Source: Natronomonas aquatica (GTDB lineage Archaea > Halobacteriota > Halobacteria > Halobacteriales > Haloarculaceae). From it: 58,985 nucleotides of DNA. The stretch is from the NCBI RefSeq assembly GCF_024449025.1, contig NZ_JAHLKM010000018.1:1-58985 (forward strand). Direction: 5' to 3'. The translations under genes were made by a program, and so were the position numbers. Positions 1 to 58,985 of the stretch are shown here, piece after piece; the stretch's first letter is position 1; each line of letters opens with the position of its first letter. The notes below the pieces were generated by a model. That model saw only the letters and a program-made list of their open reading frames with translations. It was not told the DNA's origin and did not search any database.

Positions 1-1551
1 CAGCTCATTCACGACCTGAAGGCCGCAAACCCCGAGGCCGACATCAACGTGAAGCTGGTCTCGGAGGCCGGGATCGGCACCATCGCCGCCGGCGTCGCGA
101 AGGCAAACGCCGACGTCGTCCACATTTCCGGGCACTCCGGCGGGACGGGCGCCTCGCCGAAGACCTCGATCAAAAACGCCGGCCTCCCGTGGGAACTCGG
201 GCTCGCGGAGGCCAACCAGATGCTCCGCTCGACCGACCTGCGATCCCGGATCAAAGTCACCGTCGACGGCGGGATGAAGACTGGCTACGACGTGGCTATC
301 GGCACGCTCTTGGGCGCCGAGGAGTACGTCTTCGGGACGGCCTCGCTCGTCACCTCCGGCTGTGTGATGGCCCGCCAGTGTCACGAAAACACCTGTCCGG
401 TCGGCGTCGCGACCCAGAACGAAAACCTCCGCCAGCGGTTCCCGGGCGAGCCACAGCACGTCATCAACTACATGACGTTCATCGCTCAGGAACTTCGCGA
501 GATCATGGCCGAACTCGGCTTCGAGACCGTCGAGGAGATGATCGGCCGCGTCGACGTCCTGCGGCAGCGCGAGGACGTCGAACAGGAGAAAGCGAGAAAG
601 CTCGATCTCTCCGGGATCCTCGCCCAGCCGGCCGGCGGCGATCGGCACAAGACCGAGCCCCAGACCCACGAGATCGAGGAGGCCCTCGATTGGGACCTCC
701 TCGAGGAGGCGGGCGGGGCGATCGAGACGGGCGAGCCGATCCATCTCGACCGGGAGATCTCGACGGTCAACCGGGCCGTCGGTGCGACGCTCTCCAACCG
801 GATCTCGAAGCACCACGGCACCGAGGGGCTCCCAGAGGACACGATCACGGTCGATTTCGGCGGCACCGCCGGCCAGAGCTTCGGCGCCTTCCTCCAGGAC
901 GGCGTCACGATGGGGCTGACCGGTACCGCAAACGACTACGTCGGCAAGGGGCTTTCGGGCGGGAAGCTGATTATCAACACGCCGAACGACGCGCCCTACG
1001 AGCCCGAAGAGAACATCCTGATCGGCAACGTCGCCCTCTACGGGGCGACACAGGGGGAAGCCTACATCAACGGGATGGCCGGCGAGCGCTTCGGCGTCCG
1101 GAACTCCGGGGTGAAAGCCGTCGTCGAGTCGGTCGGCGATCACGGCTGTGAGTACATGACCGGCGGCGTCGTCGCCTGTCTCGGCCGGACGGGCAAGAAC
1201 TTCGCGGCCGGGATGTCCGGCGGGATCGCCTACGTGCTCGATCGGGACGGCGACTTCGAAGGGAAGGTCAACTACGGGATGGTCTCGACGACCGACGACC
1301 TCGACCGGAAGGACCGGCAGATGCTCCGCCGGCTCATCGAGAACCACGTCGCCCACACCGATTCGGACCGCGGCGAGTACATCCTCGAGAACTGGGAGTC
1401 GGAACTCGAGAAGTTCGTCAAGGTGGTGCCGGACGCCTACGCAGAGATCATCGAGAACGACGAGACGGCCGACGTCCGGACCGATCTGCCCGACACCGCG
1501 GCCCCGACCGTGGGAAGCGACGGCGTCGGCCAGGCCGCCTCCGACGACTGA
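1..1551 (+). CDS. gltB: Glutamate synthase large subunit, C-terminal part
   Basis: The gene enters from the left edge; the frame is open from base 1, so the first visible Met (base 49) is internal. It is the C-terminal third of the glutamate synthase large (alpha) subunit, which makes glutamate from 2-oxoglutarate and glutamine-derived ammonia. The end of the FMN-binding barrel is present, with the 3Fe-4S cysteine pattern C-x5-C-x4-C (CVMARQCHENTCPVG, codons at 361, 379 and 394). A GXGXG beta-helix domain follows from about base 740. The last 30 residues are a poorly conserved acidic tail. The amidotransferase domain lies outside the window. A second protein with the same FMN/3Fe-4S core is encoded at 27033-28733. 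Confidence 0.95.
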   Translation, partial: QLIHDLKAANPEADINVKLVSEAGIGTIAAGVAKANADVVHISGHSGGTGASPKTSIKNAGLPWELGLAEANQMLRSTDLRSRIKVTVDGGMKTGYDVAIGTLLGAEEYVFGTASLVTSGCVMARQCHENTCPVGVATQNENLRQRFPGEPQHVINYMTFIAQELREIMAELGFETVEEMIGRVDVLRQREDVEQEKARKLDLSGILAQPAGGDRHKTEPQTHEIEEALDWDLLEEAGGAIETGEPIHLDREISTVNRAVGATLSNRISKHHGTEGLPEDTITVDFGGTAGQSFGAFLQDGVTMGLTGTANDYVGKGLSGGKLIINTPNDAPYEPEENILIGNVALYGATQGEAYINGMAGERFGVRNSGVKAVVESVGDHGCEYMTGGVVACLGRTGKNFAAGMSGGIAYVLDRDGDFEGKVNYGMVSTTDDLDRKDRQMLRRLIENHVAHTDSDRGEYILENWESELEKFVKVVPDAYAEIIENDETADVRTDLPDTAAPTVGSDGVGQAASDD

Positions 1552-1627
1552 AACACCCCTGTCAAGGTATCGCAAACGGACGACTCCCGACCGTAACTCC
1601 CGGACGGAGAACTACCCTCCGTCACGA

Positions 1628-1635
1628 GGTTTATG
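1628..1635 (+). promoter_or_regulatory. TATA box for the DUF460 gene
   Basis: GGTTTATG is centred about 28 nt before a GTG at 1660, the spacing expected for a leaderless haloarchaeal transcript. An in-frame ATG (1633) overlaps the box itself, which argues that 1660 is the real start. Confidence 0.5.
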
Positions 1636-1659
1636 TCCAGCGAAACCGTACGCCCGTGT

Positions 1660-3636
1660 GTGAGTACGCGAACGGACGCCCTCGACGACCGGATCTTCGG
1701 CGTCGACATCCAAAGCGGGGACGTGCGGGGCGATTCACCCTCTTACGCCGTCGTAGCCTATGACGGAGAGTCCATCGATCGGGCCGTCGTCTCCCGGCGG
1801 AAGCTCCTTCGGCGCATCGGCGAGGAGCTTCCCGGGATCGTCGCAACGGACAACGCCTTCGAACTCGCCGAGGACAAGGGGGCGCTCGTTCACTTCCTGC
1901 GGGGGCTTCCTTCGGAGACGAAACTCGTCCAGGTCACGGGCGACGAGCGGCCGGAACCGCTCTCGCGGGTCGCCGCCCGCCACGGCGTCCCCTACGGCAA
2001 GGACCCGATGAAGGAAGCCGAGGCCGCCGCCAGACTCGCCGCCAGGAACGTCGGCTACGAGGTCTCGGCGTTTACGAACACGACCGAGGTGAAAGTCGCC
2101 CGGGGCCGTTCGACCGGCGGGGGCGGCGGCTGGAGCGAAGACCGGTTTACCCGCCGGATCCACGGATCGGTCAAAAAGGTCGCCCGGGACGTCGAATCGA
2201 AACTCGATGAGGCCGCCCTCGAGTACGAAACGGACGTCACCGAGAAGTACGGCGGCTACTCGCAGGCCCGCTTCGAGGTCGAGGCGACGCCCGACGAGAT
2301 CCCGGTCTCGGCCCGCCGGTCGGGCGACACCAGGATCGAGATCGAACGGGAGCGACGGGACGGCATCGAGTACCGGCCGCTCGTCACGCGCCGGGATCAC
2401 GTCATCGTCGGGATCGACCCGGGGACGACGACCGCGGTGGCGCTGGCCGACCTCGACGGGGGCGTCCTCGACGTGTGGTCGAGTCGAACCGCCGACACCG
2501 CCGAGGTCATCGAGTGGATCGTCGAACACGGCCGCCCGATCGTCGTCGCCGCCGACGTCGAGCCGATGCCCGAGACCGTCGAGAAGATCAGACGCAGTTT
2601 CGACGCCGCCGGCTGGACACCCGAACGGGACCTGCCGGTCGACCGGAAACTCCACCGGACGCGGGAGGAGGCCTACGACAACGACCACGAACGGGACGCG
2701 ATGGCGGCGGCGCTTTTCGCCTACGACGGCCACGAGGACCAGTTCGAGCGGGTCAGCGCGAAGGTGCCGCCGCGGTTCGAGCGCGGGGAGGTCATCGCCC
2801 GCGTCGTCGCCGGCGAGGAGAGCGTCGAGACGGCGCTGGACGAGTTGGGGGAGGACGACGGCGGCGAGGAATCCGCCGAGACGCACGATCCCCGCGAACT
2901 CACGCCGGAAGAAAAAGAGATCAGGCGGCTCAAAGAGCGGACCGAGCGGCTCGAGAACCACGTCGACGACCTGAAAGCCACCATCGAAACGAAGGACGAA
3001 CGGGTCGCTGAACTCGAGTCGGAACTGTCGGAGGCCCGCCGCGAGGAGCGCAAAGACGCCAGGGAGCGCCGTGAAGTGACGCGGCTGGAACGGGAAAACG
3101 AGCGGCTCAAGCGGGAACTCGCCGAGGCCGAGGCGGCAAACGACGATCTCGAAGGCAAACTCGAACGGCTCAAAGAGCTATGGAAGCTCGATCACTCGAA
3201 TTTCGCCGACGTGGCCGAAAAGAAGCGCGATCTCGTCCCCGTGAAACCGATCGAGCAGTTCACGACGGACGCGATCGAACGCGCCGACGAGTCCTACGGG
3301 CTCGCATCCGACGACGTTGTCTACCTCCGGGACGCCAGCGGCGCCGGCCGCCGGACAGCCGAGTTGCTCGTCGAGTACGGCCCCCGGGTCGTCCTCCGGG
3401 ACGGGCGGCTCTCCGAGCAGGCCGACGAGATCCTCTTCGAACAGGAGATCCCGGTCGGGCCGGCGGCGGACGTGACGATCCAGGAGGTCGACGAACTCGC
3501 CGTCGCCCGCGAGAGCGAAATCGAGGCCGTCGTCGACGAGTGGCGCGAGCGGGCCGAAAAGCGGCGGCGCGAGCGCAAGGCGGCCGAGATCGACCAGCTG
3601 ATAAGCGAACACCGGGCGCGGGACGAACCCCGGTAG
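1660..3636 (+). CDS. DUF460 domain protein (RNase H-like fold plus coiled coil)
   Basis: A 658-residue archaeal DUF460 protein of unknown function. The N-terminal part (FGVDIQSGD) and a central segment ([14 protein letters not shown], about residue 250) look like paired RNase H/Holliday-resolvase-type beta-hairpin starts with acidic residues. Residues about 415-515 are a long charged coiled coil, and the C-terminal 130 residues form a further alpha/beta domain. I chose GTG at 1660 because a TATA box sits at 1628-1635, overlapping the upstream ATG at 1633. The gene lies 37 nt before pth2 on the same strand. A nucleic-acid role is inference from the fold only. Confidence 0.8.
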
Positions 3637-3673
3637 TCGGAACGTTCACGGGGCTGCCCCGGCCAGAGAGCGT

Positions 3674-4012
3674 ATGAAACAGGCCATCGTCGCCAGGACG
3701 GACATCGGGATGGGGACCGGCAAGCTCGCCGCACAGGTCGCCCACGCCTCGCTTTCGGCCTACGAGAAGGCTGAAACGGCGGCCCGAAACGAGTGGAAGT
3801 CCGGCGGGCAAAAGAAGATCGTCCTGAAGGGAAACGGAGAAAAACAGCTCCAGCGGCTGGCCGACGAGGCGCGCCGGGAGGGGCTGCCGTACGCGCTCGT
3901 CCGGGACGCCGGCCACACCCAACTGGAACCGGGCACCGTGACCGCCCTCGCCGTCGGGCCGGGCGGGGAGAACGTCGTCGACAAGGTGACCGGCGATCTG
4001 AGCCTCTATTGA
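3674..4012 (+). CDS. pth2: Peptidyl-tRNA hydrolase Pth2
   Basis: A 112-residue archaeal/eukaryotic-type peptidyl-tRNA hydrolase, which frees tRNA from prematurely released peptidyl-tRNA in the cytoplasm. It has the full family length. Recognisable features are the N-terminal strand and helix ([20 protein letters not shown]), the AHAS segment, and the C-terminal [21 protein letters not shown] motif with its conserved Asp, His and Thr. It is followed head-on by the flavin reductase gene, whose stop codon directly abuts its own (4012/4013). Confidence 0.95.
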
Positions 4013-5086
4013 TCAGTCGAAACCGCGGGTGTACTGGCGCGGGACGGGCGCCTCGTAGCCCAACTCCTTCGCCGCGTGGAGCGTAAAGTACGGGTCCCGG
4101 AGGTGTTCCCGGCCGACGATCGCGAGGTCCGCCCGGCCGTTCCGGACGACCTCCTCGGCACCCTCCGGGGTCGTGATCTTGCCGACGGCACCGACGGGGA
4201 CGCCGCTTTCGGCGACGCGTTCGGCGTAGGGAACCTGATAGTGGGGCCCCGGCTCGGGGACCTGCTGGTCGGGGTGGTTCCCGCCCGCGCTCACGTCGAT
4301 CAGATCGGCGCCGAGCGGCTCCAGATCGCCGGCGAGCCGCGCCGAGTCCTCGACGGTCCACGACTTTCGGTCCGGGAGCCAGTCGGTCGCGGAAATCCGA
4401 ACGAAAAGCGGCGTTCCCTCGGGGATCTCCTCGCGGACCTCGCGGACGATTTCCCTGAGGAGTCGGGTCCGGTTCTCGAAGCTGCCGCCGTAGTCGTCCT
4501 CGCGGGTGTTCGTCACCGGCGAGAGGAACTCGTGGAGCAGATAGCCGTGGGCAGCGTGGATCTCCAGAATATCGAACCCAACGTCGACGGCCCGTCGGGC
4601 CGCCGTGACGAAGGCGTCGATCACGCGCTCGATACCCTCGATGTCGAGCCGTTCGGTCTCCAGGGGCTCGTCGGCGGGCCACGGTTCGGACGTCGGGCCG
4701 ACGGGCGTCCAGCCGGCCTCGTCGCGGCGCGGACCGCGGCCGTCGGCGGGGCGATACGTCGAGGCCTTCCGGCCGGCGTGGGCCAGCTGGATCGCGGAGG
4801 TCGCGCCCTGTGACTCGATGTACTCGGTGATCGGCCGGAGGGCCTCGGCGTGTTCGTCGCTCCAGATCCCCAGGTCCTGTGGCGAGATACGGCCCCGAGG
4901 CGTGACGGCGGTCGCCTCCGTCATCACGATCCCGGCGCCGCCGGTCGCCCGGCTGCCGAGGTGGACCAGATGCCAGTCGGTCGCCAGCCCGTCCATCTCC
5001 TCACAGGAGTACTGACACATCGGCGAGACCATCACGCGGTTTCGGGCCGTCACGTCCCGACACTCGAAAGGTTCGAAGAGGTGCAT
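4013..5086 (-). CDS. Old yellow enzyme family NADH:flavin oxidoreductase (YqjM-like)
   Basis: A 357-residue FMN enzyme of the OYE/YqjM class, which reduces activated C=C bonds using NAD(P)H. The start MHLFEPFECRDVTARNR is typical, and the upstream extension of the frame has no family similarity. Key motifs are MSPMCQYS (Cys that tunes FMN in YqjM), IQLAHAGRKAS, and EIHAAHGYLLHEFLSP with the catalytic His pair region. The barrel ends with AIVGREHLRDP, which carries the phosphate-binding segment. The physiological substrate cannot be told. It sits antisense between pth2 and truD, so it was probably inserted between conserved information-processing genes. Confidence 0.9.
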   Translation of the reverse strand: MHLFEPFECRDVTARNRVMVSPMCQYSCEEMDGLATDWHLVHLGSRATGGAGIVMTEATAVTPRGRISPQDLGIWSDEHAEALRPITEYIESQGATSAIQLAHAGRKASTYRPADGRGPRRDEAGWTPVGPTSEPWPADEPLETERLDIEGIERVIDAFVTAARRAVDVGFDILEIHAAHGYLLHEFLSPVTNTREDDYGGSFENRTRLLREIVREVREEIPEGTPLFVRISATDWLPDRKSWTVEDSARLAGDLEPLGADLIDVSAGGNHPDQQVPEPGPHYQVPYAERVAESGVPVGAVGKITTPEGAEEVVRNGRADLAIVGREHLRDPYFTLHAAKELGYEAPVPRQYTRGFD

Positions 5087-5209
5087 GCCGACCGTTCGGG
5101 GCGGGAGAAAAAGACCCTTCGTATCTCCGCCGGACGGCAGAATTAACGCTTTAGCCGCGACCGTAGAAGCGATAGCAAACGGCTTGTCCCTCGACGACAC
5201 AGCTATCGT

Positions 5210-6535
5210 ATGCGCGAGGCTCACCAGGCCGAAGCCGCCGTCGGAATCGAGTATTACGTCTCCGAGACCGAGGGGACCGGCGGTCGGCTCCGGGACCGAT
5301 CCGTGGACTTCCGGGTCCGCGAGCGGGAGGCCTTCGGCGCGGAGCTTCGGGACCCCGACGCCGAGACCGGCTCCTACCCGCATCTCGTCTTCCGGGCGAC
5401 GCTCGAAGGCTGGGATACGAACGACTTCGCGTCTGCACTCTCGAACCGCTTCGGGGTGAGCCGAGAGCGCGTCTCGTGGGCGGGGACGAAGGACAAACGC
5501 GCGGTCACGACGCAGCTTTTTTCGATCAAACGCGAGGGGAACACGCTGCCGGAACTCGACGGCGCCGAGATCGAGGCACTCGGCCGGGCCGGCCGGCCGG
5601 TTCTCTTTGGGGACCTGATCGGCAACGAGTTCGAGATCGTCGTCCGCGACGCCGATCGGCCCGAAAACGCCGACCGGATCGCCGCCGAACTCCGGGCGTT
5701 CGCGGGAACCGACAGCGGTGACGGCGCCGAAATTGCGGTCCCGAACTACTTCGGGCAACAGCGGTTCGGCTCGAAGCGACCGATCACCCACCGGGTCGGC
5801 CTCGCGGTCCTCGCCGACGACTGGGAGACCGCCGCCGTCCGGTACGTCTGTGAGTCCAGCGAGCGTGAGCCCGAGCGGACCCGAAAAGCGCGCGACCGGA
5901 TCGCCGCCGAGCGGGACTGGTCGGCCGTCGACGAGGAGCTCCCGGGCGGGCTCCGGTTCGAGCGGGCGATCGCCGCCAGGCTGGCCGAGGGCGCCGACAC
6001 CCCGGAGGACTACCGGGCGGCGCTCGAAGAACTGCCCTCGAACCTCCAGCGGATGTTCACGAACGCGGCACAGTCGTACGTCTACAACCGGATCCTCTCG
6101 GAACGGCTCCGGCGTGGAATGCCCTTCGGCCGGCCGGTCGAGGGCGACGTGGTCTGTTTCACCGACGGCGACGGGCTGCCCGACCCCGACCGGACGCAGG
6201 TCGTCGAGGAAACACAGCTCCGGACGATCCGCCGGCACTGCGAACGCGGGCGGGCGTTCGTCACGGCGCCGCTCGTGGGGACCGAAACCGAGTTCGGTGC
6301 GGAGGAACCGCGATCGATCACCCGGGAGGTGCTTTCCGATCTCGGGATCGAGCGGTCGGATTTCGACCTCCCGGGCGAGTTCGGATCGACCGGCACCCGG
6401 CGGGCGATCGGCGTCTCGACCGACCTCACGCTCGGCGAGGACCCGCTCGAACTCCGGTTCTCGCTGCCGAAAGGAAGCTACGCGACGGTCCTCGCCCGCG
6501 AGTTCCTGAAGACCGACCCGGACGACCTCGCCTGA
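5210..6535 (+). CDS. truD: tRNA pseudouridine(13) synthase TruD
   Basis: A 441-residue TruD-family pseudouridine synthase, which acts on U13 of tRNA (and related positions in archaea). The catalytic Asp is D95 in [13 protein letters not shown]. Other family signatures are [11 protein letters not shown], and [19 protein letters not shown] in the TRUD insertion domain. The C-terminal [18 protein letters not shown] is the conserved end of the family. Length is normal for archaeal TruD. The ATG at 5210 opens the conserved [14 protein letters not shown] start. Confidence 0.95.
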
Positions 6536-6589
6536 TCGGACGGTCCGGAAACCGCCCCGCTTATCGGCCTCGATCGCCTCCCTTCGGGT

Positions 6590-7312
6590 ATGGAGTGTCG
6601 GTGCTGTGCGTCGCCGCTCGACCGACCGGGCGATTACTGTCTGGTCTGTCGGAGCGAAAACGCCGACACGGTCGTCATCGAGTGTGCCCACGATCGGGCG
6701 AGCGTGACGACGCTTTTCGACGAGGAGGTCGTCGGCGAGCGGACCGTGACGACGAACCCCGAAACCGAAGAGCGGTGGATCCCGACCGAACGCCGGAACT
6801 TCGCGGGGCGGATCGCCGACGAAGTCCGGCGGAAACGCCCGGAGGAGGTCTATGCGACCGGCGACCGGGGCGTGATCAACGCGGTCCGCGGCGAACTCCG
6901 GTATCCCTTCTACCGGATCGAGGACGACGATCCGATCGAGGCCGTCCGCCGAAAGCGAGGGGAGCCGGCGCTCGCGGTCGTCGAGGCGTCGGCCGCAGAA
7001 AAGCTAGGCGGTAGCCACAGCACGCTCATCGGCGGTCGGGACGGCCGCCGGGCGATACAGACGGTCGCCGGACACCCCCACGTCAAGAAGATCATTCCTG
7101 GGCCGATCGACGCCGGCGGCTCCGGGTCCCAAAGCGGCGTCCGGGCGAAGGCGACCCGCGCCGACGAACGCGGCAACGTCCGGCTTCTGATCCGCGATGG
7201 CTCGAGCGTTCAGGAGAACCGGATCGTCACGACCGCCGGCGATCGGGAACTGGGCGAGCGCGTCCGGGCGGACCTCAACGAGGCGCTCTCGGAGGCCGAA
7301 CTGGGCGAGTGA
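6590..7312 (+). CDS. DUF2103-type predicted metal-binding protein
   Basis: 240 residues. The N-terminus is a zinc ribbon (MECRCCAS and YCLVCR, C-x2-C pairs). The middle has no motif I can assign. The C-terminal half contains [15 protein letters not shown] and [13 protein letters not shown], which I associate with the archaeal DUF2103/COG4031 family. It ends with a segment resembling an RNA-binding strand region. Function is unknown. It lies directly upstream of the rpl37ae-rpoP-pcc1 cluster, hinting at a translation-related role, which is inference from position only. Confidence 0.65.
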
Positions 7313-7332
7313 CCGTCGCCGGGAAACGTGGG

Positions 7333-7340
7333 GTTTATGC
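7333..7340 (+). promoter_or_regulatory. TATA box of the rpl37ae operon
   Basis: GTTTATGC lies about 30 nt before the L37ae start codon at 7367, the usual haloarchaeal spacing. It suggests that rpl37ae-rpoP-pcc1 is transcribed separately from the DUF2103 gene. Confidence 0.45.
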
Positions 7341-7366
7341 CTTCGCTGGCGTGACAGTAAGGTACT

Positions 7367-7627
7367 ATGGCCAAGAAGGGCAAAACCGGGAGCGCAGGCC
7401 GCTTCGGCGCGCGATACGGGCGCGTCGCCCGCCGTCGCGTCGCAGAGATCGAAGAGGACACCAACAACGCGAAAGTCGACGGCGACAGCGTAAAACGGAT
7501 CGGAACCGGCATCTGGGTCAACGAGGAGACCGGCGAGACGTTCACCGGCGGCGCCTACCGCCCCGAGACCCCGGCCGGAAAGACCGTAACGCGGTCTATC
7601 CGCGCCGCGATCGGCGACGAAGAGTAA
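7367..7627 (+). CDS. rpl37ae: 50S ribosomal protein L37ae without zinc cysteines
   Basis: An 86-residue ribosomal protein L37Ae (large subunit). The N-terminus [20 protein letters not shown] and the tail [18 protein letters not shown] are diagnostic. The family's C-x2-C...C-x2-C zinc ribbon between them is gone: the region reads [20 protein letters not shown] with no cysteine in the whole protein. The fold core GTGIW...TGGAY is kept. As far as I know other haloarchaea such as Haloarcula keep the cysteines, so this is a lineage variant rather than a broken gene. First gene of a tight cluster; Rpo12 follows 2 nt later. Confidence 0.93.
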
Positions 7628-7629
7628 CG

Positions 7630-7764
7630 ATGAGCTACAAGTGTTCCCGCTGTAAGCGCGACGTCGAACTGGACGAGTACGGCGGCGTCCGGTGTCCATA
7701 CTGCGGCCACCGGGTCCTCCTGAAGGAGCGCAGCCGCGATATCAAGGAAGTCGACGTCGAGTAG
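7630..7764 (+). CDS. rpoP: DNA-directed RNA polymerase subunit P (Rpo12)
   Basis: A 44-residue zinc-ribbon subunit of archaeal RNA polymerase (Rpo12/RpoP). Both zinc pairs are intact: [10 protein letters not shown] and [14 protein letters not shown]. The start ATG at 7630 follows the L37ae stop by 2 nt and the stop at 7762-7764 is 1 nt before the next start, so the three genes are probably translationally coupled. Confidence 0.95.
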
Positions 7765-7765
7765 C

Positions 7766-8038
7766 GTGCATACGGTTGAGCTGGATTTTCGTTACGATAC
7801 CCCGGAAGCGGCCGCCCTCGTCGCCGACGCCGTCGGCGAAGAACTCGGCGAAATCGACGGCGACCGCGCCACGGCGACGCTCGCCCGGGAGGGGTCGCGG
7901 CTCTCGATCGGGATCGACGCCGAGGATCTCGTCGCGCTCCGGGCCGGAGTGAACACGTGGTCGACGCTCGTCGAAGTCGCCGAGACGGTGGCCGAGACGG
8001 GAAACCACGACCGGAGAGATACTGATCATCACGGGTAG
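7766..8038 (+). CDS. pcc1: KEOPS complex subunit Pcc1
   Basis: A 90-residue Pcc1-family protein, the small dimerising subunit of KEOPS, which with Kae1, Bud32 and Cgi121 makes threonylcarbamoyl-adenosine at tRNA position 37. The GTG start at 7766 directly follows rpoP. The pattern TVELDFRYDTPEAA, then LSIGIDAEDLVALRAGVNTW, matches the Pcc1 beta-helix architecture, including the LRAGVNTWSTL helix. In many archaea prefoldin genes follow in this cluster; here it ends and a convergent receiver gene begins. Confidence 0.85.
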   Translation: MHTVELDFRYDTPEAAALVADAVGEELGEIDGDRATATLAREGSRLSIGIDAEDLVALRAGVNTWSTLVEVAETVAETGNHDRRDTDHHG

Positions 8039-8086
8039 GACCGATCTAGAGCCACGGATCGGCAAACCGTCCGCCGCCTCTTGTGG

Positions 8087-8470
8087 CTATGGGGCGTGTC
8101 GCTCGATCGCCTCTCGGATTCGATCTTCGTCGATCGGTTTGGTGAGATATACGTCGTATTCGACCCCGATTTCTGCCTCGGAATCGACCGCCGATATGAT
8201 CCCGATCGGTGTCCGGTATCCGTCCCCGCGGATCGCCCGGATCGCCTCGTCGCCGGACATCCCCGGCATCCGTCTGTCGAAGAAGGCGATGTCGATGTGA
8301 TCATCGAACCGTTCGAGGGCTTCTCGGCCACCCTTCGCAGTGAGAACCTCGTACTCGGAGCCGTACCGGATCTCGTAGATATCCAACAGTTCGGGCTCGT
8401 CGTCGACGAAAAGCACCGTGAGTTCCGTCGCCCGTTCTACGGAGGGATCGCTCGTCCTCAGCTCCGGCAT
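8087..8470 (-). CDS. Stand-alone response regulator receiver
   Basis: A 127-residue single-domain receiver. The acid pocket is FVDDEP, the phospho-acceptor is the Asp in AFFDRRMPGMSGDEA, the Thr/Ser switch lies in GIISAVDSEAE, and the conserved Lys is in YLTKPIDEDR. The FDRRMPG and SAVDS wording resembles haloarchaeal HalX-family receivers, but the HalX output helix is missing. It therefore probably relays phosphate or works by protein contact. No kinase is adjacent; the nearest sensory protein is the bat-type regulator at 9788. Confidence 0.85.
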   Translation of the reverse strand: MPELRTSDPSVERATELTVLFVDDEPELLDIYEIRYGSEYEVLTAKGGREALERFDDHIDIAFFDRRMPGMSGDEAIRAIRGDGYRTPIGIISAVDSEAEIGVEYDVYLTKPIDEDRIREAIERHAP

Positions 8471-8574
8471 ACTCGATGGTACACGCTCACGGTAATAATA
8501 TGACGACCTAAGTGGTTAGGTACTCCCGCTGCTTGAGGGCTATGCGATCGGCCGTTCGGATACGGGTCGGACGG

Positions 8575-8754
8575 TTACTGGACGTTCTCGAGGTCGATCA
8601 CCGCTTCGACGGACATCGCCAGCCAGGCGTCGTCCCGTGCGATATCGGCGACGACGAACGCGTCGGTTCCGTCGACCGAATCGTACTCGCCGACGACTTC
8701 GGTGTCCGGGCTCGCGTTCTCCGGTTTCGGGGGATCCGGTTCGGTCCCTTCCAT
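8575..8754 (-). CDS. Small DUF7556-like haloarchaeal protein
   Basis: A 59-residue acidic protein on the minus strand (ATG at 8754, TAA at 8575-8577). It begins MEGTEPDPPKPENASPD and ends with DDAWLAMSVEAVIDLENVQ. The VADIARDDAWLAM segment resembles the small haloarchaeal family I know as DUF7556; function is unknown. A CGGTAACAC motif at 8761-8769 lies just upstream of its start and recurs near the next genes. Confidence 0.65.
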   Translation of the reverse strand: MEGTEPDPPKPENASPDTEVVGEYDSVDGTDAFVVADIARDDAWLAMSVEAVIDLENVQ

Positions 8755-8870
8755 GCATCACGGTAACACGCAGTCTAATACCGGTCTTCGGGGTGATTCG
8801 GCGAACGTTTCGACACTCAAAACCGCTGCCGTGTTCCCGTTCGAATCGAGATCTGAATCCGCTCTCCAGT

Positions 8871-8880
8871 ATATATATTC
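8871..8880 (+). promoter_or_regulatory. TATA box before the pilin-like peptide
   Basis: TATATATATT lies about 60 nt before ATG 8938, so a leader of roughly 30 nt would be made. Confidence 0.4.
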
Positions 8881-8937
8881 CCCCTGTCGTAGCTACTGGC
8901 AAGCCAGCCCACCGATCCGGTGGCTGCGCACGAACCG

Positions 8938-9063
8938 ATGAACTCAGAGAACCCGATTCAGAAGGCTGGATTCGAACGTGCCACCTCGCCCGTCGTGGGG
9001 GTCGTATTGCTGTTCGTGATGACCGTCGTTTTGGCGACGGTAATCGGAACCGCGATCGTTTGA
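8938..9063 (+). CDS. 41-aa archaeal type IV pilin N-terminal peptide
   Basis: A short gene (ATG 8938, TGA 9061-9063) encoding only the conserved N-terminal module of haloarchaeal type IV pilins. It has a charged leader ending FERATSPVVG, cut after the Arg-Ala by prepilin peptidase in this family, and then a single hydrophobic helix (VVLLFVMTVVLATVIGTAIV). There is no globular pilin head. It has its own TATA box at 8871-8880. It may be a minor pilin, a membrane peptide, or a truncated pilin gene. The intact 314-residue pilin at 44759-45703 has the same motif. Confidence 0.65.
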   Translation: MNSENPIQKAGFERATSPVVGVVLLFVMTVVLATVIGTAIV

Positions 9064-9164
9064 GGCCCAGTCTGGCGGCGGGCCGGCGTGGGCGCTTCAG
9101 GCAGGTTCTCGCGTCGCTCGCCCCGTGGTCCGCCGTATCCGGCGTCTCCGCTCCCCATAGAGGG

Positions 9165-9192
9165 GTGTTACCGAACCGTAAGTCGGTAACAC
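9165..9192. promoter_or_regulatory. Perfect 10-bp inverted repeat (possible operator)
   Basis: GTGTTACCGA (9165-9174) and TCGGTAACAC (9183-9192) form a perfect 10-bp inverted repeat with an 8-bp spacer, 47 nt before the DsrE start. Half-sites recur at 8761-8769 (CGGTAACAC), about 9230-9237 (CGGTAACA) and 9668-9676 (TCGGTAACA). Confidence 0.55.
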
Positions 9193-9238
9193 AGACGTGC
9201 GTTTCTGTTTTGTTTCCGATTCCCGATGCGGTAACAGT

Positions 9239-9601
9239 ATGGGGAAGTACGCCTTCCTGATAACCGGAGGGCCCGATCGGGTCGGCAGCGTACTCAACGG
9301 GATCGAGTACGCACTGACACTCGACAACGACGGCCATGAAGTTCGCGTCTATCTCGACGGCGCGGCGACGAAATGGCCGGGGGAACTCGAACGGCGGGTC
9401 GATCACCCGCTCCACGAGCGGTTCTCAGAGCTCCTCGATCGCGATCTGGTCGCTGCCTGTGCGTTCTGTGCCGACGCGTTCGACGCGATCGACGGCTGCC
9501 GGGGGGCTAATATCCGACTCCAGGGCGTCCCTGACGAGCAACACGGGCCCGATGTCGGACGGCTCGTCGAAGAGGACTTTGAGCTTCTTACTCTTTCTTA
9601 A
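9239..9601 (+). CDS. DsrE family protein
   Basis: A 120-residue DsrE/DsrF-like protein with a Rossmann-like alpha/beta fold. The start MGKYAFLITGGPDRVGSVLN was chosen because the upstream 14 residues of the frame do not match the family. HEVRVYLDGAATKWPGEL and ACAFCADAFDA carry the substrate-pocket and cysteine positions used by sulfur-relay relatives. Here Cys pairs occur at C-A-F-C and in DGCRG. Function could be sulfur transfer or a stress-related role; no tus/dsr partners are adjacent. It lies downstream of the GGTAAC inverted repeat. Confidence 0.8.
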   Translation: MGKYAFLITGGPDRVGSVLNGIEYALTLDNDGHEVRVYLDGAATKWPGELERRVDHPLHERFSELLDRDLVAACAFCADAFDAIDGCRGANIRLQGVPDEQHGPDVGRLVEEDFELLTLS

Positions 9602-9787
9602 CACGTACCGGGTCCGATCGGTCCATTCTCCCGATTTGACGTCATTACAGACGCTCTATGTGTATATTCGGTAACATTAGACGATACTTCTTTATATACG
9701 TATCCTCAGATAAAACTCATACGCGCGGTATTCATATATGGTATCGCAACGCACGGACTCCCGAGTTGTCCCGTTCGTCTCTGAGCT

Positions 9788-12526
9788 ATGACTCGGACCT
9801 ACGCCTTTGATGGCGGACAGGAGATTTCCGGGGTGGACGAACGCGTTCTTTCGGTCGTCCTCGATGAACTGCCGGCGATGGTCGTCGTCACCGACGGACT
9901 GGAGCGCATCTATCACGTCAACGAAGCGGTCGCTGAGGAGACGGGTTACGACCGGGACGAGCTGGTCGACGAACCGGTTGGGACGCTGCTTTCGGGTTAC
10001 GACGGGGACGCTGTCGCCGACGGGGACGAACTCGAGCTCGAACTCGTCGCGGAGACGGACAGCCGGTTTCCGGTTCGCGTGACCGTCGAGACGACCCCGT
10101 CAGTATCGGATGTCGGGGCCGACCGGATGGTCGCACTCCTCATCGAAGGGGACGAAACGACCGGCGACGAGACTCCGAGGGAGAGGTCGGCGCGGACTGA
10201 TTCGCTCGATCGGGTCTTCGAGCACGCCGACGACCCTGTGTTCCTCGTCGACATCGAGGCGGATCGGTTCGTCAGGTACAACCACGCCGCCTGTGAATTG
10301 CTCGGGTACGACGCGGCGGAGCTCGATTCGGTTCAGCCGTCGGATATCCACCCACAAGATTACGAAGCGTTCCAAGAGTTCGCCGAAGAAGTGTTCGAGT
10401 ACGGCCACGGTTGGACGGAACGGCTCTCGTGTCGTCGGTGTGACGGGGAACTAATCGAGGCGGAAGTCTCGGGGACGGCGGTCGTCGTCGACGGCACCGA
10501 GCTCCTGCTCGCTACTGTTCGTGACGTTTCGACACGAGTCGAGCAGGAACGGGAACTGCTCCGGTGGTCGACGGCGCTGGCGGCGGCGACCGACGGGATC
10601 TCGATACTTTCGGACGACGGCACGGTTCAGTACGCCAACGGGGCCTACGCCGCCCTCTTCGGATACGACGATCCCGACGCAGTCGTCGGCAAACGGTGGC
10701 GCGAACTGCACGAACCGGCCGATCGCTTCGCGCTCGAGATCGGCCCGGAGACGCGTTCGGAGGGTGAGTGGCACGGGGAAGTCACTGGGGTACGTGCCGA
10801 CGGTTCGACGTTCCCGCTTGAGGTCTCGCTGACGCGGCTCGAAACGGGAGAGTTCGTCTGCGTCGGACGGGACGTGACAGACGAACGGCGCCACGAACGG
10901 CGGCTCAACGGGCTGTTGAAAGCGACCCGGGAACTGATGTCGGCGGGGGACAGAACCGAGACCGCTTCCGTCGCAGTCGAGGCCGCCGCCAACGCGCTCG
11001 ACTACGAGATCGCGACGCTCCGGCTGTACGACGGGGCGGAAAACGACCTCCGGCGGTCGGCAGCGACCGACGCCGCGGGGGAGCTTCTCGAATCGGAGGT
11101 CGCCTACGATCTCAAAGCCTCGAACGCCGGGACGGCGTATCGTACCGGCGAGACGGTTTGTAACGAACCGACCGACGACGCGTATGCGACCACTTCCTCG
11201 CGTGCCGATCTCCACGTTCCGGTCGGCGATCTGGGCGTCCTTACGGTGATCGACCCCGACGGGACGTTCAGCGAGACCGATATTCAACTGGTCGAACTGC
11301 TCTCTGAGTCGATTCGTACGGCCCTCCGTCGAGCCGACCGCGAGGAGCGACTCCGGGACCGGCGGGTGGAACTCGAACGGCGGCGGAACGAACTCGCGGT
11401 AACCGACCAGTTCAACACGCTCGTAGTTGAGGTGATCCGGTCGATACTCGGATCGGCGACCCGGGCGGAAACGAGCGAGACGGTCTGTGATCGGCTCGCC
11501 GGTTCATCGCTGTACGACGCCGCCTGTATCGTGACCACCGACGACGGGGAGCCCATCCTCGAGGCCGGATCGATCGACGACGATACCGCACTCGTCTCCG
11601 ACCCGGAGACGTTCGTCGACTCGCCGTTCGTGAGACAACTCCTCGAGGAGGCCGCAGGACGGGCCTGTGTGACCACGACCCGTCGTCGCTTCGACTCCCA
11701 GCGCGGCGAGGAGGAAACACTGGCCGCCGCCGTACCGATCGCTTCCCGGACCCAGACGTTCGGCAAACTGGTTCTCGCAACCACCGATCCTCCGGAGTTC
11801 GGCGACGCGGTACAGAGCGGGTTTGCGGTACTCGGGGAGGCACTCGGGTTCGCCTTCCTCGCCGATCGTCGCCAGAAGACCCTCCAGACGGGGGAGTGTG
11901 TCGAACTCGAGTTCGCCTACGAGAGCCCGTTCGGCGATCTCTCCAGCGCGTTCGATTGCCGGTGTTTACACCGGGGAGCGGTAGACACCGGAACCGAGCC
12001 CGTTTATCGGATCAGAATCACGAACGGGGACTGTGAGGCGCTCGAGGACTTTCTCCTCGAGTACGGATCGGTCGATCACTGCGCCGTCGTCGACGACCGG
12101 ACGGACGAATGCGTCGTTCACGTCACCGTCGATAATCCGCCGCCGAACATCCTGGCCCGAACCGGCGTGAACCTCCGGTCGTTGATCGCCGAGAACGGCG
12201 AGACTCGTCTCGTTGTCGAGGTCGCATCGGAAATCGACGTCGATACCGTCATCGACCGGCTCAAGGAACACTGGGTGAACGTCCGGCTGGTTGCGAAGCG
12301 ACAGCGTCCCCGGCCGGTCGATGAGTTCGCCGTCGACCCGGACGCCCAGTTGACGGGCAGACAGACCTCCGTGTTGCGCACGGCCCACGAACAGGGTTAC
12401 TACGAGTGGCCCCGGGAACATACGGCCGAGGAGATCGCCGACTCGCTCGATATCGCGTCCTCGACGCTACACCAACACCTTCGATCGGCCGAGCGGAAGC
12501 TCGTTTCGGCGTTCCTCTCGGAGTAG
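9788..12526 (+). CDS. Bat-type multi-PAS/GAF sensor-regulator with HTH-10
   Basis: A 912-residue cytoplasmic one-component regulator of the bacterio-opsin-activator class. Domains in order: PAS (about 15-110), PAS (about 138-250), PAS (about 255-370, YANGAYAALFGYDD), GAF (about 380-510), a second GAF-like region (about 525-695), the Bat GAF/HTH-associated domain (about 700-850), and an HTH-10 DNA-binding domain (about 855-908, LTGRQTSVLRTAHEQGYYEW then IADSLDIASSTLHQHLRSAE). No histidine kinase core is present. The signal sensed is unknown. Its upstream region (9602-9787) is AT-rich, with TATA-like boxes and a TCGGTAACA site at 9668-9676. Confidence 0.9.
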   Translation: MTRTYAFDGGQEISGVDERVLSVVLDELPAMVVVTDGLERIYHVNEAVAEETGYDRDELVDEPVGTLLSGYDGDAVADGDELELELVAETDSRFPVRVTVETTPSVSDVGADRMVALLIEGDETTGDETPRERSARTDSLDRVFEHADDPVFLVDIEADRFVRYNHAACELLGYDAAELDSVQPSDIHPQDYEAFQEFAEEVFEYGHGWTERLSCRRCDGELIEAEVSGTAVVVDGTELLLATVRDVSTRVEQERELLRWSTALAAATDGISILSDDGTVQYANGAYAALFGYDDPDAVVGKRWRELHEPADRFALEIGPETRSEGEWHGEVTGVRADGSTFPLEVSLTRLETGEFVCVGRDVTDERRHERRLNGLLKATRELMSAGDRTETASVAVEAAANALDYEIATLRLYDGAENDLRRSAATDAAGELLESEVAYDLKASNAGTAYRTGETVCNEPTDDAYATTSSRADLHVPVGDLGVLTVIDPDGTFSETDIQLVELLSESIRTALRRADREERLRDRRVELERRRNELAVTDQFNTLVVEVIRSILGSATRAETSETVCDRLAGSSLYDAACIVTTDDGEPILEAGSIDDDTALVSDPETFVDSPFVRQLLEEAAGRACVTTTRRRFDSQRGEEETLAAAVPIASRTQTFGKLVLATTDPPEFGDAVQSGFAVLGEALGFAFLADRRQKTLQTGECVELEFAYESPFGDLSSAFDCRCLHRGAVDTGTEPVYRIRITNGDCEALEDFLLEYGSVDHCAVVDDRTDECVVHVTVDNPPPNILARTGVNLRSLIAENGETRLVVEVASEIDVDTVIDRLKEHWVNVRLVAKRQRPRPVDEFAVDPDAQLTGRQTSVLRTAHEQGYYEWPREHTAEEIADSLDIASSTLHQHLRSAERKLVSAFLSE

Positions 12527-12780
12527 CCCGGCTGTTGGGCTGTTTCGGGGGTCATCGAAGCAACGTCATGGAAGGGGCATCCAGCCGGCCAGTCCGCCGA
12601 TTATAACAACAACCACGGGTACGGTCATTCGATCGCACGCCTGCAGTGTGATCGATTGTGTATCTTGCCCCCCGGTCGCTTCGTCGTCCGATCGCTAGTC
12701 TCCGGGTTCGGGATCGGCCGCCGAGTGTGTACCTACGTGTCTAGGTATCCCCGTTCGAAGTATTTGCCATAGATGACCAT

Positions 12781-12797
12781 GCTATATCCCGTATAGC
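12781..12797. promoter_or_regulatory. GCTATA-n5-TATAGC palindrome before hxlR
   Basis: A 6-bp inverted repeat with a 5-bp spacer lies 13-29 nt before the ATG at 12810, on top of the expected TATA position. This suggests autoregulation by the HxlR protein (inference). The rest of 12527-12780 shows no gene. Confidence 0.4.
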
Positions 12798-12809
12798 TCA
12801 CAGGTAGCG

Positions 12810-13244
12810 ATGAGCACCGAAGGGATCGATCCCGCACGGATGGACAGCACGTACACTGACACCCAGGCGGTTTTGATCGACGTGTCGGCTCTCGTCAGCC
12901 ACAAGTGGCACCCGATTGTCGTCCACCAGTTGCTTACCGAAGGATCGCTCGGATTCAGCGGCCTGAAATCCAGGATCGACGGGATCTCGAGCAAGATGCT
13001 TTCCGAGAGTCTCACCGCGCTCGAAGAGTGGGGCGTCGTGGAGCGCTCTATCGTCGAAGAGAAACCGGTTCGGGTTCGATATAGCCTCACCGACGGCGGC
13101 CGGGCACTGGAGCCCGTCCTCGGATCGATGGTCGAGTGGGGGCGAGTCAATCTCGAGCGTTCGCCCGATGCGCCCGATCGGAGCCATCCCGTCGTCGCCT
13201 CGTGTCGTCGCTCAGGCGCCCCGACGTCGGAGGGGGGACGATGA
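12810..13244 (+). CDS. HxlR family winged-helix transcription regulator
   Basis: A 144-residue HxlR-type winged-helix protein. The family core is clear: LVSHKWHPIVVHQLLTEG, SGLKSRIDGISSKMLSESL (recognition helix), then LEEWGVVERSIVEEKPVRVR (wing) and YSLTDGGRALEPVLG. The last 35 residues are Arg- and Ser-rich and not conserved. Its stop overlaps the start of the next HTH gene (ATGA at 13241-13244), so the two are co-translated. HxlR proteins often respond to redox or electrophiles, but there is no Cys in the core to support that here. Confidence 0.88.
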   Translation: MSTEGIDPARMDSTYTDTQAVLIDVSALVSHKWHPIVVHQLLTEGSLGFSGLKSRIDGISSKMLSESLTALEEWGVVERSIVEEKPVRVRYSLTDGGRALEPVLGSMVEWGRVNLERSPDAPDRSHPVVASCRRSGAPTSEGGR

Positions 13245-13687
13245 GTAGCCAGCAGGGTGCTGATTCGGTTCTGTCTCGCCCGATGAGTACCGAGAAGCTC
13301 TTTTATCCGAACCGGACCGAAAGCGAGTGGATCGAGCAACTCGGGATCGACGAACCGGCCTACCGGGACGTCCTCGAGACTGTCTTCGGACTCCGGACAC
13401 AGACGGTCGCGACGTACGCCGCCCTGCTGGAAGAATCCGGCCAGACGACCGAACAGTTGGCCGACCGGTTCGATCGAGACCGGAGCAACGTCAACCGCTG
13501 GCTGAGTGAACTCCACAGGGCGGGGCTCGTCTTCCGACACAGACGCATTCCGGAGACGGGTGGCTTCTTTTATGAATACTACCCCATCCCGGATTCCCTC
13601 CGAGAAGCCGTCCTGAAAGAGGCTATCGAACAGTGGAAAGAGACCGCGGTCGGCGCTGTTACGGCCGAAGAATCACGATCGGAATAG
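13241..13687 (+). CDS. MarR/TrmB-like HTH regulator
   Basis: A 148-residue helix-turn-helix protein. TVATYAALLEESGQTTEQLA, RFDRDRSNVNRWLSEL and AGLVFRHRRIPETGGFFYE give a winged-helix with a basic wing. The start at 13241 overlaps the HxlR stop; upstream in-frame Met codons lie inside hxlR. The target is unknown. Two stacked regulators without an adjacent target operon are unusual; after 157 nt without a convincing gene a convergent methyltransferase follows. Confidence 0.8.
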   Translation: MSSQQGADSVLSRPMSTEKLFYPNRTESEWIEQLGIDEPAYRDVLETVFGLRTQTVATYAALLEESGQTTEQLADRFDRDRSNVNRWLSELHRAGLVFRHRRIPETGGFFYEYYPIPDSLREAVLKEAIEQWKETAVGAVTAEESRSE

Positions 13688-13844
13688 CGACAGGACAGCC
13701 CTCTACACCATCCCATGGTCGAAGCACTCACCGAACTCGTCGCCTTCACTCGAACCGAGGGGATGAGTCGAAACGGATCGACGGAAACTCGTCGTGGTTT
13801 CGCCTCGTACCGGCAGAAATGTTGACCGACATCCGATCGGCCGT

Positions 13845-14555
13845 CTACGTTCCGCCGTCCGCACTCGCGACTATCGAGACGTAACTCACGTCCCCGGCCT
13901 CGAGGGCGGCTTCGAGTCCCTCGATCGCCGTCATGACGCGCCGTCCGCGCTTTCCAATCAGTCCGAGCAATCCCTCGTAATCGATCCGTTCGTTCACCCG
14001 ATCGCGCATCGCGAGGAGATCGTCGTGGTGATCCTCGATCGATCGCACCTCAAAGCCGGCCTCGGCGAGCGCCGCCCGTAACCGATCGCGGCTCCGCGCG
14101 CCGTCGAGACAGAGCGCCTCGGCCATCCGATCCGGGAGCGGAGGGTGTTCGCCCTCGACGACGACGTCCGAGAGCGCGAGCCGACCACCGTCGTTCATTA
14201 CCCGGTTTGCCTCCCCGAGCGCGACCGGGAGGTCGGTGAGACACAGTACACACTCGGCGAGGAGGACGTCGACGCTTCCGTCCCGTACCGGAAGCGCCGT
14301 CGCGTCCCCCCGTACCGCCCGATCAGCCGCCGGGGACGGATCGATACCCACGGCGTCGGCACCGCGCTCTCTGGCCACCTGCAGCGCGTCTCCGGCGCCG
14401 CAGCCGACGTCGAGGAGACGTGCCCCAGGGACGACGTCTGCCCGGTCGAGCAGCCGTTCCGTCGCCTCGGTCCCGCCCGGGTGAAGCGGCCCCTCGAGGA
14501 CAGTATCGAGGGTACCCCACGGGTTCGCCAACGCAGCGTCGAGCAGCCCGTTCAT
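13845..14555 (-). CDS. Class I SAM methyltransferase paired with radical SAM enzyme
   Basis: A 236-residue class I methyltransferase of the UbiE/ArsM type. SAM motif I is RLLDVGCGAGDALQVA, and the later acidic strand reads DVLLAECVLCLTDLPVAL, with E-C-V-L-C as in ArsM-like/DVU_1556-type relatives. The C-terminal region LRAALAEAGFEVRSIEDH is typical of the family. Its ATG overlaps the stop of the radical SAM gene upstream (ATGA at 14552-14555), so both are one operon. The substrate is unknown. Confidence 0.85.
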   Translation of the reverse strand: MNGLLDAALANPWGTLDTVLEGPLHPGGTEATERLLDRADVVPGARLLDVGCGAGDALQVARERGADAVGIDPSPAADRAVRGDATALPVRDGSVDVLLAECVLCLTDLPVALGEANRVMNDGGRLALSDVVVEGEHPPLPDRMAEALCLDGARSRDRLRAALAEAGFEVRSIEDHHDDLLAMRDRVNERIDYEGLLGLIGKRGRRVMTAIEGLEAALEAGDVSYVSIVASADGGT

Positions 14556-16072
14556 CGCTCCTCTGTTCGATCGTCCGGCCCGTGCCCACCGTCGGGTATC
14601 GTCCCGTCGTTCCGGTAGCCGGTCGTCGATTCGCCTTCGACAGGCGGTTCATCGACCGTGCTCCGGCCGCCCCAGCCCTTTCGGTTCCGGAGCGCGTACT
14701 CACCGTCCTCGGTCGTCATGTTGTAGCCGCAGAACGGAACCAACTCACCGTCCGCCGTCGGTACCGAGAGACAGCAGTTGCTCAACCGGTTCACGTCGGC
14801 CGCGTCGGCGTCCATGAACCCCGTGAACGACACGGGGACGATCTCATCGAACAGCCCCTCGACACTGCCGGGTACGTCGATACCACAGCAGCCGGCGGTC
14901 TTGCAAGCCCACTCTTCGCCGGCGGCGGTGCCGGCCAGAAGCTCCATGTAGTCGCCCTCGTCGACCATCCCCGAGAGTATCCCCCAGAGCCGGTCGTCGA
15001 CGTACTGTGTGAGCGGGACGAACGAATCGACGTCCGGGCTCGTGGACGTGTCGGTCTCCCGGCTCGGATCGCCACAGCCGCAGTCAGAGTCATCGTCTCG
15101 GGCGGCTCCACACTCGGTGTCCCCGCCCGGGTCGGCGTCGCGGGGGACGAACGCGGTTCCGATCTGACAGTAGGCCGAACAGCAGGGGGCCGGCAGCATG
15201 TCGCGCGGCTCGAGCGTGTCGATCTGCTCGGCCAGCGATCGCGTCGCGTCGTCGATGGCGAACCGGCCGTCGTTTCGTTCGTACCGGCCGAAGTGAGCCA
15301 CCGGCTGGAAGTTGACCGACCGGACGATGTCCCTGTTTTCGAGCGCGAACCGGACGATATCGCCCATCTCGTGGTCGTTGACGCCCGGCACCACGGTCGG
15401 AACGAGGACGACTGGCAGGGCCGCCGCCCGACAGGCTTCGATGGCCGCGAGTTTCTCTTCGAGCAGATCGATCTCGCGGATCCGCTCGTAGCTCTCGCTC
15501 GTCAGGCCATCGAACTGCAGGTAGATCGCAGTGACACCGGCGTCGGCGAGGACATCTACATAGCCCGGGTCGGTCGCCAGCCGGATCCCGTTCGTGTTCA
15601 CCTCGACGTGGTCGATACCGCGATCGCGAGCCCGCTCGACAAGTTCCGGCAGGTCGTTTCGCACCGTGGGCTCGCCGCCGGAGAACTGGATCGGCCGCCC
15701 GCCGGCGTCCGCAACGGTATCCAACAGCGTCTCGATCTCCGCCGTTGAGCGGTGTTCGCCACCGGGGGCGGAACTGGCAAAACAGTACGAACACGAGAGG
15801 TTACAGTCGGTCGTGACCTCGACGACGGCCAGACAGGCGTGGTCGTCGTCGACAGTCAGATCGCCGCCGTCGTGTTCCGGATCCGGGCCGAAGTCGGCGG
15901 CCCACTCCCAGTGGTCAATCGAGCCCCAGATCTTTCGGCTCGTGGTGCCGTGTGTCGGGCACTCGCGTGTGAGGAACACGCCATCCTCCTGTTGCTCGTA
16001 GCGGCCGGGGACTTCCTCGAGACAGTCCGGACAGAGGCTCGTCGTGGCCGTGAGGGCGTCGCCGTCGTCCAT
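14552..16072 (-). CDS. Radical SAM protein, MJ0619/tetraether-synthase-like
   Basis: 506 residues. The start ATG at 16072 has a TATA element (CTTATGAC) about 27 nt upstream; longer frames lack a conserved start. The N-terminus has an extra metal-binding region (TSLCPDC with C14 and C17; C38). The radical SAM cluster motif is C90-x3-C94-x2-C97 (CNLSCSYC), followed by FSGGEPT, VNTNGIRLA, AIYLQFDG and VPGVNDHEMGDIVRFA. The C-terminal half carries many cysteines (PCCSAYC, DCGCG, KTAGCCG, SNCCLS, PFCGYN) that could hold further clusters. These features match the MJ0619 superfamily, which includes tetraether lipid synthase Tes and the TrsS group. The reaction here is not known. Confidence 0.8.
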   Translation of the reverse strand: MDDGDALTATTSLCPDCLEEVPGRYEQQEDGVFLTRECPTHGTTSRKIWGSIDHWEWAADFGPDPEHDGGDLTVDDDHACLAVVEVTTDCNLSCSYCFASSAPGGEHRSTAEIETLLDTVADAGGRPIQFSGGEPTVRNDLPELVERARDRGIDHVEVNTNGIRLATDPGYVDVLADAGVTAIYLQFDGLTSESYERIREIDLLEEKLAAIEACRAAALPVVLVPTVVPGVNDHEMGDIVRFALENRDIVRSVNFQPVAHFGRYERNDGRFAIDDATRSLAEQIDTLEPRDMLPAPCCSAYCQIGTAFVPRDADPGGDTECGAARDDDSDCGCGDPSRETDTSTSPDVDSFVPLTQYVDDRLWGILSGMVDEGDYMELLAGTAAGEEWACKTAGCCGIDVPGSVEGLFDEIVPVSFTGFMDADAADVNRLSNCCLSVPTADGELVPFCGYNMTTEDGEYALRNRKGWGGRSTVDEPPVEGESTTGYRNDGTIPDGGHGPDDRTEER

Positions 16073-16202
16073 ACGCGGTGGGAGGAACAAAGTGTCATAA
16101 GCGTGCCGGGGATGTGCGCCGCCGCAACGAGTGCAGCGAGGCTCTGGTATCGCAGCTGCTAGGCCGCACAATCGTTTTTGATACCCGGAACCGAAAAGGA
16201 GT

Positions 16203-16946
16203 ATGACAGTTCCGACGGGACAGGCCCGATCCTCGGTGGCGGTTCCCGACACCGATCCAGCGGCGCTGGCTCAGAACCTGCTCGTCGCGTGCAAGCAAGG
16301 CGAGGGAACCGACCGATACAGGACCGCACTCGCCGAAGCGACCGACGACGACCTCCGTCCAGTGCGAGCGGACCGGTCGACCGCGCTTTCGTTCTGGCTC
16401 AACTGCTACAATGCGGGGACCCAGTTCCTCCTTGAGGATCGCCCGGGGCTCTACGAGAACCCGCTCAGATTCCTGCGGTTCTTCCGTGCGCCCGCGATCA
16501 CGGTCGGCGGAACCTCGCTCTCGCTGGATCGGATCGAGAACGGGCTGTTGCGCGGCGGCCGATCGAAGTACGGACTGGGCTATCTGCCGAAAATATACGT
16601 CACGGAGTTCGAACGGCGCTACCGGCTCGAGAGATGTGATCCGCGGATACACTTCGCGCTGAACTGCGGTGCCGAGAGCTGTCCGGCGATCCGGGCCTAC
16701 GAGCCCGATCGAATAGACGAACAACTGGATCTCGCCACCCGTCACTATCTCGATAGGACCGCCACCCACGACGCGGGGACTGTCCGCGTGCCCCGCGTAT
16801 TCCTGTGGTTCCGTGGCGACTTCGGCAGCCGCTCGGACATCCGTGCGTTTCTGCGCCGCTACGACGTGATTCCGGACGGCGCTGCGCCGAAGCTCCGCTA
16901 CCGGTCGTGGGACTGGTCGAAAGCGCCCGGAAAGTTCGCCGAGTAG
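16203..16946 (+). CDS. DUF547 domain protein
   Basis: A 247-residue DUF547 protein. Family signatures are LSFWLNCYNAGTQFLL, the ISLDRIENGLL-like TSLSLDRIENGLL, HFALNCGAESCPAIRAYEP and VFLWFRGDF. The conserved Cys in LNCG and SCP positions fits a thiol-peptidase-like fold proposed for this family, but activity has not been established. There is no signal peptide, whereas many bacterial members are exported. It is divergent from the radical SAM gene across 130 nt. Confidence 0.85.
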   Translation: MTVPTGQARSSVAVPDTDPAALAQNLLVACKQGEGTDRYRTALAEATDDDLRPVRADRSTALSFWLNCYNAGTQFLLEDRPGLYENPLRFLRFFRAPAITVGGTSLSLDRIENGLLRGGRSKYGLGYLPKIYVTEFERRYRLERCDPRIHFALNCGAESCPAIRAYEPDRIDEQLDLATRHYLDRTATHDAGTVRVPRVFLWFRGDFGSRSDIRAFLRRYDVIPDGAAPKLRYRSWDWSKAPGKFAE

Positions 16947-16986
16947 CGCCCGAGCCGTTTTCACCGCGGAGCGACTACGGGTCCCC

Positions 16987-17484
16987 ATGGCCCAACAAGT
17001 ACCGGACTTCTCGCTGCCGAACGTGGCCACCGGACCGAACCCGTTCTCACTCTCGGAGCTGTCCGAGGACGTTGTCTTCGTCATCCTTTTCTTTCAGCGC
17101 GATCACTACTGTACGAACTGCCGGAAGCAGGTACAGGAACTCGCCGACCGCATCGACGAGTTCCACGAGCACGACGCAGAAGTCGTCTCTATCGTCCCGG
17201 AACCGGTCGAACGCGTCGAAGCCTGGCAGGAGCGATACGACCTCCCCTATCCGCTGTTGGCGGATCCGAACGCGGAAGCGGGCGAGGCCTACGACCAGCC
17301 CGTCCGGTTCGGGATCCTCGGTCGGTTCTCCGATTTCTTCGGCCGGATGCCCGAGGTAGTTGTCGTCGACAGGCGGGGGCCGGAACCGGAGATCGCGTAC
17401 GTTCATCGGGGCTCCTCGACGTTCGACAGGCCGGAGATAGACGCGTTGCTCGCGGAACTCGATGCGCTCCGGACAGGGGCGTGA
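16987..17484 (+). CDS. Peroxiredoxin-like redoxin (AhpC/TSA family)
   Basis: A 165-residue thioredoxin-fold protein of the AhpC/TSA class. The active-site region is FFQRDHYCTNCRKQVQEL, a C-x2-C pair where peroxiredoxins of the PRXL/AhpC2 type place their cysteines. VPDFSLPNVA at the N-terminus and PYPLLADPNAEAGEAY are typical. It is likely cytoplasmic. It lies 40 nt after DUF547 on the same strand and may be co-transcribed. Confidence 0.85.
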   Translation: MAQQVPDFSLPNVATGPNPFSLSELSEDVVFVILFFQRDHYCTNCRKQVQELADRIDEFHEHDAEVVSIVPEPVERVEAWQERYDLPYPLLADPNAEAGEAYDQPVRFGILGRFSDFFGRMPEVVVVDRRGPEPEIAYVHRGSSTFDRPEIDALLAELDALRTGA

Positions 17485-17720
17485 ACCGCGTCGCAAACAG
17501 CGAGCCGGGAAACTCCTGTCGTCACGGGGTTTCGGTCCGGTGGCCTACTCGGGATCACTCCGATGAGTATCCCGCAGTCGCCACTTCTGTACACGTCGGC
17601 CGACTGCTCCGAAGATTCGAACCGATCCAGACTGACGCGCGGAACGTCGGGAACCGTCTCGATCCCGTCGTGTGAGACGTCCATGTCGCAGCCGTCACAG
17701 AAGAACGGATCCGGACACAT
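17403..17720 (-). CDS. Small zinc-ribbon protein, one zinc Cys lost
   Basis: A 105-residue frame whose first 60 residues look genuine: MCPDPFFCDGCDMDVSHDG, then DRFESSEQSADVYRSGDCGI. The expected second zinc pair (C-x2-C) reads S-G-D-C, so one ligand is missing. The C-terminal 25 residues overlap the end of the peroxiredoxin gene antisense and are not protein-like. It may be a decaying zinc-ribbon gene that runs on past its original stop. Confidence 0.4.
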   Translation of the reverse strand: MCPDPFFCDGCDMDVSHDGIETVPDVPRVSLDRFESSEQSADVYRSGDCGILIGVIPSRPPDRNPVTTGVSRLAVCDAVHAPVRSASSSASNASISGLSNVEEPR

Positions 17721-18077
17721 ACTGTTCCGAGTTCACTAGGGACGGATATCCCCGTGGTGGTGCTCGTCGTCGGAGGGCTCCGCCGATGTCGGCGAGATAA
17801 ACCCGATAGAGCGGCTGTAATCGTATTGCATACTCGCCGAATCGATAATAGACGATACAGACGACGTTGACGGGATGTGACCTAATGGCGACCCCATCCG
17901 CCGATTCCCTGCGATCACCGGGGGGAGCCGAAAAGCTCCGACAGGGGTATCCCGTCACCGTCGAAACGGCGGTCATAGACGAGTTGATGAACGCTTCGCG
18001 GAGGTGACGACCCGCGGCGAAGCAAAACCGTTCCCGGGACCGATCGTCCATCGATGTAATACAGCAACACCACAACC
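17721..18077. other. Gene-poor stretch
   Basis: About 360 nt with no well-supported gene. The only candidate is a 31-residue acidic, His-rich peptide on the minus strand (listed separately). No RNA gene or repeat was recognised. Confidence 0.5.
17736..17831 (-). CDS. Possible 31-aa His-rich small peptide
   Basis: ATG at 17831, TAG at 17736-17738. The sequence has halophile-like composition with SAEPSDDEHHHGDIRP at the end, and an AT-rich element lies about 20-25 nt upstream. I do not recognise a family; it could be chance. Confidence 0.25.
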   Translation of the reverse strand: MQYDYSRSIGFISPTSAEPSDDEHHHGDIRP

Positions 18078-18350
18078 ATGCCGATATCGAGACGGGTCGT
18101 CCTCGAACGACTCGCCACAGAGACCGACGCCGACAGCCGGGAAACGATGACCGTCGAAGCGCTCGCTGCAGGTCTCGACACCGACGAACGGACTGTCGAA
18201 GCCCACCTTCAGAGGCTCGCAGACTGCGAACTCGCCCGGATTCACGCAAGCGGGCGCGTGAGAGTGACGATCACGGGCGAAGAGATCCTCGAACTCGGAG
18301 CCGACGAAGTAGTCATCGTGGACCGACCGACGACCGATACGGAGCGGTGA
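18078..18350 (+). CDS. Small HTH domain protein
   Basis: A 90-residue protein that is essentially one winged helix: TVEALAAGLDTDERTVEAHL, LADCELARIHASGRVRVTIT and a short C-terminal strand ending TDTER. Probably a DNA-binding regulator. It lies 62 nt before the larger HTH regulator on the same strand. Confidence 0.7.
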   Translation: MPISRRVVLERLATETDADSRETMTVEALAAGLDTDERTVEAHLQRLADCELARIHASGRVRVTITGEEILELGADEVVIVDRPTTDTER

Positions 18351-18412
18351 GATGACCAGTACTTATTCGGACACCGCACTACTGATGGTTTGTATGGTGG
18401 TATCGAATCCCG

Positions 18413-19009
18413 ATGTCTGAGAAAGAAGCCGACCAGCACGGGGAGAGCTCGGCGGAAGTCGAGTACGACCCGGCGTCCAGCCGGTATGACCTCTTCGAGT
18501 GCCCCGATTGCGACAACGTGGTCCTCGCGCTCGGGCGCGATGACCCGCCGATGTCGTGTCACGACGAACCGATGGAACGCGTCACAGATATCGAAATGCA
18601 GGTCAAGCCACCGGACGTCAAACAGGTGCTGCTGCAGGCGTTCGGGCTTCCGAAAGCCGGCCTGGACATCTGTCTGTGCGTCATCAGTGAAGGTCCTCTC
18701 TCGGCGTCGGAGGTCGCCGACTCGCTGGGATACGACCGGAGCACGATCACCCGGTATCTCAACAAACTCGTCGAACTCGGCCTGTTACAGCGATCCGAGC
18801 TAAACCTCGAGGAGGGCGGCGTCGTCAACGTGTATCACTCGGTCGATCTCGAACGGATGCGGCGCGAAACCCTGATCGGCTTCTACGTCTGGGCCGGGGA
18901 GGCCGCCGCGCTCATCGAGGACGCGAACCTGACGAAGCGGGATTACCTCGAAGAGAACCCCGACCGGGAGCTGCCGGACGTGTTCTGGGAGTCGTTCTCG
19001 GAGGAGTAG
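18413..19009 (+). CDS. Zinc-ribbon plus HTH transcription regulator
   Basis: A 198-residue regulator. Residues about 25-60 form a zinc ribbon (FECPDCDNVVLALG, then MSCHDEPM). Residues about 65-140 are a TrmB/MarR-type winged helix (GLDICLCVISEGPLSASEVA, LGYDRSTITRYLNKLVELGL, wing LNLEEGGVVNVYHS). The rest is helical (MRRETLIGFYVWAGEAAALI). This architecture is common in haloarchaea; the target is unknown. Confidence 0.82.
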   Translation: MSEKEADQHGESSAEVEYDPASSRYDLFECPDCDNVVLALGRDDPPMSCHDEPMERVTDIEMQVKPPDVKQVLLQAFGLPKAGLDICLCVISEGPLSASEVADSLGYDRSTITRYLNKLVELGLLQRSELNLEEGGVVNVYHSVDLERMRRETLIGFYVWAGEAAALIEDANLTKRDYLEENPDRELPDVFWESFSEE

Positions 19010-19230
19010 CGGTCTTCGAGTTGAGAGATAAACGTCCCCGTACGGTCGGCTACCGTTTGTCCTCGATCACGTAGGCGGCGGTCGAGACGGAATCTCACGT
19101 CGTGTTGAACGGTGGCACGCAGGCGAGTTCGCCGTTCGACACGTCGTCGACGACGATAATTTACATCCGTGACAGGCACGATACCCCGGAATTCGGGCTG
19201 TGAATACGCGCTGTCACTCTGTGAAACAAT

Positions 19231-20199
19231 TTATTGTGATTCGGATCGAAACTCCGCGGCTCGTTTCTCCCCCAGTTCGATCAGCTCCTCGATGAACCCG
19301 GGACTTCGGTCGACCTTCGTCGAACAGTGATACGTCCGTCCCATCGGAATCCGACGGACCGCCGTCTTCGAAAAATCGCTTTCGGGGAGGTGTCCTTCGT
19401 CGATCCAATCGTTGACGCGTTCGATGACCCGCAGTTCTTGGTTTAACGAGATGTTGCCGGAGAGTTCGTTGCGGCGGTCGGCGATCTCTTCGGCTGTCGT
19501 CGGCTCCTCTTGGCGTTCCTGGGGGTTGATTTGGATCACCCAGAGTTCGTCGGGTTTGCGGGCGGCGTCGACAGTCATCAGATCGTCGATCGGCGGGTTC
19601 TGGCTGAAGAGCCCATCCCAGTGGTAGTGGCCGTCGATCTCGACCGCCTCGAACAGGTTCGGGACCGCAGCGGACGCCAACACCGCTTGCGGCGTCACGT
19701 CCTTGTTGGTAAACGTCTCGAACACACCGGCGTTGATATTTACTGTTCCGATCACGAGTTCAGGGACCTCCCGCGTACAGAGCTCCGGGATCTCGTCGAA
19801 ATCGATGTGCCGTTCGAGCGCCGCTTTGATCCGTTCTTTGCCGGATTCTGCACCCGGGATCTGGTACGGACTGACCTGCGGGATCGGGAAACCACTGCTC
19901 TCGATGCGGGAGAGTCCGACCACCCAGTTGTTGGTGAACTGATCGCCGATACCGTCCGCTTTGAGATCGTTCCAGAACCCCTCGAGGAGTTCGATGGCCG
20001 TGTTCTCGTCGGCAGTCACGAGCCCGTACCACGCCAACGCCGCGTTGAACGCACCACCCGACGTGCCGCTGATCCCGACCAGTTCGTATTCGTCGTTCCA
20101 CTCCTCGAGCAGTCCCTTCAGGACGCCCGCGGTGAACGCCGTGTGGCTCCCACCGCCCTGACACGCGATCGCGATCTTGGTTTTCGTGTGCTTACTCAT
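19231..20199 (-). CDS. Patatin-like hydrolase, PHA depolymerase candidate (PhaZh1-like)
   Basis: A 322-residue patatin-like serine hydrolase. It has the oxyanion loop ACQGGGSHTAF, the nucleophile elbow G-T-S47-G-G (VGISGTSGGAFNAAL) and the catalytic Asp in HYHWDG (D195). Patatin-like proteins act as lipid acyl hydrolases. In Haloferax mediterranei a patatin-like protein, PhaZh1, degrades native polyhydroxyalkanoate granules and sits beside a 3-hydroxybutyrate dehydrogenase gene. Here a remnant of such a dehydrogenase overlaps the start (8 nt), which supports the PHA role. The remnant is dead, so the pathway may be impaired here. Confidence 0.8.
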   Translation of the reverse strand: MSKHTKTKIAIACQGGGSHTAFTAGVLKGLLEEWNDEYELVGISGTSGGAFNAALAWYGLVTADENTAIELLEGFWNDLKADGIGDQFTNNWVVGLSRIESSGFPIPQVSPYQIPGAESGKERIKAALERHIDFDEIPELCTREVPELVIGTVNINAGVFETFTNKDVTPQAVLASAAVPNLFEAVEIDGHYHWDGLFSQNPPIDDLMTVDAARKPDELWVIQINPQERQEEPTTAEEIADRRNELSGNISLNQELRVIERVNDWIDEGHLPESDFSKTAVRRIPMGRTYHCSTKVDRSPGFIEELIELGEKRAAEFRSESQ

Positions 20200-20485
20200 A
20201 CGTTGTGGTGTACCCGCCGTCCCACAGCAGATCGCCGCCTTTGAGGTGTTTCCCGTGTCTTGAGAAGCTGAACACGAAGGGGTTCGCGACCTCGGCGGGC
20301 GTCATCATCTCCTTGGTTCGGGCCTGGCCCAATATCACGTCCTCGAGGGCCTCACGTTCGGAGATCCTGCGTTCGGCAGCCGTGACGACGGCGACGGTGT
20401 TCGGTTCGAAGTGAGGATCGTCGAGGTCGAGGGGGTCCTCCGGTGTCAGTCCCGGCCCGGTGAGTTCGAACGCTTCGGCGGACAT
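20192..20485 (-). pseudogene. bdhA: 3-hydroxybutyrate dehydrogenase with internal deletion
   Basis: A 97-codon frame made of the two ends of an SDR enzyme. The N-terminus reaches the first beta strand (NTVAVVTAA, where VVTG-x3-GIG should follow) and then jumps to the C-terminal part (ISEREALEDVILGQARTKEM, TPAEVANPFVF, HLKGGDLLWDGGYTTTYE). About 170-180 residues are missing, including most of the cofactor loop, the Ser-Tyr-Lys active site and the substrate pocket. The deletion stayed in frame, so the short protein could be made but cannot be an active dehydrogenase. Its stop overlaps the patatin start, preserving the original operon. Confidence 0.75.
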
Positions 20486-20583
20486 CGTGCTGGAAGAAGC
20501 GAACCAGCCAGCGCATAAAACTGTGTGTCGGATGTGTGACCCGACGGCAAATCTAGATCGGCCACGCGAGTCCGCCCGAACGT

Positions 20584-20619
20584 GTGTTCGATCGCATTAT
20601 GGATGCGTGTTCGATCGCA
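20584..20619. repeat. 13-bp direct repeat in intergenic DNA
   Basis: GTGTTCGATCGCA occurs at 20584-20596 and again at 20607-20619, a 23-bp period (about two helical turns), ahead of the zinc-ribbon gene at 20667. It may be a tandem operator or a small duplication. Confidence 0.45.
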
Positions 20620-20666
20620 CTACACGGGCGCGGTGCGTTTTCACGCTACCCTCGAGAACCCGTGGT

Positions 20667-21005
20667 ATGGTCCAGGAGAAGGCGATTCCGGCTCGTCTGT
20701 GGACGGCCCTCGACGGATACGATATCGGGGGCGGCTTCGGACGGCCGTGTCCGAGCTGCGAACAGGAATACGAGCCGGGGAACCGTCTCTTCGTCATCAC
20801 CGAACGACCGCCGAATACGGACGAGTGGATCGTCTCGTCGGTCGTCTGTGCCGAGTGCGGTCAGCGATCGCTGCCGGACGACGAACGACGACCGTCAGTC
20901 GATCAGGCCCTCGTTTCCGCCGACCTCGCCGTGGCGGGGATGACGCTTGCCCTCGACGGCGAGAGCGCTCGTCTCCTGGATCGGTCCCCGGCGAAGGATG
21001 AGTAA
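20667..21005 (+). CDS. Zinc-ribbon hypothetical protein
   Basis: A 112-residue protein with two C-x2-C pairs, FGRPCPSCEQEYEPG and VVCAECGQRSLPD, separated by about 40 residues, forming a likely zinc site. The remaining sequence is acidic and helical. I do not recognise a named family. The ATG at 20667 was chosen because the upstream part of the frame is Arg/Cys-rich and lies over the direct repeats. Confidence 0.7.
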   Translation: MVQEKAIPARLWTALDGYDIGGGFGRPCPSCEQEYEPGNRLFVITERPPNTDEWIVSSVVCAECGQRSLPDDERRPSVDQALVSADLAVAGMTLALDGESARLLDRSPAKDE

Positions 21006-21104
21006 TCGGCTCGACCGGTTCGATCGCTCCGGGTGTTTGAACGAGACAGTCACTCGTCAGACCGTGCTGTCGGGGACTCACTTCGTATACGATTCGGCAC
21101 TCGG

Positions 21105-21608
21105 CTATGCGATGATGCCAGCGCCGAGGAAAGCCCCGAGAACGACGCCGTAGATGACGTGGACGGTTCCGAACATCATCATCGTATCACGGTCGGGCTC
21201 CATCTCCATGATCGTACGCATCCAGAACATCATCCCCCCGATCATGAGGACGATACCGTAAACGAGCCCGATGCCGATAGCGACGCCGAGAGAACCGAGA
21301 CTAAGCCCGACCAGCGGGACCCCGACCGCGAACACTATCCCGGCGATGACGCCGTAGACGAGGTGCAACGCCATCCCCGGCATCGTGTAGTCCCCTGGCT
21401 GGCCGCCGCCGAGCTTCGCGACGAGTGCCGCCGTCGGCGGCAGCCCGCCATCCCCCATCACCATCATTACGACGGTCATAACGATCGTCGCGACCACGCC
21501 GCCAGCGAGACCGGCAATATAGTAGTCAGTAGAACTGTTTACACACCACTCACAGCCGGATGGCCAGCGACAGCCACGCTGGCCGGACACTCGCGAGTGG
21601 ATCTGCAC
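21105..21608 (-). CDS. Four-helix membrane protein whose 5' end is a MITE
   Basis: 167 codons from a GTG at 21608. The body (IAGLAGGVVATIVMTVVMMV, GMALHLVYGVIAGIVFAVGV, LGVAIGIGLVYGIVLMIGGM, VHVIYGVVLGAFLGAGI) is a four-helix membrane protein of unknown function. The first 30 codons are encoded by the 112-bp MITE at 21518-21629, so the native start was separated or lost. Translation may begin in the MITE (GTG 21608) or at an internal GTG/ATG near the first helix. In the other MITE copy the equivalent position reads GTG-TAG, so a base difference keeps this frame open. Confidence 0.6.
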   Translation of the reverse strand: MQIHSRVSGQRGCRWPSGCEWCVNSSTDYYIAGLAGGVVATIVMTVVMMVMGDGGLPPTAALVAKLGGGQPGDYTMPGMALHLVYGVIAGIVFAVGVPLVGLSLGSLGVAIGIGLVYGIVLMIGGMMFWMRTIMEMEPDRDTMMMFGTVHVIYGVVLGAFLGAGIIA

Positions 21609-21629
21609 TGACTTCTACCGACTACTATA
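21518..21629 (+). mobile_element. 112-bp MITE, copy A
   Basis: Terminal inverted repeats TATAGTAGTCAGTAG and (right end, reverse complement) TATAGTAGTCGGTAG, 14 of 15 matching. It is the inverted counterpart of 46061-46172; the two 112-bp copies differ at only 5 positions by my hand alignment. The ends are compatible with TA insertion as in IS630/Tc1-type elements, but that is inference. No transposase is encoded. Confidence 0.85.
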
Positions 21630-21803
21630 AGTGATGCCATAGGTTCAGTTCTATCGGACGCGAGGTTCCTAGTAAACCACGATGGGGGCGTTGAAGAGAG
21701 ACGCACACTGGCGAAAGCACAAGAATAAGTACCCGATCGGTGTGTGTGATCGAGACACACGATCGATCAATCGTTAATTCTACGTCGCCCGTACGATCCG
21801 GTG

Positions 21804-22913
21804 ATGAGATCCACTCGACGCCGTTTCGTCGCAGTAGCCGGTCTCAGTGCATTCGCAGGCTGTACCTCAGTCTTAGACCGTGGATCGGAGGGAGAGCCGG
21901 CTACGACGGCGGAGTCGAGTACTACCGAATCGGCGTCGGTAAACGACGAAGCCGTTCCGACTGCCGAGGCGACTCTACCACTGCCGATGGAACCCGGTGA
22001 ACTCGAATCACTCGCGGTCTCGGGGGGGCCACCCAAAGACGGGATCCCGTCCATCGACGAACCTTCGTTCGTCGGTCCCGACAACGCCGATTTCCTCGAC
22101 TCCGGTGATCCCGTGTTCGGCGTCGCGCTAAACGGCGCGATCAAGGCATACCCACAGAAGATTCTCGTTCGACACGAAATCGTCAACGACCGCCTCAGTG
22201 ACCGCTCCGTCGCAGTGACGTACTGTCCGCTGACTGGGACCGTCCAGGGGTTCGAGCGCGGGGAAACGACGTTCGGGGTCTCCGGTCGACTGATCAACAA
22301 CAACCTCGTGATGTACGATCGGGCGACAAAGGCCTGGTGGCCACAGATCCTCGCCACATCGATACCCGGGTCGTGGAACTCGGACCCCGGGACCAGCTCG
22401 TTACGGGAATTTAGACTCGTGTGGACGACGTGGGAGCGCTGGCGGGAGTTGTATCCCGACACGCAGGTCCTCTCGACGGAGACAGGTTTCGCAAAAAACT
22501 ACGGCAGCGATCCCTATGGCTCGTACAATCCGCGCGGGGGGTATTATGCCAACGAGAACATGCTATTCGAACCGCTCGAGGAAGACGACCGGTTCGGCCG
22601 GAAACGCGTCTTCATGGGTGCCCGGACTGCCGACGGGGCCGTCGCTTTCGACAAATCCACGCTGCTTGAAGAACGGATCATGACGGGGGAACTGAGCGGG
22701 ACACCGGTCGTCGCGGTCGCCGACCGACGCCTGAATACCGGGTACGTCTACCTGAATCCCGACGAACGGACAGCCACGACCGACGGCAGTACAGTGCAAA
22801 TGGGAGATTCCTCGTACGAACCGAATGCCCTACCGCTCGCGGGGGTCCACACGTTCGATGCGATGTGGTTCGCCTGGCACGGGTACTACCCGGACACCGA
22901 TGTCTATGCGTGA
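21804..22913 (+). CDS. DUF3179 domain lipoprotein
   Basis: 369 residues from ATG 21804 (a GTG directly precedes). The N-terminus is a Tat lipoprotein signal: STRRRFVAVAGLSAFAGC with a lipobox Cys, so it is probably exported folded and anchored by lipid. The DUF3179 core is clear: FGVALNGAIKAYPQKILVRH, VTYCPLTGTVQGFER, FGVSGRLINNNLVMYDR and WWPQILATSIPG. Conserved His/Cys residues in this family may bind metal, but no function is established. Its stop overlaps the next gene, which encodes a membrane protein, suggesting a joint envelope role. Confidence 0.88.
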   Translation: MRSTRRRFVAVAGLSAFAGCTSVLDRGSEGEPATTAESSTTESASVNDEAVPTAEATLPLPMEPGELESLAVSGGPPKDGIPSIDEPSFVGPDNADFLDSGDPVFGVALNGAIKAYPQKILVRHEIVNDRLSDRSVAVTYCPLTGTVQGFERGETTFGVSGRLINNNLVMYDRATKAWWPQILATSIPGSWNSDPGTSSLREFRLVWTTWERWRELYPDTQVLSTETGFAKNYGSDPYGSYNPRGGYYANENMLFEPLEEDDRFGRKRVFMGARTADGAVAFDKSTLLEERIMTGELSGTPVVAVADRRLNTGYVYLNPDERTATTDGSTVQMGDSSYEPNALPLAGVHTFDAMWFAWHGYYPDTDVYA

Positions 22914-23499
22914 AAGCGTTCCCCCCGGGCGGCTCGGAGCGGCTGTCTCCCGAACGATCGCAGCCGCAACAGAGGTATTCCGCCACCCGGATGCGACACT
23001 GGTCGTCGTCGGAACGGCAGTCGGGTATCTCTTGATCTATCTATACGCCCTCGGGCACATCGCACCGGGGCTCGGCGGGTTCGACGTGACTGTCGTCTCC
23101 GGAGCGCTCGGGAAGTTCTTCAAACCGGAACTCGGTCCGTTCTCGTTTACTCCAGTCGCCCGCGTGTCGGTTGGCCCGGTGACCTACCTGTTTTCGCTTA
23201 ACACCGTTTTGGGTCTCGGTCTCGCCGGCTTGGTCGGTATGAATCTTGGTCTTACGTATCTCGCGTGGCGCCAGCCCGCCGCCTGCGGGATCGGGTCCTC
23301 GTCGTCCGGATTCCTCGCGAGCATTCCGGCAGTGCTGTCGGGAACCGCCTGCTGTGGACCCGTCGTCCTCATCGTTCTTGGGATCCAAGCGTCGGGCATC
23401 ATCGTGACGGCGTTTCAGTTCCTGTTGCCGATTGCCGTCGTGCTGTTGCTCGGGAGCCTCGTGTTGGTCGGTCGACAGATCGATCCGGCGAGGCTCTGA
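22900..23499 (+). CDS. Polytopic membrane protein coupled to DUF3179
   Basis: A 199-residue membrane protein with about five to six helices: TLVVVGTAVGYLLIYLYALG, VTYLFSLNTVLGLGLAGLVG, FLASIPAVLSGTACCGPVVL and FQFLLPIAVVLLLGSLVLVG. The motif G-T-A-C-C-G-P in a helix recurs in haloarchaeal membrane proteins of unknown function and could carry thiol or metal chemistry. ATG 22900 or 22906 both overlap the DUF3179 stop (22911-22913). Confidence 0.75.
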   Translation: MSMRESVPPGRLGAAVSRTIAAATEVFRHPDATLVVVGTAVGYLLIYLYALGHIAPGLGGFDVTVVSGALGKFFKPELGPFSFTPVARVSVGPVTYLFSLNTVLGLGLAGLVGMNLGLTYLAWRQPAACGIGSSSSGFLASIPAVLSGTACCGPVVLIVLGIQASGIIVTAFQFLLPIAVVLLLGSLVLVGRQIDPARL

Positions 23500-23722
23500 G
23501 CGGATTTTATACCGATCTGCGCGGAGATCATAGGGACGCACGGAGGAAATCGATGTCAACGATTCCGAAGGGGGTGAGTCGTTTCGAGACACAAGTCTCC
23601 CGAGACCGTACGATCGAAAAGGGACCTCGCCCGGTAACCCATTATATAACCACTGTGCTGGGGTGGACCACAAGCGAACGCCCACAGTGTCATTAAGCCT
23701 GTTCTCGAAGGTCTACAAATAT

Positions 23723-25708
23723 ATGGCTGATAGCTCGTCCCCGAACACCCCACATGGCGATATGACGTGGTACAAGGCACTTTCTCCCGATGAACTACCA
23801 GAGGGCCGGGTCAAGGCCGTCAGCTGTGGCGACACGACCGTGGTTGTAACGCATCACGACGGAGAGTATGCTGCCCTCGATAACAACTGTCCGCATCAGG
23901 GCGGTCCCCTCGGCGAGGGATCGATTGAGACAGGTTACCTCCGATGTCCATGGCACGGCTGGGATTTCGACCCACTGACGGGCGAGACGCCCGGTCCGCA
24001 CGATGACTGTGTCCAGACGTTTCCGGTCGAAGAACGCGACGATGGCATCTACGTCGGCTTTCCCGAGGAGGAGCCCCACGAACGGACGGTATCCGACGTT
24101 ATCGCCGAGACGTTGGTCAACTGGGGTGTCCGGCAAGTCTGGGGGATCGTGGGACACTCGAATCTCGGCCTCGCCGACGCGCTCCGCCGCGAGGCCGACC
24201 AGGGTAATCTCTCGTACTACGGCGTTCGGCACGAGGGTGCTGGCGCATTCGCCGCCTCTGCCTACGGAAAGCTCACCGGTCGGCCGGCGGCCTGTTTCTC
24301 CATCGCCGGTCCCGGTGCGACGAACATGCTCACAGGGCTGTGGGACGCGAACGTCGACGGCTCGCCGACTATCGCGCTCACGGGGCAGGTCGAATCGCAA
24401 GTCCTTGGCACGGGAAACTTCCAGGAAGTCGATCTCGAGGCGGCCTACGGCGACGTCGCCGAGTTCGAGGCGACGGTGTTGCCCGACAGCGACCACGCCG
24501 AACTCGCGACGCGAGCGGCAAAGACGGCGATACTGGAACGAGGCGTCTCCCATCTGGTCTTCCCCGACGAGATTCAGACCCAGTCCGCCGAGGACGTCGA
24601 TCCCGGCGATCCGGAGGGACGGATCACTCCCCGCGATATTTCCCCACCTGAAGACGCACTCCACGATGCGGTAGATCTGCTAGAAACTGCCGAACGGCCG
24701 GTGATCGTCGTCGGCCACGGAGCCCGGTTCGAGATGGACGGCATCATCGAACTCGCCGAACGGCTCGACTGTCCGGTGCTGACAACGTTCAAAGCCAAAG
24801 GGCAGATCCCCGACTCCCACCCACTTGCGGGCGGGGTTCTCGGTCGAAGTGGGACCCCGATCGCGAGCCATTTCATGAACGAAGCGGACCTGCTGGCCGT
24901 CTTCGGCGCGAGCTTCTCGAATCACACGGGGATTGCCGAGTACAAGCCAACGATCCACGTCGACTACGACGCGATGACCCTCGGCAAGTTCCACAGCATC
25001 GACGTTCCGGTGTGGGGCGAAATCGGCGTCACCGTCGACGAACTCCACGAGCGACTCGACGGCTTCGAAGCGGAGAGCCAGCGCGATGAAATCGCCGATC
25101 GCTGGGAAATCTGGCGTGACGAGAAGGCCACCCGACGGGATGAGACACCGGAACGTGGCGTCAACTACGCCACCGCCTTCGACGCGATGACCCGACTCGT
25201 CCCTGACGACGCCATCATCCCCGTCGACGTCGGGAACAACACCTACGCGTTCGGCCGCTACTTCGAGCCGGAACACCAGTCAGTGCTCATGTCTGGGTAT
25301 CTCGGCTCGATCGGCTTTGCGTTCCCCGCGGCGCTGGGCGCGTGGGCGGCGACACAGGAGCCTGAGTCGCCCTTTGTCGGTCGAAAAGTAGTCTCGGTCT
25401 CCAGCGACGGCGGCTTCGGCCAGTACATGAGCGAGTTTACGACCGCCATCAAGTACGACATGGACATCACGCACGTCCTTCTCAACGACGACGAACTCGG
25501 GAAGATCAGCAAAGAGCAGCGCACTGGCGGGTGGGACGTCTGGCAGACCGACCTCGTGAACCCGGAATTCGCTCGGTTCGCGGACAACTGTGGTGGATAC
25601 GGCGTCTTCGTCGACGACCCGGAGGAACTCGACGAGGCGCTCGAAACCGCTATCGACGTCGACGGCCCCGCACTCGTCGAGATACTCACTGACTCGGACC
25701 CGATCTGA
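23723..25708 (+). CDS. Rieske domain fused to TPP-dependent enzyme
   Basis: 661 residues. Residues about 14-115 are a complete Rieske [2Fe-2S] domain (C56-P-H58 and C75-P-W-H78, NNCPHQGG and RCPWHGWDF). Residues about 118-661 are a full thiamin-diphosphate enzyme of the pyruvate oxidase/acetolactate synthase class. It has DVIAETLVNWGVRQVWGIVG, the cofactor-activating Glu in YGVRHEGAGA, SIAGPGATNMLTGLWDA, and the C-terminal cofactor site SSDGGFGQYMSEF...LLNDDELGKI. The usual GDG reads S-D-G here. ATG 23723 gives the natural Rieske start. The fusion suggests that electrons from decarboxylation leave through the iron-sulfur cluster; substrate unknown. Confidence 0.85.
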   Translation: MADSSSPNTPHGDMTWYKALSPDELPEGRVKAVSCGDTTVVVTHHDGEYAALDNNCPHQGGPLGEGSIETGYLRCPWHGWDFDPLTGETPGPHDDCVQTFPVEERDDGIYVGFPEEEPHERTVSDVIAETLVNWGVRQVWGIVGHSNLGLADALRREADQGNLSYYGVRHEGAGAFAASAYGKLTGRPAACFSIAGPGATNMLTGLWDANVDGSPTIALTGQVESQVLGTGNFQEVDLEAAYGDVAEFEATVLPDSDHAELATRAAKTAILERGVSHLVFPDEIQTQSAEDVDPGDPEGRITPRDISPPEDALHDAVDLLETAERPVIVVGHGARFEMDGIIELAERLDCPVLTTFKAKGQIPDSHPLAGGVLGRSGTPIASHFMNEADLLAVFGASFSNHTGIAEYKPTIHVDYDAMTLGKFHSIDVPVWGEIGVTVDELHERLDGFEAESQRDEIADRWEIWRDEKATRRDETPERGVNYATAFDAMTRLVPDDAIIPVDVGNNTYAFGRYFEPEHQSVLMSGYLGSIGFAFPAALGAWAATQEPESPFVGRKVVSVSSDGGFGQYMSEFTTAIKYDMDITHVLLNDDELGKISKEQRTGGWDVWQTDLVNPEFARFADNCGGYGVFVDDPEELDEALETAIDVDGPALVEILTDSDPI

Positions 25709-25936
25709 TACCGGCGGTTATACCTGCGTATGGATATCGCGCGGAGCACGTGCAGCTGGAGATAGCTATAGCTGACAGTATGAACGATCGGATTGTCGTG
25801 ACTGACAGCTTCGCTCCGACCCGTCCACTGTGTACCGAACGGTACAGCAAGTCACGCTGCACCACTCGAATGCTGCTCTCGACGCTTGTGGGGAGTGACT
25901 GGTCGTCGTCGGGTCGGCCTATCGTTCATATTTTTC

Positions 25937-26335
25937 TCAGCGTGAGGGAGACTCGAGGAAGTCCAGTCGCACGGATGCAGTCGACCGCAGGACGCTCGCT
26001 ACCAGCGCCACCAGCGAGAGCGACAGGAGGACGATTCCGACTCCCACGAAAAGCCCGATCGGGTTCGGGCCCAGGACGCTCCCGAGCGTCAGTGCGAGGC
26101 CGAACACCCCGAGATAGCTTCCGAGGAAAAACAGCGGAACGACGCTGTAGGGGCCGTCAGTGTAGGCGTATACGCCGGCGAGGAGACCGGTAACCGGGAG
26201 CACGGCGAAATAAACGACTGACGCGACCCCGTCGGTCGCGGCGTCCAACCCATACACCGGATCCCGGTAGAGCACGAGGAGAACGGTCAGGAATCCGGCC
26301 ACGAGTGTGGCGCCGCCGATTTCGTTCATATCCAT
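25937..26335 (-). CDS. Four-helix membrane protein
   Basis: A 132-residue hydrophobic protein with four predicted helices (GGATLVAGFLTVLLVLY, SVVYFAVLPVTGLLAGVYAY, VVPLFFLGSYLGVFGLALTL, LFVGVGIVLLSLSLVALVA). No family is recognised. It lies between the two Rieske-fusion genes, tandem with another small membrane protein. The 228 nt before it, up to 25708, shows no gene. Confidence 0.6.
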   Translation of the reverse strand: MDMNEIGGATLVAGFLTVLLVLYRDPVYGLDAATDGVASVVYFAVLPVTGLLAGVYAYTDGPYSVVPLFFLGSYLGVFGLALTLGSVLGPNPIGLFVGVGIVLLSLSLVALVASVLRSTASVRLDFLESPSR

Positions 26336-26386
26336 TAGTACGGTTCGTGTATCGAAGGGTAGCTGGGTCGCACTGTGTCCCTCTCG

Positions 26387-26791
26387 TTACTCCTGGGCGC
26401 GTTCCATCTCGTAGCTCAGGCGGTGGGGCATGATGCTCAACGCGCGAACGATCGCGGCCAGCGAAATGAAGATTCCCAGGGGGATGTGGCCGACGCCGCC
26501 GAGTTTGAGCCAAAGCAGCGTTGAGGGCCACTTGTGGATCTCGGCGAGCGCCGAGTTGACCGCCGCGCCCCGGGTGCCGCCACTTCCACCGGCGAGGCTC
26601 GTGTCGGGGAACTGCGTAAAGTAGTTCTCCAAGAGCGGATGGAAACTCGTCAGCTCGAAGAATATCGCTGCACCGACCAGCAGATACCCCACGGCGGCAA
26701 ATATCGCGCTGACCATGAGCATCTTTTTGATCGATCCAATCGTCGATTCTATCTCCGCGATTGACTTGCGATCCGGATATTCGCTTGCCAT
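26387..26791 (-). CDS. Three-helix membrane protein, 134 aa
   Basis: Start ATG 26791 (MASEYPDRKSIAEIESTIGS) was chosen over a longer frame because a TATA-like CCTATATTT lies about 30 nt upstream. A soluble N-terminal helix is followed by membrane segments (MLMVSAIFAAVGYLLVGAAI, KLGGVGHIPLGIFISLAAIV) and a His- and Tyr-containing cytoplasmic end. No family is recognised. It is divergent from the Rieske/glutamate-synthase gene. Confidence 0.65.
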   Translation of the reverse strand: MASEYPDRKSIAEIESTIGSIKKMLMVSAIFAAVGYLLVGAAIFFELTSFHPLLENYFTQFPDTSLAGGSGGTRGAAVNSALAEIHKWPSTLLWLKLGGVGHIPLGIFISLAAIVRALSIMPHRLSYEMERAQE

Positions 26792-27032
26792 GAGATTCGC
26801 TTCGATTCCATGGTAAATATAGGCACATCGGACGTGAAAACAGATTGCACGTCCACCCAGACGTTCTATCGGTACCGCGGATTGGTTCTCCCGAAGTCGA
26901 AGCGACACGTCCCGCTCGCTCGCCGGCCCACTCAATCATGAACGACGGAACATCCAACAAACGACAGTATCGAACGGAAACGCGGGATCCCGACGACCGG
27001 ATTCCGACTCGGCCGATCCGGCGGTGGCTTCG

Positions 27033-28733
27033 ATGAGCCGATCCGAGGCCGACAGCCCCGAACGAATCGCTACCTGGAGCGACCTCCCGGACCGGGAGCC
27101 GAACCACGCACGCGTCGAGGGCGTTGATCTCGTTGTCATCCGATACGACGACGAGGTGTCTGTCCTCTATGGTCGATGTCTCCATCGCGGTGTGCTCCTC
27201 GGGGACGGCCGCGTCGAAGGTGACGATCTCATTTGTGGTGTCCACGGCTGGGACTATCGCGTTGATACCGGCATCAGCGAGTACGACAATTCGGAAGTGT
27301 TAGAGAAATTCCGTTCATGGGTCGACGAGGACGAAGACGCCGTCTACGTCGACGCTGCCGGAGTCGCCCGTTGGGCCGAAGACAACCCCCAACCCTACGA
27401 CGACCCTGCGCCCGGTGATGGGGGCGACGGGGCGATGCAGGGAGCCACTGACGACATCGATGGCGGTGCCGTCGACCCGGAGTTCTATGGTGAGCCCGAT
27501 CACGAGAAGGAACCGTACTCCCACTACATCCAGACGCTAGCCCAGCGGGGCCCCGACGGGATCGGGGAACACGGCGAGGTTTCCGCGATGGGTGTCCCGC
27601 GCACGGAGCTGCCGTCCTGGGAGGACTTGCAGATCCTGACGGCCCAACTCGCCCGAACGCCCCTCGATGACGAGACAACCGTCGATACGGAACTGGTGAT
27701 CGGGCCGAACGCGGAGAACCCGCTGCGACTCGACATCCCGATCTTCGTGAGCGACATGAGCTTCGGCGCGCTCAGTGAGGAAGCGAAGGTCGCGATCTCG
27801 ACGGGGGCCGAGCGGGCGGGGACGGGCATCTGTTCCGGCGAAGGCGGCATGTTACCCGAAGAACAGGAAGCGAACTCCAGATACTTTTACGAGTACGCGA
27901 CGGGGAAGTTCGGCTGGGATATCGACCTCGTCGAACGGGTCCAGGCGTTCCATTTCAAGGCCGGACAGGGGGCGAAGACGGGCACCGGCGGCCACCTTCC
28001 CGGGGAGAAAGTAGAGGGGCGGATCGCCGAGGTTCGCGACCTCGAACCCGGGACGGACGCGGTGAGTCCCTCGCGGTTCCCCGAGTTAGAGACACCCACG
28101 GACTTCGCCGAACTGGCCGATCGGGTACGCGACGTCGGCGGTGGTATCCCGATCGGGTTCAAACTCTCCGCCCAGCACGTCGAGGAGGACATCGACTTCG
28201 CGCTCGAGGCCGGCGCGGACTATCTCATCCTCGATGGGCGCGGCGGTGGCACCGGGGCGGCACCGGACGTGTTCAAGAACAACATCTCGGTCCCGACGAT
28301 GGCCGCTCTCGCCCGGGCACGTTGCCACCTGGACGCACGCGACCGGTCGGACGTGACGCTTATCGCGACGGGTGGGCTTCGGACGGAATCGGATTTCATC
28401 AAAGCGATGGCGCTGGGCGCCGACGGCGTCGCGGTGGCCAACGCCGCGATGCAGGCGATCGGCTGTCTCGGCATGCGTGCGTGTGACTCGAACAACTGTC
28501 CGGTCGGGATCGCGACCCAACGGGAGGATCTCAGAAGCCGGCTAGTCATCGACTCTGCCGCCGACGGCCTCCAAAACTATTTCGAGGCGACCGTCAAGTT
28601 GATGAAGGTAATGGCCCCGGCCTGCGGTCACGACAGCCTCTCGGGATTCGAACGCCGAGATCTGACGGCCTGGAAAAAAGACATCGCCGACCTGACCGGC
28701 GTCAAGTATGCCGGTGTCGGCCACGAACGGTAA
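27033..28733 (+). CDS. Rieske domain fused to FMN glutamate-synthase domain
   Basis: 566 residues. The N-terminal 105 residues are a Rieske domain (C49-L-H51, C68-G-V-H71; RCLHRGVLLG and ICGVHGWDY). A linker rich in Asp and Gly follows. Residues about 160-560 are the FMN/3Fe-4S central domain of glutamate synthase (FVSDMSFGALSEEAKVAIST, KAGQGAKTGTGGHLPGEKV, DGRGGGTGAAPD, and C478-x5-C484-x4-C489). Amidotransferase and GXGXG domains are absent, as in archaeal FMN-binding glutamate-synthase-like proteins. ATG 27033 was preferred to GTG 27024. The Rieske cluster probably replaces the usual electron donor; the substrate is unproven. Second Rieske fusion in this locus. Confidence 0.87.
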   Translation: MSRSEADSPERIATWSDLPDREPNHARVEGVDLVVIRYDDEVSVLYGRCLHRGVLLGDGRVEGDDLICGVHGWDYRVDTGISEYDNSEVLEKFRSWVDEDEDAVYVDAAGVARWAEDNPQPYDDPAPGDGGDGAMQGATDDIDGGAVDPEFYGEPDHEKEPYSHYIQTLAQRGPDGIGEHGEVSAMGVPRTELPSWEDLQILTAQLARTPLDDETTVDTELVIGPNAENPLRLDIPIFVSDMSFGALSEEAKVAISTGAERAGTGICSGEGGMLPEEQEANSRYFYEYATGKFGWDIDLVERVQAFHFKAGQGAKTGTGGHLPGEKVEGRIAEVRDLEPGTDAVSPSRFPELETPTDFAELADRVRDVGGGIPIGFKLSAQHVEEDIDFALEAGADYLILDGRGGGTGAAPDVFKNNISVPTMAALARARCHLDARDRSDVTLIATGGLRTESDFIKAMALGADGVAVANAAMQAIGCLGMRACDSNNCPVGIATQREDLRSRLVIDSAADGLQNYFEATVKLMKVMAPACGHDSLSGFERRDLTAWKKDIADLTGVKYAGVGHER

Positions 28734-28742
28734 CCAAATCTA

Positions 28743-29225
28743 ATGGAACTGATTTCGATCGCTGCGGAGGCAGAGAACGGCGTGATCGGTCGGGATGGGG
28801 AACTGCCGTGGCGGAGTATCCCGGCCGACAAACGACAGTACAGAGATCGGATCGCGTATTCGCCTGTGATCCTCGGACGGCGGACGTTCGATTCGATGCG
28901 CGAGGACCTCCCGGGAACCGCACAGATCGTGCTGAGCCGGTCGGAATCGGCGTTCGACGTCGAGACGGCACACCACGCGTTGGGTATCGACGATGCGGTC
29001 GCGACAGTCGGATCGCTCGGGAGCGACCACGCCTACGTCATCGGTGGGGCGGGTATCTATAAACTGTTCCAGCCCGTGATCGACCGAATGGTACTCAGCC
29101 GGATTCCGGGCGAGTACGACGGGGACACGTACTTTCCGCACTGGGATCCCGATGACTGGACCGTGGTCGATCGTACGTCCTACGACGAGTTCACCCTCGA
29201 AGAGTGGGTTCGAGAACAGAACTAG
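28743..29225 (+). CDS. folA: Dihydrofolate reductase
   Basis: A 160-residue DHFR, which reduces dihydrofolate to tetrahydrofolate with NADPH. The signatures are intact: [48 protein letters not shown] and the C-terminal strand pair [10 protein letters not shown]. Length fits haloarchaeal hdrA-type enzymes. It begins 9 nt after the Rieske/GltS gene and leads into the M20 peptidase gene. Confidence 0.93.
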
Positions 29226-29244
29226 CTACCGTCACCCTTCAACT

Positions 29245-30513
29245 ATGGATACATCCGATTTACCCACGGCCGTCGCCGAGTCCCTCTCGGCGAACCGTAC
29301 GGAACTGTTCGAGTTCACCGAGGAGCTGGTCGGATATGACACCCAGAACCCCCCCGGACGAACGGTGGATATCGTCGAGTGGCTCGAAACCACGCTCGAC
29401 GAATCGGCGCTGTCCGTCGAGCGCTTCGAAGTCGATCCGGAGAAGCCCAATCTCATCGCCACGCTTCCCGGACAGGCCGACCACACGCTATGTTTCAACG
29501 GCCACCTCGATACCGTTCCGTTCGAGGAGCGCGATTGGTCGCACGATCCGCTAGGAGAGCGAAGCGGAGAACGCATCTACGGACGCGGGACGACCGATAT
29601 GAAAGGAGCCGTCGCCGCGATGGCCCAGGTCGCACTCGCCTACGCTCGGAGCGGGACGGAACCGCCAGTGACACTCCAGTTCGCGTTCGTGAGCGACGAG
29701 GAGACGGGCGGTGATGCCGGCCTCACGACGCTGTTAGAAACGACCGATTTCGACCCTGACGCCTGCGTTGTCGGTGAAACTACCTCCCGTAACGGACGAT
29801 ATTCCGTTTCGGTCGCCGATCGCGGGAACATCTGGCTCACGCTCGAGGCCTCAGGGAGTGCTGCCCACGGCTCACGGCCGATGATCGGAGAGAACGCGAT
29901 CGATCGTTTGACCGATGCGATCGGGCAGTTGCGAAGCGAATTCGGACAACGGGAACTCTCGATCGATGCATCGATGGACGGGATCATCGAGGAGTCCGTC
30001 GACTTCTACGAGCCGGAGGCCGGAGCCGAGGCCACCCAAAGCCTGTATCGATACCCGACGATCAATCTCGGTATCCTCGAGGGTGGAAAGGCGATAAACA
30101 CGGTACCGGCTTCGGCATGTGCGAGAGTCGACATCCGATTGACTGCCGGTGTCGATACCAGGGAGGCACTCAGCGGGATACGGGACTGCTTGACTGGGAT
30201 GGACGGCATCGAGATTATCGATATCTCGTGGACCCGTGGTTCGTACGAACCGCTCGGGAGTTCCATCGTCGAAGCGAGCGCGAAAGCAGCCGAACACGTC
30301 GTCGACGAGCAGATCTACCGACGGAGCGCGACCGGAGGCGGCGACGCCAAAGTCCTTCGACACGAGGGGATCCCAACGGTCGAGTTCGGCTTCGGTACGC
30401 AGACAGCCCACGGGACAGACGAATACACGACGACCGAGGCACTCGTTCGAAACGCCATCAGTTACGCAGCACTTCCCGTTCTGTACGAGCACTCGAGGAG
30501 CGTTGACCGATGA
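29245..30513 (+). CDS. M20 family metallopeptidase (ArgE/DapE-like)
   Basis: 422 residues from ATG 29245. Zinc-ligand motifs are in order: CFNGHLDTVPFEE (His, Asp), GRGTTDMKGAVAAMAQ (bridging Asp), SDEETGGDAG (catalytic Glu pair), and EFGFGTQTAHGTDEY (C-terminal His). The lid domain (GNIWLTLEASGSAAHGSRP) is present. It hydrolyses an amide of an acylated amino acid or a small peptide; the exact substrate is not readable. It overlaps the exporter gene by 4 nt (ATGA at 30510), so the pair may hydrolyse and export, or import-coupled salvage may be involved. Confidence 0.88.
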   Translation: MDTSDLPTAVAESLSANRTELFEFTEELVGYDTQNPPGRTVDIVEWLETTLDESALSVERFEVDPEKPNLIATLPGQADHTLCFNGHLDTVPFEERDWSHDPLGERSGERIYGRGTTDMKGAVAAMAQVALAYARSGTEPPVTLQFAFVSDEETGGDAGLTTLLETTDFDPDACVVGETTSRNGRYSVSVADRGNIWLTLEASGSAAHGSRPMIGENAIDRLTDAIGQLRSEFGQRELSIDASMDGIIEESVDFYEPEAGAEATQSLYRYPTINLGILEGGKAINTVPASACARVDIRLTAGVDTREALSGIRDCLTGMDGIEIIDISWTRGSYEPLGSSIVEASAKAAEHVVDEQIYRRSATGGGDAKVLRHEGIPTVEFGFGTQTAHGTDEYTTTEALVRNAISYAALPVLYEHSRSVDR

Positions 30514-31295
30514 TTTCAGCTATCGGGGGGACGACAATCGCGGCGGTGACGCTCGTTATTGTAATCGCCGGAGCGACGAACGGGCTCGCCGGCTTCGGAT
30601 TCGCCGTCGTCGGAACGATGGTCCTTGCGACGATGATCGACCCGGCGACGGCAGTCGTTTTCATGATCGTCCCGATTCTCGCGGTCAATCTCTCGTTGGT
30701 CCGTGATCTCTCCGGGAAAGAGCTCCGAACCTGTAGCCGACGGTTCGGTCCGCTCATCGGTGCGGCTCTGGTCGGAACAGTCGTCGGCATGGCCGTCCTC
30801 AGTAGTATCCCGAGCAGCCCCCTGCGTGTCGGGCTCGGGATACTGACTCTCGGGTTCGTCGCGACAGCCCAGCGACAGATTCCGCTCCCGGAGCTGTCGG
30901 CAGGGAGGATGGGCACGTTCAGTCGTACGCGAGCCGGGATGCTCGGTATCGGTGGTATCTCCGGACTCCTCTTCGGTGGAACGAACGTCGGTATCCAGCT
31001 CATCGCGTACCTTCGGAGCTTCGACCTCTCACACGGGCTGTTCGTCGGGGTCGTTGCCCTCGTATTCTTGGGGCTCAACGGAATCCGAGTCGTGGTCGCC
31101 GGTCTGCTTGGGCTTTATCCGAGTCCCGCTGTTCTGTTAGCGTCCGTCGTCGCAGCGCTCCCGGCCGTCCTCGGTGTCGCTGTAGGGAAACGTCTCCGAG
31201 CCACCGCCAGCGAACGCTTGCGCAGACTCGCCGTTTTGGGCCTTCTCACAGTGGTCGGAATCCGACTGGTGGGCGGCGGGGTCGGAGTAATATAA
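30510..31295 (+). CDS. TauE/SafE family anion exporter/permease
   Basis: A 261-residue TauE/SafE membrane protein with about eight helices, including GATNGLAGFGFAVVGTMVLA (the family's Gly-rich first repeat) and ISGLLFGGTNVGIQLIAYLR (second repeat). Members move sulfite, sulfonates or other organic anions. It is translationally coupled to the M20 peptidase. The following 89 nt hold the promoter of the HTH-10 gene. Confidence 0.85.
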   Translation: MISAIGGTTIAAVTLVIVIAGATNGLAGFGFAVVGTMVLATMIDPATAVVFMIVPILAVNLSLVRDLSGKELRTCSRRFGPLIGAALVGTVVGMAVLSSIPSSPLRVGLGILTLGFVATAQRQIPLPELSAGRMGTFSRTRAGMLGIGGISGLLFGGTNVGIQLIAYLRSFDLSHGLFVGVVALVFLGLNGIRVVVAGLLGLYPSPAVLLASVVAALPAVLGVAVGKRLRATASERLRRLAVLGLLTVVGIRLVGGGVGVI

Positions 31296-31384
31296 TAGCT
31301 TCTCTGTTTGGACACGAAGTCCTGCTGTAGTGGCTGAACATGAACAGTCGATAGTTCCAATAGGATCAGCAGAAATGTATCGCC

Positions 31385-32086
31385 ATGGGGCTGGTGGCTG
31401 AGTTTCAGATCGATTGTGAAGCCCTTCCGCTCACGGATGTGGCGACAGCTGTCCCCGAAGCGACGTTGTTACTCGAGATTCAGTACAACCACGGTGATCG
31501 CCCACCGTTTCTGGTCACTGTTCACGGCGGTTCCCAGGCAGTTATCGAGACAGCCTTGACCGAAGCGTTCGATGTGGGTGAGTGGACGCTAATCGGGCAG
31601 GCTGGAGATACTCACCGATACCAAGTGCAGGCAGCACTCAGTTTTGAACAGCAACTCGGGGATCATCTCGATAACCTTGCGGGGCTCGAGGCCTTGGCCA
31701 CCGCTGATGCGATCATCGAGCGGATTGAGGTCGTCCCGGGCGGGTGGCAACAAACGGGATGGTTCGCCAGCCGGGACACGTTCGGCAAGTTCTCCTCGTT
31801 TTGGCAACAGAACGCTGGGTTTCAATTGCTACGGCTCACCCACGACGAGGAATCCGAACCTCCCGGTGACGGCCTCACGGACCGGCAACGTGAGGCCCTC
31901 CGGATAGCGTACGAACTCGGATATTTCGACATTCCACGCCAAGCCTCTCTCGAACGGGTCGCCGCAGAACTGGGGATCTCTGCTTCGTCGGTCTCCGAGC
32001 GACTCCGCCGCGCACAGACCGAATTGATCGAAGAAACCGTCGCACCTACCTGGCCTCCGCTCCCCGACGAAGCCCCCTCGTTTTAG
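31385..32086 (+). CDS. HTH-10 (bat-like) transcription regulator
   Basis: A 233-residue haloarchaeal regulator. The N-terminal 160 residues are the alpha/beta domain typical of short Bat-like proteins (VAEFQIDCEALPLTDVATAV). The C-terminal HTH-10 reads LTDRQREALRIAYELGYFDI and VAAELGISASSVSERLRRAQ. It precedes the alpha/beta hydrolase gene by 74 nt that hold a strong TATA box, so the hydrolase is a plausible target (inference). Confidence 0.87.
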   Translation: MGLVAEFQIDCEALPLTDVATAVPEATLLLEIQYNHGDRPPFLVTVHGGSQAVIETALTEAFDVGEWTLIGQAGDTHRYQVQAALSFEQQLGDHLDNLAGLEALATADAIIERIEVVPGGWQQTGWFASRDTFGKFSSFWQQNAGFQLLRLTHDEESEPPGDGLTDRQREALRIAYELGYFDIPRQASLERVAAELGISASSVSERLRRAQTELIEETVAPTWPPLPDEAPSF

Positions 32087-32092
32087 CTACCC

Positions 32093-32102
32093 TTATATAA
32101 AA
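32093..32102 (+). promoter_or_regulatory. TATA box before the alpha/beta hydrolase
   Basis: TTATATAAAA is a near-consensus archaeal TATA box about 60 nt before ATG 32161, leaving a leader of some 30-40 nt. Confidence 0.55.
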
Positions 32103-32160
32103 GACCGAACGACTGAGAGACACTCCTTCCCGGCGCACGCCAATACGATACGATGCACCG

Positions 32161-32964
32161 ATGCAGACACTATCGACGGCGGATGAGAGTCGCATCGCAA
32201 TCGAACAACACGGAAACGGTCAGCCCCTGATATTGCTTCACGGCGGGATGGCCCCACGGCAGTACTGGGGTCCAGTCATTCCCCACCTCGAGGAATACGC
32301 CGCGATCGTCCCTCAGCGACCGGGGTTTGGGACATGCCTCGACGATCCAGCTGAAACCGGTGCTGCCGACGTGCTCAATCGGGAGACTGACTACGTACGC
32401 ACGCTCGTTGATACCATCGAGGAGCCACCGGTTCTGTTCGGCCACTCCTTCGGCGCCCTGACGGCCATCGAAGCGGCGACGGATGCAGCCGTCAAGGCGG
32501 TCGTCGCATACGAACCGGCGGTTCTCCCCGATGCGTTCCGCAAAGAGGCTGATCTGGCCGCCCGCATGGCCGCCCTTATCGATGAAGGAGATCGCCACGA
32601 GGCAGTGAAACGCTACATCGAACGCGTGCTCCATCCCGAGGAAATCGACGATCTCGACGCTTGGCTAGACGAGTGGCCGGTCTGGCCGGACTGTGTGGAC
32701 CTCGCCGAAGAAGTCGTCCGGATGAACCGCGCTGTCGAACAGTACCGACTCCCTGATCAACTCGATGTCGACGCGCCAGTGCTTCTTCTGACCGGGACTG
32801 ACGGCCCGGATTTCCTTCGGAAAGGCGCCCGCGATGTCCACGAAGCACTTCCCGAGAGTCGTCTCGTCGAATTCGATGGCATCAGCCACAGCGGACCCAG
32901 CGAGGCTCCCGACGTGATCGCACCTGAAGTGGACACGTTCCTCGTAACAACGCCGATAGCCTGA
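32161..32964 (+). CDS. Alpha/beta hydrolase
   Basis: 267 residues with the canonical fold: LILLHGGMAPRQYWGPV (oxyanion loop), VLFGHSFGALTAIEAA (nucleophile Ser in G-H-S-F-G), VLLLTGTDGPDF (acid strand) and FDGISHSGP (catalytic His). There is no signal peptide, so it is cytoplasmic. The substrate class (ester, lactone or similar) cannot be told. It follows the HTH-10 regulator, its probable controller. Confidence 0.88.
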   Translation: MQTLSTADESRIAIEQHGNGQPLILLHGGMAPRQYWGPVIPHLEEYAAIVPQRPGFGTCLDDPAETGAADVLNRETDYVRTLVDTIEEPPVLFGHSFGALTAIEAATDAAVKAVVAYEPAVLPDAFRKEADLAARMAALIDEGDRHEAVKRYIERVLHPEEIDDLDAWLDEWPVWPDCVDLAEEVVRMNRAVEQYRLPDQLDVDAPVLLLTGTDGPDFLRKGARDVHEALPESRLVEFDGISHSGPSEAPDVIAPEVDTFLVTTPIA

Positions 32965-33382
32965 ATTTTGGACGGGTACTCTCGGAACTCAAAAACGATG
33001 TGTTAAACGATATCACGCACTTCGGAAGCAGGTTGCTGGTCGAGTAGAGCGACCACCGGAGAAGCGTAGCGGGCAAGAGTGACGCGTGCGACGGTGGCTC
33101 TCGCCGCACCGAGGCGTCTCAAAAGACAGGCTCACGCCCTATCTCAGAGCCTTCCGGCTTCGTCGGCGAATCTCACGAAAACCCGGTCAAGAAGCTCTCG
33201 AAGGGGTCGTTCGAGCTATTCTGACTCACCAACAACGTGCTCCAGATGAGCGTTTCGTGATGCCGAGACTCGACGACTCTTGAATCACTCGATCCCGAGG
33301 CGGTTCCCAACACGAAATGATTGGTATTATATGATGGTAGCAGTTACCATTAGATAACTTCCCGAGCCCTCCATCAGGCCTC
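32965..33382. other. 418-nt stretch without a supported gene
   Basis: Short frames on both strands are Arg/Ser-rich and look like shadows. The segment around 33130-33240 could be the worn 3' end of an old gene or insertion element, but I cannot name it. The region 33330-33380 is AT-rich and probably holds the promoter of the kinase gene. Confidence 0.4.
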
Positions 33383-35065
33383 ATGCTCTCCACATCCGGT
33401 AGCGTGCTCTTCTGGCATATGTCCGCGTTTAGTCTCGCGTGTGTCCTTGGTTTCGCGTGTGTCGTCTGGACGTACCATCGGCGAGACCAGTACGCCGCAC
33501 AGGCGTTTCTCGTGTTCCTATTGGTCACCGTCGCATGGAACGCGACCGTATTGCTCAGAATTGTCGGCCCGGTCTCACTCGCCTGGGAATTGCACTTAAT
33601 CGAGCAGTTTTTTCAGGTACTGATTACGATCGTCTGGTTTTATTTCGCTGCTGTCTATGCGGGATACCGCGCAGTGCTCACTCGGCGGCTAGTCGGATAC
33701 CCGCTGGCTGGCGTGGCGGTAGCCATGCTCCTCGTGGAGTCGTTTCCACCCATCGCGGCGATCACAAACACGGACCCGACGACGATCGAGGAGCCGTTCA
33801 CCTTCGTGACGTGGACCGATACCGCGCTTGCCGGGGTCGTTGAGGTACTCGCGCTGGCGGCGTTTGCTGTCGGCTCTGGATTGATTCTGTACAAGCTCTT
33901 GACCGCGAACTACGTGCAGGCATGGCAGATTGTGCTTGTCTTCGTCGCAACAACCGGGACTATTTTGGTCGAAGTATTCGAAGATGCGATTCCCCACGCC
34001 GTCTCCGGTGTTGACTATCCCGCATTAGCCGTGACAGGTGTCGGTGTCTCCTATGTGGTCGGTCTGTACCGGTACGATCTCTTCGGGTACACGCCAGTCG
34101 ACATGTCTGATGTGATCGATGGAATCACCGCCCCAGTTGTCGTACTCAACCCGGAACAGCGGGTAGTGGACTTCAACGCCCCGGCGAAGGCGATGTTTGG
34201 GGCGTTAGCCACTGGGTGCCGGGGCGACGTGGTGCTGCCGGCGGCAGTCATTAATGCCGTTCCTGTAGATACTCCGGAGGCGAGCGAAGCCGAGGTGACA
34301 CTCAGCCGCGACGGCGAGGATCGTGTTTACCGGCTGTATGCCGCGCCTCTCGATTCCTTTGGGGATAACCAAGGCGTCGCTGTCACCCTTCGTGATGTCA
34401 CCACCCAGCGTCGCCAACAGGAGAAACTAGCTCTCCTCAAGCAGATTCTCACCCGTTCGCTCAGACACAACATCCGCAACAACGTCGATATTGTGAAAGC
34501 GAACAGCCAAGAGCTGATCGACAACCTCAACGGTCCGGAGCAGGCCCACGCACACGCTGTGTACGATGCCGCTGATGATCTACACTCAATCAGCACAAAG
34601 ACGCGGGTGATGAAAGACGTCGCAGAGAACCGCGGACGGACAACACCGGTGGCGCTGTGCGAGCTTCTTACCACGACGGTCGCCGAGTACGAACAGACGT
34701 ATCCTTCCACCACTTTCGTCGTTGACTGTCCTCCAGCGTGTTCAGTCGAAACAACACCCGATATCGAACCCGCGGTTCGGAACCTCATCGAGAACGCTGC
34801 TGAGCACAATTCCGCAGCCGACGCCGAGGTTCAGGTGTCACTCGAACAGCGGGACGACGCAGTCGTAATCGAGATAGCCGACAACGGGCCCGGTATCCCG
34901 CCGAACGAGCTGACCGTACTCGAGCGGGGGCGGGAAGACGTCCTTGCTCACGGGAGTGGGATCGGGCTCTGGATCGTGACGATGGTCGTCGACGAAATCG
35001 ATGGCACCATCACCTACGAGACCGGTGATGCGGGAACGACGATCACGCTTCGGCTCAACAGATGA
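33383..35065 (+). CDS. Membrane histidine kinase, 7TM-PAS-HisKA-HATPase
   Basis: 560 residues. Residues about 8-230 form seven membrane helices of the HisKA_7TM type (LACVLGFACVVWTY, FFQVLITIVWFYFAAVYAGY, WQIVLVFVATTGTILVEVFE). Residues about 245-345 are PAS-like (ITAPVVVLNPEQRVVDFNAP). The phospho-acceptor His is in TRSLRHNIRNNVDIV. The ATPase boxes are NLIENAAEHN, DNGPGIPPNE and GSGIGLWIV. The C-terminus is complete. There is no cognate receiver adjacent. Confidence 0.9.
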   Translation: MLSTSGSVLFWHMSAFSLACVLGFACVVWTYHRRDQYAAQAFLVFLLVTVAWNATVLLRIVGPVSLAWELHLIEQFFQVLITIVWFYFAAVYAGYRAVLTRRLVGYPLAGVAVAMLLVESFPPIAAITNTDPTTIEEPFTFVTWTDTALAGVVEVLALAAFAVGSGLILYKLLTANYVQAWQIVLVFVATTGTILVEVFEDAIPHAVSGVDYPALAVTGVGVSYVVGLYRYDLFGYTPVDMSDVIDGITAPVVVLNPEQRVVDFNAPAKAMFGALATGCRGDVVLPAAVINAVPVDTPEASEAEVTLSRDGEDRVYRLYAAPLDSFGDNQGVAVTLRDVTTQRRQQEKLALLKQILTRSLRHNIRNNVDIVKANSQELIDNLNGPEQAHAHAVYDAADDLHSISTKTRVMKDVAENRGRTTPVALCELLTTTVAEYEQTYPSTTFVVDCPPACSVETTPDIEPAVRNLIENAAEHNSAADAEVQVSLEQRDDAVVIEIADNGPGIPPNELTVLERGREDVLAHGSGIGLWIVTMVVDEIDGTITYETGDAGTTITLRLNR

Positions 35066-35128
35066 ATCGCCGGAGTCCAGCACTCAGAGGGGCTGGGTAT
35101 CCGTGCTTACGCGATTCATCCTCGCCGT

Positions 35129-35156
35129 GAACACCCGGATTCTCTCGCCGAAAGAA
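35129..35156 (+). repeat. 28-nt sequence shared with 58529-58556
   Basis: GAACACCCGGATTCTCTCGC followed by CGAAAGAA matches 58529-58556 with about three differences. Both copies lie just downstream of a stop codon and would read EHPxSLAE. It may be a worn transposase end or a REP-like element. Confidence 0.4.
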
Positions 35157-35233
35157 AGAGAGCCAGTCACAGGAAGAAACGCAACACAGAGAGCGTCGAC
35201 GCAGCCTCTCAACGTTCTCTGGGGCTGCTACGT

Positions 35234-35785
35234 TCATCTCTCTTCGCCGACAAATCGTACGTCGATCCCGTTGTTTTGGATATGGACGTTATGCTCTGGG
35301 CTAATGCCTTTGTCGTCCTCCGGTCTCGCTTCCCATGCGCTCTGTGGCACTTCAAAGGTCTTCTGAAGATTCACGTCGTCGCCACTTGCCTCGAGTTTGT
35401 TGATATACGTCGCGGGGTCGGAAATGGCAATTACCACGTATTCGTTGTCTGAGATCGTTCCCTCGCCTTCAAATACCAGCGTTCTTTCGTTCGACTCTCT
35501 GTTGACAGTTAGTGAGATCCCAACCGAACCGTCATGATCGTTGTATATTTCCACCCCGTGGTAATCGTCCGACGTTTTTGATTTCTCCCCGAAAACAAGC
35601 TCGGCAAAGGGCTCCTGTCCGGGGTACGAGCGCGCAAACTCGCTTGTGCGTTTTTCGACCGATATTTCGTCCGTCGTTGTCACCGTAAACTCCGATTCCG
35701 CTTGTGTTTCCCCTATCGAAGCACAGCCACCAAGTGAGACGGCTAGAGTGAGACCGCTAGCTCCGAGTAACTGACGACGTTTCAC
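35234..35785 (-). CDS. Tat-exported lipoprotein of unknown function
   Basis: 183 residues from a GTG at 35785: VKRRQLLGASGLTLAVSLGG then the lipobox Cys, a Tat signal with twin Arg and LGGC. A longer frame from 35830 adds 15 residues before the twin-Arg. The mature part is beta-rich and acidic (SEFTVTTTDEISVEKRTSEF, GVEIYNDHDGSVGISLTVNR, EYVVIAISDPATYINKLE), resembling an immunoglobulin-like domain. No family is assigned. It is probably anchored on the outer face of the membrane. Confidence 0.7.
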   Translation of the reverse strand: MKRRQLLGASGLTLAVSLGGCASIGETQAESEFTVTTTDEISVEKRTSEFARSYPGQEPFAELVFGEKSKTSDDYHGVEIYNDHDGSVGISLTVNRESNERTLVFEGEGTISDNEYVVIAISDPATYINKLEASGDDVNLQKTFEVPQSAWEARPEDDKGISPEHNVHIQNNGIDVRFVGEER

Positions 35786-36046
35786 ACTTCGTACTCTGTG
35801 CTCGACCACAAAAACCCCTGGAAGGCTCAAAGACCTGTTCCATGACCTTCTTCACCCGACAGGTGCCCCGTTCGTACTGAACAATTTGTCTGCCTGCAAC
35901 TGAGATACGACCCCGTGTGCCGGGCGATCGTGTCGGATACGCCGATATGAGCAAGGGGTGTATCGTCGTCCCCTTCGAGTCGCATCGACAGGTATCCGAA
36001 GCTACGATATCCAACAAAGTACGGATTGTTGGCCAAAACACAGGAA

Positions 36047-36054
36047 TGTTAATA
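36047..36054 (+). promoter_or_regulatory. TATA box of the 2-oxoacid dehydrogenase operon
   Basis: GTTAATAC lies about 30 nt before ATG 36085 of the E1 alpha gene, supporting that start over longer frames. Confidence 0.45.
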
Positions 36055-36084
36055 CGCACTGTGAATGATACCCGATCACACCGT

Positions 36085-37071
36085 ATGAATCTGAACGACG
36101 AGCAACGACGCGAGATCTACGAGAACCTCCTGTTCGCCCGGCGGTTCGAGGAGACGGTCCTCGAGGCATACGAATCCGGCGGCGTTCCAGAGCTTCCGCA
36201 TCTGAGCATCGGACAGGAGGCCGTCGGCGTCGGGGCGACGTATGCGCTCTCGGAGGACGACTGGATCGCACCGTCGCTACGGACGCGGGCGCCGATCCTG
36301 ATGCGTGTCCCGCTGAAGGAGGTCACGGCCGGGATGTACGGCACCGTGTCGGGACCCTCGGAAGGGCGGACGACCCAACATCACATGGGGTCGACCGAAC
36401 ACGGGATCCTCGGAACGACCGGCATGGTCGGGAGCCACCTGAACGCGGCCGTCGGCGCGGGGTTGAGCAGCCGCCAACTCGGGGACGACCGCGTCTCGGC
36501 GGTCTTTTTCGGCGACGGGGCGACGACACGGGGGGAGTTCCACACCGCGTTGAACTACGCCGCAGTCGAGGATCTGCCCGTCGTATTCATCATCGAGAAC
36601 AACGGCTGGACGGAGGAGACGCCGATCGAACAGGTGACAGCGGTCGAGGAGGATCTGATCGAGTTCGCCGGCCACGACCTGCCCTCGTCGGTCGTCGACG
36701 GGCAGGACGCCGACGAGGTCCTCGCGGCCACCTCTGAGGCGGTCGACCGGGCCAGGGAGGGCAACGGGCCGACCCTCCTCGAAATGAAGACATACCGGTA
36801 CCGGCCGCACGCCGAAGTCATCCAGGAACGCCGCGACGAAGCGGAGATCAAACGCTGGAAGCAGCGGGATCCGGTGAAGATCTACCGCGATCGTCTGCTC
36901 GACGACGGCGTCGTCGACGAGGCGTGGCTCGAAGATCTCGACGCGTCGCTCCGGGAGGAGATCGAGGCGTCGTTCGAGTTCGCCCAAAACGATCCCGCCC
37001 CGCCGGAGGAGACGATGTACCACGTCTACAAGGACGTCGAGGTCGATCGCGACGGAGGGGTCGTCCGATGA
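36085..37071 (+). CDS. 2-oxoacid dehydrogenase E1 alpha subunit
   Basis: 328 residues from ATG 36085 (MNLNDEQRREIYENLLFARR). It decarboxylates a 2-oxoacid with thiamin diphosphate in an E1-E2-E3 complex. The cofactor motif runs from GDGATTRGEFHTALNYAA to IIENNGW. The phosphorylation-loop region YRYRPHAE is present. Short length and sequence fit the pyruvate/acetoin/branched-chain E1 group of haloarchaea; the true substrate is not readable. It overlaps E1 beta by 4 nt. Confidence 0.92.
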   Translation: MNLNDEQRREIYENLLFARRFEETVLEAYESGGVPELPHLSIGQEAVGVGATYALSEDDWIAPSLRTRAPILMRVPLKEVTAGMYGTVSGPSEGRTTQHHMGSTEHGILGTTGMVGSHLNAAVGAGLSSRQLGDDRVSAVFFGDGATTRGEFHTALNYAAVEDLPVVFIIENNGWTEETPIEQVTAVEEDLIEFAGHDLPSSVVDGQDADEVLAATSEAVDRAREGNGPTLLEMKTYRYRPHAEVIQERRDEAEIKRWKQRDPVKIYRDRLLDDGVVDEAWLEDLDASLREEIEASFEFAQNDPAPPEETMYHVYKDVEVDRDGGVVR

Positions 37072-38045
37072 GCGAACATACCGTCAGAGAGAGTATCAAC
37101 CGGGCGCTGGCCGAGGAACTCGAACGCGACGAGCGCGTGTTTCTCTACGGGGAGGACGTCGGGGACTACGGCGGCCTGTATCAGGTCACCGACGGCCTCC
37201 AGGACCGGTTCGGCGAGGAGCGTGTCTTCGATACCCCGCTGTCGGAGACGACTCTCGGGGGGACGGCAGTCGGTGCGGCGCTGACCGGTACTCGCCCCGT
37301 CGTCGAGATCATGTTCGGGGATTTCATGGCGATCATCGCCGATCAAATCACGAACTTTGCCGCGAAGATGTACTTCAATTACGGCGACGGGACGGGCGTC
37401 CCGATGGTCGTCCGGACGACCTACGGGGCGGGCGACCAGTTCGGCCTCCATCACAGCCAGAGCCCGATCGGGTGGTTTCAGAACGTCCCGGGGATCAAGA
37501 TCGTCGCCCCGTCGACACCCCACGATTACAAGGGCCTGCTGAAGGCCTCGATCAGAGACGACGACCCGGTGATCTTCCTCGAAAACAAGCTTCGCTACGA
37601 GGACGAAGGGGAGGTACCCGACGGCGAGTATACCGTCCCGCTGTGCCGGAGCGAACGCAAGCGGAAAGGCGAGGACGTGACGGTCGTCGCCATCGGTGGG
37701 ATGGTCGATGTGGCCATGGAGGCAGCCGAGCGACTCGAGGCGGACGGCGTCGACGCGGAAGTCATCGATCCACGGACCGTCGTCCCGCTGGACAAGGAGC
37801 CGATCTTCGACTCCGTTCGCAAGACACACCGACTCGTCATCGTCCACGAGGCGGCCACGTTCGGCGGCTTCGGCGGGGAGATCGCGGCCGAGGTCGCGGA
37901 GGAAGCGCTGTTTTATCTCGATGCGCCGATCGAACGGGTTGGCGCACCGTTTACGCCCGTCCCGTTCGCCGAGAACCTCGAGGAGGCGTATCTCCCCGAC
38001 GAAGAGGACGTGATCGAGGCGGTACAGAACACCCTCGGGAGGTAA
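37068..38045 (+). CDS. 2-oxoacid dehydrogenase E1 beta subunit
   Basis: 325 residues from ATG 37068, overlapping the E1 alpha stop. Family motifs: TVRESINRALAEELERDERV, FLYGEDVGDYGGLYQVTDGL, FDTPLSETTLGGTAVGAAL, and the C-terminal transketolase domain (DPRTVVPLDKEPIFDSVRKT, VHEAATFGGFGGEIAAEV). It forms the active site jointly with E1 alpha. Confidence 0.93.
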   Translation: MSEHTVRESINRALAEELERDERVFLYGEDVGDYGGLYQVTDGLQDRFGEERVFDTPLSETTLGGTAVGAALTGTRPVVEIMFGDFMAIIADQITNFAAKMYFNYGDGTGVPMVVRTTYGAGDQFGLHHSQSPIGWFQNVPGIKIVAPSTPHDYKGLLKASIRDDDPVIFLENKLRYEDEGEVPDGEYTVPLCRSERKRKGEDVTVVAIGGMVDVAMEAAERLEADGVDAEVIDPRTVVPLDKEPIFDSVRKTHRLVIVHEAATFGGFGGEIAAEVAEEALFYLDAPIERVGAPFTPVPFAENLEEAYLPDEEDVIEAVQNTLGR

Positions 38046-38047
38046 CC

Positions 38048-39532
38048 ATGCAAACGCTTACGCTACCGAAAGGCGGGAAGACGATGGAGGAAGGGACCGT
38101 CGTCGAGTGGCTACTCGAGGAGGGTGAGCCCGTCTCCGCGGGCGAGCCGGTCCTCTATTTCGAGTCGGACAAGGCGACGAGCGAGATCACGGCCGACGAG
38201 GACGGCGTGCTCCTCGAACGGTCGGTGGCGGAGGGCGAGACGGTCCCGGTCGGGACCGAACTCGGCCGGATCGGCTCGGACGACGAGGCGATCGAAGGAG
38301 CCGACACCGCCGGTACCGAACCGACGGACGGCGAGCCGGATCCGGCCGGGAAGCCGGAAGGAGAACCGGATCCGGGATCGAAGCCGAAACCCAACTCGGA
38401 CCCGGCTGGCGCTGCGCCGCGCGCGACCCCGTCGGCCCGACGGATCGCCCGCGAACGGGGTGTCTCGTTGTCCGCCGTCGCTGCAGAAACAGGCGTTCGA
38501 CAGATCACCCGCGACGATGTGGAGGCGTACACCCCGGTCGGGGCGGACACAAACGGGGACGATGTAACGACGGCGGCCGAGCCGGACGAACTCACCGTCG
38601 AGCCCGTTTCGAACCCCGAATACGGAGATGTCCTCGGCTCGCCGTGGGCCCGCGTGCTCGCCGCAAACCACGGCATTCCGCTGTCGGCTGTCGCCGACGA
38701 GACGGGGACAGACCGCGTTCGGGCGTCGGACGTGGCGGCATACGTCGAGAACGAGCCCCGGGAGCCGGGACCGGAGCCGACCGGGCCCGGACCGGATGCC
38801 GCTGTCGGGACCGAGCCGGTCACGGGATCGATCGACGAGCCCGCGATCGCACGGGAAGGGCCTCCGACCGGCGCTCGGGGCGTGATGTTCGACCGGATGA
38901 GCACGGTCGCCAACGAGTACGCGAGCACGACGACGGTCGCCCGCGTCGACGTGACCGATCTCGTTTCCCTGTACGATCAGCTCTCGGCAGCGTGGGGCGA
39001 GGACGTCCCGCTGTCGCTGACCGCGTTCGTCGTCCGTGCCGTCGCCCGATCGCTGCCGGAACACGATGTCCTCAACGCCGAAGTAACGAGTGAGGAAAAC
39101 GTCCGTGTCTACGAGGATATCAACGTCGGCATCGCCGCCGACACCGACGAGGGGCTGTTGGTTCCTACGATCTACGACGCCGACGATCGCACCGTCCGGG
39201 CGCTGAGCCGCGAGATCGACCGACTCGCGTCCGGCGCGCGCGACGGAACGCTCGATCACGACGACATGCAAAACGGGACGTTCACCGTCTCGAACGCAGG
39301 AAATCTCGGCGCGTATATCAACACGCCGCAGATAAATCCGCCACAGACCGCCGTGCTCGGTATGTGTGCGATCGTCGACGAACCCGGTGTCGTCGACGGC
39401 GAAGTCGTCCCGCGGAAGATGATGCATCTGACACTCACCTACGATCACCGTGTCGTCGAGGGTGCGACCGCCGTCGGGTTCCTCCGGACGGTGAAATCGC
39501 TGCTCGAATCCCCCGAATCGCTGCTCTCGTAG
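38048..39532 (+). CDS. 2-oxoacid dehydrogenase E2 with two subunit-binding domains
   Basis: 494 residues. Lipoyl domain at 1-75 with the lipoyl Lys K42 in FESDKATSEI; an acidic Pro-rich linker; a first peripheral subunit-binding domain at about 122-160 (TPSARRIARERGVSLSAVAA); a second at about 195-235 (GSPWARVLAANHGIPLSAVA); then the acyltransferase domain. The catalytic motif, normally DHRxxDG, reads D466-H-R-V-V-E471-G, with the His kept and Asp changed to Glu. No E3 (lipoamide dehydrogenase) gene follows, so E3 must be shared from elsewhere in the genome. Confidence 0.92.
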   Translation: MQTLTLPKGGKTMEEGTVVEWLLEEGEPVSAGEPVLYFESDKATSEITADEDGVLLERSVAEGETVPVGTELGRIGSDDEAIEGADTAGTEPTDGEPDPAGKPEGEPDPGSKPKPNSDPAGAAPRATPSARRIARERGVSLSAVAAETGVRQITRDDVEAYTPVGADTNGDDVTTAAEPDELTVEPVSNPEYGDVLGSPWARVLAANHGIPLSAVADETGTDRVRASDVAAYVENEPREPGPEPTGPGPDAAVGTEPVTGSIDEPAIAREGPPTGARGVMFDRMSTVANEYASTTTVARVDVTDLVSLYDQLSAAWGEDVPLSLTAFVVRAVARSLPEHDVLNAEVTSEENVRVYEDINVGIAADTDEGLLVPTIYDADDRTVRALSREIDRLASGARDGTLDHDDMQNGTFTVSNAGNLGAYINTPQINPPQTAVLGMCAIVDEPGVVDGEVVPRKMMHLTLTYDHRVVEGATAVGFLRTVKSLLESPESLLS

Positions 39533-39662
39533 CACTGGACAGTGCTACATAGGGCAGATTAGACGGGTGGTTCAAATTGTCCGATATCGGATAAAATTCT
39601 CGCATTTTCAATAGAACAGTATTTTCAACCACTGTTATGTACGAACCGCTCATAACACCCAC

Positions 39663-41057
39663 ATGGACGATGAGTCGTACCGGAAGCTCGTGGAGGAGTT
39701 CTCGGATATTGCGACGATTATCGATTCGGACGGGACGATTACGTACGTGAGCCCTTCGGTTACTCGTACCCTCGGATACGAACCCGAGGAGTTGATCGGG
39801 GAAGTCGGCTACGAGTATCAACATCCGGACGACCGTGAGGCCGTGGCCGACGCTATCGAGACTATCCAGACGAACCCGGAGGATACCAAAATAATCGAGA
39901 CACGGTTCCGTCAGGCCGATGGCTCGTGGTGTTGGATCGAGGCGACGATGCAAAATCGGTTCGACGATCCGGACCTCGGCGGCATCCTCGTGAATAGCCG
40001 TGACATCTCCCAGCGCAAACGACAGGAAAGACAGTACCAACATCTCGCCGAAGAGTACAAAACGCTCCTCGAGACTGTCGAGGACGCTATTTTCTTTCTT
40101 ACCGTCGAGCAAACGGATGGAAAGAACGTGTTTCAGTTCGAACGCCTGAACAGAGCCTACGAGGAGCAGACCGGGATTACAACCGCCGAAGTTCGTGAAA
40201 AAACCCCGACCGAGGTGTTCGGTGAGGACCTCGGGGCGCAACTGCGTGAAAACTACCGGCAGTGTGCCAACGCTCGAGAATCGATATCGTACGAGGAGGA
40301 AGTCCCCGTCGAGACGGGCGCTCGGTTTTGGCAAACGGTTCTCACGCCAGTTATTACGGACGACGAGGTGACTCAGATCATCGGTATCACACGGAACATT
40401 ACCGAGCGGGTCAAACAGGAACGCCATCTTCGGAGGCAAAAAGAGCAACTCGACGAGTTCGCAAGCGTGGTCTCCCACGATCTGCGGAACCCACTCACCG
40501 TTGCCCAGGGTCGGGCAGAACTGCTCGGCAACGACTGCGACAGTGAGCATCTTACCCCCCTCATCGAGTCACTCGACCGGATGGAGGAAATCGTCGCTGA
40601 TACGCTCACACTCGCCAAGGAGGGACAGGTTGTTTCGGACCCGAAACCGATAGAGCTGGTCAATTTGGTCGGTGCATGCTGGAAAAACGTACGAACGGAC
40701 GGGGCAACCATCGAAATCGAAGACGACATCAGGATTAGTGGTGACCGGAGCCGGCTCCAGCACGTTTTCGAGAACCTCTTCGGGAACGCGATCGAACACG
40801 GCGGGCCAGACGTGACCGTCCGCATCGGCCGAATCGATGACGACGGGATTTACGTCGAAGACACCGGCCCAGGAATTCCGGAAGACGTCCGTGAGACGGT
40901 GTTCGACCCCGGGCATACCTCAGCGACTGGTGGGACCGGCTTTGGATTGACGATCGTCAGACGGATCGCTGAGGCTCACGGCTGGCAGGTTGCGGTTGTC
41001 GATGGGAGTGACGGCGGGGCACGGTTTGAGTTCACTGGTGTCGATCTCGATCAGTGA
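39663..41057 (+). CDS. Soluble histidine kinase with two PAS domains
   Basis: 464 residues, no membrane segments. PAS at about 5-125 (IIDSDGTITYVSPSVTRTLG), PAS at about 130-255, HisKA with the His in FASVVSHDLRNPLTVAQGRA, and HATPase boxes NLFGNAIEHG, EDTGPGIPEDV and GGTGFGLTIVRRIAEAHGW. The GFGLTIVRRIAEAHGW ending is typical of haloarchaeal PAS kinases. An orphan by position; the receiver-kinase and CheF-receiver genes are within 3 kb. Confidence 0.9.
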   Translation: MDDESYRKLVEEFSDIATIIDSDGTITYVSPSVTRTLGYEPEELIGEVGYEYQHPDDREAVADAIETIQTNPEDTKIIETRFRQADGSWCWIEATMQNRFDDPDLGGILVNSRDISQRKRQERQYQHLAEEYKTLLETVEDAIFFLTVEQTDGKNVFQFERLNRAYEEQTGITTAEVREKTPTEVFGEDLGAQLRENYRQCANARESISYEEEVPVETGARFWQTVLTPVITDDEVTQIIGITRNITERVKQERHLRRQKEQLDEFASVVSHDLRNPLTVAQGRAELLGNDCDSEHLTPLIESLDRMEEIVADTLTLAKEGQVVSDPKPIELVNLVGACWKNVRTDGATIEIEDDIRISGDRSRLQHVFENLFGNAIEHGGPDVTVRIGRIDDDGIYVEDTGPGIPEDVRETVFDPGHTSATGGTGFGLTIVRRIAEAHGWQVAVVDGSDGGARFEFTGVDLDQ

Positions 41058-41105
41058 ACGATACGGGCCGTCAAACCCGACCGCGTTATCGCTGACTGAT
41101 TTTTA

Positions 41106-41354
41106 CTACCGGACGATTCGCCCCTCGTACACGTCTGCCACGTCGTTATCGAACACTTTGCTGTATCCCAACTCAGTGAGCAGAGCGTCGTACGCATCGG
41201 GTTCTGTTTCAGGGATCACCATATCGACATCAGTAGTGAACCGGGTCTGAAACGCCGAGATTGTCCACTCTCCGACGAGCACGTACGACAGTTCTTCGTC
41301 CTGTACGGCACGGCGTGCGTCGATGAGTTCGCCCCGAGGCTTTTCGAGGCTCAT
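41106..41354 (-). pseudogene. Truncated nucleotidyltransferase remnant
   Basis: 82 codons that match only the beginning of haloarchaeal nucleotidyltransferase-like proteins (AbiEii/MNT-like fold): LSYVLVGEWTISAFQTRFTT then DVDMVIPETEPDAYDALLTE. The family's G-G-W near the start reads G-E-W, and the reading stops at YEGRIVR where over 150 more residues are expected. Such genes often sit with an HTH partner in accessory regions; none is seen here. The 293 nt upstream (41355-41647) shows no gene. Confidence 0.55.
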
Positions 41355-41647
41355 TCACAGGAGGACCATACCCTCCGTTTGCGTTCACCGTCCAGCTGTT
41401 CAAGCGCACACTGGGGCAGTCCCACCGCCCGAGTGACCGGATACTATCGAGTTTGGGACTCCACGTCCGGAGGAATCCCCTTCGGACCGCCAGATTCTCA
41501 CTCGATGGTACCTTCGAATCCCGTATGCCAGAGGAGTAACGGCGGTGTGGCCCCGCCAGGAGACCAGTCATGCCAACCGGGTTGCAAGTCAGCAGATTTC
41601 CCAAACGTGCAGCACGGGAACCTGCGCCGTTCACCGTTTCGAGGGGG

Positions 41648-42766
41648 TCACTTGGTACTGATATTAACTCCAGTAATCTCAAAACGACTGCCGCCTTCCG
41701 ATCCTTCATGTACTGAAACGCTCCATCCGTGGGCGGAGGCAATATGGCTCACCCGTGCTAATCCGAGCCCATTCCGTCCCTTGAGATCGGACATCCCGGC
41801 CCGGAAAACGTCGTTTCGGCTGTCTTCAGGAATGCCGGGGCCGTCATCGAGAACGTAGAATCCATCGGGCAGCGGTCCGACCTCAACCGTTACTTCTGGC
41901 GGCCCGTGATCAACCGCGTTGGTGTACAGTTCTCGCAATAGTCCAAGCGTTCTTTCGCGGTTAGCCACGATCTTCCCCGAGACCAGAGGCTCTTGTTCAA
42001 TTATCTGGAGGCTTGCTTTTTTAGTATTGCTCTGGCTCCAGGCCGAACGAGCGGCCTCTGTGAGTCCTAAGGGTTCTGTGGAACCGACTGGCTGGCCCTG
42101 CTGTATCAGCACGTTCAGATCGTCAAGAAACGTATCGATACGATCGAGGGCTGTAGTGATTTCGGACAACGGTTCGTTCCGGTCGGTTTCTTGATAGTCG
42201 TCCTCCTTTGTTTCGGTGGAAATATACTGAGTATACCCCTTTGCCACGTTTAAAGGACTCCGCAAATCATGAGAGAGCACTCGCCTGATCTCACCGATCC
42301 GCTCTCGCTCCCAGTTTAATTCCGCCCGACAGCTTTCAAACGCGGGTTCAGTGCCGGCATGTTCCCGAGAACGGGAGGGGGCAATCCCGTCTCGGATACG
42401 ATCTGCGAGTCGATCAACTGCGTCTGGATGGTCCCGCTGAACGTATCCCGAGACGCCAGCGTTGAGTGCCGACGCCGCGATCGATTCCGAACCACTTTCG
42501 ACGAATAACACGAGCGGAACGGCCGGTTCCGTACCCTGGCCAGCTCGTCGTTGGCTGAATTCGATGCCGTCTATCCCAGGGAGGTGGTAGGCGCTGACGA
42601 TACAGTCGGGGGGTTCCTCCGCGTCCGCAAGAAACGACAACGCTGCCTCGGCGTCGGGTTTAGAGACGGAGTCAGCTGTAATCTCCGATCGCGTGAGAAC
42701 CTCCATTATGGCGGACTGATCTGTTCTATCGATACCGACGTATAATAGAGACAGCGACGAATTCAT
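41648..42766 (-). CDS. Histidine kinase with degenerate N-terminal receiver
   Basis: 372 residues. Residues about 5-125 are a receiver fold, but the phospho-acceptor position is Ala59 (CIVSAYHLPGIDGIEF; Asp is normal), the acidic pocket is reduced (VGIDRTD), and the usual Lys reads Arg in GYVQRDHPD. The kinase core is intact: His in VLSHDLRSPLNVAKGYTQYI, LRELYTNAVDHG, LDDGPGIPED and GLGLARVSHIASAHGW. The receiver therefore probably acts as a protein-contact domain rather than a phosphate acceptor. Confidence 0.88.
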   Translation of the reverse strand: MNSSLSLLYVGIDRTDQSAIMEVLTRSEITADSVSKPDAEAALSFLADAEEPPDCIVSAYHLPGIDGIEFSQRRAGQGTEPAVPLVLFVESGSESIAASALNAGVSGYVQRDHPDAVDRLADRIRDGIAPSRSREHAGTEPAFESCRAELNWERERIGEIRRVLSHDLRSPLNVAKGYTQYISTETKEDDYQETDRNEPLSEITTALDRIDTFLDDLNVLIQQGQPVGSTEPLGLTEAARSAWSQSNTKKASLQIIEQEPLVSGKIVANRERTLGLLRELYTNAVDHGPPEVTVEVGPLPDGFYVLDDGPGIPEDSRNDVFRAGMSDLKGRNGLGLARVSHIASAHGWSVSVHEGSEGGSRFEITGVNISTK

Positions 42767-43009
42767 TGTCTGCAGACGTAGGCACTGCCAGTTAATAGGT
42801 TTTCAAATCCAGGTGCCCGGTATGCCCTTCGACAGCACAGCGGGGTCGACTCCGGCAATCGGTTTGTGGGGATCGCATTCACCCGGTTTGCAGACTGATC
42901 CGTCAATCTGCGGAAGGGTAACTCGATGCTATCCGTTGCCTGTGGATGAACCCAATCAGCTAAAACGGTGGAAACAATCATAACGTAGCTGTCCATATCT
43001 ACTGGTGCC

Positions 43010-44059
43010 TTGTCGAGATCTATCGTTGCACACTTCCACGCCGAAGTCGAATTAAGCCACTCGACGGAAGGTCGGTCGCTTCAATCCCGGATCGTTGTGA
43101 GCGATGAAAGGATTGGGGTGGCGATAGACGGGACGAAACGGACGATAGAGTTCTCAAGTATCTTCGACATCGTTCAGGGGGTCTCGCGGCTGCGGAAGGC
43201 TGGATCAACTGAGACAGTCACTCTCGCCTTTTGGGGTGACAATCAGCGAGAGACGATCTCTATCAGCACGGATGTAGAGGTATTGGTTAAATTCCAGAAA
43301 GTTCTCTACAGGAAGCTACTGGACGGGATAGAAGTCGTCGCTACGTATCGAAGTCGGACCGGAGAAGAAAAAAGAGAACGGCACACGTACCAACTTTCCG
43401 TTACTAGCTCGCAAATCCGTCTCCGGTCGACCGAAACCGACCACCAGATCAGTATCCGCCGGGACGGTGTAACCAAGTTCAAAACTCCTTCGAACTCCCC
43501 GACGGACGGTGATCAAGAGCCGGCGGCGGTCATTTACTCCGACACCGGCAATTGTATCAGTAAAACAACCGTCTGTATGCCGTCTTTTCGGGCACTCAAT
43601 CTGTTCGGGCGCTATCTACGGGCAGACCTGCTGTCTACGGACGAAATCGGGACTACGACTGGATCCAAGGATACAATCGAAGTACTGCTCGTCGATGACG
43701 ATCCCCATGATCTAGAGATGGCGGAAGTGTTCTTGAAAGAGCAATCCGATCGATTCAGTTTCACATCTGTCTCGAGCGCATCAGAGGGACTCGATGCCCT
43801 CAATCAACTAAATAATTCTGCCGAATTCTTCGATTGTATTGTGAGCGACTATCAGATGCCCGGGACGGATGGCCTCGAATTTCTTACCGAGATCCGAGAA
43901 CGCTATCCGAACGTGCCGTTCATCCTCTATACCGGGCAAGGGAGCAAGAAAGTAATCAAGCAGGCGATCTTAGATGACGTGACCGACTATGTAGAGAAAG
44001 GCGTTGGCCGCGAACAGTACCAGATCCTTTCGGAACGTATTCGAAAAGCTGTTCGCTAA
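43010..44059 (+). CDS. CheF-like domain fused to a response receiver
   Basis: 349 residues from a TTG (MSRSIVAHFHAEVELS), chosen because it matches the beginning of CheF proteins. Residues about 1-210 resemble archaeal CheF (RIVVSDERIGVAIDG, KRTIEFSSIFDIVQGVS, SFRALNLFGRYLRADL), the adaptor linking the Che system to the archaellum. Residues about 225-349 are an intact receiver (VLLVDDDPHD, phospho-Asp in CIVSDYQMPGTDG, then ILYTGQG and DYVEKGVG). CheF is normally a separate protein from CheY; this fusion has no che or arl genes around it. Either a diverged adaptor or a new signalling output. Confidence 0.75.
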   Translation: MSRSIVAHFHAEVELSHSTEGRSLQSRIVVSDERIGVAIDGTKRTIEFSSIFDIVQGVSRLRKAGSTETVTLAFWGDNQRETISISTDVEVLVKFQKVLYRKLLDGIEVVATYRSRTGEEKRERHTYQLSVTSSQIRLRSTETDHQISIRRDGVTKFKTPSNSPTDGDQEPAAVIYSDTGNCISKTTVCMPSFRALNLFGRYLRADLLSTDEIGTTTGSKDTIEVLLVDDDPHDLEMAEVFLKEQSDRFSFTSVSSASEGLDALNQLNNSAEFFDCIVSDYQMPGTDGLEFLTEIRERYPNVPFILYTGQGSKKVIKQAILDDVTDYVEKGVGREQYQILSERIRKAVR

Positions 44060-44313
44060 CCAAAACGCCACACCGGGGTGGCGCCCAAGACACACTCAAA
44101 AGCAACCTCGCGACGTATGAGACAACAAGGCCCGTCTACACTTTCACTATTTCGATCAGTGTGGATCCAGTGCTACCCCTCTTTCTGTTCGGCGGAGTCT
44201 TCCGAGGGACATAGGATTCCCAGGCCACCCACCGTCTGTTAGAACCAACTTCTGAGACGATCTGGCCGGAGGCCCCCGTCAGTCTGATTACTCTGCACGT
44301 TGTTTGTCATCAC
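44060..44313. other. Intergenic stretch without features
   Basis: About 250 nt between the CheF-receiver gene and the small zinc-finger gene. I see no gene or repeat. Confidence 0.4.
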
Positions 44314-44454
44314 ATGACATGCAAAATCGAATGTAACGACTGTGAACTCGAACGCCAGATCAACGATTGCGTGACGGCTCACAAGCGTGCCAAGGAACAT
44401 GAGGCAGAGCACGGCAACCACTTCGTGATGTTGTACGACCGTTCTAGGGGATGA
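44314..44454 (+). CDS. 46-aa zinc-finger protein
   Basis: ATG 44314, TGA 44452-44454. The sequence has MTCKIECNDCELERQIND, then AHKRAKEHEAEHGNHFV. The C-x2-C pair and spaced His residues match the pattern of many very small haloarchaeal zinc-finger proteins, where Cys2 plus His2 bind one zinc. Function of this class is largely unknown; some affect biofilm or motility programmes. Confidence 0.65.
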   Translation: MTCKIECNDCELERQINDCVTAHKRAKEHEAEHGNHFVMLYDRSRG

Positions 44455-44491
44455 CTTACAGCGGTTTGAGGCGAAAGCCCGCCCGTTTAAG

Positions 44492-44737
44492 CCTGTCTCT
44501 TACCCACAAATCGGGTCGGTGCCGAGATCAATGCATTCAACCGAACATCCCGATATCTTCGGATATAACTCCTTTATGTAGCGGTTTCCGATTTCGTTCA
44601 CCCGCATTCAGTAACCCCCCTACCACCGATATCACCGCCCGAATCGCTCCACATCTCGATCTTCTGATTACAGATCAGGATCAAAAGCGTCTGAAGCGTC
44701 CGTTTGGAGCTCAGTGAACTTATGGGTAAGAGACAGG
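44492..44737. mobile_element. 246-bp element with 15-bp terminal inverted repeats
   Basis: CCTGTCTCTTACCCA at 44492-44506 is the exact reverse complement of TGGGTAAGAGACAGG at 44723-44737. The interior has no coding sequence that I recognise. This looks like a MITE or a deleted insertion sequence. No clear target-site duplication is visible. Confidence 0.6.
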
Positions 44738-44758
44738 GCTTCAGCCGTGTGGAGGAGG

Positions 44759-45703
44759 TCAAACGACCTGTAGGTACAGTTCAGCGGTACTTCCATCACC
44801 CAATCCGAGATATACGATAACGTCTGCGTCCGCTTCGTTATCCACGAGTTTCAACTCATCTGAATCGTCGATCCACCTGTCATCTGGTCCAAATGCTCTA
44901 AACGAGACAGTGACGGTATCATCGGTGGCTGCCAGTGTGGCGTTCTCACCGTTGTTGTTTTCAAGACGGTATGTTGTTCCGTTAGCAAGGAAGGAGTCAT
45001 CATCCCGACCCGCCTTGTCTGCGTTCCCATCGGTAGTTGCGCCGGAGGTCCAAAACTCGGGGTTCCCCAAGTTGCCGTTGTCGATCCAGACGCCGTTGCT
45101 AATCGCGGTTGCATCGACGGCAAAATCAACAATAGTCACCGACTTTGACCCCGTGTTTTCGATTACTAACTCGATCTCTGAGCTTTGCGTATCGACCCCC
45201 TCAGTCTTCACCGCTTCGACGGACTCTGCGGAAGCCGGTGTCGACGTCGGGGAGGTTCCACGCTCGAGTACTTCCCCTCTGAACAGAACCTTCGAATGCC
45301 TGTCTGACCGCCATATAAGAAATAACTCCCCTGTTGGCGCTCCCGAGATCCGGCACTCTGTCCCCGGATTTATTGTATCGTGTGTTGCATTGCAGGCTTG
45401 TCCGTCAGTACCGGCATAATTGCCCAACGACCCGCCCGACGCGGCTCGGAGATACACGTTCTCTCCCTCAAGTGAGTCCCCACCAGTATGAGTGAGCACG
45501 ACCGTTGTTTCGTTCTGGTTCATCTGGAAGGATGCTAGTGGCTCATCTGGAGACACATCATCAACCAATCCAAGCACCAAAGTGCCGCTGATAGCCGCCA
45601 GTATGGTTATTATCGCAACCAGCAGGATTGTTGCAATTACCGGGGAAGCACCTCGGTCATTATTATTGGATCCGAACGGTGATGTGACTTTTAGAAAAGA
45701 CAA
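44759..45703 (-). CDS. Type IV pilin
   Basis: A 314-residue archaeal pilin. The N-terminus has a class III signal ending DRGASPV, then the hydrophobic assembly helix (IATILLVAIITILAAISGTL). The exported part is Asp/Thr/Gly-rich, with a Cys pair (GQACNATHD and GTECRISG) and N-glycosylation-type N-x-T sites. It is longer than most pilins of this type, with a second beta-rich domain after a Ser/Thr/Pro linker (about 145-165). It lies just downstream of the inverted-repeat element. Confidence 0.85.
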   Translation of the reverse strand: MSFLKVTSPFGSNNNDRGASPVIATILLVAIITILAAISGTLVLGLVDDVSPDEPLASFQMNQNETTVVLTHTGGDSLEGENVYLRAASGGSLGNYAGTDGQACNATHDTINPGTECRISGAPTGELFLIWRSDRHSKVLFRGEVLERGTSPTSTPASAESVEAVKTEGVDTQSSEIELVIENTGSKSVTIVDFAVDATAISNGVWIDNGNLGNPEFWTSGATTDGNADKAGRDDDSFLANGTTYRLENNNGENATLAATDDTVTVSFRAFGPDDRWIDDSDELKLVDNEADADVIVYLGLGDGSTAELYLQVV

Positions 45704-45891
45704 CTTTGTCTCCAGTCTAAATGTGTGGGATATAGAATGTTATGTTTATCCGATCGAATCGTCGACCGCCCAGGGACAGATCCGTCTTATACGGCAATCG
45801 TTCGACAGCCGCCGGAAGGAGCGAACAGTCCAGCCGCTCGATATGCTCAGCCTGCGACAGCGATTTGAACGAGCGGTACCGATCTACTGCC

Positions 45892-46041
45892 GTGCTAGGA
45901 CTCCGGTTTTTCACCTGTGACGTGTGCGAGACAGTGTATGCAGATGTCGAGAGACCGCCACGGTGTAGCAACTGTGAAGCCGACCCAGTCGTCGAAATAA
46001 ATCCCGAAACTCAGGCCGTGGCCTACTTCACCGGACGGTAA
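45892..46041 (+). CDS. 49-aa zinc-ribbon protein
   Basis: GTG 45892 start: VLGLRFFTCDVCETVYADVE, then PPRCSNCEADPVVEINPETQ. Two C-x2-C pairs form a rubredoxin-like or zinc-ribbon site. An AT-rich GATTTGAAC about 30 nt upstream could be the TATA element of a leaderless transcript. A longer frame from 45742 is Arg/Ser-rich and not convincing. Function is unknown. Confidence 0.6.
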   Translation: MLGLRFFTCDVCETVYADVERPPRCSNCEADPVVEINPETQAVAYFTGR

Positions 46042-46060
46042 AACTCGTGGTGCCGGTCTC

Positions 46061-46172
46061 TATAGTAGTCGGTGGACGTCAGTGTAGATCCACCCGCGAG
46101 TGTCCGGCCAGCGTGGCTGTCGCTGGCCATCCGGCTGTGAGTGGTGTGTAAACAGTACTACTGACTACTATA
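46061..46172 (-). mobile_element. 112-bp MITE, copy B
   Basis: Inverted relative to copy A (21518-21629), the same length and 107 of 112 bases identical by hand alignment. Ends TATAGTAGTCGGTGG and, at the right, CTACTGACTACTATA. It lies between the zinc-ribbon gene and msrA and interrupts no recognisable gene. Confidence 0.85.
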
Positions 46173-46362
46173 GTAGCCCCTTTCGGATTGCAATCCGTGT
46201 CTCGATCTCTTGGCGGTGATGTCTTTTGTCTCGAACGCTTACCCATAGATAATGCAGCGGCGCCTCCGGCGGCTGCTCCGCACGTTTCACCGGAGATTCA
46301 GATCGATGAAACCAACACCGACCGCAATACGCGAATACGACACGCAGGCACCACCCAGTGAG

Positions 46363-46938
46363 ATGACCGAAACGGCAACGTTTGGGGTGGGGTGTTTCTG
46401 GGGACCGGATGCTGAGTTCGGCGCACTGGACGGAGTCGTCCGAACACGGGTCGGGTACGCGGGGGGCACGAAAGCCGATCCGACGTACCACTCGCTCGGA
46501 GACCACACTGAAATGTTCCAGCTCGACTTCGATCCCGATGTAGTCAGCTACACCGACCTCCTTGGCCACGTATTCCGGAGCCACGACCCACGCTCGCAGA
46601 CGCGAAAGACACAGTATCAAAACATCGTACTCACAGAGACGGCTGCTCAACAGAAAGCCCTCGAAGAGTTTCTACAGACACGGGGGCTTTCCACGGACGC
46701 GATCGATACTCGGATCGAGCAGCTTTCGCGGTTCTACCCCGCCGAGGATTATCATCAAAAGTACACGCTCCGCTCGAAGCGCATTTTCATGAACGCGTTC
46801 GAAGAGCTAGGATACGATGAGGCACAACTACGTGAGTCTCCCGCAGCGGCCAAACTGAACGGATACGCGTCAGGACACGACACAGCTGCGGTTGACGAAT
46901 TAAAAAAGGATAGAGCTGCCGAGAGTGGGGACTTCTGA
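46363..46938 (+). CDS. msrA: Peptide-methionine (S)-S-oxide reductase MsrA
   Basis: 191 residues from ATG 46363 (METATFG-type start MTETATFGVGCFWG); an alternative ATG at 46306 would add 19 residues. MsrA reduces methionine-S-sulfoxide in damaged proteins. The catalytic Cys is C11 in GVGCFWGPDAEFG, followed by RTRVGYAGGTKADPTYHSLG and EMFQLDFDP. FYPAEDYHQKY is the conserved C-terminal motif. No resolving Cys is visible near the C-terminus, so a partner thiol may regenerate it. Confidence 0.92.
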   Translation: MTETATFGVGCFWGPDAEFGALDGVVRTRVGYAGGTKADPTYHSLGDHTEMFQLDFDPDVVSYTDLLGHVFRSHDPRSQTRKTQYQNIVLTETAAQQKALEEFLQTRGLSTDAIDTRIEQLSRFYPAEDYHQKYTLRSKRIFMNAFEELGYDEAQLRESPAAAKLNGYASGHDTAAVDELKKDRAAESGDF

Positions 46939-47110
46939 TAACGTTCCGAGGTCACGCTTCCAACTCAGTCTATTGTTCCGGTCAGTAAACCCGAAAAAGC
47001 GGTTGCGGTAAAAATAAATAATCAGTAGTGATCGTTCAAAACGGTCTCAAAGAGATGGTTCAGCGTCTCTTTCATCGCCGGATATGAGGCTGCAAAACCG
47101 AATCACTACG

Positions 47111-47710
47111 TCATGAATCCAGCTGGGCGAAGGCGAACTCGGTGCTACTGCCCAGTGGATCGGTCGCAATCTCGGTCTGGACGTTCCCGAAGCCGGCGTC
47201 CCGAAGCTGGTTCAGTGTGGCTTTCCTGCCAGGTGCGGAGAACAGCATCGACCCTCCCATCCAGTTCTCCCGGATCGTCTCAAAGCGACTTCCCGGCAGG
47301 GTAACCAACAGCCAGCCGCCCGGTCTGAGCACCCGCGCGAACTCCCGATAGACCGTCGGGTGCTCAGTCCTTGACACGTGGAAGACGGCATGATACGCTG
47401 TGATACCATCCACTGTCCCGGCCACCAGCGGAAGGTGGGTCATGTCGGCTTGAACTAATACTGCATCCGACACTGTCCCGGTTGCGAGTTCGAGACCGCG
47501 GCGTGAGATGTCGACACCGATACTCCCTGCCGGCAGATTCGCCAGCGTTCGCGCACCATCGCCCGGGCCAATATCGAGGACCCGCGGATCCGGCGGCAAC
47601 CGTTCGAGCAACTCCCCGATAAGCTCAGTATCGGACCCGTCCGGATCTCGACGCTGTGCGTACGTCTCGGAGATCTTGTCCCACTGATGGCGGATCTCTG
47701 TTCTGTCCAT
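47111..47710 (-). CDS. Class I SAM-dependent methyltransferase
   Basis: A 199-residue methyltransferase. Motif I is RVLDIGPGDGARTL, the acidic strand end is GVDISRRGLELA, then VLVQADMTHLPLVAGTVDGI and FARVLRPGGWLLVTLPG. It is of the Methyltransf_11 type. The substrate is unknown. No obvious operon partner: msrA is convergent downstream and the thiamin-salvage operon is upstream. Confidence 0.88.
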   Translation of the reverse strand: MDRTEIRHQWDKISETYAQRRDPDGSDTELIGELLERLPPDPRVLDIGPGDGARTLANLPAGSIGVDISRRGLELATGTVSDAVLVQADMTHLPLVAGTVDGITAYHAVFHVSRTEHPTVYREFARVLRPGGWLLVTLPGSRFETIRENWMGGSMLFSAPGRKATLNQLRDAGFGNVQTEIATDPLGSSTEFAFAQLDS

Positions 47711-47867
47711 AGTATGTTAGGGTCCGCTGTTGGTATCAATCAAATGAATCGGGAAGTTTGGTAAAGAAATGACCCCCCGACTCTCGTTGGATTCACCGAA
47801 ACGAGGGATTGCGGTCCGTCGGAGAGATGAGTATCCCGACGGCCCTTCTCGGGCCTCGCTGTTCGCT

Positions 47868-47993
47868 CTATGTGCTGTCGAGTAAGCCGGCGTCGCTGGC
47901 GATCGCGTACACCTGGTAAACGAAAACGAGAGCTACCCCGATAATTACGCCCCAGAGCAGCACTGCAAACAGCGTCGAACTGATCGCTGTCAT
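47868..47993 (-). CDS. 41-aa single-helix membrane peptide, symporter partner
   Basis: ATG 47993-47991, TAG 47868-47870. It reads MTAISSTLFAVLLWGVIIGV, continues ALVFVYQVYAIASDAG, and ends LLDST: one membrane helix with a short polar end. The start overlaps the symporter stop (TGATG), so it is translationally coupled. Small accessory peptides occur with some solute:sodium symporters; a role in this transporter is inference. Confidence 0.6.
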   Translation of the reverse strand: MTAISSTLFAVLLWGVIIGVALVFVYQVYAIASDAGLLDST

Positions 47994-49525
47994 CAGTCGC
48001 TCACCTCTCCGCCATCGGCCGCTGGCTCGTCGAGGCGCCGGATCTCGGCCGCAAGGTCGCTGTGGTCGTATTCACCGGGAGCGAGACGGGCCACGAGCAG
48101 CGTTGTGATAGTCGAGGTGAGGAACGCGCCGCCGAACGCAGTCAGATACAGTGGATCCGCAGCCGGCAGGACGCCACCGAGGACAGGAATCGACCGTATC
48201 AGGGCACTGAAATCCGGGAAATACGCCAGTCCGACCGCGAGACCGATCAGGCTGCTAACGAGTGCACCCCCACCGGTGAGTCGTTTCGAATAGAGGCCAT
48301 ACAGGAGCGGGAACGCGACTGCGGTACCGAGCAGGTCAGCGAAGAAAAAGAGACGGAGCACGCTTCGTGCCCGGAGACTGACGTAGACCGCGCCGACAGC
48401 GACGACGACCGTCAACAGGCGTGCGCCGAGTTTGAGTTCCCGGTCGGCCGGGTCAGCGAGCAGTCGCGGCAGGTCCGCGGTGACGATGCTGGCCAGTGCA
48501 TTGAAAAGCGTGTCAACGGAACTCATCACGAGTAACAGTGCCAGAAGGACGACCGCGAGGACAGTCCACTCCGGGAAGGCTGCCTGCAAGAGGACAAAGA
48601 AGGCGACGTCAGCGTTATACGAGGAACTCGTCACGTCGGTCACGATGTCGGCATTGCCCGCCGCGACGAGGCCAAAGAGCGCCGCAAGGAAGACGATCAG
48701 GCCGTTGGCGATGGTTGCGTTCCGAAAGCCACGTTCGATTGTCCGGCTGTCTTTGGCGGCGTAGATCCGCTGCCACCAGGTCTGATTGATGAGTTCGGCC
48801 CCGAGGATGGCGAAGGCGAGCCCGAGTCCGAACTGGAGGCCCGGGACGAATCCGGGATCCAGCAGTGCCGGGTTCGCTGCGTTGATTCCCTCGTGAATCG
48901 CGCCGGCACCACCGAGTGTGAAGGTCGCGCCCGCGAAGGCGACGACCAGCAACGGGAGAATGAGTACTGCCTGAATCGAGTCGGTAAAGATCGACGCCCG
49001 CAAGCCGCCGTAACTCGTGTACAACAGCACGAACCCGCCGACGAGGACGGCAGTCTGCCACTGGGGAACGCCGGCCACCAGCGAGAGTGCGCCGGCGATG
49101 CCAGTCAGTTCGGCAGCGACGAAAACGAACATGTACAGAGAACTCACAACGAGGACGAAGGCGTACATCGCCGCGCCGTAGCGGGCGTGGGCGTACTCGG
49201 TCAGCGAGTGGCCTGCGGGGATCACCTTTCGGATCCGTGGCCCGAGTTTCGAATACGCCAACATCGGAAGCGCCTCGCCGATGGCGTACCCGACGACGGC
49301 GGCGATTCCGAAACTCGCGCCGGCCTCCGGGGCAGCCAACAGTATCCAGACGCCCATGACCGAGGCGACGAGCGTCGCTGTCGTCCGGCCGTTGCCGGCG
49401 GAGTTCCGGGCAGTGATGAGGTCCTCGGCGCTTCCGACCGTTCCCCGCGAGTACCAGAGCCCGAGGGCGGTAAAGCCGACCAGTGTGGCGGCGGTCAGAC
49501 CGAGCGCCACGGTCGTGGTTACCAT
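47993..49525 (-). CDS. SSS family sodium:solute symporter (likely thiamin-precursor uptake)
   Basis: A 510-residue sodium:solute symporter with about 13 helices. Family features include LVASVMGVWILLAAPEAGAS, YTSYGGLRASIFTDSIQAVL (the SSS signature region) and INQTWWQRIYAAKDSRTIER. The last 30 residues are a cytoplasmic acidic tail. It overlaps the TenA gene upstream by 7 nt and is followed by a coupled membrane peptide. Linkage to two tenA genes and a ThiR-like repressor points to uptake of a thiamin breakdown product (aminopyrimidine or HMP); this is inference from context. Confidence 0.85.
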   Translation of the reverse strand: MVTTTVALGLTAATLVGFTALGLWYSRGTVGSAEDLITARNSAGNGRTTATLVASVMGVWILLAAPEAGASFGIAAVVGYAIGEALPMLAYSKLGPRIRKVIPAGHSLTEYAHARYGAAMYAFVLVVSSLYMFVFVAAELTGIAGALSLVAGVPQWQTAVLVGGFVLLYTSYGGLRASIFTDSIQAVLILPLLVVAFAGATFTLGGAGAIHEGINAANPALLDPGFVPGLQFGLGLAFAILGAELINQTWWQRIYAAKDSRTIERGFRNATIANGLIVFLAALFGLVAAGNADIVTDVTSSSYNADVAFFVLLQAAFPEWTVLAVVLLALLLVMSSVDTLFNALASIVTADLPRLLADPADRELKLGARLLTVVVAVGAVYVSLRARSVLRLFFFADLLGTAVAFPLLYGLYSKRLTGGGALVSSLIGLAVGLAYFPDFSALIRSIPVLGGVLPAADPLYLTAFGGAFLTSTITTLLVARLAPGEYDHSDLAAEIRRLDEPAADGGEVSD

Positions 49526-50298
49526 CGGCTCTCACCGTTCGCGACGGTGGTCGCCGTCACGTCGTCCGATCCCGTCTCGCTGTCGGCCCATCTATACGCG
49601 CTGTCGAAGAACGAAACCTCCAGTTCGACCGTTCGGCGGAACAGACGAGCTAGCTGTCGCTGTCGACGCGGTGAGGCGGCCGCTCCCTCCCGGTCCAGTT
49701 CCGCTCGAAGCCAGGCGACGAACTCGTCGAACGCGGGATTGTCGTGGAGTTCGATCCATTCGGCGAGATAGAACTGTGCCGGCGGTTCGTCCATCGATTT
49801 GCCGGCCCACGAGCGATAGCTCCACTCCGCCGGGACCAACACGGCGAGCGTTTCCGCGTAACCGCCCGTCCGAGCCGCCCCCCGAAGCAGATCCTGAAAA
49901 GCTCGTGTCGTCGGCGTCAGATCGGGATCGTTCCGGTCGGTCTCGGGCACACCGAGCGCGTCGAAGGATCGCTCGAAGTAGTCGTTCTCTTCGTCAGTGA
50001 GCGTCCCAAGGAAATCAACGAGACGGGATCTGGCGGTCATCGACGGCGCGTCACCGAGGGCGTGACCGAAGGCCCCAACGAGCGAGTCCAGGAAGGCGTA
50101 ATCCTGAACGAGGTATTCCCGGAACACCGCGTCGTTTAGCCTTCCGGCGCGAAGTTCCTCAGTGAAGCGATGTCCGGTCGCGGCGGTCCAGTCGGGCTCC
50201 GAACGCGCGCGACACCAGTTCGTGAACCGTCCGTCCTCGCCATCCTCGAGGGCGTTTAGGTACTCGGTGAACGTCTCGTCGGGCGTCCCGTCGCTCAT
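49519..50298 (-). CDS. TenA family protein, TenA_E type (no catalytic Cys)
   Basis: 259 residues from ATG 50298, overlapping the first TenA stop by 4 nt. The TenA/PQQC all-helical fold is visible (FREYLVQDYAFLDSLVGAFG, EENDYFERSF). At the site of the TenA_C nucleophile the sequence is LVPAEWSYRSW, so Ala157 replaces Cys. This puts it with TenA_E proteins, which in plants and bacteria process thiamin pyrimidine breakdown products differently from TenA_C. The C-terminal 25 residues are variable. Confidence 0.85.
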   Translation of the reverse strand: MSDGTPDETFTEYLNALEDGEDGRFTNWCRARSEPDWTAATGHRFTEELRAGRLNDAVFREYLVQDYAFLDSLVGAFGHALGDAPSMTARSRLVDFLGTLTDEENDYFERSFDALGVPETDRNDPDLTPTTRAFQDLLRGAARTGGYAETLAVLVPAEWSYRSWAGKSMDEPPAQFYLAEWIELHDNPAFDEFVAWLRAELDREGAAASPRRQRQLARLFRRTVELEVSFFDSAYRWADSETGSDDVTATTVANGESRW

Positions 50299-50960
50299 AC
50301 CGACCACTCCTCCTGTCGCCAGGCGGCGTCCCAGAATCGGTACTCGTAGCGTGCCGACGTCCGGAACAGGTCCCGATAGCGGTCGCGCTCGGCAGCGGTC
50401 GAGTCGGCCCACACATCGTTCATCAGGTCCTTGCACCACTCGGTGAGTTCCGTGAACTCCTCTCCGGCGTACATATCGATCCACTCGGCGTAGCCCTCGT
50501 GATCAGGTCGCCCCTGCTCGGCTAGCCGCCGGCCGGTGACGTTGAACCCCCACATACAGGGCAACAGCGCCGCGACCAGGTCGCCGAAGGTACCTGTCAC
50601 CGCAGTTCGGACGAGAAAGTCGGTGTACGCCTGTGTCGTCGGAGAGGGGGTCGTCGCTTCCAGTTCGGCTTCGGAGATCCCGAATTCCGCCGCGTAGTCC
50701 CTGTGTAAGTCCATCTCGGTGTTGATCGTCGAATCCAGCAACTCGGCGAACGTGCTCATCCGATCGAGACCGGGTGCTGTAGTCGCCCCGTAGGCGAAGA
50801 CCCGCGCGTAGTCGATCAAATACACGTAATCCTGGCGCACCCAGTACCGAAACGGTTCCTCGTCGAGCGTTCCCGCACCCAGTCGGGTAACCATCGGGTG
50901 CTCGCAGATGGCATCCCAGATCGGGCCGCCGATCGTGGAAAGTTCCTCAGTGGCGTTCAT
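50295..50960 (-). CDS. tenA: TenA family aminopyrimidine aminohydrolase (TenA_C type)
   Basis: A 221-residue TenA. The nucleophile is Cys135 in ALLPCMWGFN. Conserved helices include FRYWVRQDYVYLIDYARVFA and the C-terminal RTSARYEYRFWDAAW with Tyr and Glu positions for the pyrimidine. TenA_C hydrolyses 4-amino-5-aminomethyl-2-methylpyrimidine to HMP in thiamin salvage. First gene of the operon; a TATA-like ATTATAAACC (minus strand) lies 24-33 nt upstream, so the transcript is probably leaderless. Confidence 0.92.
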   Translation of the reverse strand: MNATEELSTIGGPIWDAICEHPMVTRLGAGTLDEEPFRYWVRQDYVYLIDYARVFAYGATTAPGLDRMSTFAELLDSTINTEMDLHRDYAAEFGISEAELEATTPSPTTQAYTDFLVRTAVTGTFGDLVAALLPCMWGFNVTGRRLAEQGRPDHEGYAEWIDMYAGEEFTELTEWCKDLMNDVWADSTAAERDRYRDLFRTSARYEYRFWDAAWRQEEWSV

Positions 50961-51064
50961 ACTCCTGCATGATTGCTCACTCGGTTTATAATTAACTAAT
51001 ATAACCTGGTTTTACTTTCGCGGTCGCCGGACGATTTTTATCTGATCTGGTCGATGCGTTGTAT
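50961..51064. promoter_or_regulatory. Divergent tenA/thiR promoter with imperfect palindrome
   Basis: 104 bp between divergent starts. The minus-strand TATA (about 50984-50992) serves tenA; GATTTTTATC at 51032-51041 serves the regulator. GGTTTATA (50983-50990) and TATAACC (51000-51006) form arms of an imperfect palindrome over the tenA TATA box, a plausible repressor site (inference). Confidence 0.45.
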
Positions 51065-51988
51065 ATGTCGCTGGTGCTACCGGGTGAGATCGTCGTCGAG
51101 GATGTTCTGCCGACGATCAGGGCGATGCTCGCCCGCGAACTCGCGGACAACGGACTCACTCAGCAGGCTATCGCCGATCATCTCGGTGTGACACAGGCGG
51201 CAGTGAGTTCGTATCTCAACGCCAAACCTGGCCGAACGGGTCCGATCGCGGGTGACTCCCGGACGCAGGCGACCGTCGAGCGGATCGCCGACGGGTTAGC
51301 GAGCGGGACGATGGACGGTTACGACGCGCTGGTTGAACTGCTCGACCTGATCGAGGCCTTCGAGGATCGGGGGCCGATCTGTGAACTCCACGAGGACGCG
51401 ATGCCTGCGCTTCAGGGAATGAGTTGTGATCTCTGCGTCCGTGGGATCGATCCGGATCTGGAAATCGAACGCGAGACGCTGGCGAACGTCCGACGCGCGG
51501 CGCGGCTCCTGTCGACCGATGACAGGATGGCTTCGGTCATCCCCAACGTCGGGACCAACATCGGGATGGCCCTTCCGGACGCGACGACGCCGACCGACGT
51601 GGCCGCAATCCCGGGTCGAGCCCACGCGATCCGGGGACGGGTCGAGATACCGGCGGACCCGGAATTCGGTGCGTCGAAACACGTCTCGACGCTGATTATT
51701 GCTGCTCACGCTATCGATCCGTCCATCCGTGGTGCGATCAATCTCACCACCGAGGCGTCGTTGCTCTCTGCTGCCCGTGACCGTGGGATCGACCCACTCG
51801 AGTTCGACGCCGACTACGACGACAGGGACCAACGCCTCCGCAAGCGGTTCCGGACCCGTAGCGAGGTGCCACGGATCGTCTATCACGAGGGTGCGTTCGG
51901 CATCGAGCCGATCTCCTATGTTCTCGGAGAAACAGCCGAAGACGCTACGCAGGTAGCCGCCGAACTCGTTGAGGCCGCGAACATTTGA
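51065..51988 (+). CDS. thiR: ThiR-like repressor (HTH plus ThiN domain)
   Basis: 307 residues from ATG 51065 (a TTG two codons upstream is the alternative). Residues about 20-60 are an XRE/Cro-type HTH (LTQQAIADHLGVTQAAVSSY). After a Cys-containing middle (CELHEDAM, GMSCDLCVRG), residues about 125-307 are a ThiN domain (ASVIPNVGTNIGMALPDATT, AIPGRAHAIRGRVEIPADPE, ASKHVSTLIIAA, YHEGAFGIEPISYVLG). Archaeal ThiR proteins of this design bind thiamin phosphate and repress thiamin genes. The divergent tenA-tenA-symporter operon is the likely target. Confidence 0.88.
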   Translation: MSLVLPGEIVVEDVLPTIRAMLARELADNGLTQQAIADHLGVTQAAVSSYLNAKPGRTGPIAGDSRTQATVERIADGLASGTMDGYDALVELLDLIEAFEDRGPICELHEDAMPALQGMSCDLCVRGIDPDLEIERETLANVRRAARLLSTDDRMASVIPNVGTNIGMALPDATTPTDVAAIPGRAHAIRGRVEIPADPEFGASKHVSTLIIAAHAIDPSIRGAINLTTEASLLSAARDRGIDPLEFDADYDDRDQRLRKRFRTRSEVPRIVYHEGAFGIEPISYVLGETAEDATQVAAELVEAANI

Positions 51989-52025
51989 TGCGGGCACCGC
52001 ATAACCCCTCACGATTAGTGGAAAT

Positions 52026-52307
52026 ATGATCACGATGGACTCCAAGGGGTGAATCGTGCTGTCACAGGAGGTCCGGGAACGCCTCGGGAGCGATCCCGGT
52101 ACCGAAATCGACATCCACGAGGAAGACGGCAAGGCAGTCCTCAAGCCCGAGACCGATCCCGAGAAGGTCATCGAAAAGACGGAACAGCTCATCTCCGAGG
52201 CGGTGACCGACCGCGACGCCCCCGATGAAGAGATACATTCGATCGCCGAGGATCACGCCGAGACGATCCGCCGCCAAGCGACGAGCGACGAGCGACGCCG
52301 ACGATGA
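52026..52307 (+). pseudogene. AbrB/VapB-type antitoxin with in-frame TGA
   Basis: ATG 52026 begins MITMDSKG, then TGA at 52050-52052, then IVLSQEVRERLGSDPGTEID in the same frame. This is the beginning of a SpoVT/AbrB-fold antitoxin in which the Arg codon expected after KG has become a stop (one base change from CGA or AGA). The rest of the frame is open to 52307. Restart at GTG 52056 would lose the first beta strand. It overlaps the toxin start by 4 nt. Confidence 0.7.
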
Positions 52308-52567
52308 GTGATGACACATATCCCTTCGACGTCGGTATGGTCGCCCTCGCCCATGCAGGAACGCCAGTCAGTGAGACGGCGCTCTCGCACGTGACAGACG
52401 CTATTGCAGGCACCACCGACGCCGTCGTGCCGTACCCGGCACTCTTCGGTTCCTACGTTTTTCTGACGAACTGCTACGGATTTTCGAACGCTGACGCCTC
52501 TCGCTTGATTGAGAATTTCGCGGACGAGAAATTGGAATCGACGAAGAACTATCCCCTCCGTCTGTAG
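52304..52567 (+). pseudogene. Truncated VapC-like PIN toxin
   Basis: 87 codons. The start resembles the haloarchaeal PIN-domain toxin pattern (FDVGMVALAHAGTPVSETAL, VPYPALFGSYVFLTNCYGFS, ADASRLIENF), with the first acidic residue Asp in FDVG. The remaining half, with the other three acidic residues of the nuclease site, is missing; the frame ends in ESTKNYPLRL. With the damaged antitoxin this is a dead or dying VapBC locus. Confidence 0.6.
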
Positions 52568-52588
52568 GACGGGAGAGTTTACGGGCGA

Positions 52589-53200
52589 TTACTCGTCTTC
52601 TTCAGGTTCGTCCTCTTCCCCATCATCGTCATCGCTCTCTTCGTTTTCTTCTTCATCGTCCTCATCTTCATCGTCCTCATCTTCATCGTCCTCATCTTCC
52701 TCTTCTTCGGCCTCTTCACGTTCATCGTCTGACTCGCTCTCGTCGTCATCCGCCTCGTCTTCTTCGTCCTCTTCTTCCTCAATTTCGTACTCGTACTCCT
52801 CCTCGACGAGGGTCAGCGAACTGTCCTCAATAACGTACTCCAGTTCGCCCTCCGCATGGTCGGATTCGTACCCGACTTCGAGTTCCTCAACCGACTCGTC
52901 ATCCTCCGTGAGAGCCGAGCGGTCGACCGTCGCGGTTCCGTCAGCGTCGGTGGTGAGGGTGACCCCTTCTTCGCCTTCGACGGTGATCGAGGCGTTCTCA
53001 ACGGGATCGCCATCGTCGGTCATGGTTACCGTGACGGTTTCGTTATTGAGCGTCGCATCCATCTCGAGATCGGAGACGGACGCTGACGACGCGCCGGTGT
53101 CTGTCTGTGCGATACCCGTTGCTGCGGCACCGGTTCCAGCAACAACCAAGACTGCCAGCACCGCAAACAGAGGTTTTGAGACTGACATTGCAATTGACAC
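52589..53200 (-). CDS. Exported protein with hyper-acidic C-terminal tail
   Basis: 203 residues. A signal-like N-terminal helix (KPLFAVLAVLVVAGTGAAAT), then a beta-rich Ig/carboxypeptidase-regulatory-like domain (about 45-110, GDPVENASITVEGEEGVTLT), then about 75 residues almost wholly Glu, Asp and Ser. The tail is encoded by triplet-rich DNA with three exact 15-bp repeats (52651-52695), a source of length variation by slippage. There is no C-terminal membrane anchor or sorting motif. It could bind cations or act as a surface spacer; function is unknown. Confidence 0.7.
   Translation of the reverse strand: MSIAMSVSKPLFAVLAVLVVAGTGAAATGIAQTDTGASSASVSDLEMDATLNNETVTVTMTDDGDPVENASITVEGEEGVTLTTDADGTATVDRSALTEDDESVEELEVGYESDHAEGELEYVIEDSSLTLVEEEYEYEIEEEEDEEDEADDDESESDDEREEAEEEEDEDDEDEDDEDEDDEEENEESDDDDGEEDEPEEDE
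52651..52695. repeat. Three tandem 15-bp repeats
   Basis: CTTCATCGTCCTCAT is repeated exactly three times at 52651, 52666 and 52681, with degenerate copies on both sides. It encodes Asp/Glu runs in the acidic tail on the minus strand. Confidence 0.85.
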
Positions 53201-53438
53201 GACGGCTGTGAGAGATATAAACCGGGAACACCGTCACACGGAATCTCATCGAGTTTACTCGGATTAAAACGGTTTAATCGCCCCCGAAATACTTTTTCGA
53301 GCTTGTGGAGTTATACCGGTTACCTCGTAAATACAGTGTATCGATCGATTCCAGCGGGCTGGAATCTGTGCAGGGTTGAGTGTGAGACCCGCATCTTCCC
53401 TCTTTCAGGGGTCACAAATCACATCGAACTCGGTGAAT

Positions 53439-54932
53439 TCAAGCTCTGTTTTGTTGCTCTCTATCAGCGACAGGAGAATCTTCATTAGCACGGTCAGAAG
53501 TCTCCTCGTCCAGTTTCTGTGTCAGCTCCACACCACGCCACTTTCCGAGCTCAAACCAGCCAGCGGCGACGATAGCAGCGATGATGCCTGAAAAGGCAAA
53601 AGCGAACCAGATCCCCGAGGGTGTTCGACTGCCGAAAAACCAGATGTCAACCGGAACGAGGTTCTGAGAAGCGACGTAGGCGATCGGCAGACGGATGAAA
53701 CCGAACAGCAGGACTGCGATAGCGGCGGCAGTCAGCGTCTTTCCCGCTCCACGGAAGCCACCGCTGTAGGCCCGTAACACACCGACAAAGCCGAACGTGG
53801 GAGCGATCCACCGGAGAAACGTTGCGCCCTCAGCTACGACTGCGGGCGTGCTATCGAACAGACGGATGATGTCCGGCGCAAACAAGAACGTGATAACTCC
53901 GATCCCCGACAGCAGAACGAGAGACACTCTTGCAGCGAACCGGTTGGTTGCGACGACGCGGTCGTCCCGACCTGCACCAATATTCTGGCCGGTCATTGCT
54001 TCGACACCTCGATCAATCGCGATAGCGGGCATGAACACCATCGAGAAAACGCGGATGCCGACACCGAACGCCGCGACGACGGATGTCGAAAACAGTGTTA
54101 CGATTATTAATACAGCGTTGACGGAGATCGCTCTGCCGGTATTTTCGATCGATGCTGGAATACCGATGCGTAGGAGTTTCTTGCTGTATCCGAGGTCAGG
54201 GACCATCTGCCGGAAGTAAATCTGAATCCCGTGAGACCCACGTAGCATGAGCCAGAGGCCGACAACCATCGCTGATCCGCGGGCCAAAACGGTTGCGATT
54301 GCTGCCCCCTCGACTCCCAATCGAGGGAACGGCCCTACACCGAAAATAAGCAGAGGATCCAGAGCGACGTTGAGAATCACCGTGCCGAGCATGACCAGCA
54401 TCGGCGTGACTGTGTCACCTGCACCCCGCATCAGCGCAATAAACACAGTAAAGCCGAACAGAAACGGCAGTCCCAAGCTAATAATTTCCATGTAGTTGAC
54501 GGCTAGGGTCAGTACGGTCGCCTCTGCAGCGAACACCTGTAGCAGTTCTTCGACGAAATTAAAACCCAGAGTACCGAGTCCAACCCCGGCTAGCAAAGTG
54601 AATATTACCGTCTGAGACGCAGCATATTCGGCCCTTTCAGATTGGTCCGCGCCGGTGTGTTGGGCAACTAAAACGCTCCCAGCGACAGTTAGACCGAGCC
54701 CCAGCGAGATGAACAGATAGACCAGCGGGAATCCGAGGCTGATTGCCGCGAGCGCCTCGGTACTGTATCGGCCAAGCCAGAACGTGTCGGCGAGGTTGTA
54801 GCCGACCTGAAGCAAATTAGTAATAACAATCGGAAAAGAAAGGAAGAACAGTGATTTCGGGATCGAACCGCTTGTCAAGTCTAGCTCGGATTGATCCCTG
54901 AAGAGTCCACTGAGACGGGTCGAAATACTCAC
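53439..54932 (-). CDS. MATE family efflux transporter
   Basis: A 497-residue multidrug/toxin exporter with twelve helices in two repeats. SLFFLSFPIVITNLLQVGYN, DTFWLGRYSTEALAAISLGF, QHTGADQSERAEYAASQTVI and ALMRGAGDTVTPMLVMLGTV are typical of the NorM/DinF-type fold. The second repeat has GQNIGAGRDDRVVATNRFAA. A hydrophilic tail of about 25 residues follows the last helix. It probably exports an organic cation coupled to Na+ or H+. Confidence 0.9.
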   Translation of the reverse strand: MSISTRLSGLFRDQSELDLTSGSIPKSLFFLSFPIVITNLLQVGYNLADTFWLGRYSTEALAAISLGFPLVYLFISLGLGLTVAGSVLVAQHTGADQSERAEYAASQTVIFTLLAGVGLGTLGFNFVEELLQVFAAEATVLTLAVNYMEIISLGLPFLFGFTVFIALMRGAGDTVTPMLVMLGTVILNVALDPLLIFGVGPFPRLGVEGAAIATVLARGSAMVVGLWLMLRGSHGIQIYFRQMVPDLGYSKKLLRIGIPASIENTGRAISVNAVLIIVTLFSTSVVAAFGVGIRVFSMVFMPAIAIDRGVEAMTGQNIGAGRDDRVVATNRFAARVSLVLLSGIGVITFLFAPDIIRLFDSTPAVVAEGATFLRWIAPTFGFVGVLRAYSGGFRGAGKTLTAAAIAVLLFGFIRLPIAYVASQNLVPVDIWFFGSRTPSGIWFAFAFSGIIAAIVAAGWFELGKWRGVELTQKLDEETSDRANEDSPVADREQQNRA

Positions 54933-55154
54933 AGGCCGTCACCGTTAGCTATGGGGCTGTCGATTTCTCGTTTCCATTCGCCGGACGGAGAGAAGGAGGG
55001 TATTCGTGATGACAACACCATCTTGGTACGGTTCTTAGACTGAAAAGCAGTGTGTAACAAGCCAGAGCGGACCCTATCGATAAACTATTATTATAACACC
55101 GGCCAGGACTGTTCGCTGACTGACAAATGGACGAACTGTTCTGCCGGACGACAG

Positions 55155-56357
55155 TTATCGTTGCCAGTTCGAGTTCTGGGGCGCATCCGTTGGCTCCGAC
55201 ATACCGGAGAGTCGCCGAATCGTGGCGATCAAGTTCCGTTCGGAGGTGGTGTGTGTGGCGGCGGGATGATCGATCCCTTCGAGCGCGACGAGCCCATCAG
55301 CCTCCCCGACCAGCGACTGGTTCGGAGTGGAGGGCACGGATGTCAGCACCGTCGCTACCGCGTCGTCCTGCAGAGCCGCCGCCCGCCGTTGGGTGTCGAG
55401 ATCGGGCGAGCTAAACGGTGGAGCGATCACCACATCCTCGGCTAATCGGCGTGCCGTATTGACGGCGGCGTCGTTCTCCGGAAGGATCCCGACCGAAACC
55501 GCGATCCCGGCGGTGCTGAGACGGGCGATGACGCCTGCTGCCCGCTCGCCGCCGCCGACGATATGGACCCGTGTGTCGTTTGGCGGGACATCCGAGACGG
55601 GCGTGACAGTCTGTCCACCTGTCGCCGAGTTCGTCCCGACGACCGTCCGCACGCCAAAGGCCTCCTCGAGCGTTTCGTCGGTGAGGACTGTCGACGGAGA
55701 ACCAAGGGCACGAATCCCGCCGCCGTCGAGGACGGCAATCGTATCGCAGAACCGAGCCGCGAGTTCGATGTCGTGAATCGCCGCGACGACGGTTTTGTCG
55801 TCATCAGCCAGTTCACGCGCCAGCGATAGCGTCCGAAACTGGTGGTTGATATCGAGACTCGCCGTCGGCTCATCCAACAGCAAGACCGGGGTCTCCTGTG
55901 CTAATGCACGAGCCAACAGGACACGCTGTCGTTCACCGCCACTAAGATCGCCGACGGGTCGTTCGGCAAACTGCGCCGTCTCCGTTCGCTCTAATGCGGT
56001 TTCGACGGCTGTTCTGTCCGCCGCCCCCAGCGGTGAGAACCGACCGCGGTGGGGCGTTCTGCCCATAGTGACGATATCTTCGACATCGAAATCGAACCCC
56101 AGGGATGTCTCCTGTGGAACGGTCGTGACAAGTCGCCCGACGGCCTTTGATGATAACGCCGAGATATCGTGTCCGTCGATGGAAACCGTCCCCGACGTCG
56201 GCGCCACCAGTCCGTTGATCGCCCGCAGCAGTGTCGTTTTACCGGCGCCGTTCGGCCCGATTAACGCGAGAAATTCACCCGTTTCGACCTGCAGTGAAAC
56301 ATTCTGAAGGATCTGATTATCCCCCAGTTCGACGTGAACACTATCGATGTCTATCAC
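55155..56357 (-). CDS. btuD: Cobalamin-type ABC transporter ATPase with C-terminal domain
   Basis: 400 residues. Residues 1-250 are an ABC ATPase of the FecE/BtuD class: Walker [10 protein letters not shown], signature [15 protein letters not shown], Walker [13 protein letters not shown] and the switch His in AAIHDIELA. Residues about 260-400 form an extra alpha/beta domain ([40 protein letters not shown]) found on haloarchaeal members of this group. Its function is not known. It overlaps btuC by 4 nt. Confidence 0.88.
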
Positions 56358-57400
56358 AACGCATGCACCTCCCGGCGGCGAAGAAGATAGAGGAAGAACG
56401 GTGCTCCGAGTGCGGCTGTGATGATGCCGACAGGCACCTCACCGGGCCCCATCCTGGCGACCGTATCGGTTGCGACGAGAAAGACCGCGCCGGCGAGCGC
56501 ACTCGTCGGCAGCAGAATTCGATGATCCGGCCCCACGAGTAATCGCAATATATGGGGGACGATCAGCCCCACGAAGCCGATGACTCCAGACACGGCAACG
56601 GCAGCGGCGGTTGTGACACTCGCCCCCGCCAGTAAAACGCGCCTCGTCCGTTCGACATCGATGCCAAGCGTCCGGGCATCGTCTTCGCCGAGCAGCATGA
56701 CGTTGAGGTCGCGGGTGTATGCGAGCAGAAACACGAAAAGAACGACGACGATCGGGAATATGAGTCGAACCTTCCCCCAGGTGCTGGCGTGGAGATGTCC
56801 CATCAGCCAGTAGATCGCCTGCTCAAGATTGTTTCCGGCTCCAAGAAGGAGATAAGAGATGACAGCTCCGAGGAAGGTCTGTACGGCGACACCGGCGAGT
56901 AGAAGGGTCGCAACCGGGGTTCGACCGTCCTCGGTCGCAATGAGATAGACGCCGAATCCGGCGAGAAGCGCCCCGAAAAACGCGGCGGCCGGCAGACCGT
57001 ACGGTATCACGACCGGCGAGACGATGTACGCAACGGCGCCGACCGCAGCCCCCGTCGAGACGCCGATGATCGACGGGTCTGCCATCGGATTCCGGAAAAA
57101 TCCTTGCATCACCGTTCCCGCCGACGCGAGCGCAAACCCGACAATCGCACCGAGCAAGATCCGGGGCAGTCGAACCGACCAGATAATGGTTTCAGTCGTC
57201 TCGGAGACATCGAACGTGAACGGCCGAACCCACCGCAGACTCCCGTCGACAACCATCGGAAGGGCAAAGCCGTTGAGAACCGCAAGCATCGACTCGAGGA
57301 GGCTGATCTCTGCTGGTCCGACTGTAATGCTCGTCGTGATGACCGCAGCCAACAGGACCGAAATCCCGGCCGACCATACGACTATCCGACGGAGGAGCAC
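56354..57400 (-). CDS. btuC: Cobalamin-type ABC transporter permease
   Basis: 348 residues from a GTG at 57400, with about ten helices of the FecCD/BtuC family. Signatures are [40 protein letters not shown], and the coupling-helix region [18 protein letters not shown]. First gene of the btuCD operon, which diverges from btuF. Confidence 0.9.
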
Positions 57401-57458
57401 AGTTCAACTCTGGTTGGTTTAGTTAAAGTACTTATTGACCGAGGGGTAGATTCCTATA
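57401..57458. promoter_or_regulatory. Compact divergent promoter of btuC and btuF
   Basis: 58 bp between divergent starts. CTTATT at 57431-57436 lies about 26 nt before btuF, and a minus-strand TTTAAC lies at a similar distance before btuC, so both transcripts are probably leaderless and share control. Confidence 0.45.
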
Positions 57459-58505
57459 ATGGATGATCGATTGCGATTGGCCGCTGTGATGACACTCCTC
57501 TTTTTGATCTGTTTCACCGCAGCCACCGGCCCAGTGGCTGCCGCCCACGACGCGACTGACTGTTCGTTCCCGATTACCGAAACCGACGCAACGGGAACCG
57601 AAGTGACACTGACGGAACCGGCCACCGAGGTCGTGGTTCTCGATGCTTCCTCGGCGCAGGTATTCTGGGAACTCGGCGCCGAAGACCATATAAGTGGGAT
57701 GCCCGTTGAGGACTTCACCGCATACCTCGATGGCTCGGAAAATCGAACGGACGTAACTGATGGCCAACAGGTGAACGTCGAACGGGTAGTCGAACTCGAT
57801 CCCGACCTCGTCATCGCACCGAACTACGTCGGCGAGGAGACCGTCGCACAACTCCGCGAGACCGGGTTGACGGTGTATCAACTCGGATTGGAGAATTCGA
57901 TCCAGTCCATCTACGACAAGACAGCGCTGTACGGTCACTTCGTCGGTGGGTGTGCAGCCGCGACCGAGACTGTCAACACGACCCAGACGGAAATCGAGGA
58001 GATCGAAACGTCTGTAGCGGACCTCGACCGACCGCGAGTGCTGTATTACTTCTTTAATTTTGCTGCCGGAAGCGAGACGTTTATTCACGAGTTACTGGAG
58101 ACGGCGGGCGGCACGAACGTCGCAGCGGAGGCCGGCACCTCCGGATACGTCGAGATCTCCGATGAGGTATTTGTCGAAGAAGACCCCGAGTGGATAGTCG
58201 CCCCGAGCCACGCGGGATTACCCGATGGGGAACCGTTCACATCGACCACCGCGTTTCGCTCCGAGCAGACCCTCGTCGTCAACGAAAACCTCGTAAGTCA
58301 GGCCGGGCCACGGATCGTCGTTCCGCTACGTCAAATGGCTGAGGCGTTCCATCCCGAAGCGTTCGACGCCAACGGAGAGCCGACTACCCCCGATAGTGAA
58401 CCGAGCCCGGAGCCCGCCGAACAGCCCGGCTTCGGAATCCCGATAGCGGTCATCTCACTTCTCGTCGCAACTACGTTCTGGCTGCATCGACGGACGGATC
58501 TGTGA
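57459..58505 (+). CDS. btuF: Cobalamin-type substrate-binding protein with PGF-CTERM-like anchor
   Basis: A 348-residue binding protein. It has a Sec signal (LAAVMTLLFLICFTAATGPV), then a BtuF/FepB-type two-lobed domain (VVVLDASSAQVFWELGAEDH, VNVERVVELDPDLVIAPNYV, LETAGGTNVAAEAGTSGYVE). A Pro/Glu-rich linker leads to a C-terminal PGFGIPIAVISLLVA helix and basic end, which matches the PGF-CTERM sorting signal processed by archaeosortase. It therefore ends as a lipid-attached surface protein delivering a corrinoid (or heme/siderophore) to BtuCD. Confidence 0.88.
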   Translation: MDDRLRLAAVMTLLFLICFTAATGPVAAAHDATDCSFPITETDATGTEVTLTEPATEVVVLDASSAQVFWELGAEDHISGMPVEDFTAYLDGSENRTDVTDGQQVNVERVVELDPDLVIAPNYVGEETVAQLRETGLTVYQLGLENSIQSIYDKTALYGHFVGGCAAATETVNTTQTEIEEIETSVADLDRPRVLYYFFNFAAGSETFIHELLETAGGTNVAAEAGTSGYVEISDEVFVEEDPEWIVAPSHAGLPDGEPFTSTTAFRSEQTLVVNENLVSQAGPRIVVPLRQMAEAFHPEAFDANGEPTTPDSEPSPEPAEQPGFGIPIAVISLLVATTFWLHRRTDL

Positions 58506-58528
58506 TAGACTCGAACCAGGCACTCGAA

Positions 58529-58556
58529 GAACACCCGGGTTCTCTCGCTGAAAAAA
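58529..58556 (+). repeat. 28-nt sequence shared with 35129-35156
   Basis: The second copy of the GAACACCCGG-rTTCTCTCGC segment, 24 nt after the btuF stop; reads EHPGSLAE. See the first copy. Confidence 0.4.
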
Positions 58557-58611
58557 GATCGCTGAGCTCTTGCCGTATCCCTATCTCGATACAGCGAGAG
58601 AATTCCGCCCC

Positions 58612-58878
58612 TTAGCTCAAAAGCTTCTGTCCTATTGGTCGGATTTTCTTCTTAATCCACTGTCGTCGACGTAGTAATGTACCGACCAGCAACTGTGCTC
58701 CGACCATCAGAAGGAAACTCAAGAGCCCAATACCCATGATGGCCCCTAAAACACTCCCTGTCGATACAGCGGCCATCGAAACGGCAGTCACACAAACGAA
58801 AAGCGTACCGAATACCACAGTGCCAAGAACCGTCGGCGACACCGCCGAGACCGAGTTCGTTCCTATTGGCGATCTCAT
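58612..58878 (-). CDS. Small membrane protein, 88 aa
   Basis: Two to three hydrophobic segments (LGTVVFGTLFVCVTAVSMAA and SVLGAIMGIGLLSFLLMVGA, continuing QLLVGTLL), then a strongly basic end (RRRQWIKKKIRPIGQKL), consistent with the positive-inside rule. No family is recognised. The rest of the window to 58985 is AT-rich without another gene. Confidence 0.5.
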   Translation of the reverse strand: MRSPIGTNSVSAVSPTVLGTVVFGTLFVCVTAVSMAAVSTGSVLGAIMGIGLLSFLLMVGAQLLVGTLLRRRQWIKKKIRPIGQKLLS

Positions 58879-58985
58879 ACCCCAGAAAGCAGCACTGTAA
58901 TAAAAGATCGCTCATCTGTAGAAGTCAGTACTTAGAATTTTCTCGAACCAGCGATCTGTATTGAGTGTGAGGCTGAAGAAGTTCA

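Follow-up and report, generated by a model that had tools for sequence, protein, structure and literature searches.

A Tes-related radical SAM enzyme of haloarchaea is linked to a methyltransferase with ArsM-like cysteines

RESULTS

Gene pair and radical SAM enzyme

The window analyzed here, a 58,985-nt stretch of Natronomonas aquatica (contig NZ_JAHLKM010000018.1), contains two overlapping genes on the reverse strand. The first (14552–16072, 506 aa) codes for a radical SAM enzyme (rSAM) in a haloarchaea-specific clade of the MJ0619/Tes–TrsS superfamily. It starts at the ATG at 16072; the surrounding open frame is longer, with a GTG start that would give 566 aa. The second (13845–14555, 236 aa) codes for a class I SAM methyltransferase (MT) that is nearest to the NCBIfam DVU_1556 family and has an ArsM-type cysteine pair. 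The rSAM stop and MT start share an ATGA (14552–14555, reverse strand; TCAT on the forward strand), an overlap noted in the initial annotation, and translation of the two genes is probably coupled through it. Pfam matches were found for rSAM (PF04055 radical SAM, 4e-31; PF23545 zinc ribbon, 4.1e-15) and for MT (Methyltransf_11, 8.3e-15). Identity to other haloarchaeal copies is 53%–80% for rSAM and 47%–74% for MT. The pairing of a radical SAM enzyme with a methyltransferase is more than chance.

The MJ0619-superfamily layout described initially for the 506-residue protein is present in full, with the CPDC motif, the CX3CX2C motif, and a Cys-rich C-terminal part. Four features, all on the reverse strand, occur in 30/30 aligned haloarchaeal members: a rubredoxin-like N-terminal domain (C14-X2-C17-X20-C38-X2-H41, made up of CPDC and CPTH; 15926–16045), a motif known from MJ0619 (PMC9433317); the radical SAM cluster site CX3CX2C (C90, C94, and C97; 15782–15805); a PxPCCSxYC segment with C298 and C302 (15167–15193); and the C-terminal cluster cysteines C433, C434, and C448 (NCC...PFC; 14729–14776). 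C302 corresponds to a C-terminal-cluster cysteine of Tes and is retained with C433 and C448 in all 30 members, in which C298 and C395 are also invariant.

The best NCBIfam model for rSAM is TrsS (NF045646), at 335.8 bits and under the cut-off of 490. The Tes model (NF045702) gives 276.7 bits, under its cut-off of 450. Four other haloarchaeal members score 338–358 and 269–289 bits against these models, respectively, and thus fall under the same cut-offs. The nearest solved structure is MJ0619 (PDB 7tol, E 4.7e-61). An AlphaFold2 model of rSAM has a pLDDT of 79.2, with residues 365–404, part of the stretch between the C-terminal cluster cysteines, poorly predicted. This model aligns to GDGT-MAS (7tom) with a Z score of 43.3 (409 residues, rmsd 3.1), compared to 20.5 for the next family, and rSAM is therefore predicted to have the MJ0619/Tes fold.

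Two functions are suggested by these matches. The Pfam name HMPTM for PF23545 preserves an older assignment of MJ0619 to pterin (methanopterin-type) methylation. The zinc ribbon match would favor that function, but the assignment has been judged incorrect for MJ0619 itself (PMC9433317), and we rejected pterin methylation on this literature as extremely improbable. The other function is tetraether or other lipid C–C coupling, in which rSAM would join phytanyl chains or another lipid and MT would modify the product. The fold match to 7tom and the Tes-like radical SAM core and C-terminal cluster cysteines are in its favor, and the comparisons with Tes below stand against it.

Comparison with tetraether synthase

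A comparison of rSAM with Tes and other MJ0619 members by phylogeny had been suggested in the initial annotation. An unrooted tree of 64 rows was constructed with 16 haloarchaeal rSAMs, Tes, and bacterial relatives, the last being TrsS-like rows only. All 16 haloarchaeal rSAMs form a single haloarchaea-only clade (100/100) on a long stem (1.42). This clade is separate from the Tes clade with full support and is its sister, and the split from other bacterial TrsS-like rows has support of 100/99. The Tes clade includes archaeal, haloarchaeal, and some bacterial Tes-like rows.

Residues with assigned roles in Tes differ as well. All four ligands of the N-terminal auxiliary cluster (C73/C77/C80/His; numbering and roles from PMC9433317) are present in 12/12 archaeal Tes. 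Among 30 haloarchaeal rSAMs, the second and third cysteines and the histidine are absent from all, and the first cysteine occurs in two by chance alignment. The labile Met439 of Tes and its neighbor His440 (MHFMD motif) are replaced by Thr and Gly in 30/30 haloarchaeal rSAMs, whereas Met439 is present in 12/12 archaeal Tes. An M439A variant of MJ0619 is still active (PMC9433317), so the loss of Met439 alone does not exclude activity. The region from C302 to M420 is less hydrophobic in haloarchaeal rSAMs than in archaeal Tes (0.39 versus 0.49) and has a mean net charge of −14 versus +4, although Tes from halophiles is also acidic (−10). Haloarchaeal rSAMs also differ from Tes in having extra cysteines and in always being linked to MT.

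Tes homologs were previously reported from 20 Halobacteria genomes, and their function was judged unclear (Zeng 2022, PMC8941075); proteins of this kind are thus already in print as Tes homologs. Halobellus clavatus and Halorientalis regularis are named there as carriers without detected GDGTs. Both genomes (L005 and L015) hold the MT-linked rSAM type, and no second rSAM gene was found at E ≤ 1e-30 in their class-sample copies (G306 and G203). On the Tes score, the separate clade, and the absent ligands, we rejected the identification of rSAM as Tes. Judged by its sequence, rSAM is related to Tes but is not a tetraether synthase, and the "tetraether-synthase-like" function first attributed to it was not upheld. 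Lipid coupling by the pair is, in our estimate, very unlikely, given also the published lipids of the two carriers.

Four of 391 Halobacteria genomes encode a different protein that exceeds the Tes cut-off (452.5, 677.7, 678.1, and 685.9 bits; loci L092, L093, L094, and L095; genomes G255, G095, G384, and G331) and have no MT. Since the Tes ligands are kept in three of these four proteins, there may be haloarchaea that produce tetraether or macrocyclic lipids. The initial remark that tetraether lipids are not a known trait of haloarchaea is weakened to this extent: a few have genuine Tes, though as a protein distinct from the rSAM described here. One more divergent Tes-like haloarchaeal protein (L057, genome G053) scores 412.9 bits against the cut-off of 450 and has an unusually long open frame. 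GMGT synthase (Gms) is described as having a SPASM-type C-terminal domain and a clade of its own (PMC11186832).

Linkage and distribution of the pair

A scan of genome contigs identified 46 loci, 21 of them haloarchaeal. MT is directly downstream of rSAM in 20/21 haloarchaeal loci, although it is incomplete and contains Ns in L009, and the exception (L021) stops at a contig end. MT was found in none of the 25 non-haloarchaeal loci of the same scan. We then surveyed 391 Halobacteria genomes (rSAM match, E ≤ 1e-30; MT match, E ≤ 1e-25). Matches to rSAM occur in 20 genomes and matches to MT in 16, all of which are among the 20. All 17 rSAM copies in those 16 genomes have MT directly downstream, and no MT without rSAM was found among the 391. 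The conserved linkage that had been proposed as a check on the pair was thus confirmed, and it is near-absolute in Halobacteria. The MT-type rSAM occurs in 7 of 60 close relatives, including the source genome, and its distribution is therefore patchy. A plasmid search identified five haloarchaeal copies, all on large plasmids, and a plasmid search for further MTs returned one record. A Haloarcula halophila plasmid (G392; L071 and L134) carries the pair in two copies, with one MT shortened by a stop and one rSAM split over two open frames.

Methyltransferase

The best model for MT is NCBIfam DVU_1556 (NF045667), at 139.5 bits and just below the cut-off of 155, and arsenite methyltransferase models rank directly behind it. 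Four other haloarchaeal MTs score 122–136 bits against the same model and cut-off. Haloarchaeal and bacterial members of the family have HPGG (residues 25–28; 14472–14483, reverse strand) and ECxxC motifs in common. When METHYLTRANSFERASE (MT) was aligned to CmArsM (5eg5), with numbers counted from the alignment, C102 of the segment C102-V-L-C105 (14241–14252, reverse strand) fell on C174 and C149 (14109–14111, reverse strand) fell on C224. In ArsM, As is bound by C72, C174, and C224, of which the last two are enough for the second methylation, MMA to DMA (PMC3877260).

His25, C102, C105, and C149 are present in 35/35 complete family MTs (MT-profile matches from all fetched loci), a set in which one genome fetched twice may count double. 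Two further family rows, outside these 35, have nothing in the last column (C149): one is cut off, and the other, an orphan Nitrospirota MT (L164), is not truncated but truly without C149 in a fuller alignment. Both C102 and C149 are kept in two bacterial ArsM rows, and 12/12 other MTs have neither. C105 is the only other conserved cysteine outside the SAM motif. The third ArsM cysteine (C72) and the N-terminal cysteine have no counterpart, since the first cysteine of MT is C52, and the N-terminal CC of ArsM is absent from haloarchaeal MTs. The ArsM-like character noted initially was upheld. The alignment adds a feature that the initial annotation did not have: MT retains the cysteine pair that binds As(III) in ArsM.

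Phylogenetic analysis separated haloarchaeal MTs, ArsM, and bacterial family MTs, including a Mycolicibacterium copy (L106), from other MTs with moderate support (88/83). Among solved structures, the top match of the MT profile is a D-glucose O-methyltransferase (83 bits), compared to 60 bits for the best ArsM, and the top 50 rows of a fold search do not include ArsM. The name "TrsM", used initially for MT, was not met in any search, and a literature search of open PMC papers found none on DVU1556 and a single listing for TrsS.

These affiliations bear on a function with no metalloid in the product. The pair would then be a TrsS/DVU_1556-type module in which rSAM acts on a cofactor, a peptide, or a metabolite by modifying or coupling one of its unactivated carbons, MT methylates the same molecule, and the conserved MT cysteines are redox-active or structural. 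The best models for both proteins are families without an assigned product, and the MT fold is common to small-molecule methyltransferases. One locus, moreover, is beside a tungstate system: a Salinirussus MAG (L018:1623–4879, reverse strand) has a TupA-like tungstate transporter and a ModE-type regulator divergent from the pair. This function accounts neither for the exact ArsM cysteine pair (35/35) nor for the DUF547 link to arsenosugar genes described below, but we consider it a realistic possibility, nearly as likely as the organometalloid function favored in the Discussion.

Neighboring genes

Two forward-strand genes that diverge from the pair are recurrent partners, which the initial annotation did not notice. 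One codes for a DUF547 protein (16203–16946, 247 aa; PF04784, 103.9 bits) and the other for an AhpC/TSA redoxin with a CTNC motif (16987–17484, 165 aa; PF00578, 80.6 bits), which scores 52.5 bits against a SelL-related model with a cut-off of 120. Among 32 haloarchaeal stretches, the redoxin was counted in 18, DUF547 in 15, and at least one of them in 24, which is an undercount. The automated count recorded MT in 27/32; four of the five misses hold MT and the fifth (L009) holds part of it, with Ns. DUF547 and the redoxin also occur together in one haloarchaeal island without the pair. Two haloarchaeal DUF547 islands that have no pair showed no ars gene, and neither did most haloarchaeal neighborhoods of the pair. 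Just upstream of the Halorarius pair is an ArsC-like gene that scores 62.6 bits against a cut-off of 174.3.

Other genes of the window recur near the pair. A small protein (9197–9601, forward strand) without a Pfam match has homologs near the pair in 7/32 stretches; its DsrE label comes from a single annotated relative. A DUF3179 protein (21801–22913, forward strand; 297 bits) is near the pair in 5/32 stretches and also occurs in DUF547 islands without the pair.

MerA-like oxidoreductases, DsrE proteins, and TauE/SafE proteins are frequent neighbors. They are consistent with organo-selenium, -tellurium, -antimony, or mercury chemistry by the same architecture in place of arsenic, as is the ability of a dithiol site to bind other soft ions. 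The DUF547 links lead to arsenosugar genes, and we regard these other elements as improbable.

Bacterial relatives

In a planctomycete (L169), genes for rSAM (3698–5230), DUF547 (5227–6126, 68.3 bits), and MT (6123–6899, 147.2 bits) overlap end to end. A Mycolicibacterium plasmid has an rSAM–MT pair near CcdA and a thioredoxin-like gene. Neither DUF547 nor MT was found in the other bacterial TrsS-like loci examined, many of which have only 1.5 kb of flank. Five non-haloarchaeal DUF547 plasmid contexts were viewed, four of them annotated; they are a lead rather than a statistic. In three of the four, DUF547 has arsS or an arsenosugar glycosyltransferase as a neighbor, or a relative of the latter that falls just short of the cut-off. 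These are Hymenobacter (arsS and a TIGR04283 glycosyltransferase), Burkholderia glumae (arsS, thioredoxin, CcdA, and TIGR04283), and Roseomonas (a TIGR04283-like glycosyltransferase at 165 bits, the cut-off being 182). The annotation of the Pseudoalteromonas context names no arsenic gene, and the Cupriavidus record is without annotation. In Burkholderia glumae, an rSAM overlaps DUF547 and has TrsS as its best, though distant, family (106 bits). We found no paper joining DUF547 and arseno- terms among open PMC papers.

TrsS was not identified over its cut-off in 60 close relatives, 295 Nitrospirota genomes, or 294 Planctomycetota genomes. The haloarchaeal rSAM has TrsS as its best-scoring family and shares with TrsS-like rows the NCC motif (C434 in 24/26). 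These rows, all below the TrsS cut-off, keep the N-terminal cluster in 24/26, whereas the haloarchaeal rSAM does not. Some bacterial TrsS-like relatives are linked to MT, as the haloarchaeal rSAM is. The early comparison to a TrsS/MT-type module thus stands as a resemblance in pairing but not as membership in TrsS, given a score of 335.8 against 490. The MT-linkage label requires three changes on the rSAM tree, indicating that rSAM and MT came together, or stayed together, in separate parts of the tree. A grouping of the haloarchaeal rSAMs and the MT-linked rSAM of Mycolicibacterium in one clade, named post hoc, was weakly rejected (AU p 0.024). One Nitrospirota locus (L124 and L125) contains tandem divergent TrsS-like rSAM genes.

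DISCUSSION

A Tes-related rSAM paired with an MT that has ArsM cysteines probably makes a small molecule, which may be an organic compound of arsenic. We tentatively favor a haloarchaea-specific rSAM/MT module whose product would be a small organometalloid, with an organoarsenical as the leading candidate. Via C102 and C149, perhaps with C105 as a third metalloid-binding thiol, MT would bind a soft metalloid, for which As(III) and monoalkyl-As(III) are the likeliest candidates, and would methylate it with SAM. The rSAM would generate a 5'-deoxyadenosyl radical, take H from an unactivated carbon, hold that carbon at its C-terminal Fe–S cluster, as MJ0619 does, and couple it to the metalloid. 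The CTNC redoxin and related thiol proteins could maintain both the trivalent state of the metalloid and the reduced state of the cysteines, with DUF547 in an accessory role. The nature of the product is suggested by analogy with ArsS/ArsM (arsenosugar) and ArsL/ArsM, a pair that makes arsinothricin (PMC8552651). Those systems have the same logic of rSAM plus MT and the As-binding cysteine pair, but the haloarchaeal rSAM is from another family, and the haloarchaeal MT differs from ArsM in having HPGG and CxxC and no N-terminal CC.

The organometalloid function is favored because the equivalents of CmArsM C174 and C224 occur in 35/35 family MTs and 0/12 other MTs, because ArsM models rank next after DVU_1556, and because the MT tree groups ArsM with the family. 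The linkage of 17/17 copies, the planctomycete rSAM–DUF547–MT operon, DUF547 beside arsenosugar genes, and the ArsC-like gene in Halorarius also argue for it. Several observations argue against it: O/C-methyltransferases outrank ArsM as solved relatives, the N-terminal CC is missing, most haloarchaeal neighborhoods have no ars gene, DUF547 and the redoxin share an island without the pair, the L164 MT has no C149, and most bacterial TrsS-like rSAMs have no adjoining DUF547 or MT.

A more specific proposal, that the Tes-like rSAM forms a C–As bond at an unactivated carbon (e.g., an isoprenoid chain end) while its ArsM-like partner methylates the As, is rather unlikely, though worth stating. If true, this would be an enzyme pair for arsenolipids or another haloarchaeal organoarsenical, and C–As bond formation would be new chemistry for the MJ0619 superfamily.

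No prior report of the separate clade, strict MT linkage, ArsM-type cysteines, or DUF547 link was found in open PMC papers. The Halobacteria "Tes homologs" of PMC8941075 include a separate MT-linked enzyme, seen in both strains named in that report. Because this enzyme is separate from Tes, it should not be used for predicting tetraethers, and it is now set apart from the few haloarchaea with genuine Tes. A metalloid-binding MT combined with Tes-type radical chemistry would offer a concrete hypothesis for haloarchaea in culture, with Haloarcula sinaiiensis ATCC 33800 as one strain that carries the pair.
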